Position numbers and translations under genes: made by a program | Shown: positions 1-56,233 of the stretch, in pieces | How the letters are laid out: each line of letters opens with the position of its first letter | Position numbering within the stretch: position 1 is the first letter of the stretch | Origin: Gammaproteobacteria bacterium | GTDB taxonomy: Bacteria; Pseudomonadota; Gammaproteobacteria; Steroidobacterales; Steroidobacteraceae | DNA: 56,233 nt | Assembly (NCBI GenBank): GCA_027365225.1 | Contig: DAHXNV010000014.1 | Location: 1-56,233 of the forward strand | Reading direction: 5' to 3' | The notes under the pieces: model-generated | What the model saw: the letters and a program-made list of their open reading frames with translations, nothing else | What the model was told of the DNA's origin: nothing | Database searches by the model: none

Positions 1-218
1 GGCCTCGCGCTGATGCGCCCCGGACGCAATGTGCGCGTTAAAAACGTCATTCCAGTGTGCAAAAATCCGCATGTTCCGCGCGGAGGGCGCGCCACGGTAT
101 TCCCCGGCAAGGACCGAGAGCATTGTCCTGTTATATCGGCCCGGTGAAAAATTGGCGCGCAGTTCTGCTATCGCCGTTGTAAATAGCTTCTTCGGCTTCC
201 GGCCGCCCTGGTGCGCGG

Positions 219-1415
219 TCATTGCCGCACCAGCTCGGCGACGCGCTCGCCCCATTTCTGCCACGCTTCGAGCATTTCCTTGGCATAGCTGTGTTGGTCG
301 TACACGGCTACCAGTCCGGGCTTAGCAACGTGCCCGAGACAGAGCTCTGCCACCATTTGAGAAACGCCGAGAGCCGCCATCCCGGAGCGCACCGTGCGGC
401 GAATGTCATGCAGCCGCCACTCCGGGATCGGGAGTTTCGCGAGCCGCTGCATCATCGCGTGATGAAAATCGAACGGCCGGCGATCGCGCCGCCCCCAAAA
501 TACAAACGGTGAGCCCTCGAGCACGGGTTGCGCGCGCAGGAGGTCGACCACCGCCGGGTGCAGATGAATGACGAACGGCCGGGAATCCTTGTTTCCTGTC
601 TTGCGGCGCTCCGGCGGCAATATCCAAGTCGCCGCGTCGAGGTCCAGTTCAGCCCAGCGCATCCCGGTCGCCTCGCGCCGCCGGCAGCCGGTGAAGATCA
701 GCACCGCAGCGCTCGCACGCGCCGGGTCGCCTTCGGCCTCGAACGCACGCCAGAGCATCATCAGCTCATCGTCGGTGAGCGTCCGCGCACGCACGCGTCG
801 GCCGCCGGTCACGCGCAGCCGATTGCGGGCCGGGTTGACCACTTCAACGCCCCGATCGTAGGACCAGTTATAGAACGAACTGACCAGCGCCATGAATTGG
901 TCGGCAGTCCCGCGTTTGATCGCGTCCACTACCCGGAGCACGTCGGAACGGGTGACGGCTGTCACGGGCTTGCGGCCGAGGTCGTCAATCGCCTTGCGCG
1001 CCGCCGGGGTGAGCCTGACGTGCGGATTCTCCGCGCCCTCGACGTACGTCCGGATGATCGCGTCGACCTTCGCGCGGTAGCGCGGGCGCCAAGTCGATAC
1101 CTCGCTCTGGCGCTCGTACCAACCTCGCATCGCCACTCTGAGAGGCTGGCCGCCGAGGGTGGCGCTCGTAGCCACAACCTGCGCAAGGCGCGCCCTGGCG
1201 GCCTCACGCGCCTTTACGGCGGCCATCTCGGGCCAGTGTGCCCGGAGCGTTTCCCGCTTCTTGCTGCCGTCGGCCTCGCGCCACTGAACGACGAAGGCCG
1301 CGCGGCTCGGGGTGAGTCGCACGCCGAAGCCGGAAACGAGGTCGTCCCAAAGAAACGTCTGCCCGCTCGCCGGGCGAGGCGCTCGCCTGATCGCATCGTC
1401 TGTAACCCGGGCCAT
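219..1415 (-). CDS. Tyrosine-type site-specific recombinase (phage/island integrase)
   Basis: 398 residues, ATG start. The C-terminal catalytic domain shows the expected tetrad: Arg245 in TGCRRRE, His336 and Arg339 in LHDIRRT, His362 in CLGHVA, and the likely nucleophile Tyr372 in VYDQHSY. The N-terminal 70 residues look like the arm-binding domain of P4-type integrases, and residues about 90-200 like the SAM-like core-binding domain. Enzymes of this type integrate and excise genomic islands or prophages. The gene is intact and lies just beyond the 3' end of pilZ, where related genomes usually continue with a TatD-type gene, so an island boundary here is likely (inference). Two imperfect 15-bp direct repeats sit upstream of its start. 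No excisionase or cargo gene is visible; these would lie left of the window. Confidence 0.93.
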   Translation of the reverse strand: MARVTDDAIRRAPRPASGQTFLWDDLVSGFGVRLTPSRAAFVVQWREADGSKKRETLRAHWPEMAAVKAREAARARLAQVVATSATLGGQPLRVAMRGWYERQSEVSTWRPRYRAKVDAIIRTYVEGAENPHVRLTPAARKAIDDLGRKPVTAVTRSDVLRVVDAIKRGTADQFMALVSSFYNWSYDRGVEVVNPARNRLRVTGGRRVRARTLTDDELMMLWRAFEAEGDPARASAAVLIFTGCRRREATGMRWAELDLDAATWILPPERRKTGNKDSRPFVIHLHPAVVDLLRAQPVLEGSPFVFWGRRDRRPFDFHHAMMQRLAKLPIPEWRLHDIRRTVRSGMAALGVSQMVAELCLGHVAKPGLVAVYDQHSYAKEMLEAWQKWGERVAELVRQ

Positions 1416-1526
1416 TGTGTAAGTCGCCTTGTATCAGCTTGTAACCAAGTCCCCGGTTTCCGGCATGCCCCAAAAGGCTTGCCGAGGGGGTCTACAAGGC
1501 GTATCTTACTGAAGTTCCGAGAGAAA

Positions 1527-1561
1527 GCGAATAGGTGCGAAGGCTAGCGAGTAGGTCCGAA
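1527..1561. repeat. Pair of imperfect 15-bp direct repeats between integrase and pilZ
   Basis: GCGAATAGGTGCGAA at 1527-1541 and GCGAGTAGGTCCGAA at 1547-1561 match at 13 of 15 positions and are spaced 20 bp start to start, about two helical turns. Their place just upstream of an integrase gene and next to the end of pilZ makes them candidate integrase-binding or attachment sequences. That role is inference; no second att copy is in the window. Confidence 0.45.
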
Positions 1562-1572
1562 TCAGCAGAATG

Positions 1573-1923
1573 TCACATGGTGTGCGTGGGCTTGTCGCCG
1601 GAGAGCGCCCCGGCCAGATACGTCTCGATCTTCTTCTGGGTCTGACCGTGATCCTGCTCGCTGAACTGTACGCCGATGCCGGCGGTGCGCTTGCCCTGCG
1701 CGCCCTTGGGCGTCACCCAGATGACTCGGCCGGCCACGGGCAGCTTCTCGTCCTCGCCCATCAGATTGAGCAGCATGAACACTTCATCCCCAAGACGGTA
1801 GTTGCTGTTGGTCGGAATGAACAAGCCGCCGTTCTTCACGAACGGCATATAGGCCAGATACAGGGCGCTCTTGTCCTTGATCGTCAGTGTCAGCAGACTC
1901 GGCTTGTTGCTACCGGCTCTCAC
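1573..1923 (-). CDS. PilZ domain protein (type IV pilus / c-di-GMP linked)
   Basis: 116 residues, the usual length of a stand-alone PilZ protein. It reads as a beta-rich PilZ barrel (GGLFIPTN, LGDEVFMLLNL, GRVIWVTPKGAQG, AGIGVQF). The canonical c-di-GMP motif RxxxR...NxSxxG is not evident, as in Xanthomonas and Pseudomonas PilZ proteins that act in type IV pilus assembly by protein contacts. It is last in the fab-pab-mltG-tmk-holB run, directly after holB, an order seen in other Gammaproteobacteria (family knowledge). The start is ATG with a 42-bp gap from holB. Confidence 0.85.
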   Translation of the reverse strand: MRAGSNKPSLLTLTIKDKSALYLAYMPFVKNGGLFIPTNSNYRLGDEVFMLLNLMGEDEKLPVAGRVIWVTPKGAQGKRTAGIGVQFSEQDHGQTQKKIETYLAGALSGDKPTHTM

Positions 1924-1965
1924 GTTCTGGTCCTCGGCTTCGCGGTCGACACCTGCGCGGTGCGC

Positions 1966-2925
1966 TCAGGCGCTTGCGCGCACTGCCATGCGCCGCAGCA
2001 GCGCCTCGAGCGCCACACCCCGGTTGATCGGCACGTCCAATGATGACCGCAGCTCCCGCACGCCCTCCAGGAGCTCAAATGCGCCTCTTATAGTCAGCCC
2101 CGGCGCGCCCGAGTGCGCGCTGGCCCGCAATTCCGCCACCGCGCCCTCCCCGAGCAGTCCGCCGCGAATCCGTTCCGTGAGCCAATTCTCAAAACACCTC
2201 AGCCGCAACGCCGGCTCGCTGCGCGCCCAACGCTCGGCGCTGCCGGCCGGGTCGCCCGCGCCGCCGGCGAGCTGCTCGAGTTCGCGGCGCATCTCGGCTG
2301 CCGTCTGCGCGATCATCACCGGATCGAGCGTCGCGGCGATGAACGGCGCATCGCCGAGCACCGCGAGCGCCTCCTGCCAGTCGGCCGCGCCATGCGTCGC
2401 GGTGAGCCATTGCACGGCTTGGGCACGCGACGGCGCGGGCACGGGGAGACGTTGACAGCGGCTGAGAATGGTCGCCGGCAGACGCGAAGGCACACTCGCG
2501 ACCAGCACCAGCAACGTACGCGGCGGCGGCTCCTCCAGCGTCTTCAGCAATGCATTGGCGGCGAAGCGGTTCAGGCTGTCGGCCGGCGATAGAATCCCGA
2601 CCTTGTAGCCGCCCTGGTGCGCGGTCAGCGCCAGATCGGCCGCGAGCTCGCGCACCTGCTCGATGCGGATCTGCGTCGAGCGTTCCTGCAGGCCAAGCAG
2701 CGCCAAGTCCGGATGCTGCAACCGCCTCACGCGTTCACACGCCACACAAGCCCCGCAGGGCGCGCGCTGCGGATGCGCGCACAGCACAAGCTGCGCCGCC
2801 CAATACGCCAAGCACTCCCCGCCCGCGCCCGGCGCTTCGTGTATCAGCAGCGCATGCGGCATGCGCCCGGCCACGAAGGCCGCGCGCAGCCGCAGCGTCT
2901 GCGCCTCGAGCCACACCGGAGTCAC
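1966..2925 (-). CDS. holB: DNA polymerase III subunit delta prime
   Basis: 319 residues from a GTG at 2925 whose bases overlap the TGA of tmk (GTGA). HolB is part of the clamp loader that places the beta clamp on primed DNA. It shows the zinc-binding cysteines Cys49, Cys57, Cys60 and Cys63 (CGACVAC region), and the sensor region NALLKTLEEPPPRTLLVL followed by LPATILSRCQ, typical of delta prime. The length is normal (about 330). The frame stays open upstream to 3489 but that part only shadows tmk, so the overlapping GTG is preferred. Confidence 0.93.
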   Translation of the reverse strand: MTPVWLEAQTLRLRAAFVAGRMPHALLIHEAPGAGGECLAYWAAQLVLCAHPQRAPCGACVACERVRRLQHPDLALLGLQERSTQIRIEQVRELAADLALTAHQGGYKVGILSPADSLNRFAANALLKTLEEPPPRTLLVLVASVPSRLPATILSRCQRLPVPAPSRAQAVQWLTATHGAADWQEALAVLGDAPFIAATLDPVMIAQTAAEMRRELEQLAGGAGDPAGSAERWARSEPALRLRCFENWLTERIRGGLLGEGAVAELRASAHSGAPGLTIRGAFELLEGVRELRSSLDVPINRGVALEALLRRMAVRASA

Positions 2926-3563
2926 GGCAAGCCTCCCGCCGCCGCGACGCATCGTTCCAGCGCCGCCCCGATCTGCCGCTGCACCGCCTCCAGGGGCGCG
3001 GCCGCGTCGATGACCTGGATGCGCTGCGGCGCGGCGCGCGCCAAGGCCAGATAACCGGCCCGCACGCGCTCGAAGAACGCTTGCGTTTCGCGCTCGAACC
3101 GGTCGCTCTCGGCGCACCGCGCCCGGGCACGCGCGAGGCCCACCGCCACGGGCAAATCCAGAAGCAACGTGCACGCCGGCGTCACATCCGGGTGCACGTG
3201 CTCGGCAAGCGCATCGATCCATGCCGCATCGATGCCGCGGCCGGCGCCCTGATAGGCGCGCGTCGCATCCGTGAACCGATCGCAAATCACCCATTCGCCC
3301 CGCTCGAGCGCCGGACGGATCAAGTTCGTCAGATGGATCGCGCGCGCGGCGAACATCAGCAGCGTCTCGGCATCGGCGGACACCCGCTCCGGTCCCGGCT
3401 CGAGCGCAACGCGCCGAACGCGCTCGGCGAGCGCCGTGCCGCCGGGCTCGCGCGTCAACCGTACGCGCGCCCCGCGGCTGCGCAGCCACTCGCCCGCCCA
3501 GGCCGCCAGTGTCGACTTGCCGGCCCCTTCGATACCCTCCAGGGTGATGAGCCCCGCGCCCAT
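2922..3563 (-). CDS. tmk: Thymidylate kinase (dTMP kinase)
   Basis: 213 residues, normal length. It phosphorylates dTMP to dTDP with ATP in the cytoplasm. The P-loop GIEGAGKST is at residues 10-18, followed by the TREPGGT motif; Asp95-Arg96 in VICDRFTDATRAYQGAG form the substrate-binding DR(Y/F) signature. Its first base overlaps the last base of mltG and its stop overlaps the GTG of holB, so the mltG-tmk-holB genes are tightly coupled, as in enteric bacteria. Confidence 0.96.
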   Translation of the reverse strand: MGAGLITLEGIEGAGKSTLAAWAGEWLRSRGARVRLTREPGGTALAERVRRVALEPGPERVSADAETLLMFAARAIHLTNLIRPALERGEWVICDRFTDATRAYQGAGRGIDAAWIDALAEHVHPDVTPACTLLLDLPVAVGLARARARCAESDRFERETQAFFERVRAGYLALARAAPQRIQVIDAAAPLEAVQRQIGAALERCVAAAGGLP

Positions 3564-4687
3564 CAGGTGTGTCCCGCGGCGGCGCGCCGCGCCTTGGGCC
3601 GCTTCTCGAGGCGCGCCCGACGGCGTGTCTCGAGCTGCACCTTGCGACGCGCCTCGAGCCGGTCCTGACGCAATTGCCGGATGTAGCTCAGTACCTGCGC
3701 ATCATGACGCGCCAGCGTCCGTGAGAACACATGGCCGCCCTTGCCCGTGGCGACGAAGTACAGATCCCGGGTCTTGGCCGGATGCACCGCGGCGTGCAGC
3801 GCCGCCTTGCTCGGCAGGCAGATCGGCGTCGGCGGCAGTCCGGTGTGCAGGTAAGTGTTGTACGGGGATTTGACACTCATGTCCGCGGCACTGAGTGTGC
3901 CGTGGTAACGCTTGCCCAGGGCGTAGATGACGGTCGGATCGGATTGCAAAGGCATACCGCGCCGCAATCGATTGACGAACACCCCCGCGATGCGCGCTCG
4001 CTCGCCTGCCAGTCCGGTTTCCTTCTCGATGATGGAGGCAAGGATCAGCGCCTGGTACGGGCTGTGCACGGGCAGATCGGCGCTGCGGTGCGCCCAGATC
4101 CGCTGCAGCTCCGCCGCCATCTTCCGATACGCCACGCGCAGTATGGTCAGATCGGTGGTTCCGGGTGCGAAACTGTAGGTGTCGGGAAAGAAGCGCCCCT
4201 CGGGATTCTCGCCCGGATGGCCGAGCGCGGCCATGATCTGCGCACCACTCTTGCCGCGCAGCGTTGCGCTCACATCCGGATCGGCATCGAGCTCGGCCAG
4301 GAAATCGGCGAATGTGACACCGTCGATCACCGTGATGTGGTCGAGCACGACCCTCCCCTGCTCGAACATGCGCACGATCTGCGCCGGGCTCGAGTACGGC
4401 GGAATATCGTACACGCCGATCTCCATGCGCGGCTGCTCGTCCCTGAGCCGCAGATACAGCTCGACCGCGCGCGGATAGGTCAGCGCGCCGAGCGCGCTCA
4501 GTCGGCTGAACACCCCATGCAGGCTGTCGCCGGCCCTCACCTGCACCCGAACGGTATGATCGGCCGGTCCGGCGGCATCATAGTTGTACTTCAACGCGGC
4601 AAATGCGCCCGCGGCGAGCAGCGCCAAGAGCGCGAGCAACGCCAGGAAATTGCGCCCGTGGCGGCGCGGCACCGCGCTCTCAGCCAT
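3563..4687 (-). CDS. mltG: Endolytic murein transglycosylase MltG (YceG-like)
   Basis: 374 residues. A single membrane segment at about 13-31 (Leu/Ala-rich, after a short basic cytoplasmic end) anchors a periplasmic LysM-like and catalytic YceG domain. The catalytic glutamate is Glu221 in ASIIEKETG, followed by the conserved RIAGVFVNRL and MPLQSDPTVIYALG. It cuts nascent peptidoglycan strands and probably sets glycan length. Its start overlaps the end of pabC by 8 bp. The C-terminus ends in a very Arg/Lys-rich tail (about residues 340-370), longer than in E. coli and of unknown role. Confidence 0.95.
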   Translation of the reverse strand: MAESAVPRRHGRNFLALLALLALLAAGAFAALKYNYDAAGPADHTVRVQVRAGDSLHGVFSRLSALGALTYPRAVELYLRLRDEQPRMEIGVYDIPPYSSPAQIVRMFEQGRVVLDHITVIDGVTFADFLAELDADPDVSATLRGKSGAQIMAALGHPGENPEGRFFPDTYSFAPGTTDLTILRVAYRKMAAELQRIWAHRSADLPVHSPYQALILASIIEKETGLAGERARIAGVFVNRLRRGMPLQSDPTVIYALGKRYHGTLSAADMSVKSPYNTYLHTGLPPTPICLPSKAALHAAVHPAKTRDLYFVATGKGGHVFSRTLARHDAQVLSYIRQLRQDRLEARRKVQLETRRRARLEKRPKARRAAAGHT

Positions 4688-5531
4688 CGGCCGGCGCCTC
4701 GAGCAGCGGCCGCATGAGCGCTGCGAGTCGGGCGGTGAGCGGGCCGGGCGCGAGCTCGCGCCCCGGCAGCGAGCGCACCGGCCACAGACCCACCCGCGCG
4801 TTCGTCAGGAATACCTCGCGCGCCGAGGACAGATCCTCGAGCCTCATGGCACACGCCTCGACCGCAAGCCCCGCGCGCGCCGCCTCGCGCATGACCACCC
4901 GCCGCATCACGCCCGCCACCCCGCAGGTGCGTATCTCGGGCGTGCGCACCCGCACCGCGTTCGCTTCACCGTCGATCAGGAACACGTTGGTCATGGTTCC
5001 GCAGATAAGCCGTCCCGAAGTGCTGAGCATCAACGCCTCATCGGCCTCGGCACTGCCCGGCTCATTGGCCGCGAGAACCTGCTCCAGGCGATTGCAGTGC
5101 TTCATGCCGGCAAGCGCCGGGTTCTCCCCGAGGCGGGTCGAGGCGATCCGCACCCGCGCGCCCGCGCGCCCCTGCGCCGCATCGGCATCGGACCACGGGA
5201 AGCGCATGATGACACAAGTGCCCGCCTCCCGGCCCCAACGATAGCCGCGCGACTCGCCCGGCCCGCGCGTCAGCAGCACCTTGATGATCGCGCGCGGCAG
5301 CGCGGCGGCGGCCTGCTCGATCCGCTCGCGCAGCCGCCCTGCCGCGGGCGCCGGCAGGCCGAGCCGCGCACAGCCGAGCGCCAGGCGCTCGAGGTGCAGC
5401 GCGAGAAAGCGCGGCCGCCGCTCGAGGCACGCGATGGTCTCGAACAGCCCCTCGCCGTAGTGCAACCCGCGATCGAGCGCCGAGACGCTCCCGCCCGAGT
5501 GGCCCTCCGACCAGATCACCTCGCCGCTCAC
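4680..5531 (-). CDS. pabC: Aminodeoxychorismate lyase (4-amino-4-deoxychorismate to PABA)
   Basis: 283 residues from a GTG at 5531 overlapping the pabB stop (GTGA); the open frame continues upstream but only shadows pabB. It is a PLP-dependent fold-type IV enzyme that releases pyruvate and 4-aminobenzoate for folate. Visible family features are SALDRGLHYGEGLFET near the N-terminus, the PLP lysine in GMKHCNRLEQ, and CGTMTNVFLI. PabB, the partner enzyme, is encoded immediately upstream, so the two steps from chorismate to PABA are translationally coupled; PabA is not in the window. Confidence 0.92.
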   Translation of the reverse strand: MSGEVIWSEGHSGGSVSALDRGLHYGEGLFETIACLERRPRFLALHLERLALGCARLGLPAPAAGRLRERIEQAAAALPRAIIKVLLTRGPGESRGYRWGREAGTCVIMRFPWSDADAAQGRAGARVRIASTRLGENPALAGMKHCNRLEQVLAANEPGSAEADEALMLSTSGRLICGTMTNVFLIDGEANAVRVRTPEIRTCGVAGVMRRVVMREAARAGLAVEACAMRLEDLSSAREVFLTNARVGLWPVRSLPGRELAPGPLTARLAALMRPLLEAPADG

Positions 5532-6910
5532 GCCCGGACATCCCGTGCGGCCTGCGGCGCAAGCGCCGCCAGCAGGCCGCGCGCCTTGGCACGGGTTTCG
5601 GCGAGCTCGCGCTCGGGATCGGAGTCCGCGACGATGCCCGCTCCGGCGCGCAGCTCGAGCGCTGCGCCATCGGTCCACAGCGTGCGGATCAGGATGTTGA
5701 AATCCGCATCCCCGTCACGGCCGAGCCAGCCGAGCGAGCCTGTGAACGGGCCGCGGCCGGCCCCTTCGAGCTCGGCAATGATCTGCATGCAGCGGATCTT
5801 CGGACAGCCGGTGATCGTGCCGCCGGGAAACAGTGCGCGCAACGCGCCGATCGGCGTCAGACCCTCGGCGAGCTCCCCCGTCACGCTCGAGACGATGTGA
5901 TGCACGTGGCGGTAGGACTCGATTTTCATCAGCTCCTCGACGCGCACGCTCCCGGCCCTGCACACCCGACCGAGATCGTTGCGCTCGAGGTCGACCAGCA
6001 TGATGTGCTCGGCCCGCTCCTTCGGGTGCCCGAGCAGCTCATCGACCTCGCGCGCGTGCTGCTCGGGCTGTCCGCTGCGCGCACCGGTGCCCGCGATCGG
6101 CCGGGTGTGAATCCTCCCGTTCTCGATGCGCACCAGCCGCTCGGGCGATGAGCTCAGAATCGACGCTCCACCCCACTGAGCCCACGCGGCAAAGGGCGCC
6201 GGGTTAGCCGCGCGCAGCCGTTCGTAGAGCTCCGCGAGCACAGCGCCCGGGCGCAGCCGGGCGCGCCATGCCCGCGAGAGATTGGCCTGATAGATCTGTC
6301 CCTGCGCGATGTAGTGCTGAGCGCGGCGCACACGCGCAAGATACTGCGCGGCCGGCTCTGCTTCGATCGCCTCGACGAGCGAGGGCTCGGGGCTTGCGCC
6401 AAGGGCGGTCCCGGCAACGCGCTGCGCCTCGGCCGCGATGCGCCCGAGGCTGTCGGCAGCCTCGGGCTCGGCCAGAATACGCAGCGTGTCGTGCTGCCGG
6501 TCATGTACGAGCGCGCACGGACAGCGCAACGCAAAGGCGCGCCAGGGAAATGGCGGTGGCGGCAGAGCCAGCCGCGGCTCGATCTGCGCGGCGAGTTCGT
6601 ACCCGAGGTACACCGCCCAACCGCAACCGAAGGCCGGCTCGCCGCGCGGCGCACGTTCGGTGAGCCACCATTGCTCGAGAGTATCGAGAAAGCCCGCGCC
6701 CGCGCGCAGCAGCCCCGGGGCGAGTCCCTCGCCGCCGAGCGTGCCGGTCCGATCGAGCCACAGCGCCGCGCGCGGTTCGGCCAATAAGATGCTGAAGCGG
6801 CTGAGCGAGCCGTCGGCGGCGCTGTCGAGCAGCAGCGGATAGCGCTGCGGATAGCGCGCCGCGAGCGCTCGCAGCACCCGGGGCGCAAGCTCTAGGTCCC
6901 GAACGATCAA
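5528..6910 (-). CDS. pabB: Aminodeoxychorismate synthase component I, PIAGT class
   Basis: 460 residues. The chorismate-binding domain is clear: RPIAGT at 270-275, EHIMLVDLERNDLGR, SYRHVHHIVSSVTG, and FPGGTITGCPKIRCM. E. coli PabB has lysine at residue 273 of this motif (PIKGT); here it is alanine. PIAGT is usual in anthranilate synthase but is also described for an aminodeoxychorismate synthase class from Stenotrophomonas (established knowledge). Coupling to pabC argues for PABA rather than anthranilate synthesis. The gene lies 19 bp after fabF and appears inserted into the classical fabF-pabC-mltG order. Confidence 0.9.
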   Translation of the reverse strand: MIVRDLELAPRVLRALAARYPQRYPLLLDSAADGSLSRFSILLAEPRAALWLDRTGTLGGEGLAPGLLRAGAGFLDTLEQWWLTERAPRGEPAFGCGWAVYLGYELAAQIEPRLALPPPPFPWRAFALRCPCALVHDRQHDTLRILAEPEAADSLGRIAAEAQRVAGTALGASPEPSLVEAIEAEPAAQYLARVRRAQHYIAQGQIYQANLSRAWRARLRPGAVLAELYERLRAANPAPFAAWAQWGGASILSSSPERLVRIENGRIHTRPIAGTGARSGQPEQHAREVDELLGHPKERAEHIMLVDLERNDLGRVCRAGSVRVEELMKIESYRHVHHIVSSVTGELAEGLTPIGALRALFPGGTITGCPKIRCMQIIAELEGAGRGPFTGSLGWLGRDGDADFNILIRTLWTDGAALELRAGAGIVADSDPERELAETRAKARGLLAALAPQAARDVRA

Positions 6911-6929
6911 GGCACGCTGCCGGCGGCGC

Positions 6930-8177
6930 TCACCCGCTGAAGCGCTTGAATATCACCGTGCCGTTCGTGCCCCCGAAACCGAAGGAGTTCGACAGTGCGA
7001 CATCGATGGCCATCGGGCGGGCCACGTTCGGAACGTAATCCAGATCGCACTCGGGGTCGGGCGTGTCGTAGTTGATGGTCGGCGGAGCAACCTGATCGCG
7101 TATCGCCAGGATCGAGAAGATCGCCTCCACGACGCCCGCGGCGCCGAGCAGATGCCCGGTCATGGACTTGGTGGAACTGATCGCGAGGCGCTTGGCATGA
7201 TCGCCGAAGGCGCGCTTGATGGCGATCGTCTCGGCCTTGTCGCCGGCCAACGTCGAGGTCGCATGCGCATTGACGTACTGCACGGCCTCGGGGCCGAGCG
7301 CCGCGTCCCGCAACGCATTGGCCATCGCCAGGCGCGCCCCCTCGCCATCCTCGGGCGGCAGCGTGATGTGATAGGCATCACCGCTCATCCCGAAGCCGAT
7401 CAGCTCGGCATAGATATGCGCGCCGCGCGCGCGGGCATGCTCGAGCGACTCCAGGATCACGGCTCCACCGCCATCGCCGAGCACGAAGCCGTCACGATCG
7501 CGATCCCACGGACGACTCGCCCGCTGCGGGTCGTCGTTGCGCCGCGAAAGCGCCTTGGCCTGAGCAAAGCTCGCCAGTCCGCACACGGTCGTGGCCATCT
7601 CGCCGCCACCGGCGATCAACAGGTCCGCATCGCCGAATTGTATGGTGCGCATGGCCAGTCCGATCGCATGCGTCGAGGTCGTGCAGGCAGTCACGACCCC
7701 CAGGTTCGGTCCCCTCAACCCATACCGGATCGACAGGTGGCCCGAAATCATGTTGATGATGCTCGCCGGCACGAAGAACGGCGAGATCTTGCGCGGGTTG
7801 TCGGTTTTGACGTACTCGCCGTACTCCCGCTCGATCGTGCCGAGGCCGCCGATCCCCGCCCCGCACACCGCGCCACAGCGGGTCGCATCGAGTCTGGAAA
7901 AATCAAGGCCCGCGTCCTCGACCGCCTGCACCCCGGCGGCCACGCCGTAATGCATGAAATGGTCCATGCGGCGCAGATCCTTGCTGTCGAAATAGCGGTC
8001 CTGATCGAAGTCACGCACCTCCCCGGCAAAACGAACCGGGAAGGCCGACACATCGAAGCGCTGGACCGGCCCGATGCCGCTCTGGCCCGCCAGGATGGTC
8101 TTCCAAGCCGTCTCCACCGCGCTGCCCACCGGCGAGACGATACCCATGCCGGTCACGACGACTCGACGTTTGCTCAC
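6930..8177 (-). CDS. fabF: Beta-ketoacyl-ACP synthase II
   Basis: 415 residues from a GTG at 8177, chosen because GGAG lies 6 bp upstream and the protein then begins at the family position ([11 protein letters not shown]). An upstream TTG at 8204 is possible but lacks support. It elongates acyl-ACP with malonyl-ACP. The Cys-His-His catalytic set is visible: Cys165 in [11 protein letters not shown], His in NAHATST and His in [10 protein letters not shown]. The length matches the family (about 413). It follows acpP after about 250 bp, a gap that contains a small inverted repeat. Confidence 0.96.
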
Positions 8178-8392
8178 CTTAGTCTCCGCAATTTCCGCGC
8201 CCAAGCCGGCGCATTCGCATCGCGCCCAACCCCGCTCGTGGCGGCTCGATGCTCGCTCCGGAACCTGCCTGGCGATGCAGATCCTCGCTCCCCGGCGCCT
8301 CGCCTCCCGCAGGCACGTGGAGCAGGGAGCCTCCAGGGGCCGTCAAACGCTACCTGTCTGAAACGACGACACCGCACCCAACGCCACGCCGT

Positions 8393-8406
8393 CCGCCGTA
8401 CGGCGG
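8393..8406. repeat. 14-bp perfect palindrome between acpP and fabF
   Basis: CCGCCGTACGGCGG is self-complementary and lies about 20 bp past the acpP stop on the minus strand. There is no T-run after it, so it is not a classical terminator. It could be a 3' stem that protects the short acpP transcript or slows polymerase before fabF (inference). Confidence 0.4.
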
Positions 8407-8425
8407 GCGCGCCGGTCGCGGCCGC

Positions 8426-8668
8426 TCAAGCCTTGTTGCGCCGCTCGTTGATGTAATCGATCGCCTGCTGGACCGTGGTGATTTTCTCGGCGTCCTCGTC
8501 GGGAATCTCGATCTCGAATTCCTCCTCCAGCGCCATGACCAGCTCGACCGTATCGAGCGAATCGGCACCGAGGTCATCCACGAAGGAGGCGTCATTGGTC
8601 ACTTGCTCCTGCTTGACGCCCAGCTGCTCGGCCACGATGGCCTTGACCTGCTGCTCAACTGTGCTCAT
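8426..8668 (-). CDS. acpP: Acyl carrier protein
   Basis: 80 residues, acidic, with the phosphopantetheine serine Ser37 in [18 protein letters not shown]. It carries growing acyl chains for the Fab enzymes encoded around it. The start is ATG with AAGGA 8 bp upstream; the longer open frame to 8941 is an upstream shadow. The 178-bp gap after fabG and a candidate promoter at 8740-8769 suggest it can be transcribed separately, as in E. coli. Confidence 0.98.
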
Positions 8669-8739
8669 TAATCGGTCCTTATGTCTGAGTGATTGGACTT
8701 GCATGCCGCGCGCCGGCCGGGGCGCGACGCGGGCGCGGT

Positions 8740-8769
8740 ATTTTAGGGGAACGCGCCAGCGCCTGCCAC
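8740..8769 (-). promoter_or_regulatory. Candidate promoter for acpP
   Basis: On the minus strand GTGGCA (8764-8769) and TAAAAT (8740-8745) are separated by 18 bp, in the 178-bp fabG-acpP gap. Each matches the sigma-70 boxes at 4 or 5 of 6 positions. The call rests on motif and position only. Confidence 0.35.
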
Positions 8770-8846
8770 TCGCCTTCTGCGGCTCGGAGTCATTGATTTT
8801 CCAACGAAATGTCCCACCGGCGGTCGCGACCGCCCGCTGAGGCGCC

Positions 8847-9599
8847 TCAAGGCATGTACATCCCGCCGTTGACGTGCAGGGTCTCGCCCGTGATATAGGC
8901 GGCCTGGGACGAGGCCAGAAACAGCACCGCGGCGGCCACATCCTGCGCGCCGCCGAAGCGCGCGGCGGGAATCTGCCGCAGCAGCGCCGCGCGCTGCTCG
9001 TCCCCCAGCGAGCGGGTCATGTCGGTATCGATGAATCCGGGGGCGACGGCATTGACCGTGATGCCGCGCGAAGCGACCTCGCGGGCCAGCGACTTGGTGA
9101 ACCCGATCAGTCCGGCCTTGGCCGCCGCGTAGTTCGTCTGCCCGGGATTGCCCGTCAGCCCCACCACCGAGGTCAGCGTGATGATCCGGCCGCGCCGCGC
9201 CTTCACCATCGCGCGCAGGCAGGCCTTGCTCAGGCGGAACACCGAGGTGAGGTCGGTCGCAATGACCTGATCCCAATCCTCGGACTTCATGCGCAGCAGC
9301 AGCGCATCACGCGTCACCGCGGCGTTGTTCACCAGGATGCTCGGCATCTCCCCGGCAGCCTCGAGAGCGGCCAGGAGCTCCTCGATCGAAGCTGCGGCCG
9401 AGACATCCAGCACCGCGCCGCGGCCCGAGCACCCGCAGGACTGGAGTGCCGCCGAGATCCCCGCGGCGCCCGCGGCCGTGGTTGCGGTGCCGATCACGCG
9501 CGCCCCGGCACGCCCGAGCCCCAGGGCGATCTCACGCCCGATGCCGCGCGAGGCGCCGGTGACCAGCGCACAATCGCCTTCGAATTCAAGCATTGTCAT
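8847..9599 (-). CDS. fabG: 3-oxoacyl-ACP reductase
   Basis: 250 residues of the short-chain dehydrogenase family. The NADPH-binding TGASRGIG lies near residue 15, NNAAV near residue 91, and the Ser...Tyr-x3-Lys active site is in the [19 protein letters not shown] region. The C-terminal [14 protein letters not shown] is typical of FabG. It reduces 3-oxoacyl-ACP in fatty acid elongation. The ATG at 9599 overlaps the fabD end by 14 bp; a second ATG at 9593 is equally possible. Confidence 0.95.
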
Positions 9600-10548
9600 C
9601 CCCGCATGCGACGGCCGCGAGCGCCTGCTCGAGCGAACCGCTGTTCTCGAGTGCCAGGCACTCGAGATGCCCCTCGCGCCCGATGCGGCGGTTGAGCGCC
9701 GTCAGCACCTTGCCCGGACCACATTCGATGAGCGGACTTAAGCCGCGCGCAATCAGCGCCCGCACGGTGTCGCTCCAGCGAACCGGACTGGCCAGCTGGC
9801 GCGTCAGCAGCCCCGGCAACTCGCCGGGATCGCAATGCTCGCGCGCATCCACCGCGCTGATGAAGGCCAGCCGGGGTGCCCGCCAGCGCACCGCGCCGAG
9901 CCGCTCGGCGAGCCGCTCGGCGGCCGGACGCATCAGACTGCTGTGCGCGGGCACGCTGACCGGCAGGACCACCGCGCGCTTGGCCCCGAGCACCCCGGCG
10001 GCCCCGATGGCCCGCTGCACCGCGGTCCGCTCCCCGGCCACCACCACCTGCCCGGGCGCGTTGAAATTCACCGCCTCGAGGACTTGGCCCTCGGCACTGT
10101 CCCGGCACACCTGGACCACCGCGGCATCCTCCAGGCCGAGAATGGCGGCCATCGCGCCGCGGCCTCCCGGCACGGCCGCCTGCATCAGCTGCCCGCGCAT
10201 GCGCACCAGGGCCAATGCCTCGGCAAACTCCAGCGCGTCCGCGGCGACCAGCGCGGTGAATTCCCCGAGACTGTGGCCGCACACAACCTCCGGCTCCGCG
10301 CCGCCGCGCTGGCGCCACAGCCGCCACAGCGCGACGCCGGCGGCGAGCAGGGCCGGCTGAGTGTACTCCGTGGCGTTCAGCTGCTCGGCCGGTCCCGCCG
10401 AGATCAGTCCCCACAGGTCATAGCCCAGCACCCCGGCGGCCTCGGTGAAGGTCTCCCGCAGCGGCGCCGCGTCGCTCGAGCCCGCCCATTCGTCGAGCAT
10501 TCCCACCGACTGCGAGCCCTGTCCGGGAAAAACGAAGCCAAAACCCAT
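9586..10548 (-). CDS. fabD: Malonyl-CoA:ACP transacylase
   Basis: 320 residues from the ATG at 10548 (FVFPGQGSQSVGM follows at once, the family start); the TTG at 10569 is less likely. The nucleophile Ser93 is in GHSLGEF, with an Arg in VRMRGQLMQ and a His in VPAHSSLM. It loads malonate onto ACP. It is the first gene of the minus-strand operon: fabH, plsX and rpmF, which precede fabD in many Proteobacteria, are absent and the divergent gsp cluster lies there instead. Confidence 0.96.
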   Translation of the reverse strand: MGFGFVFPGQGSQSVGMLDEWAGSSDAAPLRETFTEAAGVLGYDLWGLISAGPAEQLNATEYTQPALLAAGVALWRLWRQRGGAEPEVVCGHSLGEFTALVAADALEFAEALALVRMRGQLMQAAVPGGRGAMAAILGLEDAAVVQVCRDSAEGQVLEAVNFNAPGQVVVAGERTAVQRAIGAAGVLGAKRAVVLPVSVPAHSSLMRPAAERLAERLGAVRWRAPRLAFISAVDAREHCDPGELPGLLTRQLASPVRWSDTVRALIARGLSPLIECGPGKVLTALNRRIGREGHLECLALENSGSLEQALAAVACGDDNA

Positions 10549-10581
10549 GCGCACAACTCGAGTGGCCAAAAACGGCCGCGC

Positions 10582-10587
10582 AGTATA
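10582..10587 (-). promoter_or_regulatory. Candidate -10 element of the fabD operon promoter
   Basis: TATACT on the minus strand lies 33 bp before the fabD ATG in the 192-bp gap between fabD and gspG. The -35 position is GC-rich with no good match, so this is a weak call resting on the -10 box and on the divergent gene layout. Confidence 0.35.
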
Positions 10588-10684
10588 GCGTGCCCGCCCC
10601 GGGGCCGCCCGCGCCGGAACCCCGCCCCGGCGCCGCGGTCGAACCGCTTAATTGCGCACTCGTGCCGGCCGCGCGGCGCGCATT

Positions 10685-10693
10685 TGTTATTAT
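10685..10693 (+). promoter_or_regulatory. Candidate extended -10 promoter for the gsp operon
   Basis: TGTTATTAT is an extended -10 (TGn plus TATTAT, 5 of 6) about 47 bp before the gspG ATG, in an otherwise very GC-rich gap. No -35 box is evident, as is common with extended -10 promoters. Confidence 0.4.
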
Positions 10694-10740
10694 CCTCTGA
10701 TCGCGCCCCCGGGCGCACTCGGGCGAGTCTTGGAACCCGG

Positions 10741-11214
10741 ATGAGAGATCAAATCGATCGATTGCGCGCAGGCCGCTACGCCGGCCGCCAGGCGCGCGGC
10801 TTCACCCTGATCGAGATCATGGTCGTGGTGGTCATCATCGGACTGCTCGCCGCGGTGATCGTGCCCGAGGTCGTCAACAAGGTGAGCGAGGCGCGCGTGG
10901 CCAAGGCCAAGGAGGACATCCAGAGCCTCGAGACGGCCCTAACCGAGTACCGGCTCGACAACTCGACCTATCCGACCACCCAACAGGGCCTCGAGGCGCT
11001 GGTCAAGAAACCGAGCGGCTCGTCGCTGTCCAATTGGCACGGCCCGTACATCGAGCGCTTGAGCCTCGATCCCTGGGGCCATCCGTACCACTATGTCTAC
11101 CCCGGCACGCACGGACTGCCCTATGACCTCTACAGCCTCGGTCCGACCAATCGGCCGGGCGGCACGGGTAACGATGCCGAAATCGCCAATTGGAATCTCA
11201 CCAACACCAACTGA
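10741..11214 (+). CDS. gspG: Type II secretion major pseudopilin GspG
   Basis: 157 residues. A 20-residue leader ends in Gly20, then FTLIEIMVVVVIIGLLAAVIVP, the class III signal cleaved and methylated by prepilin peptidase; Glu at +5 is present. The C-terminal part carries the GspG hallmark TTQQGLEAL and DPWGHPYHYVYPG. It polymerises into the periplasmic pseudopilus that pushes substrates through GspD. It is first of eight co-transcribed gsp genes. Confidence 0.96.
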   Translation: MRDQIDRLRAGRYAGRQARGFTLIEIMVVVVIIGLLAAVIVPEVVNKVSEARVAKAKEDIQSLETALTEYRLDNSTYPTTQQGLEALVKKPSGSSLSNWHGPYIERLSLDPWGHPYHYVYPGTHGLPYDLYSLGPTNRPGGTGNDAEIANWNLTNTN

Positions 11215-11773
11215 CGACGCGCCGGGGACCGCCGGGACGCGGCGCGGCGCGGCCGCCCGTGGCTTCACGCTCATGGAAATACTGGTGGTGCTGGCGATCA
11301 TCACCATCGTCACCGCCGGAGTGCTGCTGTCGCTGAACCTCGGCGGGGGCGACTCGGCGCTGAAGACAGCCGGGCGGCGACTGGCATCGCTGATGCGCTA
11401 CACGCGCAGTCAGGCGGAGCTGCAAACCCGCAATTACGGCATTCTCTTCGGCCCGCGGGGCTATCGGTTCCTGGTGTTCTCCGCGCAACGCAACCAGTGG
11501 CGCGCCGTCAGCGGCGATCCGGTTCTGCGCAAGCGCCGCCTGCCGCCGGGCGTGTCGGTGCAAGTCGCGCTCGAGGGCCGGCGGATCGTGCTGCGCGATC
11601 CGCACCGCCGGGACGGCGCCGCACTCACGCCCCAGGTGATGATCTACTCGAGCGGCGATCTGTCCTCCTTCAGCGTGACGCTCGAGCACACCGGAACGCA
11701 TCATGGCCTGGTCATCAAGCCCGACGCCGACGGCCGCATCGTCGAGCGGCCCCTCGGCGCGGCGGCACATTGA
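11174..11773 (+). CDS. gspH: Type II secretion minor pseudopilin GspH
   Basis: 199 residues if it starts at the ATG at 11174, inside the end of gspG (41-bp overlap); no start codon lies nearer. The prepilin motif is ARG|FTLMEILVVLAIITIVTAG with cleavage after Gly30, an unusually long leader, so a rare start codon closer in is possible. The beta-rich C-terminal half is typical of GspH/FimT proteins. It is a minor component of the pseudopilus tip. Confidence 0.88.
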   Translation: MPKSPIGISPTPTDDAPGTAGTRRGAAARGFTLMEILVVLAIITIVTAGVLLSLNLGGGDSALKTAGRRLASLMRYTRSQAELQTRNYGILFGPRGYRFLVFSAQRNQWRAVSGDPVLRKRRLPPGVSVQVALEGRRIVLRDPHRRDGAALTPQVMIYSSGDLSSFSVTLEHTGTHHGLVIKPDADGRIVERPLGAAAH

Positions 11774-12306
11774 TGCGCGCGCGCGGCTTCACGTTGATCG
11801 AGGTGCTGGTGGCGCTGGCGATCGTGACGATCGGCATGGCGGCGGTGCTCGAGGCGCTCACCTCCTCGGCGAACGTGACACTGTTTCTGCGCCGCAAGAC
11901 CTTCGCCGAATGGGTTGCGCTCAATCATCTCGAGCGCGTACGGCTCTCGGGCCAGTACCCGCGCAACGGCACCAGCACCGGCAAGGTCAAGTTTGCCAAG
12001 CGCACGTGGCGGTGGCGCCAGAAGGTGACCGACACGCCGGTGCCGGGCGTGCAGCGCATCGAAGTCATGGCGCGTCCGAAGAGCCAGTCGCGGGGCTGGA
12101 CTGCCAGTGTCACCGGATATCTCGGCCGCGCCATCGCCGCGCCGAATCCACTGGCGCCGCAATGGATCCAAGGCACGATTGCCCCGATGGCGCCCGGGGT
12201 CCCCACCGCCCCCGGGGTCCCCGGCACAGCGGGCGCTCCCGGCGCAGCGGGCGCTCCCGGCGCCCCGGCCCAGCCCCCGCCGGGGGCAACCCAGTCACTG
12301 CCATGA
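11773..12306 (+). CDS. gspI: Type II secretion minor pseudopilin GspI with collagen-like tail
   Basis: 177 residues; the ATG overlaps the gspH stop (TGATG). A five-residue leader MRARG is followed by FTLIEVLVALAIVTIGMAA. The body (about 30-125) fits GspI. The tail from about residue 135 is Gly/Pro/Ala-rich with G-x-y triplets (PGVPGTAGAPGAAGAPGAP) and ends in QPPPGATQSLP. That extension is not usual in GspI and is encoded by near-identical short DNA repeats. With GspJ and GspK it should form the pseudopilus tip. Confidence 0.9.
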   Translation: MRARGFTLIEVLVALAIVTIGMAAVLEALTSSANVTLFLRRKTFAEWVALNHLERVRLSGQYPRNGTSTGKVKFAKRTWRWRQKVTDTPVPGVQRIEVMARPKSQSRGWTASVTGYLGRAIAAPNPLAPQWIQGTIAPMAPGVPTAPGVPGTAGAPGAAGAPGAPAQPPPGATQSLP

Positions 12307-12941
12307 GGCGCGCCCCGACGCCGCGCCCCGTGCGCGGATTCACGCTGATCGAGATGCTGGTGGCGATCTTCATCGCCGCCATCATGTTTGCCATCGGTTA
12401 CGGTGTCATCATGCAGTCGCTGCGCGCACGCAAGGCAATCCGCGCCGATCAGCACCAACTGCTCGCACTGCAGAACGCTCTGCGCGTCATGGAGCAGGAT
12501 TTCGTCCAGCTCGCGCCGCGCCCGATCCGCTCCCCCAACGGCCAGGGGTGGCAGCCGGCCCTGGAGGCGAGCCCGAGCACCCAGCCGATGGTGATGTTGA
12601 CACGCGACGGCTGGAGCAACCCCCTCGGCCTGCAGCGCCCCGAACTCGAGCGGGTCGCCTACGAGTTCAAGAAGGGCACGCTGATCCGACTGCACTGGAA
12701 CGTGCTCGATCCAACCCTCTCGGACAAACCGATCAAGCGTAATCTGCTCGAGCATCTCACCGGTGTGCAGCTGCGCTACCTGAACCTCGATCGCCAATGG
12801 CTGACGGCGTGGCCACCGCCGACACCGGGGGCGCAAGCCACCCTCGACGCGTACTACCGCATGCGCCCCCTGGCTGTCGAGGTGACTCTCGATACCCGGC
12901 GCTGGGGCAAGATCGTGCGGATCTTCGGGGTGCCGGGATGA
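12303..12941 (+). CDS. gspJ: Type II secretion minor pseudopilin GspJ
   Basis: 212 residues, with the ATG overlapping the gspI stop (ATGA). The leader ends at Gly12, then FTLIEMLVAIFIAAIMFAIGYG. Family features are VMEQDFVQLAPRPIR and ERVAYEF, plus a C-terminal YYRMRPLAVEVTLDTRRWG. It is part of the I-J-K tip complex that starts pseudopilus assembly in the inner membrane. Confidence 0.93.
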   Translation: MRRAPTPRPVRGFTLIEMLVAIFIAAIMFAIGYGVIMQSLRARKAIRADQHQLLALQNALRVMEQDFVQLAPRPIRSPNGQGWQPALEASPSTQPMVMLTRDGWSNPLGLQRPELERVAYEFKKGTLIRLHWNVLDPTLSDKPIKRNLLEHLTGVQLRYLNLDRQWLTAWPPPTPGAQATLDAYYRMRPLAVEVTLDTRRWGKIVRIFGVPG

Positions 12942-13954
12942 GCCGCGCCGGCAAGCCCTGCGGGGCACCGCCCGCTCGCCAGCGTGGCATCGCGCTGCTG
13001 GTGGCGATCCTGCTGGTCGCGCTCGCCACGGTCATCGCCGCGGCCCTGGCTTACGACAATGCGATGACCGCGCGGCAGACCATCGCCACTTTGGACTACA
13101 ACCAGGCGCTGCTGGTGACCGAGGGCACCGAGGCATTCGCCGCCTACGGGCTGCAGCAGACGTACCGCGCGCAACCCGACCTCACCGACACCGCGCAGCC
13201 CTGGGCCGAGCCGATCGGTCCGCTCACCGTTTCGCCCGGAGTGACGCTGCTGGCGCACCTGACGGATCTGCAGGGCCGCTTCAATCTCAACAACCTGGTC
13301 GCGAGCAACGGTATCACGATCAACGCCCAACAGCTGGTCGCCTTTCGCCGCCTGCTGACGCTGGTCGGACTTTCCCCGCGCTGGGCGGACGATTGGGTCA
13401 ACTGGATCGACAAGAGCCCGACACCGGCGATCCCGGGCGCCCCCGCCGACAGTGCCTACGAGGAGATGGACCCGCCGTATCAAACGCCGAACCTCCCGGT
13501 GACCAGCTCGAGCGAGCTGCTGGCGCTGCCCGGCTTCGGGCGCGCGCGCTTCGAGCGCATCGCCCCGTACGTCACGGCGCTGCCGGTCGGCACGCCTCTG
13601 AACGTCTGCACGGCGTCGCCCTACGTGCTCGATGCCTACCTCGGGCACACTCAATTCAGCGCCAATGTCCGTCAGTTCGAGCAGGACCGGGCCGCCGCCG
13701 GCGGCTGCTTTCCGACCGTCAGCGAGTTCGAGACCGCCTACTCCAACATGATGCCCTCGACGTCCAACCCCGCCGGCGGCGCGGCTGGAGCGCCGCAGAC
13801 GGACTTCCAGCAGCTGTTCAGCCAGAGTTCCCAGTGGTTTCGCCTCACCAGCCGCATCAGCTCCGGTCCCGCGCGATTCATCCTCTACACGGTGCTGTAC
13901 CGCGATATGAACGGCATGGTGACACCCATTCTGCGCAGCGACACGCCCAACTGA
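12938..13954 (+). CDS. gspK: Type II secretion minor pseudopilin GspK
   Basis: 338 residues; the ATG overlaps the gspJ stop. The leader ends at Gly17, then IALLVAILLVALATVIAAALAY, lacking Glu at +5 as is normal for GspK. The large globular domain has LTDLQGRFNLNNLV, DWVNWID and SSELLALPGFG, characteristic of GspK. It caps the pseudopilus. The internal Ala/Gly-rich stretch near SNPAGGAAGAPQTDF may be a loop. Confidence 0.94.
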   Translation: MSRAGKPCGAPPARQRGIALLVAILLVALATVIAAALAYDNAMTARQTIATLDYNQALLVTEGTEAFAAYGLQQTYRAQPDLTDTAQPWAEPIGPLTVSPGVTLLAHLTDLQGRFNLNNLVASNGITINAQQLVAFRRLLTLVGLSPRWADDWVNWIDKSPTPAIPGAPADSAYEEMDPPYQTPNLPVTSSSELLALPGFGRARFERIAPYVTALPVGTPLNVCTASPYVLDAYLGHTQFSANVRQFEQDRAAAGGCFPTVSEFETAYSNMMPSTSNPAGGAAGAPQTDFQQLFSQSSQWFRLTSRISSGPARFILYTVLYRDMNGMVTPILRSDTPN

Positions 13955-13973
13955 CTTAGGCTAGGATTGCCGC

Positions 13974-15179
13974 ATGCCAGACCCGCTCCTGCTCAGGCTT
14001 CCCCACGGCGCCCAGCGGCAGGCCTGCTGGCTGCTGCCGGGCGAGGGTGCCGCGCACAGCGGACCGCTCAGCGGCGCAGCGGCGCACGCGGCCGGCCGCT
14101 CCGTGGTGGTCCTCGTGCCCGGCTCGGACGTGCTGTTGACGAGCGCCGATCTGCCCCCGACCCGCGCGGGCGCCAAGCTCCAACAGCTGGTGCCCTTCGC
14201 CCTGGAAGAGCAGCTCGCCGAAGACATCGATACGCTGCATTTCGCGATCGGCAAACGGCTGGCGAACGGGCGCCTGCCGGTTGCCGTGGTCGCGCGCAAG
14301 CGCATGAGCGAGTGGCTCGAGGCGCTGCGGGCCGCCGGCATCGAGCCGGCCGCCCTCTACGCCGACAGCGAGCTACTGCCGTGCAATCCGGCCCAGGCGG
14401 TCGCCCTGCTCGAGGACGATACGGTGACCGTGCGCACACCCTCCGGAGGCTACGTGGGGCTCTCGGCAGAGGCGCTCGGCGAGGCGCTGGAGCTGGCGCT
14501 GGCGGACCCGGCGGCCCGCGGACTGCTGGTGTACACGGGCGAGACCGAGTGGCAGCGCGCGCGAGCGCAGGTGGATGCGCTGCGTGAGCGCTTCGAGAGC
14601 GTCCAGGTCCAGCAGATCGCCGGCGACGCACTGCCGCTGTTTGCGCGCGCGCTGCCCGAAGCGCAGGCCATCAATCTGCTTCAGGGCAGCTATGCCCCGA
14701 AGCGCTCGAGGACCTCGGGCTCGTGGCGGTGGGCGGCGATGCTGCTCGGAGTACTGGTCGGGCTGCACCTGATCGGCCAGGTCGCCGAACTCGTGGTACT
14801 GCACCGGCGCGAGCGGGCGCTCGAAGGCGCCATCACCCGCGTGTTCCACCGCGCCATGCCCGGGGAGGGCGATCCGTACGAAGCACGCCGGCGCATGCAG
14901 GCGCGGCTGGCCGAGCTGCGCGCCCGCCGCAGCGGCGGCGGCTTCTTCACGGCGCTCGGGGCGCTCGCCGAGGCCCGTGCCCACGTGCCACAAACCCGAT
15001 TCGAGACGCTCAGCTTCAACCGCGGCGCCCTCGATCTGCGACTCACCGCCCCATCGATCGAGGCCCTGAACGATCTTGTCCAGGCGCTCGGCCAGCAGGG
15101 CTGGAAGGCACGCCTGACGCGCGCAAACCCGGCGCACGGCGGGTTTCGCGGCAGCCTGCACATCTCCCGCGGGAGCTGA
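13974..15179 (+). CDS. gspL: Type II secretion inner-membrane protein GspL
   Basis: 401 residues. The N-terminal cytoplasmic actin-like domain (about 1-240, including LVPFALEEQLAEDIDTLHFA) binds the GspE ATPase. A transmembrane segment lies at about 247-267 (WAAMLLGVLVGLHLIGQVAEL), then a periplasmic ferredoxin-like domain that pairs with GspM. It begins 19 bp after gspK. gspE, its cytoplasmic partner, is not in the window. Confidence 0.92.
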   Translation: MPDPLLLRLPHGAQRQACWLLPGEGAAHSGPLSGAAAHAAGRSVVVLVPGSDVLLTSADLPPTRAGAKLQQLVPFALEEQLAEDIDTLHFAIGKRLANGRLPVAVVARKRMSEWLEALRAAGIEPAALYADSELLPCNPAQAVALLEDDTVTVRTPSGGYVGLSAEALGEALELALADPAARGLLVYTGETEWQRARAQVDALRERFESVQVQQIAGDALPLFARALPEAQAINLLQGSYAPKRSRTSGSWRWAAMLLGVLVGLHLIGQVAELVVLHRRERALEGAITRVFHRAMPGEGDPYEARRRMQARLAELRARRSGGGFFTALGALAEARAHVPQTRFETLSFNRGALDLRLTAPSIEALNDLVQALGQQGWKARLTRANPAHGGFRGSLHISRGS

Positions 15180-15182
15180 CCG

Positions 15183-15659
15183 GTGCGCGCGCTGTCTTTG
15201 CCGTCCCTGCGCTCGCTCTCGCCTCGCGAGCGACGCACCGTCGGTATCGGCGGTGTGCTCGCCGCCCTGTTGTTCGTGATGGCCGTCGTCCTGCCCTTGG
15301 AACGGCACGTCACGCAATTGCGCCGGGCGGTCGAGCGCAAGCAGGCCAACCTCGCCTGGATGCGCCGGGTTGCCCCGGAGCTTGCCGCGGCCGGCACGCC
15401 GCCCGCGGCAGCGCGTGAGCCGCTGATCGTGCTGATCGACCAGTCGGCCCGCCAAGCCGGTCTCGGCGGGGCGCTCGTGGCCAGCGCCCCGAGCGGCACC
15501 GGCCTGAGCGTGCAACTGCACGACGCCCCCTTCGACCCGCTGGTCATCTGGCTGGCGCGCCTGCGCCAACAGGACGGGGTACAGGTCACGGGCGCGCAGC
15601 TGCGGGCCGCCGGCGGACCCGGTCGGGTCGACGCCTCACTCAAGCTCAAACAGTCCTGA
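15183..15659 (+). CDS. gspM: Type II secretion inner-membrane protein GspM
   Basis: 158 residues, GTG start 3 bp after gspL. A short N-terminal cytoplasmic stretch with LSPRERRTV is followed by one membrane helix at about 20-39 (GIGGVLAALLFVMAVVLPLE) and a periplasmic domain. It forms the inner-membrane platform with GspL and GspC. The size and the LSPRER motif are typical of the family. Confidence 0.9.
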   Translation: MRALSLPSLRSLSPRERRTVGIGGVLAALLFVMAVVLPLERHVTQLRRAVERKQANLAWMRRVAPELAAAGTPPAAAREPLIVLIDQSARQAGLGGALVASAPSGTGLSVQLHDAPFDPLVIWLARLRQQDGVQVTGAQLRAAGGPGRVDASLKLKQS

Positions 15660-15661
15660 AC

Positions 15662-16396
15662 TTGAAACGCGTCTTGCCCATCCTGCTCGCCGCGCTCGTA
15701 TTCATGACGGTGCTCATCGCGCGTCTGCCGGCGGCCTGGGTGCTGCCGGCACTGCGTGGCCGGCTGATATGCGCCAGTGCCGCCGGCACGGTGTGGAACG
15801 GGGACTGCACGGGCGTGAGCATCGGGGGGCTCTCCCTGGATCAGCTCACCTGGCACGTGCAAGCGCCGGCACTGCTGCGGGGCCGGCTCGTCGCTCGGCT
15901 GAGCGCGGTGCGGCGCGGCGCCTCGGCGAGCGGCGAGGTAAGCCTCCCGTGGCACGGTCCGATCGCGGCCCGTGATGTCTTCGCCCGCGTGCCGATCGAT
16001 CCGGAGATCCTGCCGGCGGTGCCCGCCTATATCGCCGGCACGATCGAGGCGCACCTGGAGCGCGTCGTCATCGCACGCGATGGCGCGCTCGAGTATCTGC
16101 GCGGGCGCGTCACCCTGCTGCACCTGGTCGACAGCAGCGGTCAGGTCACGCCCCTTGGCAGCTTCACCGCGACGTTTCCCGGCAACCGCGGCGAGCCGAT
16201 CGGCCACTTGCACGACCTGGGCGGACCGCTCGCACTACGGGGCACGCTGCGCCTGACCGCCGCGCCCGGCTATGCGCTGCGCGCCGAAGTGGCTCCCCGC
16301 GCGAGCGCTTCACCCTCGCTGGTGCAGGCGCTGCAGTATCTCGGCGCGCAGGATGCCGCGGGGCGTCGGCCCTTCGACCTGGAGGGCACTTATTAA
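15662..16396 (+). CDS. gspN: Type II secretion protein GspN
   Basis: 244 residues from a TTG 2 bp after gspM. An N-terminal membrane anchor or signal (LPILLAALVFMTVLIARLPAAW) is followed by AGTVWNGDCTGVSIGGLSLDQLTWHV, the GspN domain signature. GspN is an accessory component present in only some systems. It is the last gene of the gsp run and is convergent with the addA-like gene. Confidence 0.88.
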   Translation: MKRVLPILLAALVFMTVLIARLPAAWVLPALRGRLICASAAGTVWNGDCTGVSIGGLSLDQLTWHVQAPALLRGRLVARLSAVRRGASASGEVSLPWHGPIAARDVFARVPIDPEILPAVPAYIAGTIEAHLERVVIARDGALEYLRGRVTLLHLVDSSGQVTPLGSFTATFPGNRGEPIGHLHDLGGPLALRGTLRLTAAPGYALRAEVAPRASASPSLVQALQYLGAQDAAGRRPFDLEGTY

Positions 16397-16418
16397 GAGC
16401 GCTGGATTGGGGCTCCTA

Positions 16419-16441
16419 CCCCGCCCCCTGCGGCGGCGGGG
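16419..16441. terminator. GC-rich hairpin between gspN and the addA-like gene
   Basis: CCCCGCC (16419-16425) and GGCGGGG (16435-16441) can pair around a 9-nt loop in the 128-bp convergent gap. There is no T-run on either side, so it is at best a weak or Rho-assisted terminator. Confidence 0.3.
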
Positions 16442-16524
16442 CACTTCCCTGTGCCTCTCAGACGTTCGTGATGCTTCATGGCTCGGGGTGGACGCGAGTC
16501 CATGGGGAACTGTTGGAAACGCGC

Positions 16525-19500
16525 TCAGACCTCGGTGAAGATCCGCATCAGCGGAAAGTAGAGCCCGGCCCGCACCGGCTCGGGTCCGAGCTCACGGGCC
16601 AGTGCCGCGTACACGGTCAGCTGCGCGCGGTAACGCTGTACTTCCCGATCGATGAAATCCTCGAGCCGGCCTCCCTCGTGCTCACCGGTCTTGAAGTCGA
16701 TGACCCATCGCACGCCGTGCTCATCGACGAACGAGCGATCGATGACAACGCTGCGCAGGCGCCCATCGGCAAGACCCGTCAACGCCAGCTCGCTGCGCGC
16801 CTCGCGGTGGCCGTGGGCCAGGATCCAGCGGCCGCGCGGATCCTCCAGCGTGCCGGCAAGCGCCGCCACGACCCGCCGGGTCGCCCCTTCGAGCTCGCGC
16901 TGCGGCACACCGAGGCGGCGCAGCCGGGCGGCATAGTCGGCCGCATGGTCCGTGACCGCCGCGCGCGGCGGCAGGGCCTCGGCCTCGGCCCAGCGCTGCA
17001 GCTGCCCGTGCACGACCGTGCCGACATGCCGGGCGGTCTGCTGCACCCAGCTGAACTGCGGCGGCTCGAGCGACTCGCCCCCGAGCGGCAGATGCTCGAG
17101 CGCCGGCACCGCGGACAGCGACGGCGGCCGCCAGGGCTCGCGCAGGCGCATCCCGCCCTCGAGCGGCGGGCCCGGCGGGGCCGCCTGCGCCGGCGCTGCG
17201 GTGGGCGGCTCGAGCGTGGCCAGGAAATCCGGGCCCAGGGCCGACCACAGACGCGCCAGCGGGGTACCGCGCCGCGGACGCGCGGCACCATCGTCCTCAG
17301 AGGGATTCAGCGTCGCATACAGATGCAGCGAACGCCTGGCGCGCGTGGCCGCCACGTACAGCAGGCGCAACTGCTCATGCGCGGCGCGCTGCTCGCGCAG
17401 GCGCTTGATCAGCGCGCCGACCCCGCGCGGATCCTCCGCGCCGACCGGCGGTGCCGGCGCGAGCAACAGGTCGCTCGAGCCGGGCGCGACGCGCGGCAGA
17501 TCGAGCCAGCGCAGCAGCGGCTCGCGATCGTGATTGCCGCGCCGGCCGAGCCCGGGAATCAGCACGTGGTCGAACTCGAGCCCCTTGGCATGATGGATGG
17601 TCAGGATCTGCACCGCCCGATCGCTGCGTGCCCTCGGCTCGGCATACAGTGCCCCGAGCAGCTCATCGAGCGCACCGGCACCCTCCCGCTCGATCGCCCC
17701 GGCGCGCTCGCTCACCGCCGTGAAATAGGCGCGCGCGTGCCGCAGCTGCTGGCGCGGGTAGGCATCCGCGCCGCCCAGGCGCAGCCAAGTCTGCTCGAGC
17801 CAATCGGCCAGCGGCAACCGACCGCGCGCCGCCAGGGACTCGGCCAGCACCGCGCGCACGCGCTGCACGCGCGCGCGCTCGGCGCTCTCGAGCCGCTCCA
17901 AGCGCTCGGGGTCGTGCAGCGCTTCCCACGGCAACTTGCAGTCCCGGCGGACCGACAGGTGGGTCAGGGTCGCAAGCGAGGCGCCGCACCAGGGCGCGCG
18001 CAGCACGGCAAGCCACGCGGTGCGATCGCCCAGATGGCACAGCGCGCGCGTCAGCGCGACGAGGTCGCGCACCACCGCCAGCGCCTGCAGCGGCACCAAC
18101 TGCACGCCGATCGCCTCCACGCCCCGCGCCTGCAGCGCGGTGATGAGGTGCTCGGCATGACGGCGCGCGGTGACCAGGACCGCGATCGAGGCTTCCGGAT
18201 CGGCACCCCTCAGAACAGCGATCCGCTCGACCACCGCGGCGATCTCGGCCCGGTGGTCCTGTGAGCTGAACAGACGCACCTCGACCGCAGCGCCGCTCGG
18301 CCCGTCCTGCAGCGCCGGGCTGCTCGGGCTGAAGGACACCGCGCTTTCGCGCAAATCATCCGTCGCCGGGAACAGCCGTCCGAACGTCCCGTTGCACCAT
18401 TGCACCAATGCGGGCACCGAGCGGAAGTTGCACTGTAAATGCAACGGCGTCAGCCGCAGCGCGCCAATGCCCCGATCGCGCACGGCGAGAAAGCATCCCA
18501 CCTCCGCTTCGCGGAACATGTAGATCGACTGCATCGGGTCGCCCACCACGAACAGCGTTCGGCCGTCGCCCGGCTCCCAGCCCGCCGTCAGCTTGAGCAG
18601 CAGCCCGATCTGCGCCGAGGAGGTGTCCTGGAATTCATCGACCAGGATGTGACGCAACCGAACACCGAGACGCAGCGCCAGATCGCTCGGCTCGCCCTCC
18701 TCGCTGAGGGCGGCCTGGGCCGCCCCCGCGATGCGCGTGTAGTCCACCTCCCCGGCGGCGGCAAAGCCGATCTCGAGCTCGGCGGCGGCGATGCGCAGCA
18801 GCCGCGACAGTGCCGCGAGCGCCGCCTCATCGCCGGCGGGAAGCCGCGGCGGGGGCAGCGCCGCGACCTCGAGCAACCGGGCCTGTGCGCCGGGCAGCGC
18901 CGCGAGCTGCCCGATGCACTCGAGCAGGGCCGCCTTGGCGGTCCGATCGGCGAACTCCACACCCAGGCGGCGATCGACCGAGCGGCGCCACTGTCCCTGG
19001 CGCGTGCAGCACAGCGCCGCAAGGCGTTGCCAAGCCGGCAGTGACGCCGGATCCGACCCGAGCACCCCGACGGTGGGCAGGGCCTCGAGCGCGGCCCGCA
19101 GCCGCGCATCGAGCCCGGCGCACGCAGCCGCGAGCCGCTCCCCGACAATGCGGCCGAGGCTCGCCTCGACCCGCGCGCTCAACCCCTCCGGAGCGGACCC
19201 CAGCACATGCGGCAGCCAGTGGGCCCGTTCTCTGAGCATCTCGGCAAGCAGCCGCTCGACATTGCCCCAGCGGTTATCCAGACGCTCGAACCACAGTCCC
19301 ACGTCGGCCGCGAACTCAGGGTCCTGCTCGGCGCGCACCAGGGTCTCACGCGCCGCAAGGCGATAGAGCGCTTCGGGACGCTCCCCGAGCGTGAGCGGGC
19401 CGCCGCAGCGTGCGGCCAGCGGCAGCCGGTTCGCCAGACTGAGGTTGAACGCATCGATGGTCTGAATGCGCAAGCGCGCCGGATCCTCGCGCAGGCGCCA

Positions 19501-19824
19501 CCCGCGCGCCTCGGAGCGCGCCAGCACACGCGCGGCGAGTGCCCCGAGCCGCCGCCCGAGCGGCCCCTCGCCCCCCTCAGCGGCAAGGGCCTGCAGCACC
19601 CGCTCGCGCATCTCGGCTGCCGCGCGCCGCGTGAAGGTGATCGCCAGGATCTCCTCCGGCTCATCGACCTCGGCGAGCAGCCGCAGCATCCGCTCGGTCA
19701 GTACGGCGGTCTTACCGGAACCGGCCGGGGCCTGCAAGATGATCGATTCGCGCGGGTCGCTCGCGCGCTCACGCGCCGCCGCGTCCGGCGCGGGCTCCTG
19801 CGCGAGCGCGCGCACCCCGCTCAC
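16525..19824 (-). CDS. UvrD/RecB-family helicase-nuclease, AddA-like
   Basis: 1099 residues from a GTG at 19824 that overlaps the stop of the AddB-like gene (GTGA). It carries helicase motifs in order: Walker A QAPAGSGKTA at about 31-40, Ia ITFTRRAAAEMRERV, II LVDEFQDTSSAQ, III FVVGDPMQSIYMFREAEVG, V TIHHAKGLEFDHVLIPGLG and VI LLYVAATRARRSLHLY. A C-terminal RecB-type nuclease motif (GVRWVIDFKTGEHEGG...VQRYRAQLTVYA) follows. It should process double-strand DNA ends for recombination together with the upstream partner. It is shorter than E. coli RecB, and no recC or recD is nearby. Confidence 0.92.
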   Translation of the reverse strand: MSGVRALAQEPAPDAAARERASDPRESIILQAPAGSGKTAVLTERMLRLLAEVDEPEEILAITFTRRAAAEMRERVLQALAAEGGEGPLGRRLGALAARVLARSEARGWRLREDPARLRIQTIDAFNLSLANRLPLAARCGGPLTLGERPEALYRLAARETLVRAEQDPEFAADVGLWFERLDNRWGNVERLLAEMLRERAHWLPHVLGSAPEGLSARVEASLGRIVGERLAAACAGLDARLRAALEALPTVGVLGSDPASLPAWQRLAALCCTRQGQWRRSVDRRLGVEFADRTAKAALLECIGQLAALPGAQARLLEVAALPPPRLPAGDEAALAALSRLLRIAAAELEIGFAAAGEVDYTRIAGAAQAALSEEGEPSDLALRLGVRLRHILVDEFQDTSSAQIGLLLKLTAGWEPGDGRTLFVVGDPMQSIYMFREAEVGCFLAVRDRGIGALRLTPLHLQCNFRSVPALVQWCNGTFGRLFPATDDLRESAVSFSPSSPALQDGPSGAAVEVRLFSSQDHRAEIAAVVERIAVLRGADPEASIAVLVTARRHAEHLITALQARGVEAIGVQLVPLQALAVVRDLVALTRALCHLGDRTAWLAVLRAPWCGASLATLTHLSVRRDCKLPWEALHDPERLERLESAERARVQRVRAVLAESLAARGRLPLADWLEQTWLRLGGADAYPRQQLRHARAYFTAVSERAGAIEREGAGALDELLGALYAEPRARSDRAVQILTIHHAKGLEFDHVLIPGLGRRGNHDREPLLRWLDLPRVAPGSSDLLLAPAPPVGAEDPRGVGALIKRLREQRAAHEQLRLLYVAATRARRSLHLYATLNPSEDDGAARPRRGTPLARLWSALGPDFLATLEPPTAAPAQAAPPGPPLEGGMRLREPWRPPSLSAVPALEHLPLGGESLEPPQFSWVQQTARHVGTVVHGQLQRWAEAEALPPRAAVTDHAADYAARLRRLGVPQRELEGATRRVVAALAGTLEDPRGRWILAHGHREARSELALTGLADGRLRSVVIDRSFVDEHGVRWVIDFKTGEHEGGRLEDFIDREVQRYRAQLTVYAALARELGPEPVRAGLYFPLMRIFTEV

Positions 19825-22466
19825 ATGCCCTCCGACGCCTCGGGCGCCTGGGATTGAAACTCGTCCTCGATGCGGCACAGCGCGCGCAGATGACAGTAGT
19901 CACAGGCGCCGGGCTTGGGGTCCACCGGCGCCTCACCGCGCGCGAAGGCCCCCGCCAGACGCTCGAGCACGGCCCCCCAGGCCGCGACCCGCTCGCCCCA
20001 GGGATCCCCCCCGCCGGCCGCGCCGCGCACCGTCTGCACCTGGAGAAGCAATCCCTCGCGCGCGGCAATGCCGTGGAAACCCACTTCGCGCGCCGTCAGG
20101 TTGACGGTTGCAAGGGCACGCACCGGCTCACCGAGAGCCGCAAGATACGCCAGCAGTTGGGGATGGGACGGACGCTCGCCGTACCAGTCGGGGCGCACCG
20201 CTCGTCCACTCTTGTAGTCGAGCACCGCGAGGCTCCCATCCCCGAGCGCATCGACCCGATCGATACGCACGCGCACCCTGGCCTCGCTCAGCGCGAGCTC
20301 GCAGGCATGCTCGGTGTAGCGCACCGTGAACGGTGCGCGCTGCCGCTCCGCCACGCACAGCACCGCGATCAACCGGACCGCGCGCCGGCACTCACGCTGC
20401 ACCGCCGGCACCGTAGGGGGCGCGCGCTCCACCCCGATCAGCTCGGCCGCGGCGCGCTCGACGCACGTGCCGATGAGCGCCTCGAGCGCCGCCGGCGCAA
20501 GCGCGCACAACGCCCCCGAATCCCCGAGCGCTTCCCACAGATGCTGCAGCGCGGCATGCAGCAGCCGGCCCCGCAGGTCCGCGGCGATGCCGGGCTCGGC
20601 CACCGAGGATCGCTCACAGCCGAGGCGCAGCTCCGCATAGGCGCGGAACGGACAGTCATTCTGCAGCTCGAGACTGCGTGTTCCCGAGGGCAGCGGCGCC
20701 CCGAGCGCCCAGGCCACCCCCGCATCCCGCCATGACTCGAGCCGATCCTCCCGGTGCACGCGCTCGGGCAGCCACGGCGGCACCGTCGCTTGCGCCGCGT
20801 CGGCGCCGAGCCACGGGGCGAGCAGCGGACTCGGCAGCAATCGCACGTCCTCGGCGCGCAGCGGCATCGAGAGCACCAGGTGATCGGTCGCCGCCCGCCA
20901 GGCCGCCAGCAACCCTTGCGCTTCGCGCAAGCGTGCCGCGCTCGAGGCAGCGCCATGGCCCGCGGCGAGCTGCGCCGCAAGCGGTAGGAACGGATCGGGC
21001 GTGGGGGGTTTCGGGAGCGTCTCGGCATGCAGCCCCGCCACCCAGATGCCCTCGTACCGAGCCACCGGATCGGCGAGCTGCCCCGTGAGGGTGACTGCCG
21101 GATCCTCATCCGCCGGGCGATACGCGGTTCGGGCCGCCAGCTCACGCAGCCGCTCCAGCGCCGCCGTGCCGCTCAGCGCGCCCGCGGCGGCGGATAATTG
21201 GCCGAACTCATCGAGCAGCTCGCGCAGCCGCACCGCCGTCTGCTGGCTCGGACTGTCCAGCCCCGGCGGGCCCGGCCAGCCGAGCCCCTCGAGCGCGGCA
21301 TGGAAACGCTCGGACCACTGGCGCGCCGAGCCGTCCGGCTCGAGCAACGGCTCGCCGGAGCGCTCGAGCCGCGCTCGCAGCGCCGCGGCGGCCGGCCCCG
21401 GCGCGGCCGCGAGTGCTCGAGCAAGCTCGCCGCACTCGAGCTGCGGTGCAGCGCGCTCGCGCAGCCACAGATCGAGGCGGGCTCGATCGGCCGCAGACTC
21501 CCGCAAAATGGTGCCGCGCAACCACTCGAGCAGGCTCTCGAGCGGCACGCCGGCCCCCGTCAACAGCCGCAACCCGAACAGCGCCTGGCTCACGGCCGGA
21601 TGATCGGCGAGCGATGCGCCGCCTTCGATGCCGACGGCCGCCCCCGACGCGGCCGCATATGCGCCCCCGGGATCGAGCGACTGGCGGATCAGGGCGGCCA
21701 GGCGCTCGCGCCGGCCCATCGAGCCCGGCACCACCACCAGCAGCCGGCTCGCCGGCGCGCGCTCGAGCCGCTCGCGGCACCACTGCGCGATGCGATCCAG
21801 CTCTTCCGTCTCGTCCGCCGCGCGCACCACCGCCGCCGGGGGCGGCGCGGCCGGCGGCGCCATGATTTCCGTCGGCCAGCCGAGGGCGCGCCGCTCGTCG
21901 ATCAGGGTGCGCAAGCGCGGCGTCGACTGCAACATGCCGCAAAATGCCACCGGCCGTTGCTCGCCGAGCGCTCCGCCCCGGCCGAGCAGCGCATCCCGCG
22001 AGGCGGCACCGATCGCACCGCAGCGTACGCCCACCCCCCGATGCACCGCTTGCAATAGCGCCGTCTCGGTGTGCGGCGCGGCGCGCAGTCGCGCCACATC
22101 GATCCCCAGCTCGGCGGCAAGCTGGCTCGCCCCGAGCAACCCGTCAGCGAGCCCGCCTGGATTGGCGAGTTCGAGTCCAGCGTGCTCCTGCGCGGCGCAT
22201 TCACGCCACAGCAGCCACTCTTCGGCGTCCGTCAGCAGACGCGGAAGGTCCGCAGCCGGACGCTCCCGCTGCGCGCGCCGCTCGATGCCGCGTGTCAGCC
22301 AGCCCGCCAGCGGCAGGACATCCGGGCTCAACCACACTCGCCGCCCGCGACCGAGCTCGCGCGCGGCATACGCCAGGCGCAGCGCGTGCGCGCGCTGGCG
22401 GGTCGGTGTGACGATCGTGCCGCCCGCCTCGATGATCGCATCGATATAGGCAGGAATTCTAATCAA
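19821..22466 (-). CDS. PD-(D/E)XK nuclease family DNA repair protein, AddB-like
   Basis: 881 residues. It matches the layout of proteobacterial probable DNA-repair proteins that sit beside a RecB-like helicase. The N-terminus (GGTIVTPTRQRAHALRLAYA) is a helicase-like remnant without a Walker A. The C-terminal nuclease has RVRIDRVDALGDGSLAVLDYKSG, and cysteines in NDCPFRAYAELR and CDYCHLRALC could hold a 4Fe-4S cluster as in AddB. The start is a TTG: an in-frame TAA lies 12 bp before it and no ATG or GTG follows soon. It has no clear ribosome binding site and an unusually AT-rich upstream gap. Confidence 0.88.
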   Translation of the reverse strand: MIRIPAYIDAIIEAGGTIVTPTRQRAHALRLAYAARELGRGRRVWLSPDVLPLAGWLTRGIERRAQRERPAADLPRLLTDAEEWLLWRECAAQEHAGLELANPGGLADGLLGASQLAAELGIDVARLRAAPHTETALLQAVHRGVGVRCGAIGAASRDALLGRGGALGEQRPVAFCGMLQSTPRLRTLIDERRALGWPTEIMAPPAAPPPAAVVRAADETEELDRIAQWCRERLERAPASRLLVVVPGSMGRRERLAALIRQSLDPGGAYAAASGAAVGIEGGASLADHPAVSQALFGLRLLTGAGVPLESLLEWLRGTILRESAADRARLDLWLRERAAPQLECGELARALAAAPGPAAAALRARLERSGEPLLEPDGSARQWSERFHAALEGLGWPGPPGLDSPSQQTAVRLRELLDEFGQLSAAAGALSGTAALERLRELAARTAYRPADEDPAVTLTGQLADPVARYEGIWVAGLHAETLPKPPTPDPFLPLAAQLAAGHGAASSAARLREAQGLLAAWRAATDHLVLSMPLRAEDVRLLPSPLLAPWLGADAAQATVPPWLPERVHREDRLESWRDAGVAWALGAPLPSGTRSLELQNDCPFRAYAELRLGCERSSVAEPGIAADLRGRLLHAALQHLWEALGDSGALCALAPAALEALIGTCVERAAAELIGVERAPPTVPAVQRECRRAVRLIAVLCVAERQRAPFTVRYTEHACELALSEARVRVRIDRVDALGDGSLAVLDYKSGRAVRPDWYGERPSHPQLLAYLAALGEPVRALATVNLTAREVGFHGIAAREGLLLQVQTVRGAAGGGDPWGERVAAWGAVLERLAGAFARGEAPVDPKPGACDYCHLRALCRIEDEFQSQAPEASEGM

Positions 22467-22486
22467 AACAATTTGTTATCAGGCTT

Positions 22487-22504
22487 TTAGAGAATTCACT
22501 CTAA
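22487..22504. repeat. AT-rich inverted repeat before the addB-like gene
   Basis: TTAGAG-AATTCA-CTCTAA, 6-bp arms, in the 55-bp gap between the aminotransferase stop and the addB-like start. A second small palindrome (AACAAATTGTT on minus, about 22467-22477) lies against the TTG start. The gap is far more AT-rich than its surroundings and may hold a promoter with operator sites (inference). Confidence 0.35.
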
Positions 22505-22521
22505 CTCATCTCCCCCACGCG

Positions 22522-23793
22522 TCATGCCAGCCGTTTCGGGACGGACACGACGTTGTCCGCCGCGGGCGGCGCGCCGGCGTAGGCACTGAGCAAATCATCG
22601 ATCCGCGCAAAGACCTCCTGCAGCGTCGCGCTGTCCGGCAAGCTCGTGATCCGAAAATGATTACGGTACGGCACGTTGAAGCTGACGCCCGGAGCCACAA
22701 GGACATGCTTCTGCTCGAGCAGATCGAACGCGAAGCGCTGATCATCGAATGCCGGCAGCTCGGCGGTATCGACGCCGATGAACGCGTACATCGCGCCTCG
22801 CGGCGCCTCCTTGAGGCGCAGGAAGCGGCTGTGACTCACCGCGCCGTGAATGGTCCGGCGCGATTCGTACAGGCGCCCGCCGGGGCTGACCAGATCCCGG
22901 ATGCTCTGATAGCCGCCGAGCGCGGTCTGCACGGCCCACTGGGCCAGCACGTTGCTGCACAGGCGCAGCGAACTCAGCAAATCGACCGCCGCCAGATACT
23001 CCGCCGCCGCGCGGGTCTGTCCCGAGAACACCGCCCAGCCCACGCGGTAGCCACAGGCGCGATAGACCTTGGACAATCCTGACAGCGTCGCGCACAGCGT
23101 CTCGTGCACCAGCGTCGCCATGGGGATGAATTCCGCCCCGTCGTAGACCATCTGGTCGTAGATCTCGTCGCTGAAGACCACCAGACCGGCTCGCTCCGCG
23201 AGGCGCGCGAGCGCCTCGAGCACCGCGCGCGGGTACACCGCGCCGGTCGGATTGTTGGGATTGATGATCACCAGCGCGCGGGTCCGAGGCGTGATCAGCC
23301 GTGCGATCTGCTCCGGATCGGGCACGAAGCCGCTCTCCGGGCGACAGGAATAGTGCACGGCGCGCCCGCCGTTGAGCGTCACCGCGGCGCTCCACAGCGG
23401 ATAATCGGGGCTCGGCACCAGGACTTCGTCACCGTCGTCGAGCAGCGCGCGCAGCACCAGATTGATCAACTCGCTCACGCCGTTGCCGATGAACACCTCC
23501 TCGGCCGTGACACCCGTCACCCCGCGCGCCTGCTGCTGCATCACCACCGCTTCGCGGGCCGGGAAGATGCCCTTCTGGTGGCAATACCCGTCCGCCTCCG
23601 CGAGGTTTTCGATCATCGCCAGGCGCATCGTCTCGGGCGTGCGCAGGCCGAAAGCCCCGGGGTTGCCGATGTTGAGTGAGATGATCTCGTAGCCCTGGCG
23701 CTCGAGCTCGTGGGCGCGGTGCGCGAGCCGCCCGCGGATCTCATAGCGGACGTGGCGCAGACTCTCGCTCGGTCGAATGGGAGACTCGCTCAT
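22522..23793 (-). CDS. alaA: Class I/II PLP aminotransferase, AlaA/YfbQ-like (alanine transaminase)
   Basis: 423 residues from the ATG at 23793; the open frame reaches 23919 but the upstream part is shadow. The PLP lysine is in SGLSKVYRACGYRVGW; other markers are SLNIGNPGAFGL, NPNNPTGAVYPR, and DEIYDQMVYDG, close to the AlaA/YfbQ group that makes alanine from pyruvate and glutamate. It is divergent from etfB and upstream of the addB-like gene. An extended -10 box (TGCTATGCT) lies only 6 bp before the ATG, so its mRNA may be leaderless (inference). Confidence 0.88.
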   Translation of the reverse strand: MSESPIRPSESLRHVRYEIRGRLAHRAHELERQGYEIISLNIGNPGAFGLRTPETMRLAMIENLAEADGYCHQKGIFPAREAVVMQQQARGVTGVTAEEVFIGNGVSELINLVLRALLDDGDEVLVPSPDYPLWSAAVTLNGGRAVHYSCRPESGFVPDPEQIARLITPRTRALVIINPNNPTGAVYPRAVLEALARLAERAGLVVFSDEIYDQMVYDGAEFIPMATLVHETLCATLSGLSKVYRACGYRVGWAVFSGQTRAAAEYLAAVDLLSSLRLCSNVLAQWAVQTALGGYQSIRDLVSPGGRLYESRRTIHGAVSHSRFLRLKEAPRGAMYAFIGVDTAELPAFDDQRFAFDLLEQKHVLVAPGVSFNVPYRNHFRITSLPDSATLQEVFARIDDLLSAYAGAPPAADNVVSVPKRLA

Positions 23794-23799
23794 CGCGCA

Positions 23800-23808
23800 A
23801 GCATAGCA
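23800..23808 (-). promoter_or_regulatory. Candidate extended -10 for alaA, placed for a leaderless transcript
   Basis: TGCTATGCT on minus is followed by six bases and then the ATG, so transcription starting 7 nt after the -10 would begin at the start codon itself. No Shine-Dalgarno is visible before the ATG, which agrees. Motif reading only. Confidence 0.35.
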
Positions 23809-23853
23809 TCGATGATTGCCCGCATGCCGCGCCGCCGGCCCGGCGCGAACCTC

Positions 23854-23862
23854 TGCTATATT
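23854..23862 (+). promoter_or_regulatory. Candidate extended -10 promoter for etfBA
   Basis: TGCTATATT (extended TGn plus TATATT, 5 of 6) lies 28 bp before the etfB start in the divergent alaA-etfB gap. No -35 match is present. Confidence 0.45.
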
Positions 23863-23890
23863 GACCGCAGTCTGTGCAGGATGTGGCTGG

Positions 23891-24649
23891 ATGATGAAAC
23901 GCATCGTAGTGGGTATCAAGCGCGTTGTGGACTACAACGTGCGCATTCGCGTCAAGCCCGACGGTTCCGGTGTGGCGCTCGATGGGGTCAAAATGAGCGT
24001 CAACCCCTTCGACGAGATCGCGCTCGAGGAAGCGATCAGGATCAAGGAGCGTGGACTCGCCGAGGAGGTCGTGGTCGCGAGCGTCGGGCCGGCCGACTGC
24101 CAGGCCCAGTTGCGGACCTGCCTCGCCATGGGCGCCGACCGGGCGCTGCACGTGCACAGCGACACCCCCACCGAGCCGCTCACCACCGCGCGCATCCTGC
24201 TGAAGCTCATCGAGCGCGAGCAACCCTTTCTGGTGCTGCTCGGCAAGCAGGCGATCGACGACGACAACGGACAGACGGGTCAGATGCTCGCGGCGCTGTG
24301 GCAGCGGCCGCAGGCGACGTTCGCCTCCAAGATCGCCCTCGCCGAGGGCAAAGCGCAGGTGACGCGCGAGGTCGACGCCGGCCTCGAGACGCTCGAGGTG
24401 GACCTGCCGGCCGTGGTCACCGCCGATCTGCGCCTGAACGAGCCACGCTACGTGAAGCTACCGGAGATCATGAAGGCGAAGAAAAAGCCCCTCGAGACAC
24501 TGTCGGTCGAATCCCTCGGCATCGCGCCGCGGGTGCACCTGCGGACCGTGCGCGTCGACCCGCCACCGCAGCGCCAAAAAGGCATGTGCGTCGAAAACGC
24601 CGCCGAGCTGGTCGCGGCATTGAAGGCAAAAGGACTGTTGGCATCATGA
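23891..24649 (+). CDS. etfB: Electron transfer flavoprotein subunit beta
   Basis: 252 residues (ATG at 23891, or the next ATG at 23894). The ETF-beta signature VDLPAVVTADLRLNEPRYVKLPEIMKAKKKP is present in two conserved blocks, plus VKMSVNPFDEIALEEA near residue 40. It binds AMP and, with EtfA, passes electrons from acyl-CoA and other dehydrogenases to the ubiquinone pool. Its stop overlaps the etfA start. Confidence 0.96.
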   Translation: MMKRIVVGIKRVVDYNVRIRVKPDGSGVALDGVKMSVNPFDEIALEEAIRIKERGLAEEVVVASVGPADCQAQLRTCLAMGADRALHVHSDTPTEPLTTARILLKLIEREQPFLVLLGKQAIDDDNGQTGQMLAALWQRPQATFASKIALAEGKAQVTREVDAGLETLEVDLPAVVTADLRLNEPRYVKLPEIMKAKKKPLETLSVESLGIAPRVHLRTVRVDPPPQRQKGMCVENAAELVAALKAKGLLAS

Positions 24650-25587
24650 GCGCAGCCATCCTGATCGTCGCCGAGCATGACGGGTCAACCCTCGCGACCG
24701 GCACCGCCAAGTGTGTCGCTTGCGCCGCCACCGTGGCACAGGCGCAAATCACCGTCGTGGTGTGCGCCTCGGACGCCGCGGCAGTGGCCCGCCAGGCCGC
24801 GGACCTGCAGGGAGTCCACCGTGTGCTCACCGTGGAACATCCCGTCCACGCCCACCCGCTCGCGGCCGCCATCGCCCCGCAAATCGCGGCCCTCGCCGCC
24901 CCCTACACCCATGTGTTCGGTCCCTCGAGCACTTTTGGAAAGGATCTGATGCCGCGCATCGCGGCCCTGCTCGAGACGGCGCAGGTGAGCGACATCATGG
25001 CCGTAGAAAGCCCTCGGCGCTTCCGCCGCCCGATCTACGCCGGTAACGCGATCGTGACGGTCGAGATCCCCGAGGATGCGAAAGTGGTCGGCACCGTGCG
25101 TACCGCCTCGTTCCCCGCCGCCGGCACGGGCGGCACGGCGCGGATCGAGAAAGTCGCTGCACCGGCCGAGCCACCGCCCCACACCCGGTTCGTATCGAGT
25201 ACGGCCGCCAAGAGCGACCGGCCGGATCTGCAGACCGCCGCGCGGGTGATCTCCGGGGGGCGCGCGCTCGGCAGTGCCGAGGCCTTCCAGATGCTGTATC
25301 GATTGGCCGACAAGCTCGGGGCGGCGGTGGGCGCTTCGCGCGCCGCCGTCGACGCCGGCTATGCTCCGAACGAGCTGCAAGTGGGTCAGACGGGCAAGAT
25401 CATCGCCCCGGAACTGTACGTCGCCATCGGAATCTCAGGAGCCATCCAGCACCTGACGGGCATCAAGGATGCCCGCACCATCGTGGCGATCAACAAGGAT
25501 CCGCAAGCCCCGATCTTCGAGGTCGCCGACCTCGGCCTGGTCGGCGACCTTTTCGAGATCGTGCCGCAGATCGAGAAACTGCTCTAG
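24646..25587 (+). CDS. etfA: Electron transfer flavoprotein subunit alpha
   Basis: 313 residues; the ATG overlaps the etfB stop (ATGA). The FAD-binding C-terminal domain is clear: [50 protein letters not shown], and [28 protein letters not shown]. The N-terminal domain (1-185) is more variable, as usual. It forms the EtfAB heterodimer. It ends 15 bp from the convergent peroxiredoxin gene. Confidence 0.97.
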
Positions 25588-25602
25588 CGGCCCCCGAGAC
25601 CC

Positions 25603-26085
25603 CTAGAGCTGGCCGAGGACGTGCTCGGCGGCGGACACCTTGAACTGGCCCGGCGCCTCGACGTTGAGCTGCCGCACGACGCCGTCCTCGATCACGAGCG
25701 CGAAGCGCTGGCTGCGCTGGCCCATGCCGAACCCGCTGGCATCCAGCGACAGTCCAAGGGCCTTGGTGTACTCCCCATTGCCATCGGCCAGCATCATCAC
25801 TTTGTCGGCGACTCCCGAGGCCTTGCCCCAGGCATTCATGACGAACACGTCGTTCACGGCCATGCACGCGATCAGATCCACCCCCTTGGCACGGAGCTGA
25901 TCGGCCAGCTGCACGAAACCCGGCAGATGCTTGGCATCGCAGGTCGGCGTGAAAGCCCCGGGCACCGAGAAGAGCACCACCTTCTTGCCTTTGAAGAGTT
26001 CCTCGGTCCGAACGTCCTTGGGTCCCTCCGCGCCCATTGTCTTCAGCACGCCCGAGGGCATGCGCTCACCGGCTTTGATCGCCAT
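25603..26085 (-). CDS. Peroxiredoxin, PRX5-like
   Basis: 160 residues. The peroxidatic Cys49 lies in VPGAFTPTCDAKHLPGF. Cys74 (LIACMAVND) is also conserved in PRX5 enzymes. The C-terminal resolving cysteine of human PRDX5 is missing, so it should act as a 1-Cys enzyme using glutathione/glutaredoxin or another thiol (inference). It has a strong AGGAGG ribosome binding site and follows the TPR gene by 38 bp on the same strand, so it may be read from the tonB operon. Confidence 0.93.
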   Translation of the reverse strand: MAIKAGERMPSGVLKTMGAEGPKDVRTEELFKGKKVVLFSVPGAFTPTCDAKHLPGFVQLADQLRAKGVDLIACMAVNDVFVMNAWGKASGVADKVMMLADGNGEYTKALGLSLDASGFGMGQRSQRFALVIEDGVVRQLNVEAPGQFKVSAAEHVLGQL

Positions 26086-26123
26086 GGCTGTATCCTCCTA
26101 TTGAATGAATGGTCCGTAACCGC

Positions 26124-27389
26124 TCAGCCGGCCACCGACCTCGCCTTCAGGCTCCACAGCTGCCCCAGACGCACCAGCGTCGGGTTGCCCTGGACTTGGG
26201 CGAAGTCGTGCAGCGCGACGGCCCGATTGCCGGCGGCAAGCTCGGCGATACCCAGCAGCAGATGCGCTTCCGCGGGCCGCTTCAGCCCACCCTTGGCGAT
26301 GCCTTCCTGGTACAGCTTGATCGCCTGCGGGTATTCCTTGTATCCGTAGTAGGCCAGTCCGACCCGGATATCCGAGTTGCCCGTGGACTGCTCATTGGCC
26401 AGCACCGCGGTGTGCGCGAGCGAGGCGAACGACGCGGCCGTAGAGTGCTTCTCGGCGTCCTGCAGAATGCGCTCGGCCTTGGCCTTATTATTGGCGCTGG
26501 TGAACACACCGTCCTTCAGCGCCGTCTTGAGGACCGTCTCGGCTTCTCCCGGCGTACCGGCCTCGATCGCGAGTTCCGCATAGCTGATGAACTCGTGCGG
26601 CTCCTTCATCACGCCGACGGCGAACGCCAGGCGATACGCCTCGAGCAGATTCGCATTGCTCTTGACCGTCTTGAACGTGCGGTACAGCAGGTACTGCCAG
26701 TACTGGCGCTGCGGATAGTAGACGACCAGCTGCTCGAGCGAATTGAGCAGACAGGCCTGGTCGTGCAGCTTTTGACAGGAACTCTCGATCAGCTGCAGCT
26801 GATGCAGGGTGGGCTTGCCACCGGCCTTGATCTCCCCGGCCACCCGTTGCTTCACGAAGGCGATCGTGCCCCGCCAATCCCCGAGCAGATAGTAGGCCTG
26901 GGCCACCAGCGTGCCCAGCTGCGCCTCGGTGGCGTAGCCCTTGTTCAGGGCCTCGGTGCTGTACTTGATGGCCTGGTGATAATGGTGCAGCTGATAGTTG
27001 AGCTGCGCCAGCGCCACGACGAAGCTGCGGACATTGGCCGGCGTCTCGTACGGGTCCTTCAGCAGCGCCTCAAGCCGCGCCGGAAGTTTCGCGTCCTGAT
27101 TCGATTTCTCGTACGCGAACACGTACAGCTGGTTGCGGACGTGCTGCGCGTAGGGACTCGCCTCCAGCTCCTTATTGCCCGCCATGGCATTGAGCTTGGC
27201 GATGCCCAGGGCATACTGACCCTTCTGGATGGCGACCTGCGCGGCCTTGAGCTGCAGCGCGATACCGCGCTTCATGGCCTGCGAGGGCCCCTTGGTCGCG
27301 GCATGCGCCGCCGGCGCCGCGATCATCCCCGCGCCACACACCAACAGAGCACCCAGCGCGGCCGTGACCGCGATCCCCTTGAATTTCAT
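26124..27389 (-). CDS. Periplasmic tetratricopeptide-type repeat protein of the tonB-exbBD operon
   Basis: About 421 residues from the ATG at 27389, chosen because it gives a clean Sec signal peptide (MKFKG, hydrophobic core, APAAHA cleavage near residue 30). Upstream ATGs at 27404 and 27428 are possible, the last overlapping the exbD stop. The mature protein is helical with TPR-like repeats (for example KGQYALGIAKLNAM, YLLGDWRGTIAFVKQR, YYGYKEYPQAIKLYQEGIAKGG). No catalytic motif is seen. Its position after tonB-exbB-exbD-exbD suggests a periplasmic scaffold for TonB-dependent transport, but the substrate is unknown. Confidence 0.75.
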   Translation of the reverse strand: MKFKGIAVTAALGALLVCGAGMIAAPAAHAATKGPSQAMKRGIALQLKAAQVAIQKGQYALGIAKLNAMAGNKELEASPYAQHVRNQLYVFAYEKSNQDAKLPARLEALLKDPYETPANVRSFVVALAQLNYQLHHYHQAIKYSTEALNKGYATEAQLGTLVAQAYYLLGDWRGTIAFVKQRVAGEIKAGGKPTLHQLQLIESSCQKLHDQACLLNSLEQLVVYYPQRQYWQYLLYRTFKTVKSNANLLEAYRLAFAVGVMKEPHEFISYAELAIEAGTPGEAETVLKTALKDGVFTSANNKAKAERILQDAEKHSTAASFASLAHTAVLANEQSTGNSDIRVGLAYYGYKEYPQAIKLYQEGIAKGGLKRPAEAHLLLGIAELAAGNRAVALHDFAQVQGNPTLVRLGQLWSLKARSVAG

Positions 27390-27424
27390 GAATCTGTCTC
27401 GCATAGCGGTTTGTATTACGGGCA

Positions 27425-27841
27425 TCATTGTGAGAATTCGGAGGTGTTGACGAAGCCGATCTTGGTCATGTGATTGCGCTGGGCGGCCGCCAGCACCTTC
27501 AAGACGACGCTGTACTTGGACATGCCGTCTGGACTGAGATGAATCTCAGGCTGGGGGTTCTTCTGCGCCTCGCTTTGAAAATACCCATCGAGCACCTGCA
27601 TGTTCGGCACCACCGTGCCGTTCCAGGTGATCGTGCCGTCGAATTCGATGGCCAGATTGATCACCTGCGGCGGAGTCTTCGGCGGCTGATGCTGCCGCTG
27701 CGGCAGGTCGATCTTGGTCGTATGCGTCATGATCGGCAGCGTGACGATCAAAGTCACCAGCAGCACGAGCATCACGTCGATCAACGGCGTGGTGTTGATC
27801 TCGATCATCGGGCCATCGCCGGACCCAAGCGACATAGCCAT
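27425..27841 (-). CDS. exbD: Biopolymer transport protein ExbD (second copy)
   Basis: 138 residues. One membrane helix at about 20-42 follows the conserved IEINTTPLIDVMLVLLVTLIV, with the essential Asp in PLIDVML. The periplasmic part (45-138) is the ExbD peptidoglycan/TonB-interacting domain. It is encoded 48 bp after the first exbD, and the two proteins are clearly diverged outside the helix, so they may form a mixed ExbD dimer or serve different partners (inference). Confidence 0.93.
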   Translation of the reverse strand: MAMSLGSGDGPMIEINTTPLIDVMLVLLVTLIVTLPIMTHTTKIDLPQRQHQPPKTPPQVINLAIEFDGTITWNGTVVPNMQVLDGYFQSEAQKNPQPEIHLSPDGMSKYSVVLKVLAAAQRNHMTKIGFVNTSEFSQ

Positions 27842-27889
27842 GGATTCAATACTCCTCGGACGCTCGGCGGCGTCCGTACAGAATGACCA

Positions 27890-28327
27890 TCAGCGCGCTC
27901 CGAGCTCTTTGGCGCTCGGCTCGCTGATGAAGTCGACCTTCACCATGCCGCCGCGCTGCAGCTCATACATCACGTGCCCGATGTAGCGGTAGTCCGAATT
28001 GCGGTCGCCGCGGATCTTCACCGCCGGCTGCGGCACTTCCACCGCCACCTGCTCGATCTTCTGCAACAGTCGCCTGCTGCTCGGCACCAGTTCCGTACCC
28101 CAGTAGATCGAGCCGTTGCGCGTCACCGAGATGGTGATGTCGTGCGGCTTGGTCACCGTCGGGATGTTGTTCGCATGCGGCAGCTTCACCTTGACGTGCT
28201 GGGTGATCACGGGAATCGTGATGAGGAAGATGATCAGCAACACCAACATGACGTCCACCAGCGGCGTCGTATTGATGGTGGCCATCACGCTCGGCTCGCC
28301 CGAGTCGCCTCCGACATTCATCGCCAT
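27890..28327 (-). CDS. exbD: Biopolymer transport protein ExbD (first copy)
   Basis: 145 residues, with MATINTTPLVDVMLVLLIIFLITIP carrying the proton-path Asp, then a periplasmic domain with PAVKIRGDRNSDYRYIGHVMYELQRGG. It works with ExbB to energise TonB with the proton motive force. It is separated from exbB by 88 bp holding a strong hairpin. Confidence 0.95.
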   Translation of the reverse strand: MAMNVGGDSGEPSVMATINTTPLVDVMLVLLIIFLITIPVITQHVKVKLPHANNIPTVTKPHDITISVTRNGSIYWGTELVPSSRRLLQKIEQVAVEVPQPAVKIRGDRNSDYRYIGHVMYELQRGGMVKVDFISEPSAKELGAR

Positions 28328-28350
28328 TTTCGACAGCTCCTCACATCAAA

Positions 28351-28376
28351 CGTGCCCCGCGTCACCGCGGGGCACG
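28351..28376 (-). promoter_or_regulatory. Perfect 11-bp hairpin between exbB and exbD
   Basis: CGTGCCCCGCG and CGCGGGGCACG are exact complements around a 4-nt loop; on the transcribed strand only TTT follows. It lies between two genes of one operon. It could be a partial terminator or an mRNA-stabilising stem that lets ExbB be made in excess over ExbD (inference from the stem and from the known ExbB excess in the complex). Confidence 0.6.
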
Positions 28377-28415
28377 CGCGCGCATCCGAGATCTCTGTTC
28401 AAGAAAGCGCAACGC

Positions 28416-29162
28416 TCACTTGCGCCCGGTGCCCGCCGGCGCCGCCGGTGCCGGCCGCGCCGCGGCGCTCTCCGCGCTCTCCATCCGCGCCCCGCCCACC
28501 AGGTAGGCGTGAAGATCGCTGGCGAAGTTGCGCAGCGCATCCTGCAGCGCCTTGTTGCGTCCGAGCAGCCAGTTGTAGCCCCACACCGCGGGCACGGCCG
28601 CCGCCAGACCGAGCGCGGTCATGATCAACGCCTCGCCGACCGGACCGGCGACCTTGTCGATGCTCGCCTGGCCGGCCAGACCGATGGCGATCAGGGCGCT
28701 CAACACGCCCCACACCGTGCCGAACAGTCCCACGAACGGCGCCGAAGAGCCGACCGTGGCCAGCAGTCCGAGGCCCTTGGACATGTTGTTGCTCGCCTGC
28801 TCGACCGAGCGCTGCAGCGACATCGTGATCCACTCGTTCAAGTCGATCCGGTCGGTCAGCCGCCCGTCGTGATGGGTCATCGCCCGCAGCCCGTCCTCGG
28901 CAATGGCGCGAAACTCGTTGCCCTTCTTCAGCTTCTCCACGCCTTCCTTGATCGAGGCGGCCTGCCAGAACTTCTTCTCGGCCTCGCGCGCGGACTTCTT
29001 CAGCCTGTGCTGATCCCACACCTTGGTGAAGATCACGTACCAAGTGGCGAGCGACATCGCCAGCAGCAGGATCATCACGAAACGGTCGATCAGACCGCCT
29101 CGGTTCCACAGGCCCGAGAGGCCGTATGGGTTGTTAACGGATGCGATAGCTTGCGTAGCCAT
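28416..29162 (-). CDS. exbB: Biopolymer transport protein ExbB (MotA/TolQ family)
   Basis: 248 residues. Three membrane segments: about 22-45 (FVMILLLAMSLATWYVIF), about 130-155 (GLLATVGSSAPFVGLFGTVWGV) and about 170-200 (EALIMTALGLAAAVPAVWGYNW). The conserved GLFGTVWG and the TALGLAAAVPA helix are typical of ExbB/TolQ proton channels. A long N-terminal periplasmic extension is absent. It follows tonB by 75 bp. The C-terminal Ala/Pro-rich tail is low complexity. Confidence 0.95.
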   Translation of the reverse strand: MATQAIASVNNPYGLSGLWNRGGLIDRFVMILLLAMSLATWYVIFTKVWDQHRLKKSAREAEKKFWQAASIKEGVEKLKKGNEFRAIAEDGLRAMTHHDGRLTDRIDLNEWITMSLQRSVEQASNNMSKGLGLLATVGSSAPFVGLFGTVWGVLSALIAIGLAGQASIDKVAGPVGEALIMTALGLAAAVPAVWGYNWLLGRNKALQDALRNFASDLHAYLVGGARMESAESAAARPAPAAPAGTGRK

Positions 29163-29237
29163 AGATTTCCTCAGATCACAAGATCACAAAATAACCGCGA
29201 TGCGGGGCGGAGATTGTAGTGGATGGAAACACGTTCA

Positions 29238-29873
29238 TCAGAAGTCAGAGAGCCGGAACTTGATCGGCAGCTGAGCACAGGAATCGATCGGCACACCGTT
29301 GCGCTTCTCCGGTATCCAGTGTCCGGAAGTGGCCCTGGCATAACGCAACGCGGCGCGATCCAGACGCGGACTGCCCGAGGAGCGCATGAGGCGCGGCGCG
29401 CTCGTGAGCCGCCCGTTCGGTCCGATGCAGATCTGAACCGTGGCCGTCCCCTGCTCGCCCAGGCGACGCGAGGACTCCGGATAGTAGCTCTGCGTGTTCG
29501 GGAAACCCCGTCCGGCCATCGGCGGCGAAAAGACCGCGGGCGGCGCCGGCGGCGGCGCCGGTGGCGCGCTCACCACGTGCTTGGTCACCGTAATGGCATG
29601 GCTCTGGGCGGCCGGCACATTGATGCGAATGAGCGACGGCGGCACCTGCACCTGCTGCTGCACCAGCTGCGGCGGCGGCGGCGGCGGCGGCGGAAGATGC
29701 TTGCGCACCTGACGCACGATCTGCGTCTGGATCGGCGGCGCGGCCAGTTTGATTGCCTTTTGCATCAGCCCCGTGGCCAACGCGTAAAGGATCAATACGT
29801 GCAGCGCGATGATGCCGATCAGTACGGCCGTGCGCCGGGTGAAGAACTGCGTGTCTTGTACGTAAGCACTCAT
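29238..29873 (-). CDS. tonB: Energy transducer TonB
   Basis: 211 residues. The N-terminal anchor is at about 15-36 (AVLIGIIALHVLILYALATGL); a proline spacer follows (HLPPPPPPPPQLV, APPAPPPAPPA). The C-terminal domain has GTATVQICIGPNGRL, LDRAALRYARATSGHWIPE and ends in PIKFRLSDF. It spans the periplasm to power outer-membrane receptors. It is first in the tonB-exbB-exbD-exbD run; no receptor gene is adjacent. Confidence 0.94.
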   Translation of the reverse strand: MSAYVQDTQFFTRRTAVLIGIIALHVLILYALATGLMQKAIKLAAPPIQTQIVRQVRKHLPPPPPPPPQLVQQQVQVPPSLIRINVPAAQSHAITVTKHVVSAPPAPPPAPPAVFSPPMAGRGFPNTQSYYPESSRRLGEQGTATVQICIGPNGRLTSAPRLMRSSGSPRLDRAALRYARATSGHWIPEKRNGVPIDSCAQLPIKFRLSDF

Positions 29874-30235
29874 GTCTAATTGCAGAGGCGTCGCTGTTGC
29901 CTGTCTTAAAAAACCGAACCGAGACGATCACGGCCGAAGGTAGCGGGCTTCCTGCCCAGCCGCAATCCGCTCAATCCGGACCGGAGCTGGCCGGCGTCGC
30001 ATCCGCCGGATGGTTCAAACTGTAGTCCACGCCCGGGCTCTGCTGCGAGGCCGGCACGCGCGTGACTCACTCCCCCTGTCAGAATCTGTTCCACGGCGAC
30101 CGAAGGGCGGGTTGCCAAGCGCACGCCATGCGCATCCACGATGCAGGTACGAACTGTAACCGTTGCCTGTCGCGCTGACAACTGCAAGTGGCCCGCGCTG
30201 AGTGCGATGGGGTGGATCTCCATCAGTGCCATGCC
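29874..30235. other. 362-bp gap between ilvD and tonB
   Basis: It should contain the tonB promoter (minus strand), but no convincing sigma-70 pair or Fur-like box was found. A 108-codon open frame (29906-30232, minus) begins 4 bp after ilvD. Its first part (MEIHPIALSAGHLQLSARQ) reads like a protein and GAGG lies near a second ATG at 30223, but the rest is unremarkable, so it is left uncalled. Confidence 0.4.
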
Positions 30236-31945
30236 TCAGCGCGAGCTCGGACGGGGCGAACTGGCGCCCGTCACCGCGCCCCGCGAGGCGCTGCCGACCA
30301 GCTGCGCGTACTTGGCCAGTACGCCCTCCGGGGGCGCCTTGCGCGGCTTCCATGCGGCACGGCGGCGGCGAAGCTCCGCGGCCGCAAGGTCGACGTTGAT
30401 TTCCCTGCGCACCGCGTCGATGGTGATCGCATCGCCGGTGCGCAGCAGCCCGATGGGCCCGGCATTGGCCGCCTCCGGCGCGACGTGCCCGACGACGAAG
30501 CCGTGGCTGCCCCCGGAGAAGCGCCCATCGGTGATCAACGCCACCTGACCGTTCAGACCCCGGCCGACGATCGCGCCGGTGGGACCGAGCATCTCGCGCA
30601 TTCCGGGCCCACCCCGGGGTCCCTCGTTGCGGATCACGACCACCTCGCCCGCCCGCACGCGGCCCGCGAGAATCGCCTCGGTCGCCGCCTCCTCGCCCTC
30701 GAACACGCGGGCTCGGCCGCTGAAACGCTCCCCTTCCTGGCCGGTGATCTTGGCCACGGCGCCCTCGGGGGCGAGGTTGCCGTACAGCACCACCAGATGA
30801 CTGTCCTTGCGCAGCGGCGCGGTGAGCGGGCGCACCATGTCCTGCCCAGGGGGATACGCGGGCGCGCCCGCCAGATTCTCCTCGAGCGTCTGGCCGGTAA
30901 CCGTCAGGCACTCCCCATGCAGCAAGCCGCCCTCGAGCAGCAGCTTCATCAGCGGTTGAATGCCCCCGATCGCCACCAGCTCGGACATCAGGTACCGACC
31001 GCTCGGCTTCAGATCCGCCAGCACCGGTACCCGGCGCCCGATGCGGGTGAAATCATCCAATGCCAACCGCACGCGCGCCTCGTGCGCGATTGCCAGCAGA
31101 TGCAGCACCGCATTGGTCGAGCCGCCCAGGGCGATCGCCACCGTGATGGCATTCTCGAACGCCTTGCGCGTCAGGATATCGCGCGGCTTGAGGCCAGTGC
31201 CGATCAGGCGCATCACCGCTTCCCCGGCGCGGCGGCAGTCGCTGATCTTCGCCTCGCTCACGGCATCCTGCGCCGAGCTGCCCGGGAGCGAGAGGCCGAG
31301 CGCCTCGATGGCCGAGGCCATCGTATTGGCCGTGTACATGCCCCCGCAGCTGCCCGGCCCCGGAATCGCCGTGCGCTCGACCTCGAGCAGCTCCTCGGCG
31401 GAGATCTTGCCCGCCGCGCGCGCCCCGACCGCCTCGAACACGGCCACGATGTCGCGCCGCTGCGCGCCGGGGCGGATGGTGCCGCCGTAGACGAACACGG
31501 CGGGACGGTTCAGGCGCGCCATGGCCATGGCGCAGCCCGGCATGTTCTTGTCGCAACCGCCGACGGCGACGAACCCATCGAAGCCCTCCGCCCCGACCAC
31601 CGCTTCGATCGAATCGGCGATCAGCTCGCGTGAGACCAGCGAGTAGCGCATCCCCGGGGAGCCCATGGAAATACCATCCGAGACCGTGATCGTGTTGAAC
31701 AGCACGCTCTTGCCGCCGGCCGCATCGGCGCCCGCGGCCGCCGCCCGCGCCAGCTCGGCGATGTGCATGTTGCACGGGGTGAGATCGGCCCAGGTCGAGG
31801 CGATGCCGACCTGCGGCTTGCCGAAATCAGCGTCCCGGAAACCGACCGCGCGCAGCATCGCCCGCGCCGGCGCCCGCCTGTCCCCGTCGACCACCGGGCG
31901 CGAGTAGGCGCGCGGATCGATCGTCTCGTTCTTCTTCACGGTCAT
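30236..31945 (-). CDS. ilvD: Dihydroxy-acid dehydratase
   Basis: 569 residues from the ATG at 31945 (GGAA 6 bp upstream, [15 protein letters not shown]). It catalyses the third common step of isoleucine/valine synthesis with an iron-sulphur cluster. Cluster cysteines are visible in [18 protein letters not shown] and [12 protein letters not shown]; also GGSTNAVLH and [15 protein letters not shown]. It is the shorter bacterial form (about 560-570). It lies 80 bp after the aminopeptidase gene and diverges from the ilvC-leu operon. No ilvBN is present in the window. Confidence 0.96.
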
Positions 31946-32025
31946 CTGTCGTTCCGTAGTGTCGACCTTAGCATCGAGCAAAATCCCCATGCGCCGTGAC
32001 CGATGCGGCCCGGCGCGCGGTCCGA

Positions 32026-33429
32026 TCAGCCGAAACGCTCGCGCAGCAAACGATACAACGTCCGAACGCACTGCGCCTCGGCGCCAAGCGGACGCCCGGG
32101 TCTATCCTTAGCATTCCACGCATACATGTCAACATGCAACCAATCGGTCGTGGCGGCGACGAACCGCTGCAGAAACAGCGCGGCGATGATCGAGCCGGCG
32201 AATGGCGTCGATGCCACATTGCCGAGATCGGCAATTCTGCTCGCCAGATCCTCCTCGTAGCCTGCCCACAACGGCATCGGCCACAGCGGATCGCCCTCCA
32301 GCGCACCGATCTCGCACACGCGCTGCGCCCAATGCGCGGGCCGGGCGTAGACCGCCGGCAATTCCGGTCCAAGCGCGGTGCGCGCCGCGCCCGTGAGGGT
32401 CGCCAGATCGATCAGCAGCGCCGGGCGCTCCTCGTCCGCCGCGGCGAGCGCGTCGGCCAGCACCAGCCGGCCCTCGGCGTCGGTGTTGCCCACCTCCACC
32501 GTCAGCCCCTTGCGCGAGCGCAGCACATCGCCGGGTCGGTACGCACAGGCTCCCACACTGTTCTCCACGGCGGGTATCAATACGCGCAACTGCACTTGCG
32601 CATCGAGCCGCATCAGCAGATCGGCGAGCGCGAGCGCGCAGGCCGCCCCACCCATGTCCTTCTTCATCAGCAACATGGCCGGCGCGGACTTCAGGTCGAG
32701 GCCGCCGGTGTCGAAGCACACGCCCTTGCCGACCAGCGTGACGCGCGCCGCCTGCGCACGCCCCCAGCGCAGATCGATCAGCCGCGGCGCGCGCGCGCTG
32801 CCGGCGCCGACGGCCCGCAGCAGCGGGAAGCCGGCAAGGTCTGCACCCTCGAGCACCTGGCAGCGCGCCCCATGCTCGCGCGCGAGCGCCACTGCCGCCT
32901 CGGCCAACTCCGCGGGCCCGAGGTCGTTGGCCGGTGTGTTGATCAAATCGCGGGCGAGCGCGCTGGCGCGCGCCGCCGCACTCGCATAGACCAGGTCGGC
33001 CTGCGGCGGAGCGATCAAGGCCGCCAGCGGCTCAAAGCGCGCCCCGCCGCGGTAGCGTGTCATGCGGTAGCCGCCGAGCAGCCAGCCGAGCACGAACTGC
33101 GTCGCGGCATGCGGCCCGAGCGGCGTCGCCAGCCGCCACGGCAGCGCCGGCAGGCGCTCCGGGGCCCCGGCGGCTTCCCACGGACCGAGGTCCTCCACCG
33201 AGTCGAGCCCGCCCAGGCCGAGCACCGCACCCGCCACGCCCTGCTCCCCGGGCAGCGTCACGACCCGATGCCGCTCGGCGTGAAAGCCGTGCGCGCGCAC
33301 CCAATCGACCACCGCCGCGGGCTGCCCGGCGAGCCAGGGCTCGAGCTCCCCCTCGGTCAGCAGCCACAGCGGCCGGCTCTCGCCCGGATCTGCGCTCAGT
33401 AGCGTTTCATGCGACACGCCGCCGAGCAT
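32026..33429 (-). CDS. Leucyl aminopeptidase family protein (M17)
   Basis: 467 residues. M17 metallopeptidase signatures: the metal-binding lysine and aspartate in [21 protein letters not shown], and [14 protein letters not shown] with its bicarbonate-binding Arg. It is a cytosolic hexameric exopeptidase that frees N-terminal amino acids. The N-terminal 150 residues are divergent from E. coli PepA, closer to PepB-like members. The start codon is close to the divergent ilv promoter, so the two may share control. Confidence 0.93.
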
Positions 33430-33445
33430 AGCGCCTGCGCGCCAA

Positions 33446-33475
33446 TTGACAACAACGCACTGCTTGTGCTGACAT
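33446..33475 (+). promoter_or_regulatory. Promoter of the ilv-leu leader
   Basis: TTGACA (33446-33451, consensus -35) and TGACAT (33470-33475) with 18 bp between them, the latter preceded by TGC as an extended -10. Transcription would start near 33482, giving a leader of about 330 nt before ilvC that contains the leader peptide and attenuator. Confidence 0.6.
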
Positions 33476-33540
33476 CCCTCCCATCATCTCCACTTTGATC
33501 TCTCACCCTGGCACGAAGGCCCGTGGTACCCGCAGCACAC

Positions 33541-33660
33541 ATGACCCGAGTCGACCCGGCGCAGCGCGCACCGGGCGGGCGGCTCGCCCGACTGCCGGTA
33601 CTTCTGATCGGACTGCCGCTCCTTGCGGGCAGCCGGTGCGGGGTGCCCGTGGCCGCCTGA
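33541..33660 (+). CDS. Leader peptide of the ilvC-leu operon (attenuation control)
   Basis: 39 residues from ATG to TGA. Residues 18-28 read LPVLLIGLPLL: eight of eleven are leucine, valine or isoleucine, the hallmark of a branched-chain attenuation peptide. An in-frame GTG at 33523, with GAAGG just before it, is an alternative start. The Leu/Val/Ile codons end right before an antiterminator arm (33632-33644), so a ribosome stalled for lack of charged tRNA would leave that arm free. It is too short for routine gene calling and has no likely function as a protein. Confidence 0.8.
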   Translation: MTRVDPAQRAPGGRLARLPVLLIGLPLLAGSRCGVPVAA

Positions 33661-33734
33661 GGACCCTCAGGTAGGAGCGAGCGAAGACACCAAGAAACCC
33701 CGCACCGGCCCGAAGGGCCGCTGCGGGGTTTTTT
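33626..33734 (+). promoter_or_regulatory. Transcription attenuator: antiterminator and terminator pair before ilvC
   Basis: GCCGGTGCGGGGT (33632-33644) is exactly complementary, 13 bp, to ACCCCGCACCGGC (33697-33709), the 5' half of the terminator stem. A competing early hairpin, CGGGCA (33626-33631) with TGCCCG (33644-33649), would mask the antiterminator. A small stem CCTGAG/CTCAGG spans the leader stop codon. These are the standard alternatives of an amino-acid attenuator: stalling favours 33632-33644 with 33697-33709 (read-through), while completed translation leaves the terminator to form. Confidence 0.8.
33695..33734 (+). terminator. Rho-independent terminator of the ilv-leu leader
   Basis: AAACCCCGC pairs with GCGGGGTTT, enclosing CGGCCC-GAA-GGGCCG, followed by a run of six T (33729-33734). 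It is a strong intrinsic terminator 79 bp before the ilvC ATG, inside the leader, so it works as an attenuator rather than a gene end. Confidence 0.92.
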
Positions 33735-33812
33735 ATGCGTGTCACGGCATGGCGTGTCATGCCGCGACTGTGATGTGACATCCGGGCCGATGGGCCGATT
33801 TGGAGAATCGAG

Positions 33813-34808
33813 ATGAAGCTGTATTCGCACAAAGACGTCGACAAGAAGGCCCTGCGCGCGGCGCGCATCGCGGTCATGGGCTACGGCAGCCAGGGCCGCG
33901 CGCATGCGCTGAACCTCAAGGACAGCGGCTTTGACGTCGTGGTCGGCGCCCGCCGGGGCGGCCCGGGCTGGAAGAAAGCCAAGAAGGACGGGCTCGCGGT
34001 GGCCGAGCCGGCCCGCGCGGCCCGCGATGCGGACCTGGTGGCGATGCTGGTGCCGGACATGGCCCAGAAGTCGCTCTATCAGAGCATCGAGGCGCAGCTG
34101 AAGCCTGGCGCTACGCTGCTGTTCGCCCACGGTTTCAACATCCACTTCAAGCAGATCAAGCCGCGCAAGGATCTCGACGTGGTGCTCATCGCCCCGAAAG
34201 GCCCGGGCGATCTGGTCCGCCGGCAGTATCAGCAAGGCCGCGGCGTGCCGTGCCTGATCGCCGTGGCGCAGGATGCCACCGGCAAGGCGCATGCGCGCGC
34301 CCTCGCCTATGCGCACGGCATTGGCGGAACGCGCGGCGGGGTGCTCGAGACCACCTTCGCCGAGGAGACCGAGACGGATCTGTTCGGCGAGCAGGCGGTG
34401 CTCTGCGGCGGTGCGACCGAACTGGTGGTGCGTGGCTGGGAGACTCTGGTCGAGGCCGGCTACCAGCCCGAGGTCGCCTACTACGAGTGCCTGCACGAGC
34501 TGAAGCTGATCGTCGATCTGCTGCACGAGGGGGGCATCACCAAGATGCACCAGTTCATCAGCGAGACCGCTAAATACGGCGACTTGACGCGTGGCCCGCG
34601 CATCGTCGATGCGCGCATCAAGAAAGAGATGCGCAAGGTGCTGCAGGAGATCCAGGACGGCACGTTCGCCCGCCAGTGGATTCGCGAGAACGCCTCGGGC
34701 CGCAAGCGCTACGAGCAGCTGCTCAAGCGCGACATTCACCACCCGATCGAGAAGGTGGGCGCAGCGCTGCGCGCGCGCATGCCCTGGCTGAACGATCCGC
34801 GCGCCTGA
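33813..34808 (+). CDS. ilvC: Ketol-acid reductoisomerase (NADP+), class I
   Basis: 331 residues, the class I short form. The NADPH-binding [13 protein letters not shown] is at about 23-35; metal and substrate residues lie in [15 protein letters not shown] and [13 protein letters not shown]. It converts acetolactate or acetohydroxybutyrate to the dihydroxy acids used by IlvD, encoded divergently. GGAGA sits 7 bp before the ATG. It is first of six genes for valine, leucine and isoleucine behind the attenuator. Confidence 0.97.
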
Positions 34809-34832
34809 GCAATCCGAGCAGGAGAGCCACCC

Positions 34833-36410
34833 ATGGCAGCCGAACCCGACAAAGTCCTGATCTTCGATACCACGCTGCGCGACGGGGAGCAGGCCCCCGG
34901 CTGCAGCATGACGCGGCCGGAGAAGCTGCGCGTGGCGCGTGCGCTCGCCGAGCTCGGCGTGGATGTCATCGAGGCGGGTTTCCCGGCCGCCTCCAAGGGC
35001 GATTGGGAGAGCGTACAGGCCGTCGCGCGCGAAGTGCACGGTCCGGTGATCGCGGCGCTCGCGCGCTGCAATCGCGAGGACATCGAGCTCGCCGCGCGCG
35101 CGCTCGCCGACGCCCCGCACCCGCGCGTGCACGTATTTCTCGCCACCAGCGCCATCCACCGACAGTACAAGCTGAACATGGCCGAAGAGCAGATCCTGCG
35201 CGCGGCCATCGAGGGCGTACGCCGGGCGCGCGAGCTGTGCGAGGACGTGGAGTTCTCTCCCGAGGACGCCTCGCGCACGGAGCTGCCGTTCCTGGCGCAG
35301 GTCATCGAGGCGGCCATCGAGGCCGGCGCGAGCACCGTCAACATCCCGGACACCGTCGGCTATACCGTCCCGGATGAATTCGCCGAGCTGTTCCGCTATC
35401 TGCGCAAGAACGTACGCGGCATCGAGCGGGTGCGCCTCTCGGTGCACTGCCACGACGACCTCGGCATGGCGGTGGCGAACAGCCTGACCGCCGTGGTGGC
35501 CGGAGCCCGCCAGATCGAGTGCACCATCAATGGGATCGGCGAGCGCGCCGGCAACTGCTCGCTCGAGGAGGTGGTGATGGCGCTGAAGACCCGCGCAGCG
35601 TTCTTCAATGTCACCACCGGGATCCAAACCACCCGGCTGTACCCGACCTCGCGACTGGTCTCGAGCATCACCGCCATGCCCGTGCCGCGCAACAAGGCGG
35701 TGGTCGGGGAGAACGCCTTCGCCCACGAGGCCGGCATTCATCAGCATGGGGTGCTCAAGCACTATTCGACCTACGAGATCATGCGCCCGGAGGACGTCGG
35801 CCTCTCGCGCAGCCATCTGATCCTCGGCAAGCACAGCGGACGGCACGCCCTGCGTGAGCGCGTGCGTGCGCTCGGGTTCGAGCTGGCGGAGGAGGAATTC
35901 ACCGAGGTGTTCGCGCAGTTCAAGGCGCTCGCGGACAAGAAGAAGGAGCTCTTCGACGGAGATATCGAGGCGCTGGTGCTGCGTGCGGAGGGCACGGCGG
36001 CCGGACCCTGGAGCCTCGCGGGACTCGAGACCCACGCGGTGACTCAGCGCGCCGCCAGTGCCCGCGTGCGTCTGCGCCACGCCGATGGTCGGATCGTGGA
36101 GCACAGCGCCGAGGGCGACGGGCCGGTGGATGCGGCCTTCAAGGCAATCGAGGCGGCCACTGGAATCGGCGTGATGTTGCGCAAATTCGAGATCCGCGGG
36201 GTCACCGAGGGCGAGGACGCCCAGGGCGAGGCGCTGGTGTACGTGGAGTACAATCAACGCACATACCGCGGCTCGAGCGTGAGCACCAACATCGTGGAAT
36301 CGAGCACCCAGGCGTTCCTCGAGGTGATCAACCGCATCGAGCAGGCAGCCGCCGGCAACCGCTCGCGCGAGGAGCGCGCCGCGGGCGCCCCCGCGGACTC
36401 GACGCATTGA
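34833..36410 (+). CDS. leuA: 2-isopropylmalate synthase
   Basis: 525 residues. The catalytic HMGL-like TIM barrel starts with FDTTLRDGEQAPGCSM; the signatures VHCHDDLGMAVANSLTAV and GIGERAGNCSLEEVVM follow, plus HEAGIHQHGVLKH. The C-terminal LeuA dimer domain (about 370-510) binds leucine for feedback inhibition. It makes 2-isopropylmalate from 2-ketoisovalerate and acetyl-CoA. It begins 24 bp after ilvC with AGGAG upstream. Confidence 0.97.
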   Translation: MAAEPDKVLIFDTTLRDGEQAPGCSMTRPEKLRVARALAELGVDVIEAGFPAASKGDWESVQAVAREVHGPVIAALARCNREDIELAARALADAPHPRVHVFLATSAIHRQYKLNMAEEQILRAAIEGVRRARELCEDVEFSPEDASRTELPFLAQVIEAAIEAGASTVNIPDTVGYTVPDEFAELFRYLRKNVRGIERVRLSVHCHDDLGMAVANSLTAVVAGARQIECTINGIGERAGNCSLEEVVMALKTRAAFFNVTTGIQTTRLYPTSRLVSSITAMPVPRNKAVVGENAFAHEAGIHQHGVLKHYSTYEIMRPEDVGLSRSHLILGKHSGRHALRERVRALGFELAEEEFTEVFAQFKALADKKKELFDGDIEALVLRAEGTAAGPWSLAGLETHAVTQRAASARVRLRHADGRIVEHSAEGDGPVDAAFKAIEAATGIGVMLRKFEIRGVTEGEDAQGEALVYVEYNQRTYRGSSVSTNIVESSTQAFLEVINRIEQAAAGNRSREERAAGAPADSTH

Positions 36411-36437
36411 CTGGCAGCGCATCCCGGGAGATCGTTC

Positions 36438-37397
36438 ATGCCCATACCGGCTACGCAGTTCATCTGGTTCAACGGCGAGCTCGTTCCGTGGGAGAAAGCC
36501 ACGGTGCACGTGCTCACGCACGCTCTGCACTACGGCTCCTCCGTATTCGAGGGGGTGCGCGCGTATGAGACGCCTCGGGGCGTGGCGATCTTCCGCCTGC
36601 GCGATCACACCCGGCGGCTGCTCGACTCGGCCAAGATCTACCGCATGAGCATGCCGTTCTCGGCCGAGCAGATCGACGACGCCTGCCGGCAGGTCATCGC
36701 CGCCAACGCGCTTGCCCGCGGGGCGTATATCCGGCCGATCGCCTTTCGCGGCTACGGCGAGATCGGCGTCACGCCGAAGATCGAGCCGCCGACCGAGGTG
36801 GCCGTGGCCGCGTGGGAATGGGGCAAGTACCTCGGGCACGAGAGCGAGGAACAAGGTGTGGATGTGTGCATCTCCTCCTGGCACCGGGTCGCACCCAACA
36901 CCCTGCCGGCGCTCGCCAAGGCCGGCGGCAACTATCTCTCGAGTCAGCTCATCGGTGCCGAGGCGCGCCGCCTCGGCTTTCAGGAGGGCATCGGGCTGGC
37001 CCCCGACGGCACGGTGAGCGAGGGCTCCGGGGAGAATCTGTTCGTGGTCAAGGATCAGGTGCTGATGACCCCGGCATTGTCGCATTCGGTGCTCGGCGGC
37101 CTCACCCGCGACACGGTGATGCGTCTTGCCCGCGAGCGCGGCATCGAGGTGCGCGAGTGCGCCATCCCGCGTGAACTCCTTTATATAGCCGATGAAGCGT
37201 TCTTTACCGGCACCGCCGTCGAGATCACCCCCATCCGCTCCGTCGACCGCCTCGCGGTCGGCAACGGCGCGCGCGGCCCGGTGACGGCGGCTCTGCAGAC
37301 GGCGTTCTTCGGACTGTTCAGCGGTGCAACGCCCGATCGCTGGGGCTGGCTCGATCACATCGACATGAACGCGCCGCGAAGCGCGGCGGCGCTCTGA
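36438..37397 (+). CDS. ilvE: Branched-chain amino acid aminotransferase
   Basis: 319 residues, fold-type IV PLP enzyme. The PLP lysine lies in [16 protein letters not shown]; the [12 protein letters not shown] and GITRD-like [18 protein letters not shown] motifs confirm the group. It performs the last transamination for leucine, isoleucine and valine, so its place between leuA and leuC makes this a mixed ilv-leu operon. Its last base overlaps the leuC start. Confidence 0.96.
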
Positions 37398-38800
37398 TGA
37401 GCGCGTCCCTGACTCTGTTCGAGAAGGTCTGGCGCGCCCACGAAGTGGTGCCCGAGACGGCCGACACGCCCGCGGTGCTCTACGTCGATCTGCACCTCAT
37501 CCACGAGGTGACCTCCCCGCAGGCCTTCACGGTGCTGCGCGAGCGCGGCCTGCGCCTGCGGCGGCCCGAGCGAACCTTCGCCACCCTGGATCACTCGACG
37601 CCGACGCGAACCGAGCAGATCTTCGGCGGGGCGCCCATCACGGTCGATGCCGCCGCGCGGCAGGTGCGCGAGCTCGAGCGCAACTGCGCCGACATGGGCG
37701 TGGAGCTGCTCGGCCTGCGCGATGCCCGGCGCGGTATCGTGCACATCATCGGACCGGAACTCGGCGTGACGCAGCCCGGCAAGACCATCGTCTGCGGTGA
37801 CAGCCACACGAGCACGCACGGCGCGCTCGGGGCCCTCGCCTTCGGCATCGGAACGACGGAGGTCGGGCACGTATTCGCCACCCAATGCCTGTTGCAGCGC
37901 AAGCCGCGCACCCTGGCCGTCACTGTACACGGCACGCTTCCCCCGGGTGTCGGCGCGAAGGATCTCATCCTCGCCATCATCGGCAAGATCGGGGTGGCGG
38001 GTGGAACCGGGCACGTCATCGAGTACCGCGGCGAGACCATCCGCGCGCTCGACATGGATGGGCGCATGACGGTGTGCAACATGTCGATCGAGGCCGGCGC
38101 ACGCGCTGGAATGATCGCCCCCGACGAGACGACGTTTCGTTATCTGGCGGGCCGGCCGCGCGCCCCCGAGGGCGCGGCCTGGGAGGCCGCGCTCGAGCGC
38201 TGGCGGCAGCTGCCGAGCGATCCGGGCGCGCGCTTCGATCGGGAAATCGACATCGACGCCGCGGCGCTCGAGCCGATGGTCACCTACGGCACCAATCCCG
38301 GCATGGTCATACCGATCGGCGCAACCATCCCCGAGCGCTCCGATGATCCGGTGCTCGCCAAGTCACTGGCTTACATGGGCTTTACCCCCGGCGAGCCCAT
38401 TCGCGAGCAATCGGTGAACGTCGTGTTCATCGGCAGCTGCACCAACGGCCGTCTGTCGGACCTGCGGGCCGCCGCATCGGTGCTGCGTGGGCGCAAGATC
38501 GCCTCCGGCGTGCAGATGCTCGTGGTGCCCGGCTCTCAGCAGGTCAAACGGGACGCGGAGGCCGAGGGACTCGACCGCATCTTCATCGATGCCGGCGCCG
38601 AATGGCGCGAGTCGGGCTGCTCGATGTGTCTTGGCATGAACGGCGATCTGGTGCCGAAGGGTCACTATGCCGTCAGCACCAGTAATCGCAATTTCGAGGG
38701 CCGCCAGGGCATCGGGGCCCGCACGCTGCTCGCGAGCCCGCTCACCGCGGCGGCGAGCGCCGTACGCGGCCGGGTAACCGATCCAAGGGAGTTTTTCTGA
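37397..38800 (+). CDS. leuC: 3-isopropylmalate dehydratase large subunit
   Basis: 467 residues, of the aconitase family. The 4Fe-4S ligands are visible as the cysteine of [14 protein letters not shown] and the two of [10 protein letters not shown]; also [31 protein letters not shown]. With LeuD it isomerises 2- to 3-isopropylmalate. It is coupled to ilvE and leuD by 1-bp overlaps. Confidence 0.97.
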
Positions 38801-39381
38801 TGGAAGCCCAGGGGCTGCTGCGCTCGCGCACCGTCGTGCTGCCGGTGCGCGACATCGACACCGATCAGATCATCCCGGCGCGATTCCTCACCACCACCAC
38901 GCGCGAGGGGCTCGGAGCGCACCTGTTCGAGGACTGGCGCTATGGGCCCGATGGCGCGGCGCGCCCCGAGTTCGCGTTGAACCGGCCCGAGGCCGGCGGG
39001 TGCACCATCCTGGTTGCCGGCCACAACTTCGGCTGCGGCTCCTCGCGCGAGCACGCCGCGTGGGCACTGCGGGACTTCGGCGTGCGCGCCGTGGTGAGCA
39101 CGCAGATCGCGGACATCTTCCGCAACAACGCGCTGAAGAACGGTCTGCTACCGGTCATCGTCGAGCCCGATGTGCACGCTTGGTTGCTCGAGCATCCGGG
39201 CGCGCAAGTGAGCATCGACGTTCAGTCCACCACGCTCACGCTGCCGAACGGCACGGCCGTGCGCTTTGCGCTTGAGCCCTTCGCGCGCTACTGCCTGCTG
39301 AACGGCACCGACGAGCTGGGCTTCCTGCTCGCACGCGAGAGCGAGATCGCCGCCTACGAAGCTCGACTGGGGAGCGTGTGA
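38800..39381 (+). CDS. leuD: 3-isopropylmalate dehydratase small subunit
   Basis: 193 residues, the swivel-domain subunit. [23 protein letters not shown] and [21 protein letters not shown] are the substrate-recognition signatures. The length is close to E. coli LeuD (201). It overlaps leuC by one base and leuB by four. Confidence 0.97.
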
Positions 39382-40439
39382 CAGTGCGCATCGCGGTGCT
39401 GCCCGGCGATGGGATCGGGCCGGAGGTGATCGCCGAGGGCGTGCGCTGCCTGCGCGCACTCGCCGAGCGGGGCCGGCATGACCTCACGCTCATCGAGCTC
39501 CCCTTCGGCGGCGCCGCGATCGACCTGACGGGCGAGCCGCTGCCCAAGGAAACGCTCGCGGCCTGCCAGAGCGCGGACGCCGTGCTGCTCGGCGCGATCG
39601 GTGGACCGAAGTGGTCGGCGCCCCAGGCGAAGGTCCGCCCCGAACAGGGGTTGCTCGAGCTGCGCCGCGCACTCGGGGTATACGCCAATCTGCGGCCCGT
39701 GAAGGTTCACCCTGCCCTGCTCGGGGCCTCCACCCTGAAACCCGAGGTGTTGACGGGCGTCGATCTGATGTTCGTGCGCGAGCTGACCGGCGGCATCTAT
39801 TTCGGCGAGAAGCGTCGCGATGCGGCATGCGCTTCGGACTTGTGCGCCTACTCGGTGCCGGAAATCGAGCGCATCGTGCGCACCGCGGCGCACTTGGCGC
39901 AGCAGCGGCGCGGCAAGCTCGTCTCGATCGACAAATCCAATGTGCTCGAGACTTCGCGCCTGTGGCGGGAAGTGGCCACGCGGGTCGTGCGCAGCGAATT
40001 CCCGCACGTCTCCCTCGAGCACCTGCTGGTCGACGCGGCCGCCATGCATTTGATCCGCCGGCCGCGCGATTTCGACGTCCTGGTCACCGAGAACATGTTC
40101 GGCGACATCCTCACCGACGAGGCCTCGATGCTGGCCGGATCGCTCGGACTGCTCCCCTCGGCCTCCCTCGGCGCGGGACGCCGTGGCCTCTACGAGCCCA
40201 TTCACGGCTCGGCCCCCGATATCGCCGGGAAGGGCATCGCCAATCCCTACGGCACCCTGCTCAGTGTCGCGCTCCTGCTGCGCCATTCCCTGGGACTGAC
40301 GGCGCAGGCCGAAGCGCTCGAGCAGGCCGTCTCGGCCGCCATCGACGCCGGCGCGCTCACCCCGGATATCGCCTCGGGCGGCCGCGCCGTCTCGACGCGC
40401 GAGGCTGGCGCTGCGGTGCTCGAGAGACTGGCGCGCTGA
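39378..40439 (+). CDS. leuB: 3-isopropylmalate dehydrogenase
   Basis: 353 residues from a GTG that overlaps the leuD stop (GTGA). NAD-dependent oxidative decarboxylase: [11 protein letters not shown] at the N-terminus, [35 protein letters not shown] and the metal-site [20 protein letters not shown], then [17 protein letters not shown]. It ends the operon and faces the convergent metB with a 14-bp gap. Confidence 0.97.
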
Positions 40440-40453
40440 GGCGCGCGCGTCAT

Positions 40454-41629
40454 CTACCGCACCTGCGCCGCCCGCGCCAGGCCGCCGGCCAGATCCGCGC
40501 GCAGATCCTCGAGCGCCTCGATGCCCACCGACAGGCGAATCAGCCCGTCGGTCAGGCCCGCACGCTCGCGTGCGCGGCTGTCCATCGCCGCGTGCGTCAT
40601 GGTGGCCGGGTGGGCGAGCAGACTCTCCACGCCACCGAGCGATTCAGCGAGCGAGAAGTAGCGCAATCCGTCGGTGAAGGCGCGCACCGCCTCCAGGCCC
40701 GCGGCGAGCTCCAGCGAGACGATGGCCCCAAAACCGCGCTGCTGGCGGCACGCCACCTCGTGACCCGGATGGTGCGCCAACCCCGGATAGTAGACCCGGG
40801 TGACACCGTCGGCGCCGGCGAGCCACTCCGCGAGCGCCTGGGCGTTGCGGCCATGATGCTCGAGTCGCACGTGCAACGTGCGCAACCCACGCAGCGTCAA
40901 AAAGCTGTCGAACGGCGCGCCGGTAATTCCGAGGCAGTTTGCCCACCACGCCAACTGCTCGTACACGTCCTGATCGCGCGCGATGACCGCCCCGCCGACC
41001 ACGTCGCTGTGCCCATTGAGGTACTTCGTCGTCGAGTGCACGACCAGGTCCGCCCCGAGCGCCAGGGGCTGCTGCCAGACCGGAGAGAGGAACGTGTTAT
41101 CGACGACCACCTTGGCCCCGCAGGCGTGACCCAACGCGGCAAATCGCTCGATGTCGGTGATCCGCAGCAACGGGTTGCTCGGCGTCTCGATCCACAGCAG
41201 CGCCGCCGGACTGGCGAGCGCGCAGCGCACCGCCTCGGCATCCGCGTAATCGATGAACTCGACCTGTCGCTCGCCGCGGCGCCGCCACGCGTCGAACAGC
41301 CGGTAGGTGCCTCCGTAGCAGTCGTGCGGCGCCACGATCCGCGCGCCGGGCGCAACCAGGTAGCCGCACAGCGTGATGGCGGCCATGCCGGTAGCGGTGA
41401 CCACCGCCCCGACGCCGCCTTCGAGCTCAGCGAGCGCCGCGCCGAGCAGATCGCGCGTGGGGTTGCCCGAGCGGGTGTAGTCGTAGCGGCCCTTCTCGCC
41501 GAAGCCATGGAAGGCGAACGTCGAGGTGAGGTGGATCGGCGGCACCACCGCCCCGGTGACCGGATCGGACTCCAGGCCCGCGCGCACGGTCTGGGTGATC
41601 GGGGAGGAGCGAGGGACGGATTGATTCAT
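40454..41629 (-). CDS. metB: Cystathionine gamma-synthase / O-succinylhomoserine (thiol)-lyase
   Basis: 391 residues from the ATG at 41629 (AAAGG upstream); the open frame continues upstream only as shadow. Cys/Met PLP family: the PLP lysine is in DLVVHSTTKYLNGHSDVVGG, with YDYTRSGNPTRDLL and WIETPSNPLLRI. It joins O-succinylhomoserine with cysteine (or sulfide). The gene 103 bp upstream encodes MetX, which supplies the activated homoserine, so the pair is a methionine operon under the SAM riboswitch. Confidence 0.93.
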   Translation of the reverse strand: MNQSVPRSSPITQTVRAGLESDPVTGAVVPPIHLTSTFAFHGFGEKGRYDYTRSGNPTRDLLGAALAELEGGVGAVVTATGMAAITLCGYLVAPGARIVAPHDCYGGTYRLFDAWRRRGERQVEFIDYADAEAVRCALASPAALLWIETPSNPLLRITDIERFAALGHACGAKVVVDNTFLSPVWQQPLALGADLVVHSTTKYLNGHSDVVGGAVIARDQDVYEQLAWWANCLGITGAPFDSFLTLRGLRTLHVRLEHHGRNAQALAEWLAGADGVTRVYYPGLAHHPGHEVACRQQRGFGAIVSLELAAGLEAVRAFTDGLRYFSLAESLGGVESLLAHPATMTHAAMDSRARERAGLTDGLIRLSVGIEALEDLRADLAGGLARAAQVR

Positions 41630-41732
41630 ACGACCTTTCGTTGATATCGGGATTGGAGCGCGCTTGCCCGGGGATTCTGCGCGGCGGCCGCGCACCGATC
41701 CAGGGGGATGTTCGTGGCGCGAAGGGCCCGGC

Positions 41733-42770
41733 TCAGCAACTCTCCAGCACGGTCGCGAACGCGCCGCGCAACTGTTGCGATTCCTTGAGAAATGCGTCGT
41801 GGCCGTAGATCGAGGAAATCTCGTGCAGCCGGGCCGAGTGCAGCCGCGCAACCATCGCCCGCACTTCGGCCGGCGGGGCCAGCAGATCCTCGCGCACCGC
41901 CACCGCCACGGTGGACACGCAGATGCGGCTCGCCTCGACACGGTGCAGATCGATCGACTCGGACAGACACAGGAACGACTCGGGGCGGTGGCGAGCGGCA
42001 TAATCGGCCCCGCGCGCCGCAAGGTAACGCTCGACCGGGAAACGCGCCCGACCCGCCTCGAACACCGCCGGACCGGCGAACCGAGCCGCGAATTCCTCGC
42101 CGCTGCGGTAGGTCGACATCGCCAACGCGCGCGCCAGCGCCAGCCCTTGACTCGTCCGCCCCGTCTCGGCGGCGAGGCGCACGATGTCGCGCTGCACCGC
42201 CCGCCAGGCGGTGCCGAGCGGATGGGGCCGATCGGCCGCGCACAGCACCAGCAGCCGCTCCACCCGCTCCGGATAGCGCTCGCCAAAGGCCAGCGCCACC
42301 ATGCCGCCATACGAGCCGCCGGCAATCGCCCGCAGCGAGCTCACAGCCAGATGATCGAGCAGGCGGGCGAGCACTTCGGCCTGGTCGTAGGTGGAGACGC
42401 TGGGGAAGCACTCCCCGGGCCCCGGTCCCGTGGTCTCACCGCTGCCGCCGAGATAATCGAAACTCAGGATCCGGCAGCGCTCGGTATCGAGCGGCCGCCC
42501 CGGACCGGCCATCTCCGACCACCAGCTCTCGCGCGGCTGCTCGGTCAGACACACCCGGCGCGTGGCGGAGATGCCGCCGAGCGCGCAGATCACCGGCCCT
42601 TCGGCCGCCCCGACCAGACGCCAGGCGATGCGCACGCGCGCCAGAGTCCCGCCGTGATGCAGCGACAGACCGCCTGGAATATCGACGACTCCTTCACGCA
42701 CGGTGTGCCCCGCCGTACCGCGTACGGGACGGTCCCGCTCGATGGGGCGAACCTCGGCAATGGCGCTCAT
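41733..42770 (-). CDS. metX: Homoserine O-acyltransferase, MetX type (probably O-succinyltransferase)
   Basis: 345 residues, alpha/beta hydrolase fold. The nucleophile Ser is in AGGSYGGMVALAF, the Asp in VAVREDLLAPPAEV and the His in SSIYGHDAFL. It is short compared with classical acetyl-type MetX (about 370-380), like Xanthomonas proteins shown to use succinyl-CoA; acyl choice cannot be settled from sequence alone. It has GGAG 6 bp before the ATG and a 5' leader of about 250 nt holding a SAM-I aptamer. Confidence 0.9.
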   Translation of the reverse strand: MSAIAEVRPIERDRPVRGTAGHTVREGVVDIPGGLSLHHGGTLARVRIAWRLVGAAEGPVICALGGISATRRVCLTEQPRESWWSEMAGPGRPLDTERCRILSFDYLGGSGETTGPGPGECFPSVSTYDQAEVLARLLDHLAVSSLRAIAGGSYGGMVALAFGERYPERVERLLVLCAADRPHPLGTAWRAVQRDIVRLAAETGRTSQGLALARALAMSTYRSGEEFAARFAGPAVFEAGRARFPVERYLAARGADYAARHRPESFLCLSESIDLHRVEASRICVSTVAVAVREDLLAPPAEVRAMVARLHSARLHEISSIYGHDAFLKESQQLRGAFATVLESC

Positions 42771-42776
42771 GAATGA

Positions 42777-42844
42777 CTCCGCATTCCTCAGTGTTCAGCC
42801 TCACCGAGAACTCCAGCGGAGCGCCCCGTCAGGGTCCTGACGGG
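42777..42844 (-). promoter_or_regulatory. Expression platform of the metX SAM riboswitch
   Basis: On the mRNA, CTCCGC (42816-42821) is complementary to GCGGAG (42777-42782), which includes the metX Shine-Dalgarno. Just upstream, CCCGTCAGG (42836-42844) and CCTGACGGG (42825-42833) form a perfect 9-bp stem. No U-run follows, which argues for control of translation or Rho access rather than intrinsic termination (inference). Confidence 0.5.
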
Positions 42845-42891
42845 TGGGCTGCGACCATCCCCGCGCCCCGGGCGCGAAGCTTCGCAGTTCG

Positions 42892-43020
42892 CTCATCTGT
42901 CGATCGGTCCGGACCCGCAGGCTCGGCCGCATCGCAGGAGTTGGCACCTTGTCCAGGCTGGTTGGGCCTGGCGGTTGCCCCGGCGTCTAAGGGCCTATTC
43001 CCTCAGCCGGTCTCGATGAG
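42892..43020 (-). ncRNA. SAM-I (S-box) riboswitch upstream of metX
   Basis: The 129-nt leader starts with CTCATCGAGA and ends with GATGAG, pairing as P1. In between are GGCTGAGGGAATAGGCCC (P2 with internal loop), GCCGGGGCAACC, and the invariant AAGGTGCCAACTCCTGC (42934-42950), matching the S-box core AAGGTGCTAATTCC. It should bind S-adenosylmethionine and shut off metX-metB when SAM is plentiful. Homologous leaders before met genes are known in Xanthomonas. Confidence 0.92.
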
Positions 43021-43028
43021 TGAGGAAA

Positions 43029-43058
43029 AGTCTAAGGCTGCGCATGCCCGCACGTCAA
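43029..43058 (-). promoter_or_regulatory. Promoter of the metX-metB transcript
   Basis: On minus, TTGACG (43053-43058) and TAGACT (43029-43034) are 18 bp apart. Transcription would start near 43022, directly at the beginning of the SAM-I aptamer. Confidence 0.6.
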
Positions 43059-43111
43059 GCGCGAGCGCATCGGCCGCCCGGGCCCGGCCGGCAGGCCCGG
43101 GCGCGGCCGGC

Positions 43112-43140
43112 TGGAATCGGCCGGTGATTCATGCTATTGT
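43112..43140 (+). promoter_or_regulatory. Candidate promoter of the his operon
   Basis: TGGAAT (43112-43117) and TATTGT (43135-43140) with 17 bp spacing; each is a partial match. The -10 lies inside the palindromic operator, so repressor binding would block polymerase. Confidence 0.4.
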
Positions 43141-43161
43141 AATAGCGCGCTATTACAGTAG
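43134..43161 (+). promoter_or_regulatory. Palindromic operator for the his-operon TrpR-like regulator
   Basis: The core TGTAATAGCGCGCTATTACA (43138-43157) is a perfect 20-bp palindrome; with CTAT before and GTAG after it extends to 28 bp with a single mismatched pair. It ends 6 bp before the regulator's ATG and covers the candidate -10. Position and symmetry fit autoregulation and control of the whole his operon by the dimeric regulator (inference). Confidence 0.75.
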
Positions 43162-43167
43162 ATTGAC

Positions 43168-43554
43168 ATGAAGACACACCGAAGCCTCACCCCCCGCCAG
43201 GAAGCGCTCGCCGAGCGCAAGCTGTACACGGCAATCGCGGCGCTGCACGATGCCGAGGAGGTCCGCGCCTTCTTTCGCGACCTGTGCACGCCGGCGGAGC
43301 TGCAGGCGATGGCCGACCGCTGGTCGGTCGTCGACTACCTTGGCCGCGGCATGCCGTACCGCGAGATCCACTCCCTCACCGGTGTGAGCGTCACGACCAT
43401 CGGACGCGTGGCGCGCTTTCTCGCCGCCGGAAACGGTGGCTACGGCCTGGTCGCCCAGCGCCTCGGCAAGTGGCACCTGCACGCCGCGCGTGCGGCCGCC
43501 TCCGCCAGCGGCGCACCCGAGGTGCGCCGGCGCGAGAGCGCGCGTCATGGATGA
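43168..43554 (+). CDS. TrpR-family (YerC/YecD-type) regulator heading the his operon
   Basis: 128 residues. A TrpR-like helix-turn-helix is evident: TPAELQAMADRWSVVDYLGRGMPYREIHSLTGVSVTTIGRVARFL. The match is to the YerC/YecD branch, not to tryptophan repressor itself. This branch has been proposed to regulate histidine synthesis (sometimes called HisR) in other bacteria. Here it is the first gene of the his operon, overlaps hisG by 8 bp, and has a palindromic operator at its start. The C-terminal 35 residues are an Ala/Arg-rich tail. The effector (histidine or an intermediate) is not known from sequence. Confidence 0.87.
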   Translation: MKTHRSLTPRQEALAERKLYTAIAALHDAEEVRAFFRDLCTPAELQAMADRWSVVDYLGRGMPYREIHSLTGVSVTTIGRVARFLAAGNGGYGLVAQRLGKWHLHAARAAASASGAPEVRRRESARHG

Positions 43555-44443
43555 GCCGCGCCTGAAACTCGCCATCCAGAAGTCCGGCCGGCTGACCGAT
43601 CCCTCCCTCGACGTGCTGGTGCGCTGCGGCCTGAAGATCTCCCGCGGCAAGGACCAGCTGATGGCCTACGGGGAGAACATGCCGCTCGATGTGCTGTTCG
43701 TGCGCGATGACGATATCCCGGATCTGGTGCAAGAGGACGTCTGCGATCTCGGCCTGGTCGGGCTGAACGTCCTGGAGGAAAAGCGCCTCGAGCTCGCCGC
43801 CCGTGGCCACCCGGTCCGCTTCCAGGCCCTGCGCACGCTCGATTTCGGGCGCTGCCGCCTCGTGCTCGCGGTGCCGCAGGAGCACCCCTACGAGGGCGTC
43901 GCGAGCCTGCAGGGCAAGCGCATTGCCACCACGTACCCCTATCTGCTCGAGCAGTATCTGCGCGAGCACGCTGTCAGCGCCGAGATCGTCACCCTTTCCG
44001 GCGCGGTCGAGATCGCCCCGCGCCTGGGACGCGCCGACCTGATCTGCGATCTGGTCTCGACCGGCTCGACGCTTCAGGCCAATCACCTGCGGGAGGTGCA
44101 GACCGTGCTCGAGAGCCATGCGGTACTGATTCGCACGCCGCTCGCGCTGGCGCCGCTGAAGAGCGAATGGGTGGAACGTCTGGTGATGCGCCTCGACGGC
44201 GTACAGCAGGTGCGCGAGAGCAAGTACATCATGCTGCACGCGCCACGCGCGGCGCTCGCCGAGATCCGCCGGCTCCTGCCCGGCAGCGAGTTCCCGACCA
44301 TCATTCCGCTCGAAGGCTCGCCCGACAAGGTGGCCGTTCATGCCGTCTGCCGCGAGAACGTGTTCTGGGAGACGCTCGAGCGGCTGAAGAAAGCCGGCGC
44401 CAGCGCGCTGCTCGTGCTGCCGGTGGAAAAGATGCTGAGCTGA
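43547..44443 (+). CDS. hisG: ATP phosphoribosyltransferase, long form
   Basis: 298 residues. LKLAIQKSGRL at the N-terminus, VGLNVLEEKR, and LGRADLICDLVSTGSTLQANHL (the PRPP-binding region) define HisG. The length and the C-terminal domain (about 225-298, including EGSPDKVAVHAVCRENVFWETLERLKKAGASALLVLPVEKM) make it the hexameric long form with histidine feedback control, which needs no HisZ. It starts at an ATG inside the end of the regulator gene. Confidence 0.97.
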   Translation: MDEPRLKLAIQKSGRLTDPSLDVLVRCGLKISRGKDQLMAYGENMPLDVLFVRDDDIPDLVQEDVCDLGLVGLNVLEEKRLELAARGHPVRFQALRTLDFGRCRLVLAVPQEHPYEGVASLQGKRIATTYPYLLEQYLREHAVSAEIVTLSGAVEIAPRLGRADLICDLVSTGSTLQANHLREVQTVLESHAVLIRTPLALAPLKSEWVERLVMRLDGVQQVRESKYIMLHAPRAALAEIRRLLPGSEFPTIIPLEGSPDKVAVHAVCRENVFWETLERLKKAGASALLVLPVEKMLS

Positions 44444-44447
44444 GCGC

Positions 44448-45761
44448 ATGCGTATTCTCCATTGGAGCCGGCTCGATGCGCGCGAGCGCGCCGCGGCGCT
44501 CGAGCGTCCCGTCCAGCAATCCCGCGCGGAAGTGGCCGAGGTCGTCCGGGCGATCATCGCGGCCGTGCGCGCCCGCGGGGATGAGGCGCTGCGCGAATAC
44601 ACCCGCCGCTTCGACGGGGTCGAGCTGCGCGACGTGCAGGTCGGTGCGGCCGAGTTCGCTGCGGCCCACAGCGCACTCGGCGCAGCCGAGCGCACCGCTC
44701 TGGAGCGCGCCATCGAGAACGTCGAGCGCTTCCATCGCACGCAGAGCCTGGAGAGCGTCAGCATAGAGACCAGTCCGGGGGTACGCTGCGAGCGTATTTT
44801 CCGGCCCATTGGCGCGGTGGGGCTGTACGTCCCGGCTGGCTCCGCGCCGCTCCCCTCGGCCGTGGTGATGCTCGCGGTGCCGGCACGCATTGCCGGCTGC
44901 CCGCGCCGGGTGCTGTGCACACCGCCGGATCGCACCGGCCAGGCGCATCCGGCCGTGCTCTTCGCCGCGCAGCTGTGCGGCATCGAGCAGGTCTTCAAGG
45001 TCGGCGGCGCGCAGGCCATCGCCGCCCTGGCCTACGGTACCGAGACGGTGCCGAAGGTGGAGAAGATCTTCGGTCCCGGCAACGCCTGGGTCACGGCCGC
45101 CAAGCAGACCGCCGCGACCGATCCGCTCGGCGCGGCCTGCGACATGCCGGCCGGCCCCTCGGAGGTCATGGTGATCGCCGATGAGTCCGCGTCGGCGGAA
45201 TTCGTCGCATCGGACCTGCTCGCCCAGGCCGAGCACGACGTCAACGCCCAGTCGATCCTGATCACACCGAGCGCGCAGCTCGCCCAGGCGGTCAGCAGCG
45301 CGATCGCCCACCAATCCCCCACCCTCTCGCGCCGCGCGATTCTCGACCGGTCCCTCGCCGCCAGCCGCTGCATCGTCGTCGCCGACCTCGCCACGGCGCT
45401 CGAGGTCGCCAATGCCTACGCGCCCGAGCATCTGATTCTGCAGGTACGCGAGCCACGCGCGCTGCTCGCCGGCGTGGCCAGTGCCGGCTCGGTGTTTCTC
45501 GGCGCCTGGTCGCCCGAGCCGATGGGCGATTACTGCTCGGGCACCAATCACGTGCTGCCGACCTACGGCTACGCCCGCAGCTACAGCGGCCTGTCGGTGC
45601 TCGATTACCTCAAGCGCATCACGGTGCAGGAGCTCACCGCGGCAGGACTGCGCGCGCTCGGACCGACGGCCGTGACGCTGGCGCGCCTGGAAGGGCTCGA
45701 TGCGCATGCGGCCGCGGTGACCCGCCGCCTCGAGCGGCTCGGCGTCGAGCCGCAGTCATGA
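44448..45761 (+). CDS. hisD: Histidinol dehydrogenase
   Basis: 437 residues. Zinc and NAD signatures: GLYVPAGSAPLPSAVVMLAVPARIAGC, FKVGGAQAIAALAYGTETVPKVEKIFGPGNAWV, DMPAGPSEVMVIAD and the metal-site histidine region AEHDVNAQS. It does the last two oxidations to histidine. ATG 4 bp after hisG; its stop overlaps hisC (ATGA). Confidence 0.98.
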   Translation: MRILHWSRLDARERAAALERPVQQSRAEVAEVVRAIIAAVRARGDEALREYTRRFDGVELRDVQVGAAEFAAAHSALGAAERTALERAIENVERFHRTQSLESVSIETSPGVRCERIFRPIGAVGLYVPAGSAPLPSAVVMLAVPARIAGCPRRVLCTPPDRTGQAHPAVLFAAQLCGIEQVFKVGGAQAIAALAYGTETVPKVEKIFGPGNAWVTAAKQTAATDPLGAACDMPAGPSEVMVIADESASAEFVASDLLAQAEHDVNAQSILITPSAQLAQAVSSAIAHQSPTLSRRAILDRSLAASRCIVVADLATALEVANAYAPEHLILQVREPRALLAGVASAGSVFLGAWSPEPMGDYCSGTNHVLPTYGYARSYSGLSVLDYLKRITVQELTAAGLRALGPTAVTLARLEGLDAHAAAVTRRLERLGVEPQS

Positions 45762-46813
45762 GCTGGGTCCGCGAGCTCGCGCGCCCCGACATCGCGGCGT
45801 TGAAAGCCTACGAGCATGCCGCCTGGCGCCCGCAGCTCGAGCGCCTGCATGCCAACGAGTTGCCCTGGAGCCCGCTCGGGGGCGATCCTGGCGCCGGATT
45901 GAACCGCTATCCGGAGCCGCAACCCCGCGCGCTGATCGATCGGCTCGCCGCGCTCTACGAGGTGACACCCGAGTCGGTGTTGGTCGGCCGGGGGAGCGAC
46001 GAGGCCATCGACCTCATCTGTCGCGCGTTCTGCCGCGCCGGGCACGATCAGGTGCTGGTGTGTCCGCCGACTTTCGGCATGTACTCGGTCGCGGCGCGCA
46101 TTCAGGGCGCGCAGGTGATCGAGGTGCCGCTGCGCTCGGAGCACGGCTTCGCCCTCGATGAGACCGCGGTACTCGAGCATTGCGCTCCCTCGACCAAAGT
46201 CGTGTTTCTGTGCTCCCCGAACAATCCCACCGGCAACCTGCTCGATGCGCAGGCGATGCGCCGCATCGCGCGCGCGCGCGATGCGCGCTCGCTGATCGTG
46301 GTCGATGAGGCATACATCGAGTTCGCCGACCGGGCGAGCCTGAGCGCAGCATTGCGCGAGCAGCCGAACCTCGCGGTGCTGCGCACCCTCTCCAAGGCGC
46401 ACGGCCTCGCCGGCGCGCGCTGCGGGGCGCTGCTCGCCGATCCGCAGGTCATCGCCCTGCTGCGCAAGATCATCCCGCCGTATGCCGTGCCGCGCCTGAC
46501 GCTCGAGGCGGCGCTCGCGGCTCTCGAGCCCGCGGCCCTCGCGGACACGCGCTCGCTGCTGACGACGCTGCGCGAGGAGCGCGCGCGGATGTTGCGCGAG
46601 CTGCCGGGGCTTGCCGGGGTGATCCGGGTCTGGCCAAGCGACGCCAACTTCGTGCTCGCCGAGTTCGCCGATCCGGGTACGGCCCTGGAGCGCGCCGCCG
46701 CGGCCGGTCTGTTGGTTCGCGACGCGCGGTCCTATTCGGGGCTTGCGCGCGCCTTGCGCATCAGCATCGGCACGCCACGGCAGAACAGCCGTTTATTGGA
46801 GGCGTGGTCATGA
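45758..46813 (+). CDS. hisC: Histidinol-phosphate aminotransferase
   Basis: 351 residues, class I/II PLP enzyme. LHANELPW, GLNRYPEPQPRAL, VGRGSDEAIDLICRAF, SPNNPTGN, VVDEAYIEF and the PLP lysine in RTLSKAHGLAGARCG are all HisC features. It transaminates imidazole acetol phosphate with glutamate. Its stop overlaps the hisB start. Confidence 0.97.
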   Translation: MSWVRELARPDIAALKAYEHAAWRPQLERLHANELPWSPLGGDPGAGLNRYPEPQPRALIDRLAALYEVTPESVLVGRGSDEAIDLICRAFCRAGHDQVLVCPPTFGMYSVAARIQGAQVIEVPLRSEHGFALDETAVLEHCAPSTKVVFLCSPNNPTGNLLDAQAMRRIARARDARSLIVVDEAYIEFADRASLSAALREQPNLAVLRTLSKAHGLAGARCGALLADPQVIALLRKIIPPYAVPRLTLEAALAALEPAALADTRSLLTTLREERARMLRELPGLAGVIRVWPSDANFVLAEFADPGTALERAAAAGLLVRDARSYSGLARALRISIGTPRQNSRLLEAWS

Positions 46814-47880
46814 CACCACCGGCGATCCTGTTCCTCGACCGTGACGGTACGCTCATCGAGGAGCCGCCCGATCACCAGGTCGATGCACTCGAGAAGGTGC
46901 GCTTCATGCCCGGGGTGTTCGCGGCCCTGCAGACGCTGCGGCGGCGCGGCTACCGGCTCGTCATGGTGACCAACCAGGACGGCCTCGGTACCGATTCGTT
47001 CCCGCACCAGAGCTTCCAGGCGGCCCAGACGTTCGTACTCGACACCTTTGCCGCCCAGGACATCGGGTTCGATGCCGTCTTCATCTGCCCGCATCGCGCG
47101 GCCGACGGTTGCGCCTGCCGCAAGCCCAACACGGCGCTGGTCAACGAGTACGTGCGCAGCCAGGGTGTCGATCTGACCGCCAGCGCCATGGTCGGCGACC
47201 GCGACACCGACTTGCAGTTCGCCGCCAACCTCGGTGTGCGCGCCGTGCGTGTGCGGCTCGGTGGCTCGCCCGAGGAGACTTGGCCGGCGGTGGTGCGTGA
47301 GCTGACCGCGCGCCGCGCGCGCATTGAGCGATGCACCCGTGAGACCCGCATCGAGGTCCGGGTCGATCTCGATGCCGGCGCGCCGATGCGCATCGCGAGC
47401 GGAATCGGCTTCTTCGATCACATGCTCGAGCAGCTGGCGCGCCACGGCGGCTTCGCGCTCGAGCTGGAATGTCACGGTGATCTGCACATCGACGAGCATC
47501 ACACGGTCGAGGATTGCGCGCTTGCGCTCGGGGAGGCGCTGCGCAGCGCGCTCGGAACCAAGCTCGGGATCGCCCGCTACGGTTTCCTGCTGCCGATGGA
47601 CGAATCCCTCGCCGAGGTGGCGATCGACCTGTCCGGGCGCGCCTTCGCCCGCTTCGAGGGCCGTTTCGCGCGCGAGAGCGTCGGCGGGCTGCCCACCGAG
47701 CTCGTGCCGCACTTCTTCCGCTCGCTCGCCGAGGCGCTGCGCGCGGCGATCCACGTCAGCGTCACCGGCGAGAACAGCCACCACATGGTCGAGGCTTGCT
47801 TCAAAGGCGTGGGCCGGGCGCTGCGCCAAGCGATGCGCCGCGAGGGCGATGAGCTACCGAGCACCAAAGGCTCGCTATGA
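46810..47880 (+). CDS. hisB: Bifunctional histidinol-phosphatase / imidazoleglycerol-phosphate dehydratase
   Basis: 356 residues, with the ATG at 46810 overlapping the hisC stop (an in-frame GTG at 46804 is less likely). The N-terminal HAD phosphatase (1-165) has FLDRDGTLIEE, VTNQDGLG and a zinc loop CPHRAADGCACRKP. The C-terminal dehydratase (166-356) has GIGFFDHMLEQLARHGGF, DEHHTVEDCALALGEAL and SGENSHHMVEA-like GENSHHMVEACFK. The fused enzyme does two separate steps, as in enterics and Xanthomonas. Confidence 0.97.
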   Translation: MTPPAILFLDRDGTLIEEPPDHQVDALEKVRFMPGVFAALQTLRRRGYRLVMVTNQDGLGTDSFPHQSFQAAQTFVLDTFAAQDIGFDAVFICPHRAADGCACRKPNTALVNEYVRSQGVDLTASAMVGDRDTDLQFAANLGVRAVRVRLGGSPEETWPAVVRELTARRARIERCTRETRIEVRVDLDAGAPMRIASGIGFFDHMLEQLARHGGFALELECHGDLHIDEHHTVEDCALALGEALRSALGTKLGIARYGFLLPMDESLAEVAIDLSGRAFARFEGRFARESVGGLPTELVPHFFRSLAEALRAAIHVSVTGENSHHMVEACFKGVGRALRQAMRREGDELPSTKGSL

Positions 47881-48470
47881 CCGATGCCCTGATCATCGAC
47901 AGCGGGGGAGCCAACCTCGCCTCCCTGCAGTACGCGTTCGCGCGGCTCGGGGCCACCACCTGCGTGAGCGCCGCACCGGAGGCGGTCGTCGCGGCCCGCC
48001 GCGTCGTTCTGCCCGGAGTGGGCTCGGCCGCCGATGCCATGCGGCGGCTGCGCGCCGCGGGACTCGCCAGCGTCCTGCCGAAACTGACCCAGCCGCTGCT
48101 CGGGATCTGCCTCGGAATGCAGCTGCTGTTCGAGCACTCGGCCGAGGGCGAGGTCGAATGTCTCGGGATTCTGCCGCAACGCGTCCAGCGCCTGCAGCCG
48201 AGCCCCGCGCGCCCCGTGCCCCACATGGGTTGGAATTGCCTGCCCACGGCCGAGGCCGATCCACTGCTCGAGGGACTCGGCGCACTGCCCTACTTCTACT
48301 TCGTGCACGGCTATGCCGCGCCGGTCGGCCCCTTCACGCTCGCGCCCGTCGAATACGGCGAGTCGTTCTCCGCGGTGGTGCGGCGCGCGAACTTCTGGGG
48401 CGTGCAATTCCATCCCGAGCGCTCCGCCGCCGCCGGTGCGCGGGTGCTCACCAACTTTCTGCGCCTGTAA
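47877..48470 (+). CDS. hisH: Imidazole glycerol phosphate synthase, glutaminase subunit
   Basis: 197 residues, class I glutamine amidotransferase. The catalytic Cys lies in LLGICLGMQLLFE and the His-Glu pair in VQFHPERS. It supplies ammonia to HisF. Other markers are VVLPGVGSAADAM, VPHMGWN and YFVHGY. It overlaps hisB (ATGA), and hisA follows after 4 bp. Confidence 0.97.
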   Translation: MTDALIIDSGGANLASLQYAFARLGATTCVSAAPEAVVAARRVVLPGVGSAADAMRRLRAAGLASVLPKLTQPLLGICLGMQLLFEHSAEGEVECLGILPQRVQRLQPSPARPVPHMGWNCLPTAEADPLLEGLGALPYFYFVHGYAAPVGPFTLAPVEYGESFSAVVRRANFWGVQFHPERSAAAGARVLTNFLRL

Positions 48471-48474
48471 CGCC

Positions 48475-49227
48475 ATGCTGCTGATTCCAGCAATCGATCT
48501 GCGCGCGGGCCGTTGCGTGCGGCTCTATCAGGGTGACTTCGCCGCCGAGACACGCTACCCGCTCGAGCCGCTCGAGCTGCTCGCGCGCTATCGCGCCCTC
48601 GGAGCCTCCTGGGTGCACGTGGTCGATCTCGATGGCGCCCGTGCCGGAGCGCAGCAGAACCGCGCCGTGATCGGCGCGCTGGCCGCCGAGCCCGGCATGC
48701 GCATACAGGCCGGCGGCGGTGTGCGCTCGGCGCAAGTGATCGAGGATCTGCTGGCCGCCGGCGTGGCGCGCGTCATCGTCGGCAGCGCCGCCGTGGAGCA
48801 GCCGCAGATGGTGTGCGGCTGGCTCGAGCGCTTCGGTGCCGAACGCATCGGGCTCGCACTCGATGTGCGCATCGGCCCCGACGGCGAGCCACGGGTGCTG
48901 ACGCGGGGCTGGCGCAACTCCGCTGCGCTCACGCTCTGGGAGGCGCTCGCGCGCTATCCGGCCGGGGCATTCAAGCACGTGTTATGCACCGATGCGGACC
49001 GCGACGGCGCGCTCGCGGGGCCGAGTCTCGATCTGTACCGCCGCGCCTGCGCCCGGCACGCCCGACTCGCCTGGCAGGCCTCCGGCGGCGTGCGCAACGC
49101 GGCCGACCTGCACGCGCTCGCCGCCCTCGGTGTGTCCGCCGCCATCAGCGGCAAGGCCCTGCTCGAGGGCCGCATCTCAGCCCAGGAGCTCAAGCCATTC
49201 TTGCCCGACGCATCATCCCCTGCCTAG
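48475..49227 (+). CDS. hisA: ProFAR isomerase (phosphoribosylformimino-AICAR-P isomerase)
   Basis: 250 residues, a TIM barrel of two half-barrel repeats. [20 protein letters not shown] holds the catalytic N-terminal Asp; [28 protein letters not shown] and the second-half [14 protein letters not shown] follow. It opens the ribose ring before HisF. The last 31 bases overlap hisF in another frame. Confidence 0.96.
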
Positions 49228-49964
49228 ACGTGCGCGACGGCCAGGTCGTCAAGGGCGTCACCTTCCGTGATCACCGCGTGGTCGGAGACATCATGTCGCT
49301 CGCCACGCGCTACCGCGAGGAAGGCGCCGATGAGCTGGTGTTCTATGACATCACCGCGAGCCCGCAAGGCCGCTCGGTCGATCGCGGCTGGGTGCAACGC
49401 GTGGCGCGCGTGCTCGATATCCCATTTTGCGTTGCCGGCGGCATCCGCACCGTCGCCGACGCCGAGGCCGTGCTCAACGCCGGCGCGGAGAAGATCTCGA
49501 TCAACTCCCCGGCCCTCGCCGATCCCGATCTGATCGATGCGCTGAGCCAGCGCTTCGGTGCGCAGTGCGTGGTGGTCGGAATCGACAGCCAGCGCACGCC
49601 CGAGGGCTACCGAGCCTACCAGCTCACCGGTGATCCGACCCGCTCGCGCCCCTCCGGACGGGACGTGCTCGAGTGGGTGCGCGAGGTGCAGGCCCGCGGG
49701 GCCGGAGAAATCGTCCTCAACTGCATGGGGAGCGATGGCCTCAGGAACGGCTACGACATCGAGCAGCTGCGCGCCGTGCGCGCCGTGTGTCACGTGCCGC
49801 TGGTCGCCTCCGGCGGCGCCGGCGCGATCGAGCATTTCGCGGCGGCCTTCACGCAAGCCGGGGTCGATGCGGCGCTGGCGGCCAGCGTGTTCCACACCGG
49901 CGCCATCGCCATATCCGAGCTGAAGCGCGCGTTGCGCGGCTGCGGAATCGAGATCAGACCATGA
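49197..49964 (+). CDS. hisF: Imidazole glycerol phosphate synthase, cyclase subunit, with apparent ATT start
   Basis: 255 residues if translation starts at ATT (49197), exactly where other HisF proteins have Met: [11 protein letters not shown], placing the catalytic aspartate at residue 11. AGGAG (49184-49188) lies 8 bp before. No ATG, GTG or TTG in frame precedes it nearby, and the next ones (GTG 49230, ATG 49294) would delete Asp11. Other landmarks are [29 protein letters not shown], the second Asp in NCMGSDG and [13 protein letters not shown]. It closes the imidazole ring with ammonia from HisH. Confidence 0.9.
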
Positions 49965-50605
49965 GTGCGAACTTCCCGCCCGGCGCGCCGCTGACCGCGG
50001 CCGATATCGAGCACCTCGCCTTCGACAAACAGGGTGGATTGCTGCCGGCCATCATCGAGGACCCGGGCGGAAGCGTGCGCATGCTCGGTTACATGAGCCG
50101 CGAGGCGCTGCTCGAGACGTTCAAACGCCGCCGCGTCGTGTTCTACAGCCGCAGCCGCCAGCAGTTGTGGGAAAAGGGAGAAACCTCCGGCCACACGCTC
50201 GAATTCATTGCCGCGCGCACCGACTGCGACCGCGACACGCTGCTGATCACCGCCCGACCCACCGGTCCGGTCTGCCATCTCGGCACGGCGAGCTGCTTCG
50301 GCGAGCCGCACGCACCGCTTGGCTTTCTCACCGAGCTCGAGGCACTGATCGCGCAGCGGATCGCCGCGCGGCCCGAGGGCAGCTATACCGCCCGGCTGTA
50401 CGCCGAGGGTGTGACGCGCATGGCGCAGAAAGTCGGCGAGGAGGGTATCGAGGTCGCGCTCGCGGCCGCGGTCGAATCCGCAGACAAACTGCTCGCCGAG
50501 TCGGCCGACCTCCTCTATCACCTCGCGCTGCTGCTGGCCAGCCGCGGCCTGTCGCTCGAGGACGTGAGCGCGGAGCTGCGCGCCCGGCACGCCGCCAAGC
50601 CCTAG
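49961..50605 (+). CDS. hisIE: Bifunctional phosphoribosyl-AMP cyclohydrolase / phosphoribosyl-ATP pyrophosphatase
   Basis: 214 residues, with the ATG overlapping the hisF stop. The HisI domain (about 15-125) has [29 protein letters not shown] and DCDRDTLLI plus zinc-site cysteines in [12 protein letters not shown]. The HisE domain (about 130-214) has [30 protein letters not shown] and [11 protein letters not shown]. It performs steps 2 and 3 of the pathway. Its TAG stop shares the CTAG tetramer with the stop of the convergent hxlR gene. Confidence 0.97.
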
Positions 50606-51096
50606 CGGCCGCGCATCCCCGAGGCGCGCGCGGCGCCGGCCGAGCGCCCCGCGGGGGTCGTCCCGGGGCGCGCCCGCCGGCCACTCGGCTCGAGCTGCGC
50701 TCGCCGATCGAACTCGGCACGCGCGGCGTCGAGTTCCCCCAGATGGCTCCTTGCCCAACTGGCCAGCTGCGTCACCGGCTCGCGCAGCGACTGCCCGAGC
50801 GCCGTCAGCTCGTACTCGACGCGCGGGGGCACCACCGGGAAGACGGTGCGCTTCACCAGCCCGTCACGCTCCAGACCGCGCAGACACAGGGTCAGCATGC
50901 GCTGGGAGATGCCGCCGATCGAGCGCTTCAGATCCGAGAAGCGCCGCGGCGCATCGGCCAGCATGATGATGATGAGCACGCTCCATTTCTCTCCGACCCG
51001 TGCCAGCACCTGACTGATCTTGCGACACTCGGCGCTCTGGGGACGCTCGGTCCCCGCGCACGCCGCGGCAGTTACCCCCGTTTCACTCTGTCGCAT
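50602..51096 (-). CDS. HxlR-family transcriptional regulator (YodB-like)
   Basis: 164 residues. A winged-helix HxlR domain (about 20-120): SAECRKISQVLARVGEKWSVLIIIML, RRFSDLKRSIGGISQRMLTLCLRGLERDGLVKR, PPRVEYELTALGQSL. Cys23 is at the position of the conserved N-terminal cysteine that senses quinones or disulfide stress in YodB-type members. It is divergent from an azoreductase gene whose promoter contains a TACT-N7-AGTA site, as in the Bacillus YodB-AzoR1 pair. The C-terminal 45 residues are a basic, Ala/Gly/Arg-rich tail not needed by the family. Confidence 0.92.
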   Translation of the reverse strand: MRQSETGVTAAACAGTERPQSAECRKISQVLARVGEKWSVLIIIMLADAPRRFSDLKRSIGGISQRMLTLCLRGLERDGLVKRTVFPVVPPRVEYELTALGQSLREPVTQLASWARSHLGELDAARAEFDRRAQLEPSGRRARPGTTPAGRSAGAARASGMRGR

Positions 51097-51128
51097 CAGT
51101 GTGCCTTCTTGTGTTTCCGCCCCACGGA

Positions 51129-51157
51129 CTTACATACTCAGCCTAAGTACCTATTTT
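51129..51157 (+). promoter_or_regulatory. azoR promoter with YodB-type operator in the spacer
   Basis: CTTACA (51129-51134) and TATTTT (51152-51157) are 17 bp apart. The spacer begins with TACT-CAGCCTA-AGTA (51135-51149), a perfect TACT-N7-AGTA inverted repeat, the form reported for YodB of Bacillus. A bound HxlR dimer would cover the promoter. The site also lies upstream of hxlR, so it may be autoregulatory. Confidence 0.65.
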
Positions 51158-51176
51158 ATACCAAGGTGAGCCCCCC

Positions 51177-51785
51177 ATGAATCTTCTGCACATCGATGCC
51201 AGCATCCTCGGCCCCAGTTCCATCAGCCGGCAATTGAGCGCCACCATCGTCGCGCGTCTGCGCGCCGCGCACCCCGAGCTGCACGTGCGCTATACGGATC
51301 TCGCCGCCGAGCCCATCGGCCATCTCTCCGGTGCCCATCTGGCGGCGGCACAGGGCGCCGCGCCGGATTCCCAGGCGCTGCAGACCGACCTCGAGCGCGG
51401 CCGGCAAGCCCTCGAGGACTTCCTCGCAGCGGACATCATCGTCGTCGGCGCGCCGATGTACAACTTTTCGATCGCCTCGCAGCTGAAGGCCTGGATCGAC
51501 CGCATCGTCATAGCCGGCCGCACCTTCCGCTACACGGACCAGGGTCCCGAGGGCCTCGCCCGCGGCAAGCGCGTATTTGTCGCCTCCTCCCGCGGTGGAC
51601 GCTACGGCCCGGATTCCCCGGCCCCCGGCCTGGATCACCAGGAGAGCTATCTGCGCGGTATCTTCGGCTTCCTCGGCATCACGGAACTGACGTTCGTGAG
51701 AGCCGAGGGCCTCAACATCGGCCCCGGCGAGCGCGAGGCGGCGCTTGCCGCCGCCACGGCTCAGGCGGCGCAGCTGGCCGCCTGA
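51177..51785 (+). CDS. azoR: FMN-dependent NADH-azoreductase / quinone reductase
   Basis: 202 residues, flavodoxin fold. [18 protein letters not shown] binds the FMN phosphate; [19 protein letters not shown] and ASSRGGRYG are AzoR signatures. It reduces quinones and azo compounds by two electrons, which fits control by a quinone-sensing HxlR regulator. The pirin gene follows on the same strand and is likely co-transcribed. Confidence 0.94.
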
Positions 51786-51820
51786 CTCGTTTCGAACACG
51801 ACAGACACGTGGAGAACGGC

Positions 51821-52672
51821 ATGAACACAATAGCCCCCCGCGGCGTGGCGCGTCTGGTGCGCGGCATGCCGACCTCCGACGGCGCCGGCGTCAAGCTGAC
51901 CCGCGTGATCGGCCAGCCGCAACTGCCGGATCTCGATCCCTTTCTGCTGCTCGATGAGTTCGGCACGGACAATCCGGGTGACTACATCGCCGGCTTCCCC
52001 GATCATCCGCATCGCGGCTTCGAGACCGTGACCTACATGCTCGATGGGCGGATGCGCCACCGTGACAACCACGGCCACGAGGGCGTGCTGGCGCCGGGCG
52101 CCGTGCAGTGGATGACCGCCGGACGCGGCATCGTGCACTCGGAGATGCCGGAGCAACAATCCGGGCGCATGCGCGGATTCCAGCTGTGGATCAACCTGCC
52201 CGCGCGCGAGAAACTGACTGCCCCGAAGTACCAGGAATTCACCGCGGAGAAGATCCCGCAACTCGATTCGCGGGGCCTGCGCGTGAAGGTGATCGCCGGC
52301 ACGCTCGAGGGTCTGAGCGGTCCGATCGCCCAACCGGCCACCGACCCGACGTATCTCGACATCGAGCTGCCGCCCGGCCAGGTCTTCTCGCATGCGCTGC
52401 CGGCCGGGCATACCGCGTTCGTGTACGTGTATGAAGGCGAGGCGCTCATCGGCGAGGGTGATGCGCCCGCCACGACCCGCACGCGCGAGCTCGCGGTGCT
52501 CACCGACGGCGGCGCGATCCGCCTGGAGGGTCGCGCAGACTCCCCGACCCGCGCCATTCTGGTGGCCGGCCGGCCGCTGCGCGAGCCGGTGGCCAAGTAC
52601 GGACCGTTCGTCATGAACACGCGCGAGGAGCTGAGGCAGGCGTTCGAGGACTTTCAGAACGGACGATTCTGA
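51821..52672 (+). CDS. Pirin family protein
   Basis: 283 residues from the ATG at 51821 (GGAG 6 bp upstream; a GTG at 51809 is in frame). A double cupin: the metal-binding histidines lie in FPDHPHRGFETVTYMLDG and RHRDNHGHEG, then AGRGIVHSEMPEQ with the last ligand. Bacterial pirins such as YhhW act as quercetin dioxygenases; the exact substrate here is unknown. The 35-bp gap after azoR suggests a shared stress operon for quinone-like compounds. Confidence 0.93.
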   Translation: MNTIAPRGVARLVRGMPTSDGAGVKLTRVIGQPQLPDLDPFLLLDEFGTDNPGDYIAGFPDHPHRGFETVTYMLDGRMRHRDNHGHEGVLAPGAVQWMTAGRGIVHSEMPEQQSGRMRGFQLWINLPAREKLTAPKYQEFTAEKIPQLDSRGLRVKVIAGTLEGLSGPIAQPATDPTYLDIELPPGQVFSHALPAGHTAFVYVYEGEALIGEGDAPATTRTRELAVLTDGGAIRLEGRADSPTRAILVAGRPLREPVAKYGPFVMNTREELRQAFEDFQNGRF

Positions 52673-52824
52673 CAACTGGGACGAGGCGCTCTTGTCCCCA
52701 CCGAGAAAGATCCGGCAATCCGTCACAAAAGGCAGATGTTCCAGGTTATTTTTCGCGGCCGCGCCGAACCGCATGGGCCCGCTGGTGTGGGATTCGCGGC
52801 CGGCATTTGGCGAGCATCGTCGCA

Positions 52825-52893
52825 CCACAGCTGTCCGAAGGACTCCTTCAGCACGTCGGCGGTGTTGAGCCGCTTGTTCGCCGACAGCAGCAG
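52825..52893 (-). pseudogene. Fragment of an ISL3-family-like transposase
   Basis: 23 codons read LLLSANKRLN then TADVLKESFGQLW, resembling the conserved block of ISL3 (IS1165/IS204-type) transposases where similar ...ANK.L.TAYLLKESFGQLW strings occur. It is preceded directly by an in-frame TAG and followed by unrelated sequence, so it is a remnant. Family assignment is from memory of the motif. Confidence 0.5.
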
Positions 52894-52902
52894 CTATGGT
52901 AG

Positions 52903-52980
52903 AAGGCGCAATACATCCACGGATTTTACAACCCTATCCGCCTGCACTCAGCACGCGGATACTTGTCACCCAACGAGTAG
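52903..52980 (+). pseudogene. C-terminal remnant of an IS3-family transposase
   Basis: 25 codons and a TAG encode ...YIHGFYNPIRLHSARGYLSPNE, the classic end of the IS3 OrfB integrase domain (YI..FYN..R.HS..GY.SP..Y/E). The rest of the gene is missing; an in-frame TAG precedes the fragment. It lies 10 bp from the ISL3-like piece on the other strand, so two elements decayed or recombined here. Confidence 0.75.
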
Positions 52981-53245
52981 GCGCGCAGAATGCAACACAT
53001 CGCTCAAGACCCGTCTAAGAGGTCCGCGGCGTAGGGAGCACTTCACGCTCGACTGGCCCCGGTGTGCGGCAGGTGTTGCATACGATAGTGGAGAGATCCT
53101 CCAGCGGAGTGCGCAAGCTGTGGGCAAGGGGTGCCGTCGGGCAGAGTGTGTGTGTGAGGACTTTCTGCAGCGGTCAGGGACGATCGAGCGACGTCGGCTG
53201 AGTGGATGTTCTGCCTCAAGCATGACGCGTCTTCGGGCCGCTCTC

Positions 53246-53283
53246 TTGACGAATTTCCTCCGCTGTATTACGATTTGTAATAC
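53246..53283 (+). promoter_or_regulatory. vapBC promoter and operator
   Basis: TTGACG (53246-53251) and TACGAT (53269-53274) are 17 bp apart. Overlapping the -10 is GTATTAC-GATTT-GTAATAC (53265-53283), a perfect 7-bp inverted repeat, the expected kind of site for autorepression by a ribbon-helix-helix antitoxin complex. GGGAGG follows, 7 bp before the ATG. Confidence 0.7.
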
Positions 53284-53297
53284 CGGGAGGGATTTCA

Positions 53298-53558
53298 ATG
53301 GCCATCCGCACGGTTCGATTCGACGAAGAGACGGAAAAGGCTTTGGAGGAAGTGCGCGCCGCGACCGGCTGGCCGATATCGGAAGTCTTGAAGCGGGGCG
53401 TAAGAGCGCTACGGGACCGAGCGCGAAACAAGCCTGCGCGCCTCCCCTACGATGTCTACAAGGAGCTCGACCTCGGCCCTGGAGGGTACGCGATCGCCTC
53501 ATCGCAAGATACGCGCGCGGGCGTTCGACTCGCTCTGAAACGCAAGCACGGGCGATGA
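53298..53558 (+). CDS. vapB: Ribbon-helix-helix antitoxin (VapB-like)
   Basis: 86 residues. The N-terminal MAIRTVRFDEETEKALEEVRAATG...SEVLKRGVRAL fits a CopG/RHH DNA-binding domain; the C-terminal half would wrap the toxin. It is translationally coupled to the PIN toxin (ATGA overlap) and has a strong ribosome binding site and its own operator. It neutralises VapC and represses the operon (family knowledge). Confidence 0.82.
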   Translation: MAIRTVRFDEETEKALEEVRAATGWPISEVLKRGVRALRDRARNKPARLPYDVYKELDLGPGGYAIASSQDTRAGVRLALKRKHGR

Positions 53559-53968
53559 TCCTGGTCGACACCGGTCCCCTCGTGGCCCTGTTCGATCCGA
53601 AGGACGAGCAACATTCCCGATGCAGGAAGACTCTGAGCTCGATACGGGAATCACTTTCTACGACGATCCCCGTACTGACCGAGGCATTCCACATACTCCA
53701 GCCTCAAAGCGCGGGCTCCGGCCGCTTGCGGGACTTCATCGCCAGGAAGGGCGCGTCCATCTGGAATTTCGATCGAGCTGCGCTATTGCGCGCGTTCGAA
53801 TTGATGGAGACCTACGCTGATCGCCCAATGGATCTCGCCGACGCTTCGATCATCGTTGCGGCCGAGCAGCTCAAGACTCTCAGGGTCTTCACCATCGACC
53901 GCAATGACTTCCAGACATACCGGGTGCGTCGTGGCCACCGATATCACCCGCTGGAGGTCATCGAGTAA
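53555..53968 (+). CDS. vapC: PIN-domain toxin ribonuclease (VapC-like)
   Basis: 137 residues from the ATG overlapping the vapB stop; the much longer open frame upstream is spurious. PIN acidic residues are present: Asp in ILVDTGPLVALFD, Glu in VLTEAFHIL, Asp in MDLADASIIVAAE and Asp in VFTIDRNDF. All four ligand positions are intact, so it should be an active Mg-dependent RNase. Such pairs travel on mobile DNA, which fits the transposon debris on one side and the tRNA scar on the other. Confidence 0.87.
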   Translation: MILVDTGPLVALFDPKDEQHSRCRKTLSSIRESLSTTIPVLTEAFHILQPQSAGSGRLRDFIARKGASIWNFDRAALLRAFELMETYADRPMDLADASIIVAAEQLKTLRVFTIDRNDFQTYRVRRGHRYHPLEVIE

Positions 53969-53986
53969 TCCCGGCCGCTCGTGGTC

Positions 53987-54009
53987 TGGCGGAGAGGGTG
54001 GGATTCGAA
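53987..54009 (-). repeat. tRNA-Ser 3'-end fragment, probable attachment-site scar
   Basis: On minus the sequence is TTCGAATCCCACCCTC followed by TCCGCCA: a T-loop, the 3' half of a T-stem, a TCTCCGCCA acceptor end with encoded CCA. The 5' half of the T-stem (GTGGG) and everything before it are absent, so this is not a functional tRNA. Integrases of islands commonly duplicate exactly this part of a tRNA gene, so it looks like an att site left by an element. Confidence 0.6.
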
Positions 54010-54211
54010 TACGTCGCTATCGCATTGATTCCTCAGGATTACGGAGCCGCCCGCCAAGCGCCATGCCGTCACTCCTTCCGTCACGGCATCAGCGCAACCT
54101 TCGAACGGATGACACAGGATGTCGTGCTGCGGGGATTGCGGAGTGGCCCTCCCCCACTACACACACGTATGTAAATTTCCTTCCAACTCACGCGTGACGG
54201 TCATAGAACCT

Positions 54212-54238
54212 CCGCAAACCCCGCAAACCCCGCAAACC
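54212..54238. repeat. Three perfect tandem copies of CCGCAAACC
   Basis: A 9-bp unit repeated without error at 54212, 54221 and 54230. It lies in non-coding DNA between the tRNA scar and the end of the next gene. It could be an iteron-like or slippage repeat; no associated replication gene is visible. Confidence 0.7.
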
Positions 54239-54257
54239 GGCCATTCGATGTTCAAAC

Positions 54258-55220
54258 TCAACGGTTTACGTTGCGGGGATCGATGCCGCGAAGCCCGCGA
54301 GAACTCCGCGGCCCCCCGCAATCCGCGCGGCCAGGCTTCGCCCAGGAAGTTTCACAGCGACTCAGCCGACCGCGCTTCGAGACAATGAGCGTGTCGTCGG
54401 TCTTGAGGGCGTTCACAAATTCTCCCAGCTCACGCCGCCCCCTCAATGCCGCCTGCCGGAAGGGCGTCGCCCCACCTGCGGGGGGATTGCAGGGCAGCCG
54501 TCTCCAGCGAGTCAGAACGACAGACCGCGGCAAGTTAAGCACGATTTGCGGATTGCCTGGCGGGCACCCTCTCCGCGTTGCGACTCGATAGGAAAAAACT
54601 GTTGTGATCTGCGCGTCTACCTGAGAATCAAAACGCCAGGTCCGAACATTTTCCAGAGCAGCGCGAGCGAAGATCCGGTCTGGCTCCCCCAGAATCTGGG
54701 TGTGCACGACTTTACCGTCTAGAATCGTCACAGAAATCCTGACGGTAGCTCGGGCCGCTGTGGCCCTATCCGGGAACTTTGGAACCTCCGCCTCCCGGAC
54801 CGCCAAATTTGGCCGAACGACAATGTCTTTAACCGCGTCGACGGCAAAAAACATTCTATTTCCGCTACCTTGAAGGGATCCTCTTACCGTCACCCAAATC
54901 CGTCGCGCCGCAGAACTGCTTGGGCGCGGCTCGATCTCGGCATTGAAAAGGTCTTCGGATCCGGGGGCCGAACCATGCAGAATTAGTGCGATGCCATGCG
55001 GGCAGTTTCCCGCCAAAATTGGCGGAGGTGCCGCTTGACTGATCACGAAATCGAGCAGACCTCTTACAACTATTGGCTTCCCAGAATACTCTCCTGGGTG
55101 CGCCACCACCGAGCATACGTCCACCGGTGTCAACCGCGGGATCCCCGCTCGACATGCCCATCCTCCGAGGACCGAAACAAGAATGACTGAGTCGGCACCT
55201 ATACGCAGCAGCACTAGCAT
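54258..55220 (-). CDS. Exported protein with TonB-like C-terminal domain and aberrant tail
   Basis: 320 residues from the ATG at 55220, which overlaps the end of the small ORF upstream. An N-terminal signal or anchor (SVILVSVLGGWAC, possible lipid-attached Cys) is followed by a domain with DVCSVVAHPGEYSGKPIVVRG and a TonB-C-like segment (ATVRISVTILDGKVVHTQ, RAALENVRTWRFDSQ, VFSYRV). After about residue 240 the sequence changes: RRELGEFVNALKTDDTLIVSKRGRLSR resembles the resolvase motif RPEL..LL.ALR.GDTLIV.K.DRLSR. The tail may therefore be a read-through into recombinase debris. No function is assigned. Confidence 0.6.
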   Translation of the reverse strand: MLVLLRIGADSVILVSVLGGWACRAGIPRLTPVDVCSVVAHPGEYSGKPIVVRGLLDFVISQAAPPPILAGNCPHGIALILHGSAPGSEDLFNAEIEPRPSSSAARRIWVTVRGSLQGSGNRMFFAVDAVKDIVVRPNLAVREAEVPKFPDRATAARATVRISVTILDGKVVHTQILGEPDRIFARAALENVRTWRFDSQVDAQITTVFSYRVATRRGCPPGNPQIVLNLPRSVVLTRWRRLPCNPPAGGATPFRQAALRGRRELGEFVNALKTDDTLIVSKRGRLSRCETSWAKPGRADCGGPRSSRGLRGIDPRNVNR

Positions 55221-55402
55221 CCACCCGTCGCGCAGTCGCGCGCGACGGCCCGCGCTACTGTCACGTCGATGAGCTTCCGATTGTACCCACCCTGACGGGA
55301 CCACGTTCCGTACCTTGTGTTGTAATTCAGTTCCTTCGCTATCTCTGCCTGAGTCCAAGCACTTCTCCGTTCGAAGCTTTCATACCCCGCCCGACCGATC
55401 AT
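55214..55402 (-). CDS. Hypothetical small protein with strong ribosome binding site
   Basis: 62 residues. GGGAGG lies 6 bp before the ATG, unusually good for this window, and the TAG stop is one base past the ATG of the next gene, so the two would be translated together. The sequence (ERRSAWTQAEIAKELNYN..., GTWSRQGGYNRKLIDVTV) matches no family I recognise; AWTQAEIAKEL looks like part of a helix-turn-helix. It could be the end of a larger decayed gene. Confidence 0.4.
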   Translation of the reverse strand: MIGRAGYESFERRSAWTQAEIAKELNYNTRYGTWSRQGGYNRKLIDVTVARAVARDCATGGC

Positions 55403-55637
55403 CGGTATCCTCCCATGCGATGGCTACGGGGTCGCCAGGAAGCGGAAAACTACGCGCCGATACCTTGCGCGCTTGAAGGTCGCGGTCCGCGCAGCATCAA
55501 GGGATCATCAACAAAATGCGACCCTTGTACATCTACTGAGATGTTATTCTTGAGTGAGCCCTAAGGGCGCATGGAATTCATCTCAGACGTGATTGCGTGA
55601 ATGTGGGTTATGCCGAAAGACTGGAAGGGGATCGAGT

Positions 55638-56233
55638 ATGCGAAGAAGAGAAGTCCTCAAATGTCTTGCCGTCGCGTCCGCTCTTCCGCTTCTATCTCAA
55701 GCGGGATTTGCCGATCCAATTGCCAGTAAAGGGCTTATTCGGCGTGTACGGCCCTCCGATCCCACCTGGCCGAAGTCAGACGAATGGGCGGTGCTGAACA
55801 AGCAGGTAGAGGGGAATCTGATTCCGGTCACCTTTCCGATCGACCTGCTCAAGAGCGCACCGGAGAGCGCTGCTGCCCAGCAGCTCAAACGGGAAATCCA
55901 CAACCCGTTTTACATCGCCGATCAGCCCGGCCTGACCGAGACGCTCGGCTGGGTCGACGCATGGGCCACGCGACCCAGCGTCTATGCTGTGGTGGCGCGC
56001 AATGCGGGCCACATCGCCGCGGCGATCGATTTCGCCCGGGATCATCGCGTGCGGCTGGTGGTGAAGGGACGGGGACACAGCTATGTTGGCGCCTCGAACG
56101 CGCCGGATTCGCTGCTGATCTGGACGCGTCATATGACCGATCTGCAGATGCATGAGGCGTTTGTTCCTCAGGGTTGCGCAGGCAAGATCGCGCCGCAGCC
56201 GGCCGTCACGATGGACGCCGGCAGCTACTGGCT
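55638..56233 (+). CDS. FAD-linked oxidase (PCMH/BBE type), Tat-exported, truncated by window end
   Basis: The first 198 codons of a gene that continues past the window. ATG at 55638 with AGGGG upstream. The start MRRREVLKCLAVASALPLL...AGFA is a twin-arginine-type signal peptide with cleavage near residue 25. Later, VYAVVARNAGHIAAAIDFARDHRVRLVVKGRGHSYVGAS matches the FAD-binding PCMH domain; the His of GRGHSY is where related oxidases attach FAD covalently. It is probably a periplasmic oxidase of sugars, alcohols or aromatics; substrate unknown. Nearby upstream DNA (55403-55637) shows no gene. Confidence 0.85.
   Translation, partial: MRRREVLKCLAVASALPLLSQAGFADPIASKGLIRRVRPSDPTWPKSDEWAVLNKQVEGNLIPVTFPIDLLKSAPESAAAQQLKREIHNPFYIADQPGLTETLGWVDAWATRPSVYAVVARNAGHIAAAIDFARDHRVRLVVKGRGHSYVGASNAPDSLLIWTRHMTDLQMHEAFVPQGCAGKIAPQPAVTMDAGSYW

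Follow-up and report, generated by a model that had tools for sequence, protein, structure and literature searches.

A putative ribosome-mediated attenuator upstream of a combined ilvC-leu operon in the Steroidobacteraceae

The window, meaning the whole 56,233-nucleotide stretch of DNA that was analysed, is contig 55 of a genome assembly that is 65.6% complete. The closest named matches to its ilvC are Proteobacteria MAGs, several of them titled Steroidobacteraceae or Steroidobacter. ilvC is followed on the same strand by leuA, ilvE, leuC, leuD and leuB, which together span 33813-40439 (Table 1). Since the gaps between ilvC, leuA and ilvE are 24 and 27 nt and the genes thereafter overlap, the six genes are likely a single operon. 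An M17 aminopeptidase (32026-33429, minus strand) is divergent to this operon, as is a minus-strand ORF at 30236-32071, which from a reading of its sequence we take to be ilvD-like. The acetolactate synthase large subunit is encoded at a separate locus away from the operon (G000:C22), where no BCAA-rich leader was seen by eye. Directly upstream of the large subunit, on the opposite strand, a putative small-subunit frame was also read by eye (L196).

Two further features of the window were recorded. A SAM riboswitch (RF00162, 69.9 bits, 42890-43022, minus strand) precedes an alpha/beta-hydrolase, by our guess acyltransferase-like, and a Cys/Met-metabolism PLP enzyme. A Trp_repressor-family protein (PF01371, 43168-43551, plus strand) has hisG and hisD directly after it. 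The histidine regulator HisR, named in the available part of PMC9413887, is a candidate parallel for this protein.

Table 1. Features of the ilvC-leu operon and its leader region, in window coordinates.
Feature	Position	Strand	Basis or remark
-35 element TTGACA	33446..33451	+	read in sequence; recurs in relatives
Extended -10, TGTGC + TGACAT, 18-nt spacer to -35	33465..33475	+	hexamer TGACAT 33470-33475
Leader peptide ORF (putative)	33523 (GTG, 45 codons) or 33541 (ATG, 39 codons)..33660	+	stop TGA 33658-33660
Regulatory codons CTG CCG GTA CTT CTG ATC GGA CTG CCG CTC CTT (LPVLLIGLPLL)	33592..33624	+	
Hairpin 1, 5' arm = Leu codons, touches arm 2	33613..33632	+	folding z-scores
Antiterminator arm 2, GCCGGTGCGGGGT, within leader ORF	33632..33644	+	complementarity; alignment A1
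Small hairpin at leader stop codon, within antiterminator loop	33653..33675	+	folds in 9 loci
Arm 3: antiterminator 3' arm = terminator 5' arm	33697..33709	+	
Intrinsic terminator hairpin (3:4), one C.C mismatch, loop GAA	33698..33728	+	
Terminator T-run T6	33729..33734	+	
ilvC, ketol-acid reductoisomerase	33813..34808	+	TIGR00465
leuA, 2-isopropylmalate synthase, bacterial type	34833..36410	+	TIGR00973, 696.5 bits (cut-off 598.7)
ilvE, branched-chain aminotransferase	36438..37397	+	TIGR01122
leuC	37397..38800	+	TIGR00170
leuD	38800..39381	+	TIGR00171
leuB	39378..40439	+	TIGR00169

An earlier note on this DNA, made from the letters alone, had proposed a complete attenuator in front of ilvC. 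The consensus -35 element that it named is present and recurs in the family. TTGACA was found in the 420 nt upstream of ilvC at 70/83 family loci, with 4.4 expected from composition. The -10 hexamer is weak (3/6 consensus), and the TGTGC before it forms an extended -10 of the type TRTGn that recurs in the relatives inspected. From this promoter, transcription would start near 33482. TTGACA and the -10 pattern also persist at L138, where the terminator is lost, and at L150, where the leader is lost and the -35 lies just 69 nt before the terminator.

The 39-codon leader ORF of the earlier note was upheld in part. The distance from ATG 33541 to the stop codon is indeed 39 codons; the start itself is doubtful, an in-frame GTG at 33523 being possible. 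In the window and five near relatives GTG is present in 6/6 loci and ATG in 4/6 (missing in L083 and L085), although the pattern used to pick these 6/9 loci contains the GTG. The leader may start at GTG 33523 rather than at ATG 33541. No clear or conserved Shine-Dalgarno sequence was found before the ORF in these six loci. Counted from the ATG, residues 18-28 read as claimed, with 8/11 being Leu, Val or Ile.

The exact 13-nt complement between arms 2 and 3, likewise claimed before, is present, and 2000 dinucleotide-preserving shuffles of the leader reached a maximum of 10 nt. The intrinsic terminator with six T was also confirmed between the leader ORF and ilvC by mismatch-tolerant scans; a generic consensus scan missed it, its only hit being a terminator-like site on the minus strand. 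Searched with Rfam at gathering scores, the whole window yielded no amino-acid leader family, the SAM riboswitch being the only match. A lax search of 33380-33820 gave ten weak rows, among which the sole amino-acid leader was Thr_leader, on the minus strand, with a score of 17.4 against a gathering score of 55.

Recurrence was examined in 100 family genomes. An ilvC match was found in 94, and 84 loci were examined upstream, the window's own included. The ilvC-matching genomes outside the 84 are G007, G012, G021, G027, G048, G059 and G099 (partial or weak matches, contig ends), and G037, G050 and G068. Counts of 83 exclude L164, whose ilvC is 58% identical and in whose genome the attenuator precedes leuA. 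The terminator motif, CCCYGC...GYGGGG followed by a T-rich stretch, occurs upstream of ilvC at 79/84 loci and is doubtful in some leaderless lineages. At least six Leu, Val or Ile in the 16 codons before arm 2 were found in 52/79 loci, a level reached by 3.1% of 1580 leaders after shuffling. In 51/79 loci, and in 40/52 of those with the BCAA run, at most 5/100 shuffles matched the best complement to arm 3. The leader ORF and the pairing of 33632 with 33697, on whose conservation in relatives the earlier note had staked its reading, are conserved in most of these loci, with genus g16 among the exceptions for the pairing. In this genus (L141, L146, L147, L152) the complement search finds no good antiterminator arm, 52-77/100 shuffles being as good. 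The g16 leaders nonetheless carry a Leu/Val run and a strong terminator. Altogether 9/52 BCAA-run leaders fail the complement filter, all four of g16 among them.

A second measure, independent of arm 2, classed a locus as intact when a BCAA-rich leader and a terminator were both present. It identified 54/83 loci, one of which, L150, has an ORF that is probably due to chance. L150 was counted as intact at first, then dropped from later counts, those of codon bias and operon content among them. With L150 counted, 29/83 genomes fall below the intact criterion; dropping it leaves 53/83 intact loci in 19/24 genera. A strict pattern of arms 2, 3 and 4 was found in exactly one copy in each of 36/100 family genomes. 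In 34 of these the ilvC match follows the pattern at a distance of no more than 130 nt, and in two (G008, G054) the pattern lies upstream of leuA; the order in G054 is attenuator, then leuA-leuC-leuD-leuB. In a class-wide sample of 229 genomes the strict pattern was found in the window's own genome (G000) alone, and in 0 of the 228 others. Leaders of similar build and other sequence were seen by eye at loci titled outside the family (for example L029, L030, L045-L047, L052, and the sphingomonads L036 and L054).

The RNA elements were compared in alignment A1, which consists of 43 leaders of the 79 loci chosen by BCAA score and arm-2 score. A1 takes 43 of the 52 BCAA-run leaders. L092, L119, L141, L142, L146, L147, L150, L152 and L163 were omitted for a poorer complement, so the antiterminator pairing in A1 is in part a product of selection. 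Core antiterminator columns are paired in 39-43/43 leaders and the first six terminator columns in 43/43. The earlier note had proposed folding and covariation as a check. The core columns of both helices are near-invariant in A1; covariation is small, with both sides changed in only 2/12 pairs of the antiterminator and 2/12 of the terminator, and is weak because the arms hardly vary. RNAalifold on A1 returned 9 terminator pairs, 0/9 with a compensatory change on both sides.

One position differs between the two helices. The eighth nucleotide of arm 3 (column 133) pairs with arm 2 in 43/43 leaders and with arm 4 in 9/43. Over all 79 loci, without selection, it has a partner in the best complement at 67 and in the terminator at 14. 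Complementarity was the criterion by which arm 2 was located, which partly builds in the 67 but not the 14. The terminator thus appears to retain a mismatch that is mostly absent from the antiterminator, which would fit a tuning of the competition between 2:3 and 3:4 pairing.

A competing early hairpin, also part of the original proposal, was looked for in two forms. Hairpin 1, over the Leu codons, is supported on average, with a mean z of -1.07 and 23/43 leaders below -1. Control windows in the same 43 leaders had mean z values of +0.23 and +0.30 upstream and -0.86 downstream, so one of the three is also low. A longer helix, between arm 2 and the sequence preceding the ATG, was tried as the early hairpin and set aside as weak: 5/300 shuffles were as low in the window, compared with 26-108/300 in five relatives. 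The small hairpin at the leader stop codon folds in 9 loci chosen from genera g1, g5, g6 and g22; at L083 the stop is TAA, and the opposite arm of the hairpin has changed to match.

In the leader frame, the codons of arm 2 mostly specify Arg-Cys-Gly; genus g2 (L089-L091) reads the arm in another frame, which suggests that the RNA is conserved and not the peptide. This bears on the possibility that the ORF encodes a small functional peptide, for example of the membrane, while the terminator ends a small RNA or acts as a brake without regulation. The hydrophobic run would suit a membrane protein, and the first leader residues of the window resemble those of five near relatives, loci that were found by a pattern containing those codons. 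The leader peptide outside the BCAA run changes quickly among relatives, however, its composition changes with the operon, and a 13-nt complement to the terminator arm would be left unexplained. Along with the frame change in g2, these points make a functional peptide very improbable.

Folding of partial transcripts indicated when the switch might be set. RNA ending at arm 3 is predicted to form the antiterminator for six of six modelled stall sites. Full-length RNA, ending at 33735, is predicted to favour the terminator at all six. Antitermination would therefore have to be kinetic, decided during transcription. A ribosome stalled on the BCAA codons is predicted to leave arm 2 free if it covers 13 nt from the first base of the A-site codon, in agreement with the spacing argued for at the outset. 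By position, a ribosome at the stop codon would cover merely the 3' part of arm 2. The fold modelled with the ribosome at the stop codon omitted all RNA 5' of the ribosome, and indicates just that the terminator can form.

With a probability of about 0.93, we read 33446-33735 as a ribosome-mediated transcription attenuator of the ilvC-leuA-ilvE-leuC-leuD-leuB operon. If the supply of charged Leu-, Val- or Ile-tRNA falls short, the leading ribosome would stall on the regulatory codons and open hairpin 1. The stall would free arm 2 to pair with arm 3 once arm 3 is made, and this pairing would block the terminator, allowing the operon to be transcribed. When charged tRNA is plentiful, the ribosome would pass over arm 2 to the stop codon, arm 3 would fold with arm 4, and RNA polymerase would stop at the T-run near 33735. 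The parts and their recurrence also favour the earlier suggestion that one attenuator governs a combined ilvC-leu operon that includes ilvE; co-transcription of the six genes is predicted.

A protein or a small molecule, rather than a translating ribosome, might instead drive the switch between 2:3 and 3:4 pairing. Five loci (L121, L122, L124, L145, L151) keep TTGACA and the terminator motif and fall below the BCAA criterion, so the terminator may act otherwise in them. A BCAA run precedes the terminator in 53/83 family genomes, the window's included, with CTT and GTA over-represented, and no Rfam riboswitch or leader matches 33380-33820. These findings argue against such an effector, which we consider even less probable than a functional peptide.

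In the relatives, leader codons track operon content, as judged from few cases (n = 3 and n = 4). The Val and Ile share of the BCAA run, taken in the best 12-residue window, is 0.22 in leaders of operons with both ilvC and leuA (n = 49), and 0.74 in leaders of operons with ilvC and without leuA (L142, L161-L163; n = 4). Leaders before leuA only are nearly pure Leu, with Val or Ile at 0/9 (G054), 1/8 (G062) and 1/7 (G008) positions. Operons that contain leuA differ from those that lack it in the Leu share of their leaders (49 vs 5 leaders, p 2.6e-4, with kinship uncorrected); the five include L150, three of the five are from one genus, and operons with leuA include L086, L087 and L097, in which the start of leuA lies about 2.1-2.3 kb downstream of that of ilvC.

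Leu makes up 78% of the BCAA run where the operon has leuA, and the strict pattern stays with leuA where ilvC and leuA are separated (G008, G054). Both facts would be expected if Leu alone were sensed, with the Val and Ile codons as incidental hydrophobic filler. Filler would not explain why at least one Val or Ile is found in 41/49 combined-operon leaders, or why three leuA-only leaders are nearly pure Leu while four leaders of ilvC without leuA are mostly Val and Ile. GTA is also over-represented among Val codons, much like CTT among Leu codons. We therefore consider sensing of Leu alone unlikely, though well ahead of the other alternatives. The dominant amino acid sensed is probably Leu, with Val and Ile contributing. 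The few operons from which ilvC or leuA has been lost agree with the earlier idea that mixed codons reflect a response to more than one amino acid.

The control codons favour the otherwise rare CTT and GTA, which is odd for GC-rich genomes. CTT accounts for 99/372 Leu codons in 53 leaders and 43/1778 in ilvC, and is found in 43/53 leaders and 17/19 genera; GTA accounts for 35/117 Val codons in the same leaders and 42/1362 in ilvC. CTA is slightly raised (8/372 vs 11/1778), and TTA and TTG are not. The background gene is ilvC alone, and leaders of related genomes do not count as independent. Some of the bias is not confined to control codons, since third positions in the other codons of these leaders are likewise enriched in A or T (odds ratio 2.0 overall, up to 3.5 for Thr, compared with 11 for Leu and 6 for Val control codons). 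CTT may also partly serve hairpin 1. In the part of their paper available, Elf & Ehrenberg (2005; PMC1183508) explain the control-codon bias of E. coli by selective charging of isoacceptors.

Loss of the attenuator was examined in relation to leuA. leuA is missing behind ilvC at 18/83 loci, of which 5 (L142, L150, L161-L163) are intact, compared with 49/65 loci with leuA. In 15/18 loci without leuA behind ilvC, the best leuA match is just 27-32% identical to the window leuA. The sole second leuA scanned, at L171, belongs to TIGR00970, a family over its cut-off in 37/100 family genomes. The attenuator is intact in 11/33 genomes with a second leuA (10 without L150) and in 43/50 others (p 1e-6, uncorrected); the second-leuA label includes G031, G048, G059 and G082, which are below the family cut-off or matched as pieces. 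The ilvC tree offers just five independent, well-supported pairs, and on it the association of attenuator loss with a second leuA does not reach significance. A narrower label based on the leader of the second leuA (1/18 intact with it, 53/65 without) was set aside, since leader variants occur in genomes labelled negative and G028 and G074 are positive by eye.

The second leuA frequently has a leader of its own. A strict pattern for it is found in 21/100 genomes. Like-built leaders were seen by eye in 12/15 further second-leuA loci (not L213, L214 or L221), and L169 also lacks one. The first kind of leader ends in Leu-Leu-Arg-Arg-stop and is predicted to have a hairpin spanning the stop codon, together with two helices that would make up a pseudoknot. 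In alignment A2, 96.4% of cells pair, and both sides are changed in 3/15 pairs, a number reached by 10/500 shuffles; the covariation score was reached by 0/500. A2 comprises 15 of 17 second-leuA leaders, L173 having been missed and L179 hit at the wrong place. Its pairing calls for caution, as the pattern by which the loci were picked favours complementary arms. Rfam gave no match to second-leuA leaders in the 16 loci scanned (L166, L167, L170-L183).

Several observations were made on these leaders. The conserved Leu-rich leader at L171:1248-1336 is also seen at L170, L175, L177, L178, L181, L182, L197, L201, L206, L211, L212, L215, L216 and L222. Leaders of this type stand mostly before a TIGR00970-like leuA, end in Arg-Arg-stop in most cases, and have a stop-codon hairpin and a likely pseudoknot with some compensatory changes. 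In a variant (L200, L203, L204, L205, L217-L220 and others) the peptide ends in LL(G or R)ARLHLRR, either directly before the stop or a few codons earlier. One leader of the second-leuA type, at L197/L223 (G023, C23 near 3056), has no second leuA in the following 7 kb and is an apparent orphan. Genome-wide, G023 has no second leuA over the cut-off, and its ilvC leader is also below the BCAA criterion.

A broader reading of these results, to which we give somewhat less than even odds, is that leader codons are an evolving read-out of operon products. Departure of leuA or ilvC from the operon would be followed by loss of Leu or of Val/Ile codons from the leader. The rare CTT and GTA codons would be hypersensitive to tRNA charging in GC-rich cells, and gain of a second leuA that brings a structured Leu leader with it would relieve selection, so that the old attenuator decays.

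Attenuators of this kind are familiar from the leu and ilv operons of enterobacteria (leuABCD, ilvGMEDA, ilvBN). Like the element described here, they have a leader peptide with control codons, antiterminator and terminator structures that exclude each other, and biased codon choice. Unlike them, the element of the window has ilvC, leuA, ilvE and leuCDB behind one leader, its over-represented control codons are CTT and GTA, and no Rfam leader model matches it. The Salmonella leu leader has three CUA control codons, according to the available part of PMC1183508. The Caulobacter ilvBN attenuator, as described in the part of PMC4117421 available, likewise combines BCAA control codons with a rho-independent terminator in another proteobacterium; its tandem Ile and Val codons precede ilvBN, whereas here mainly Leu codons precede ilvC-leu.

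The actinobacterial LEU element, a Leu-rich leader ORF before leuA with a proposed pseudoknot (Seliverstov 2005, PMC1262725, as far as the text was available), resembles in build the second-leuA leader of the window's relatives, not the window's attenuator. Identity of the two was considered and rejected, the second-leuA pattern being found in 0/20 genomes of mixed phyla and 0/149 from the phylum of G108. G108 is the genome of L069 and is titled Actinomycetes; its phylum was sampled by the 149 genomes. By eye, leuA upstream regions from 12/20 genomes of that phylum look different from the second-leuA leader. The likeness to the LEU element thus appears to be one of build and not of sequence.

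The literature searched (titles and abstract openings, among the papers listed) held no description of this attenuator; an earlier description is possible, many subscription journals being uncovered. A 2004 study by Vitreschak et al. is said to deal with proteobacterial attenuators. ilvC and leuA are absent from the main text of Naville & Gautheret (2010; PMC2965389), in the part available.

The element is thus probably a real and widely recurring attenuator of a known kind, whose working in the cell we infer from sequence. Across much of the family, a merged ilvC-leu operon appears to be under the control of a single Leu/Val/Ile attenuator. Its decay beside a second leuA, statistically not significant so far, may represent the replacement of one RNA control by another. 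The bias toward CTT and GTA makes the idea of selective charging, which was derived from E. coli, testable in GC-rich bacteria, and the family offers natural experiments on what leader peptides sense.
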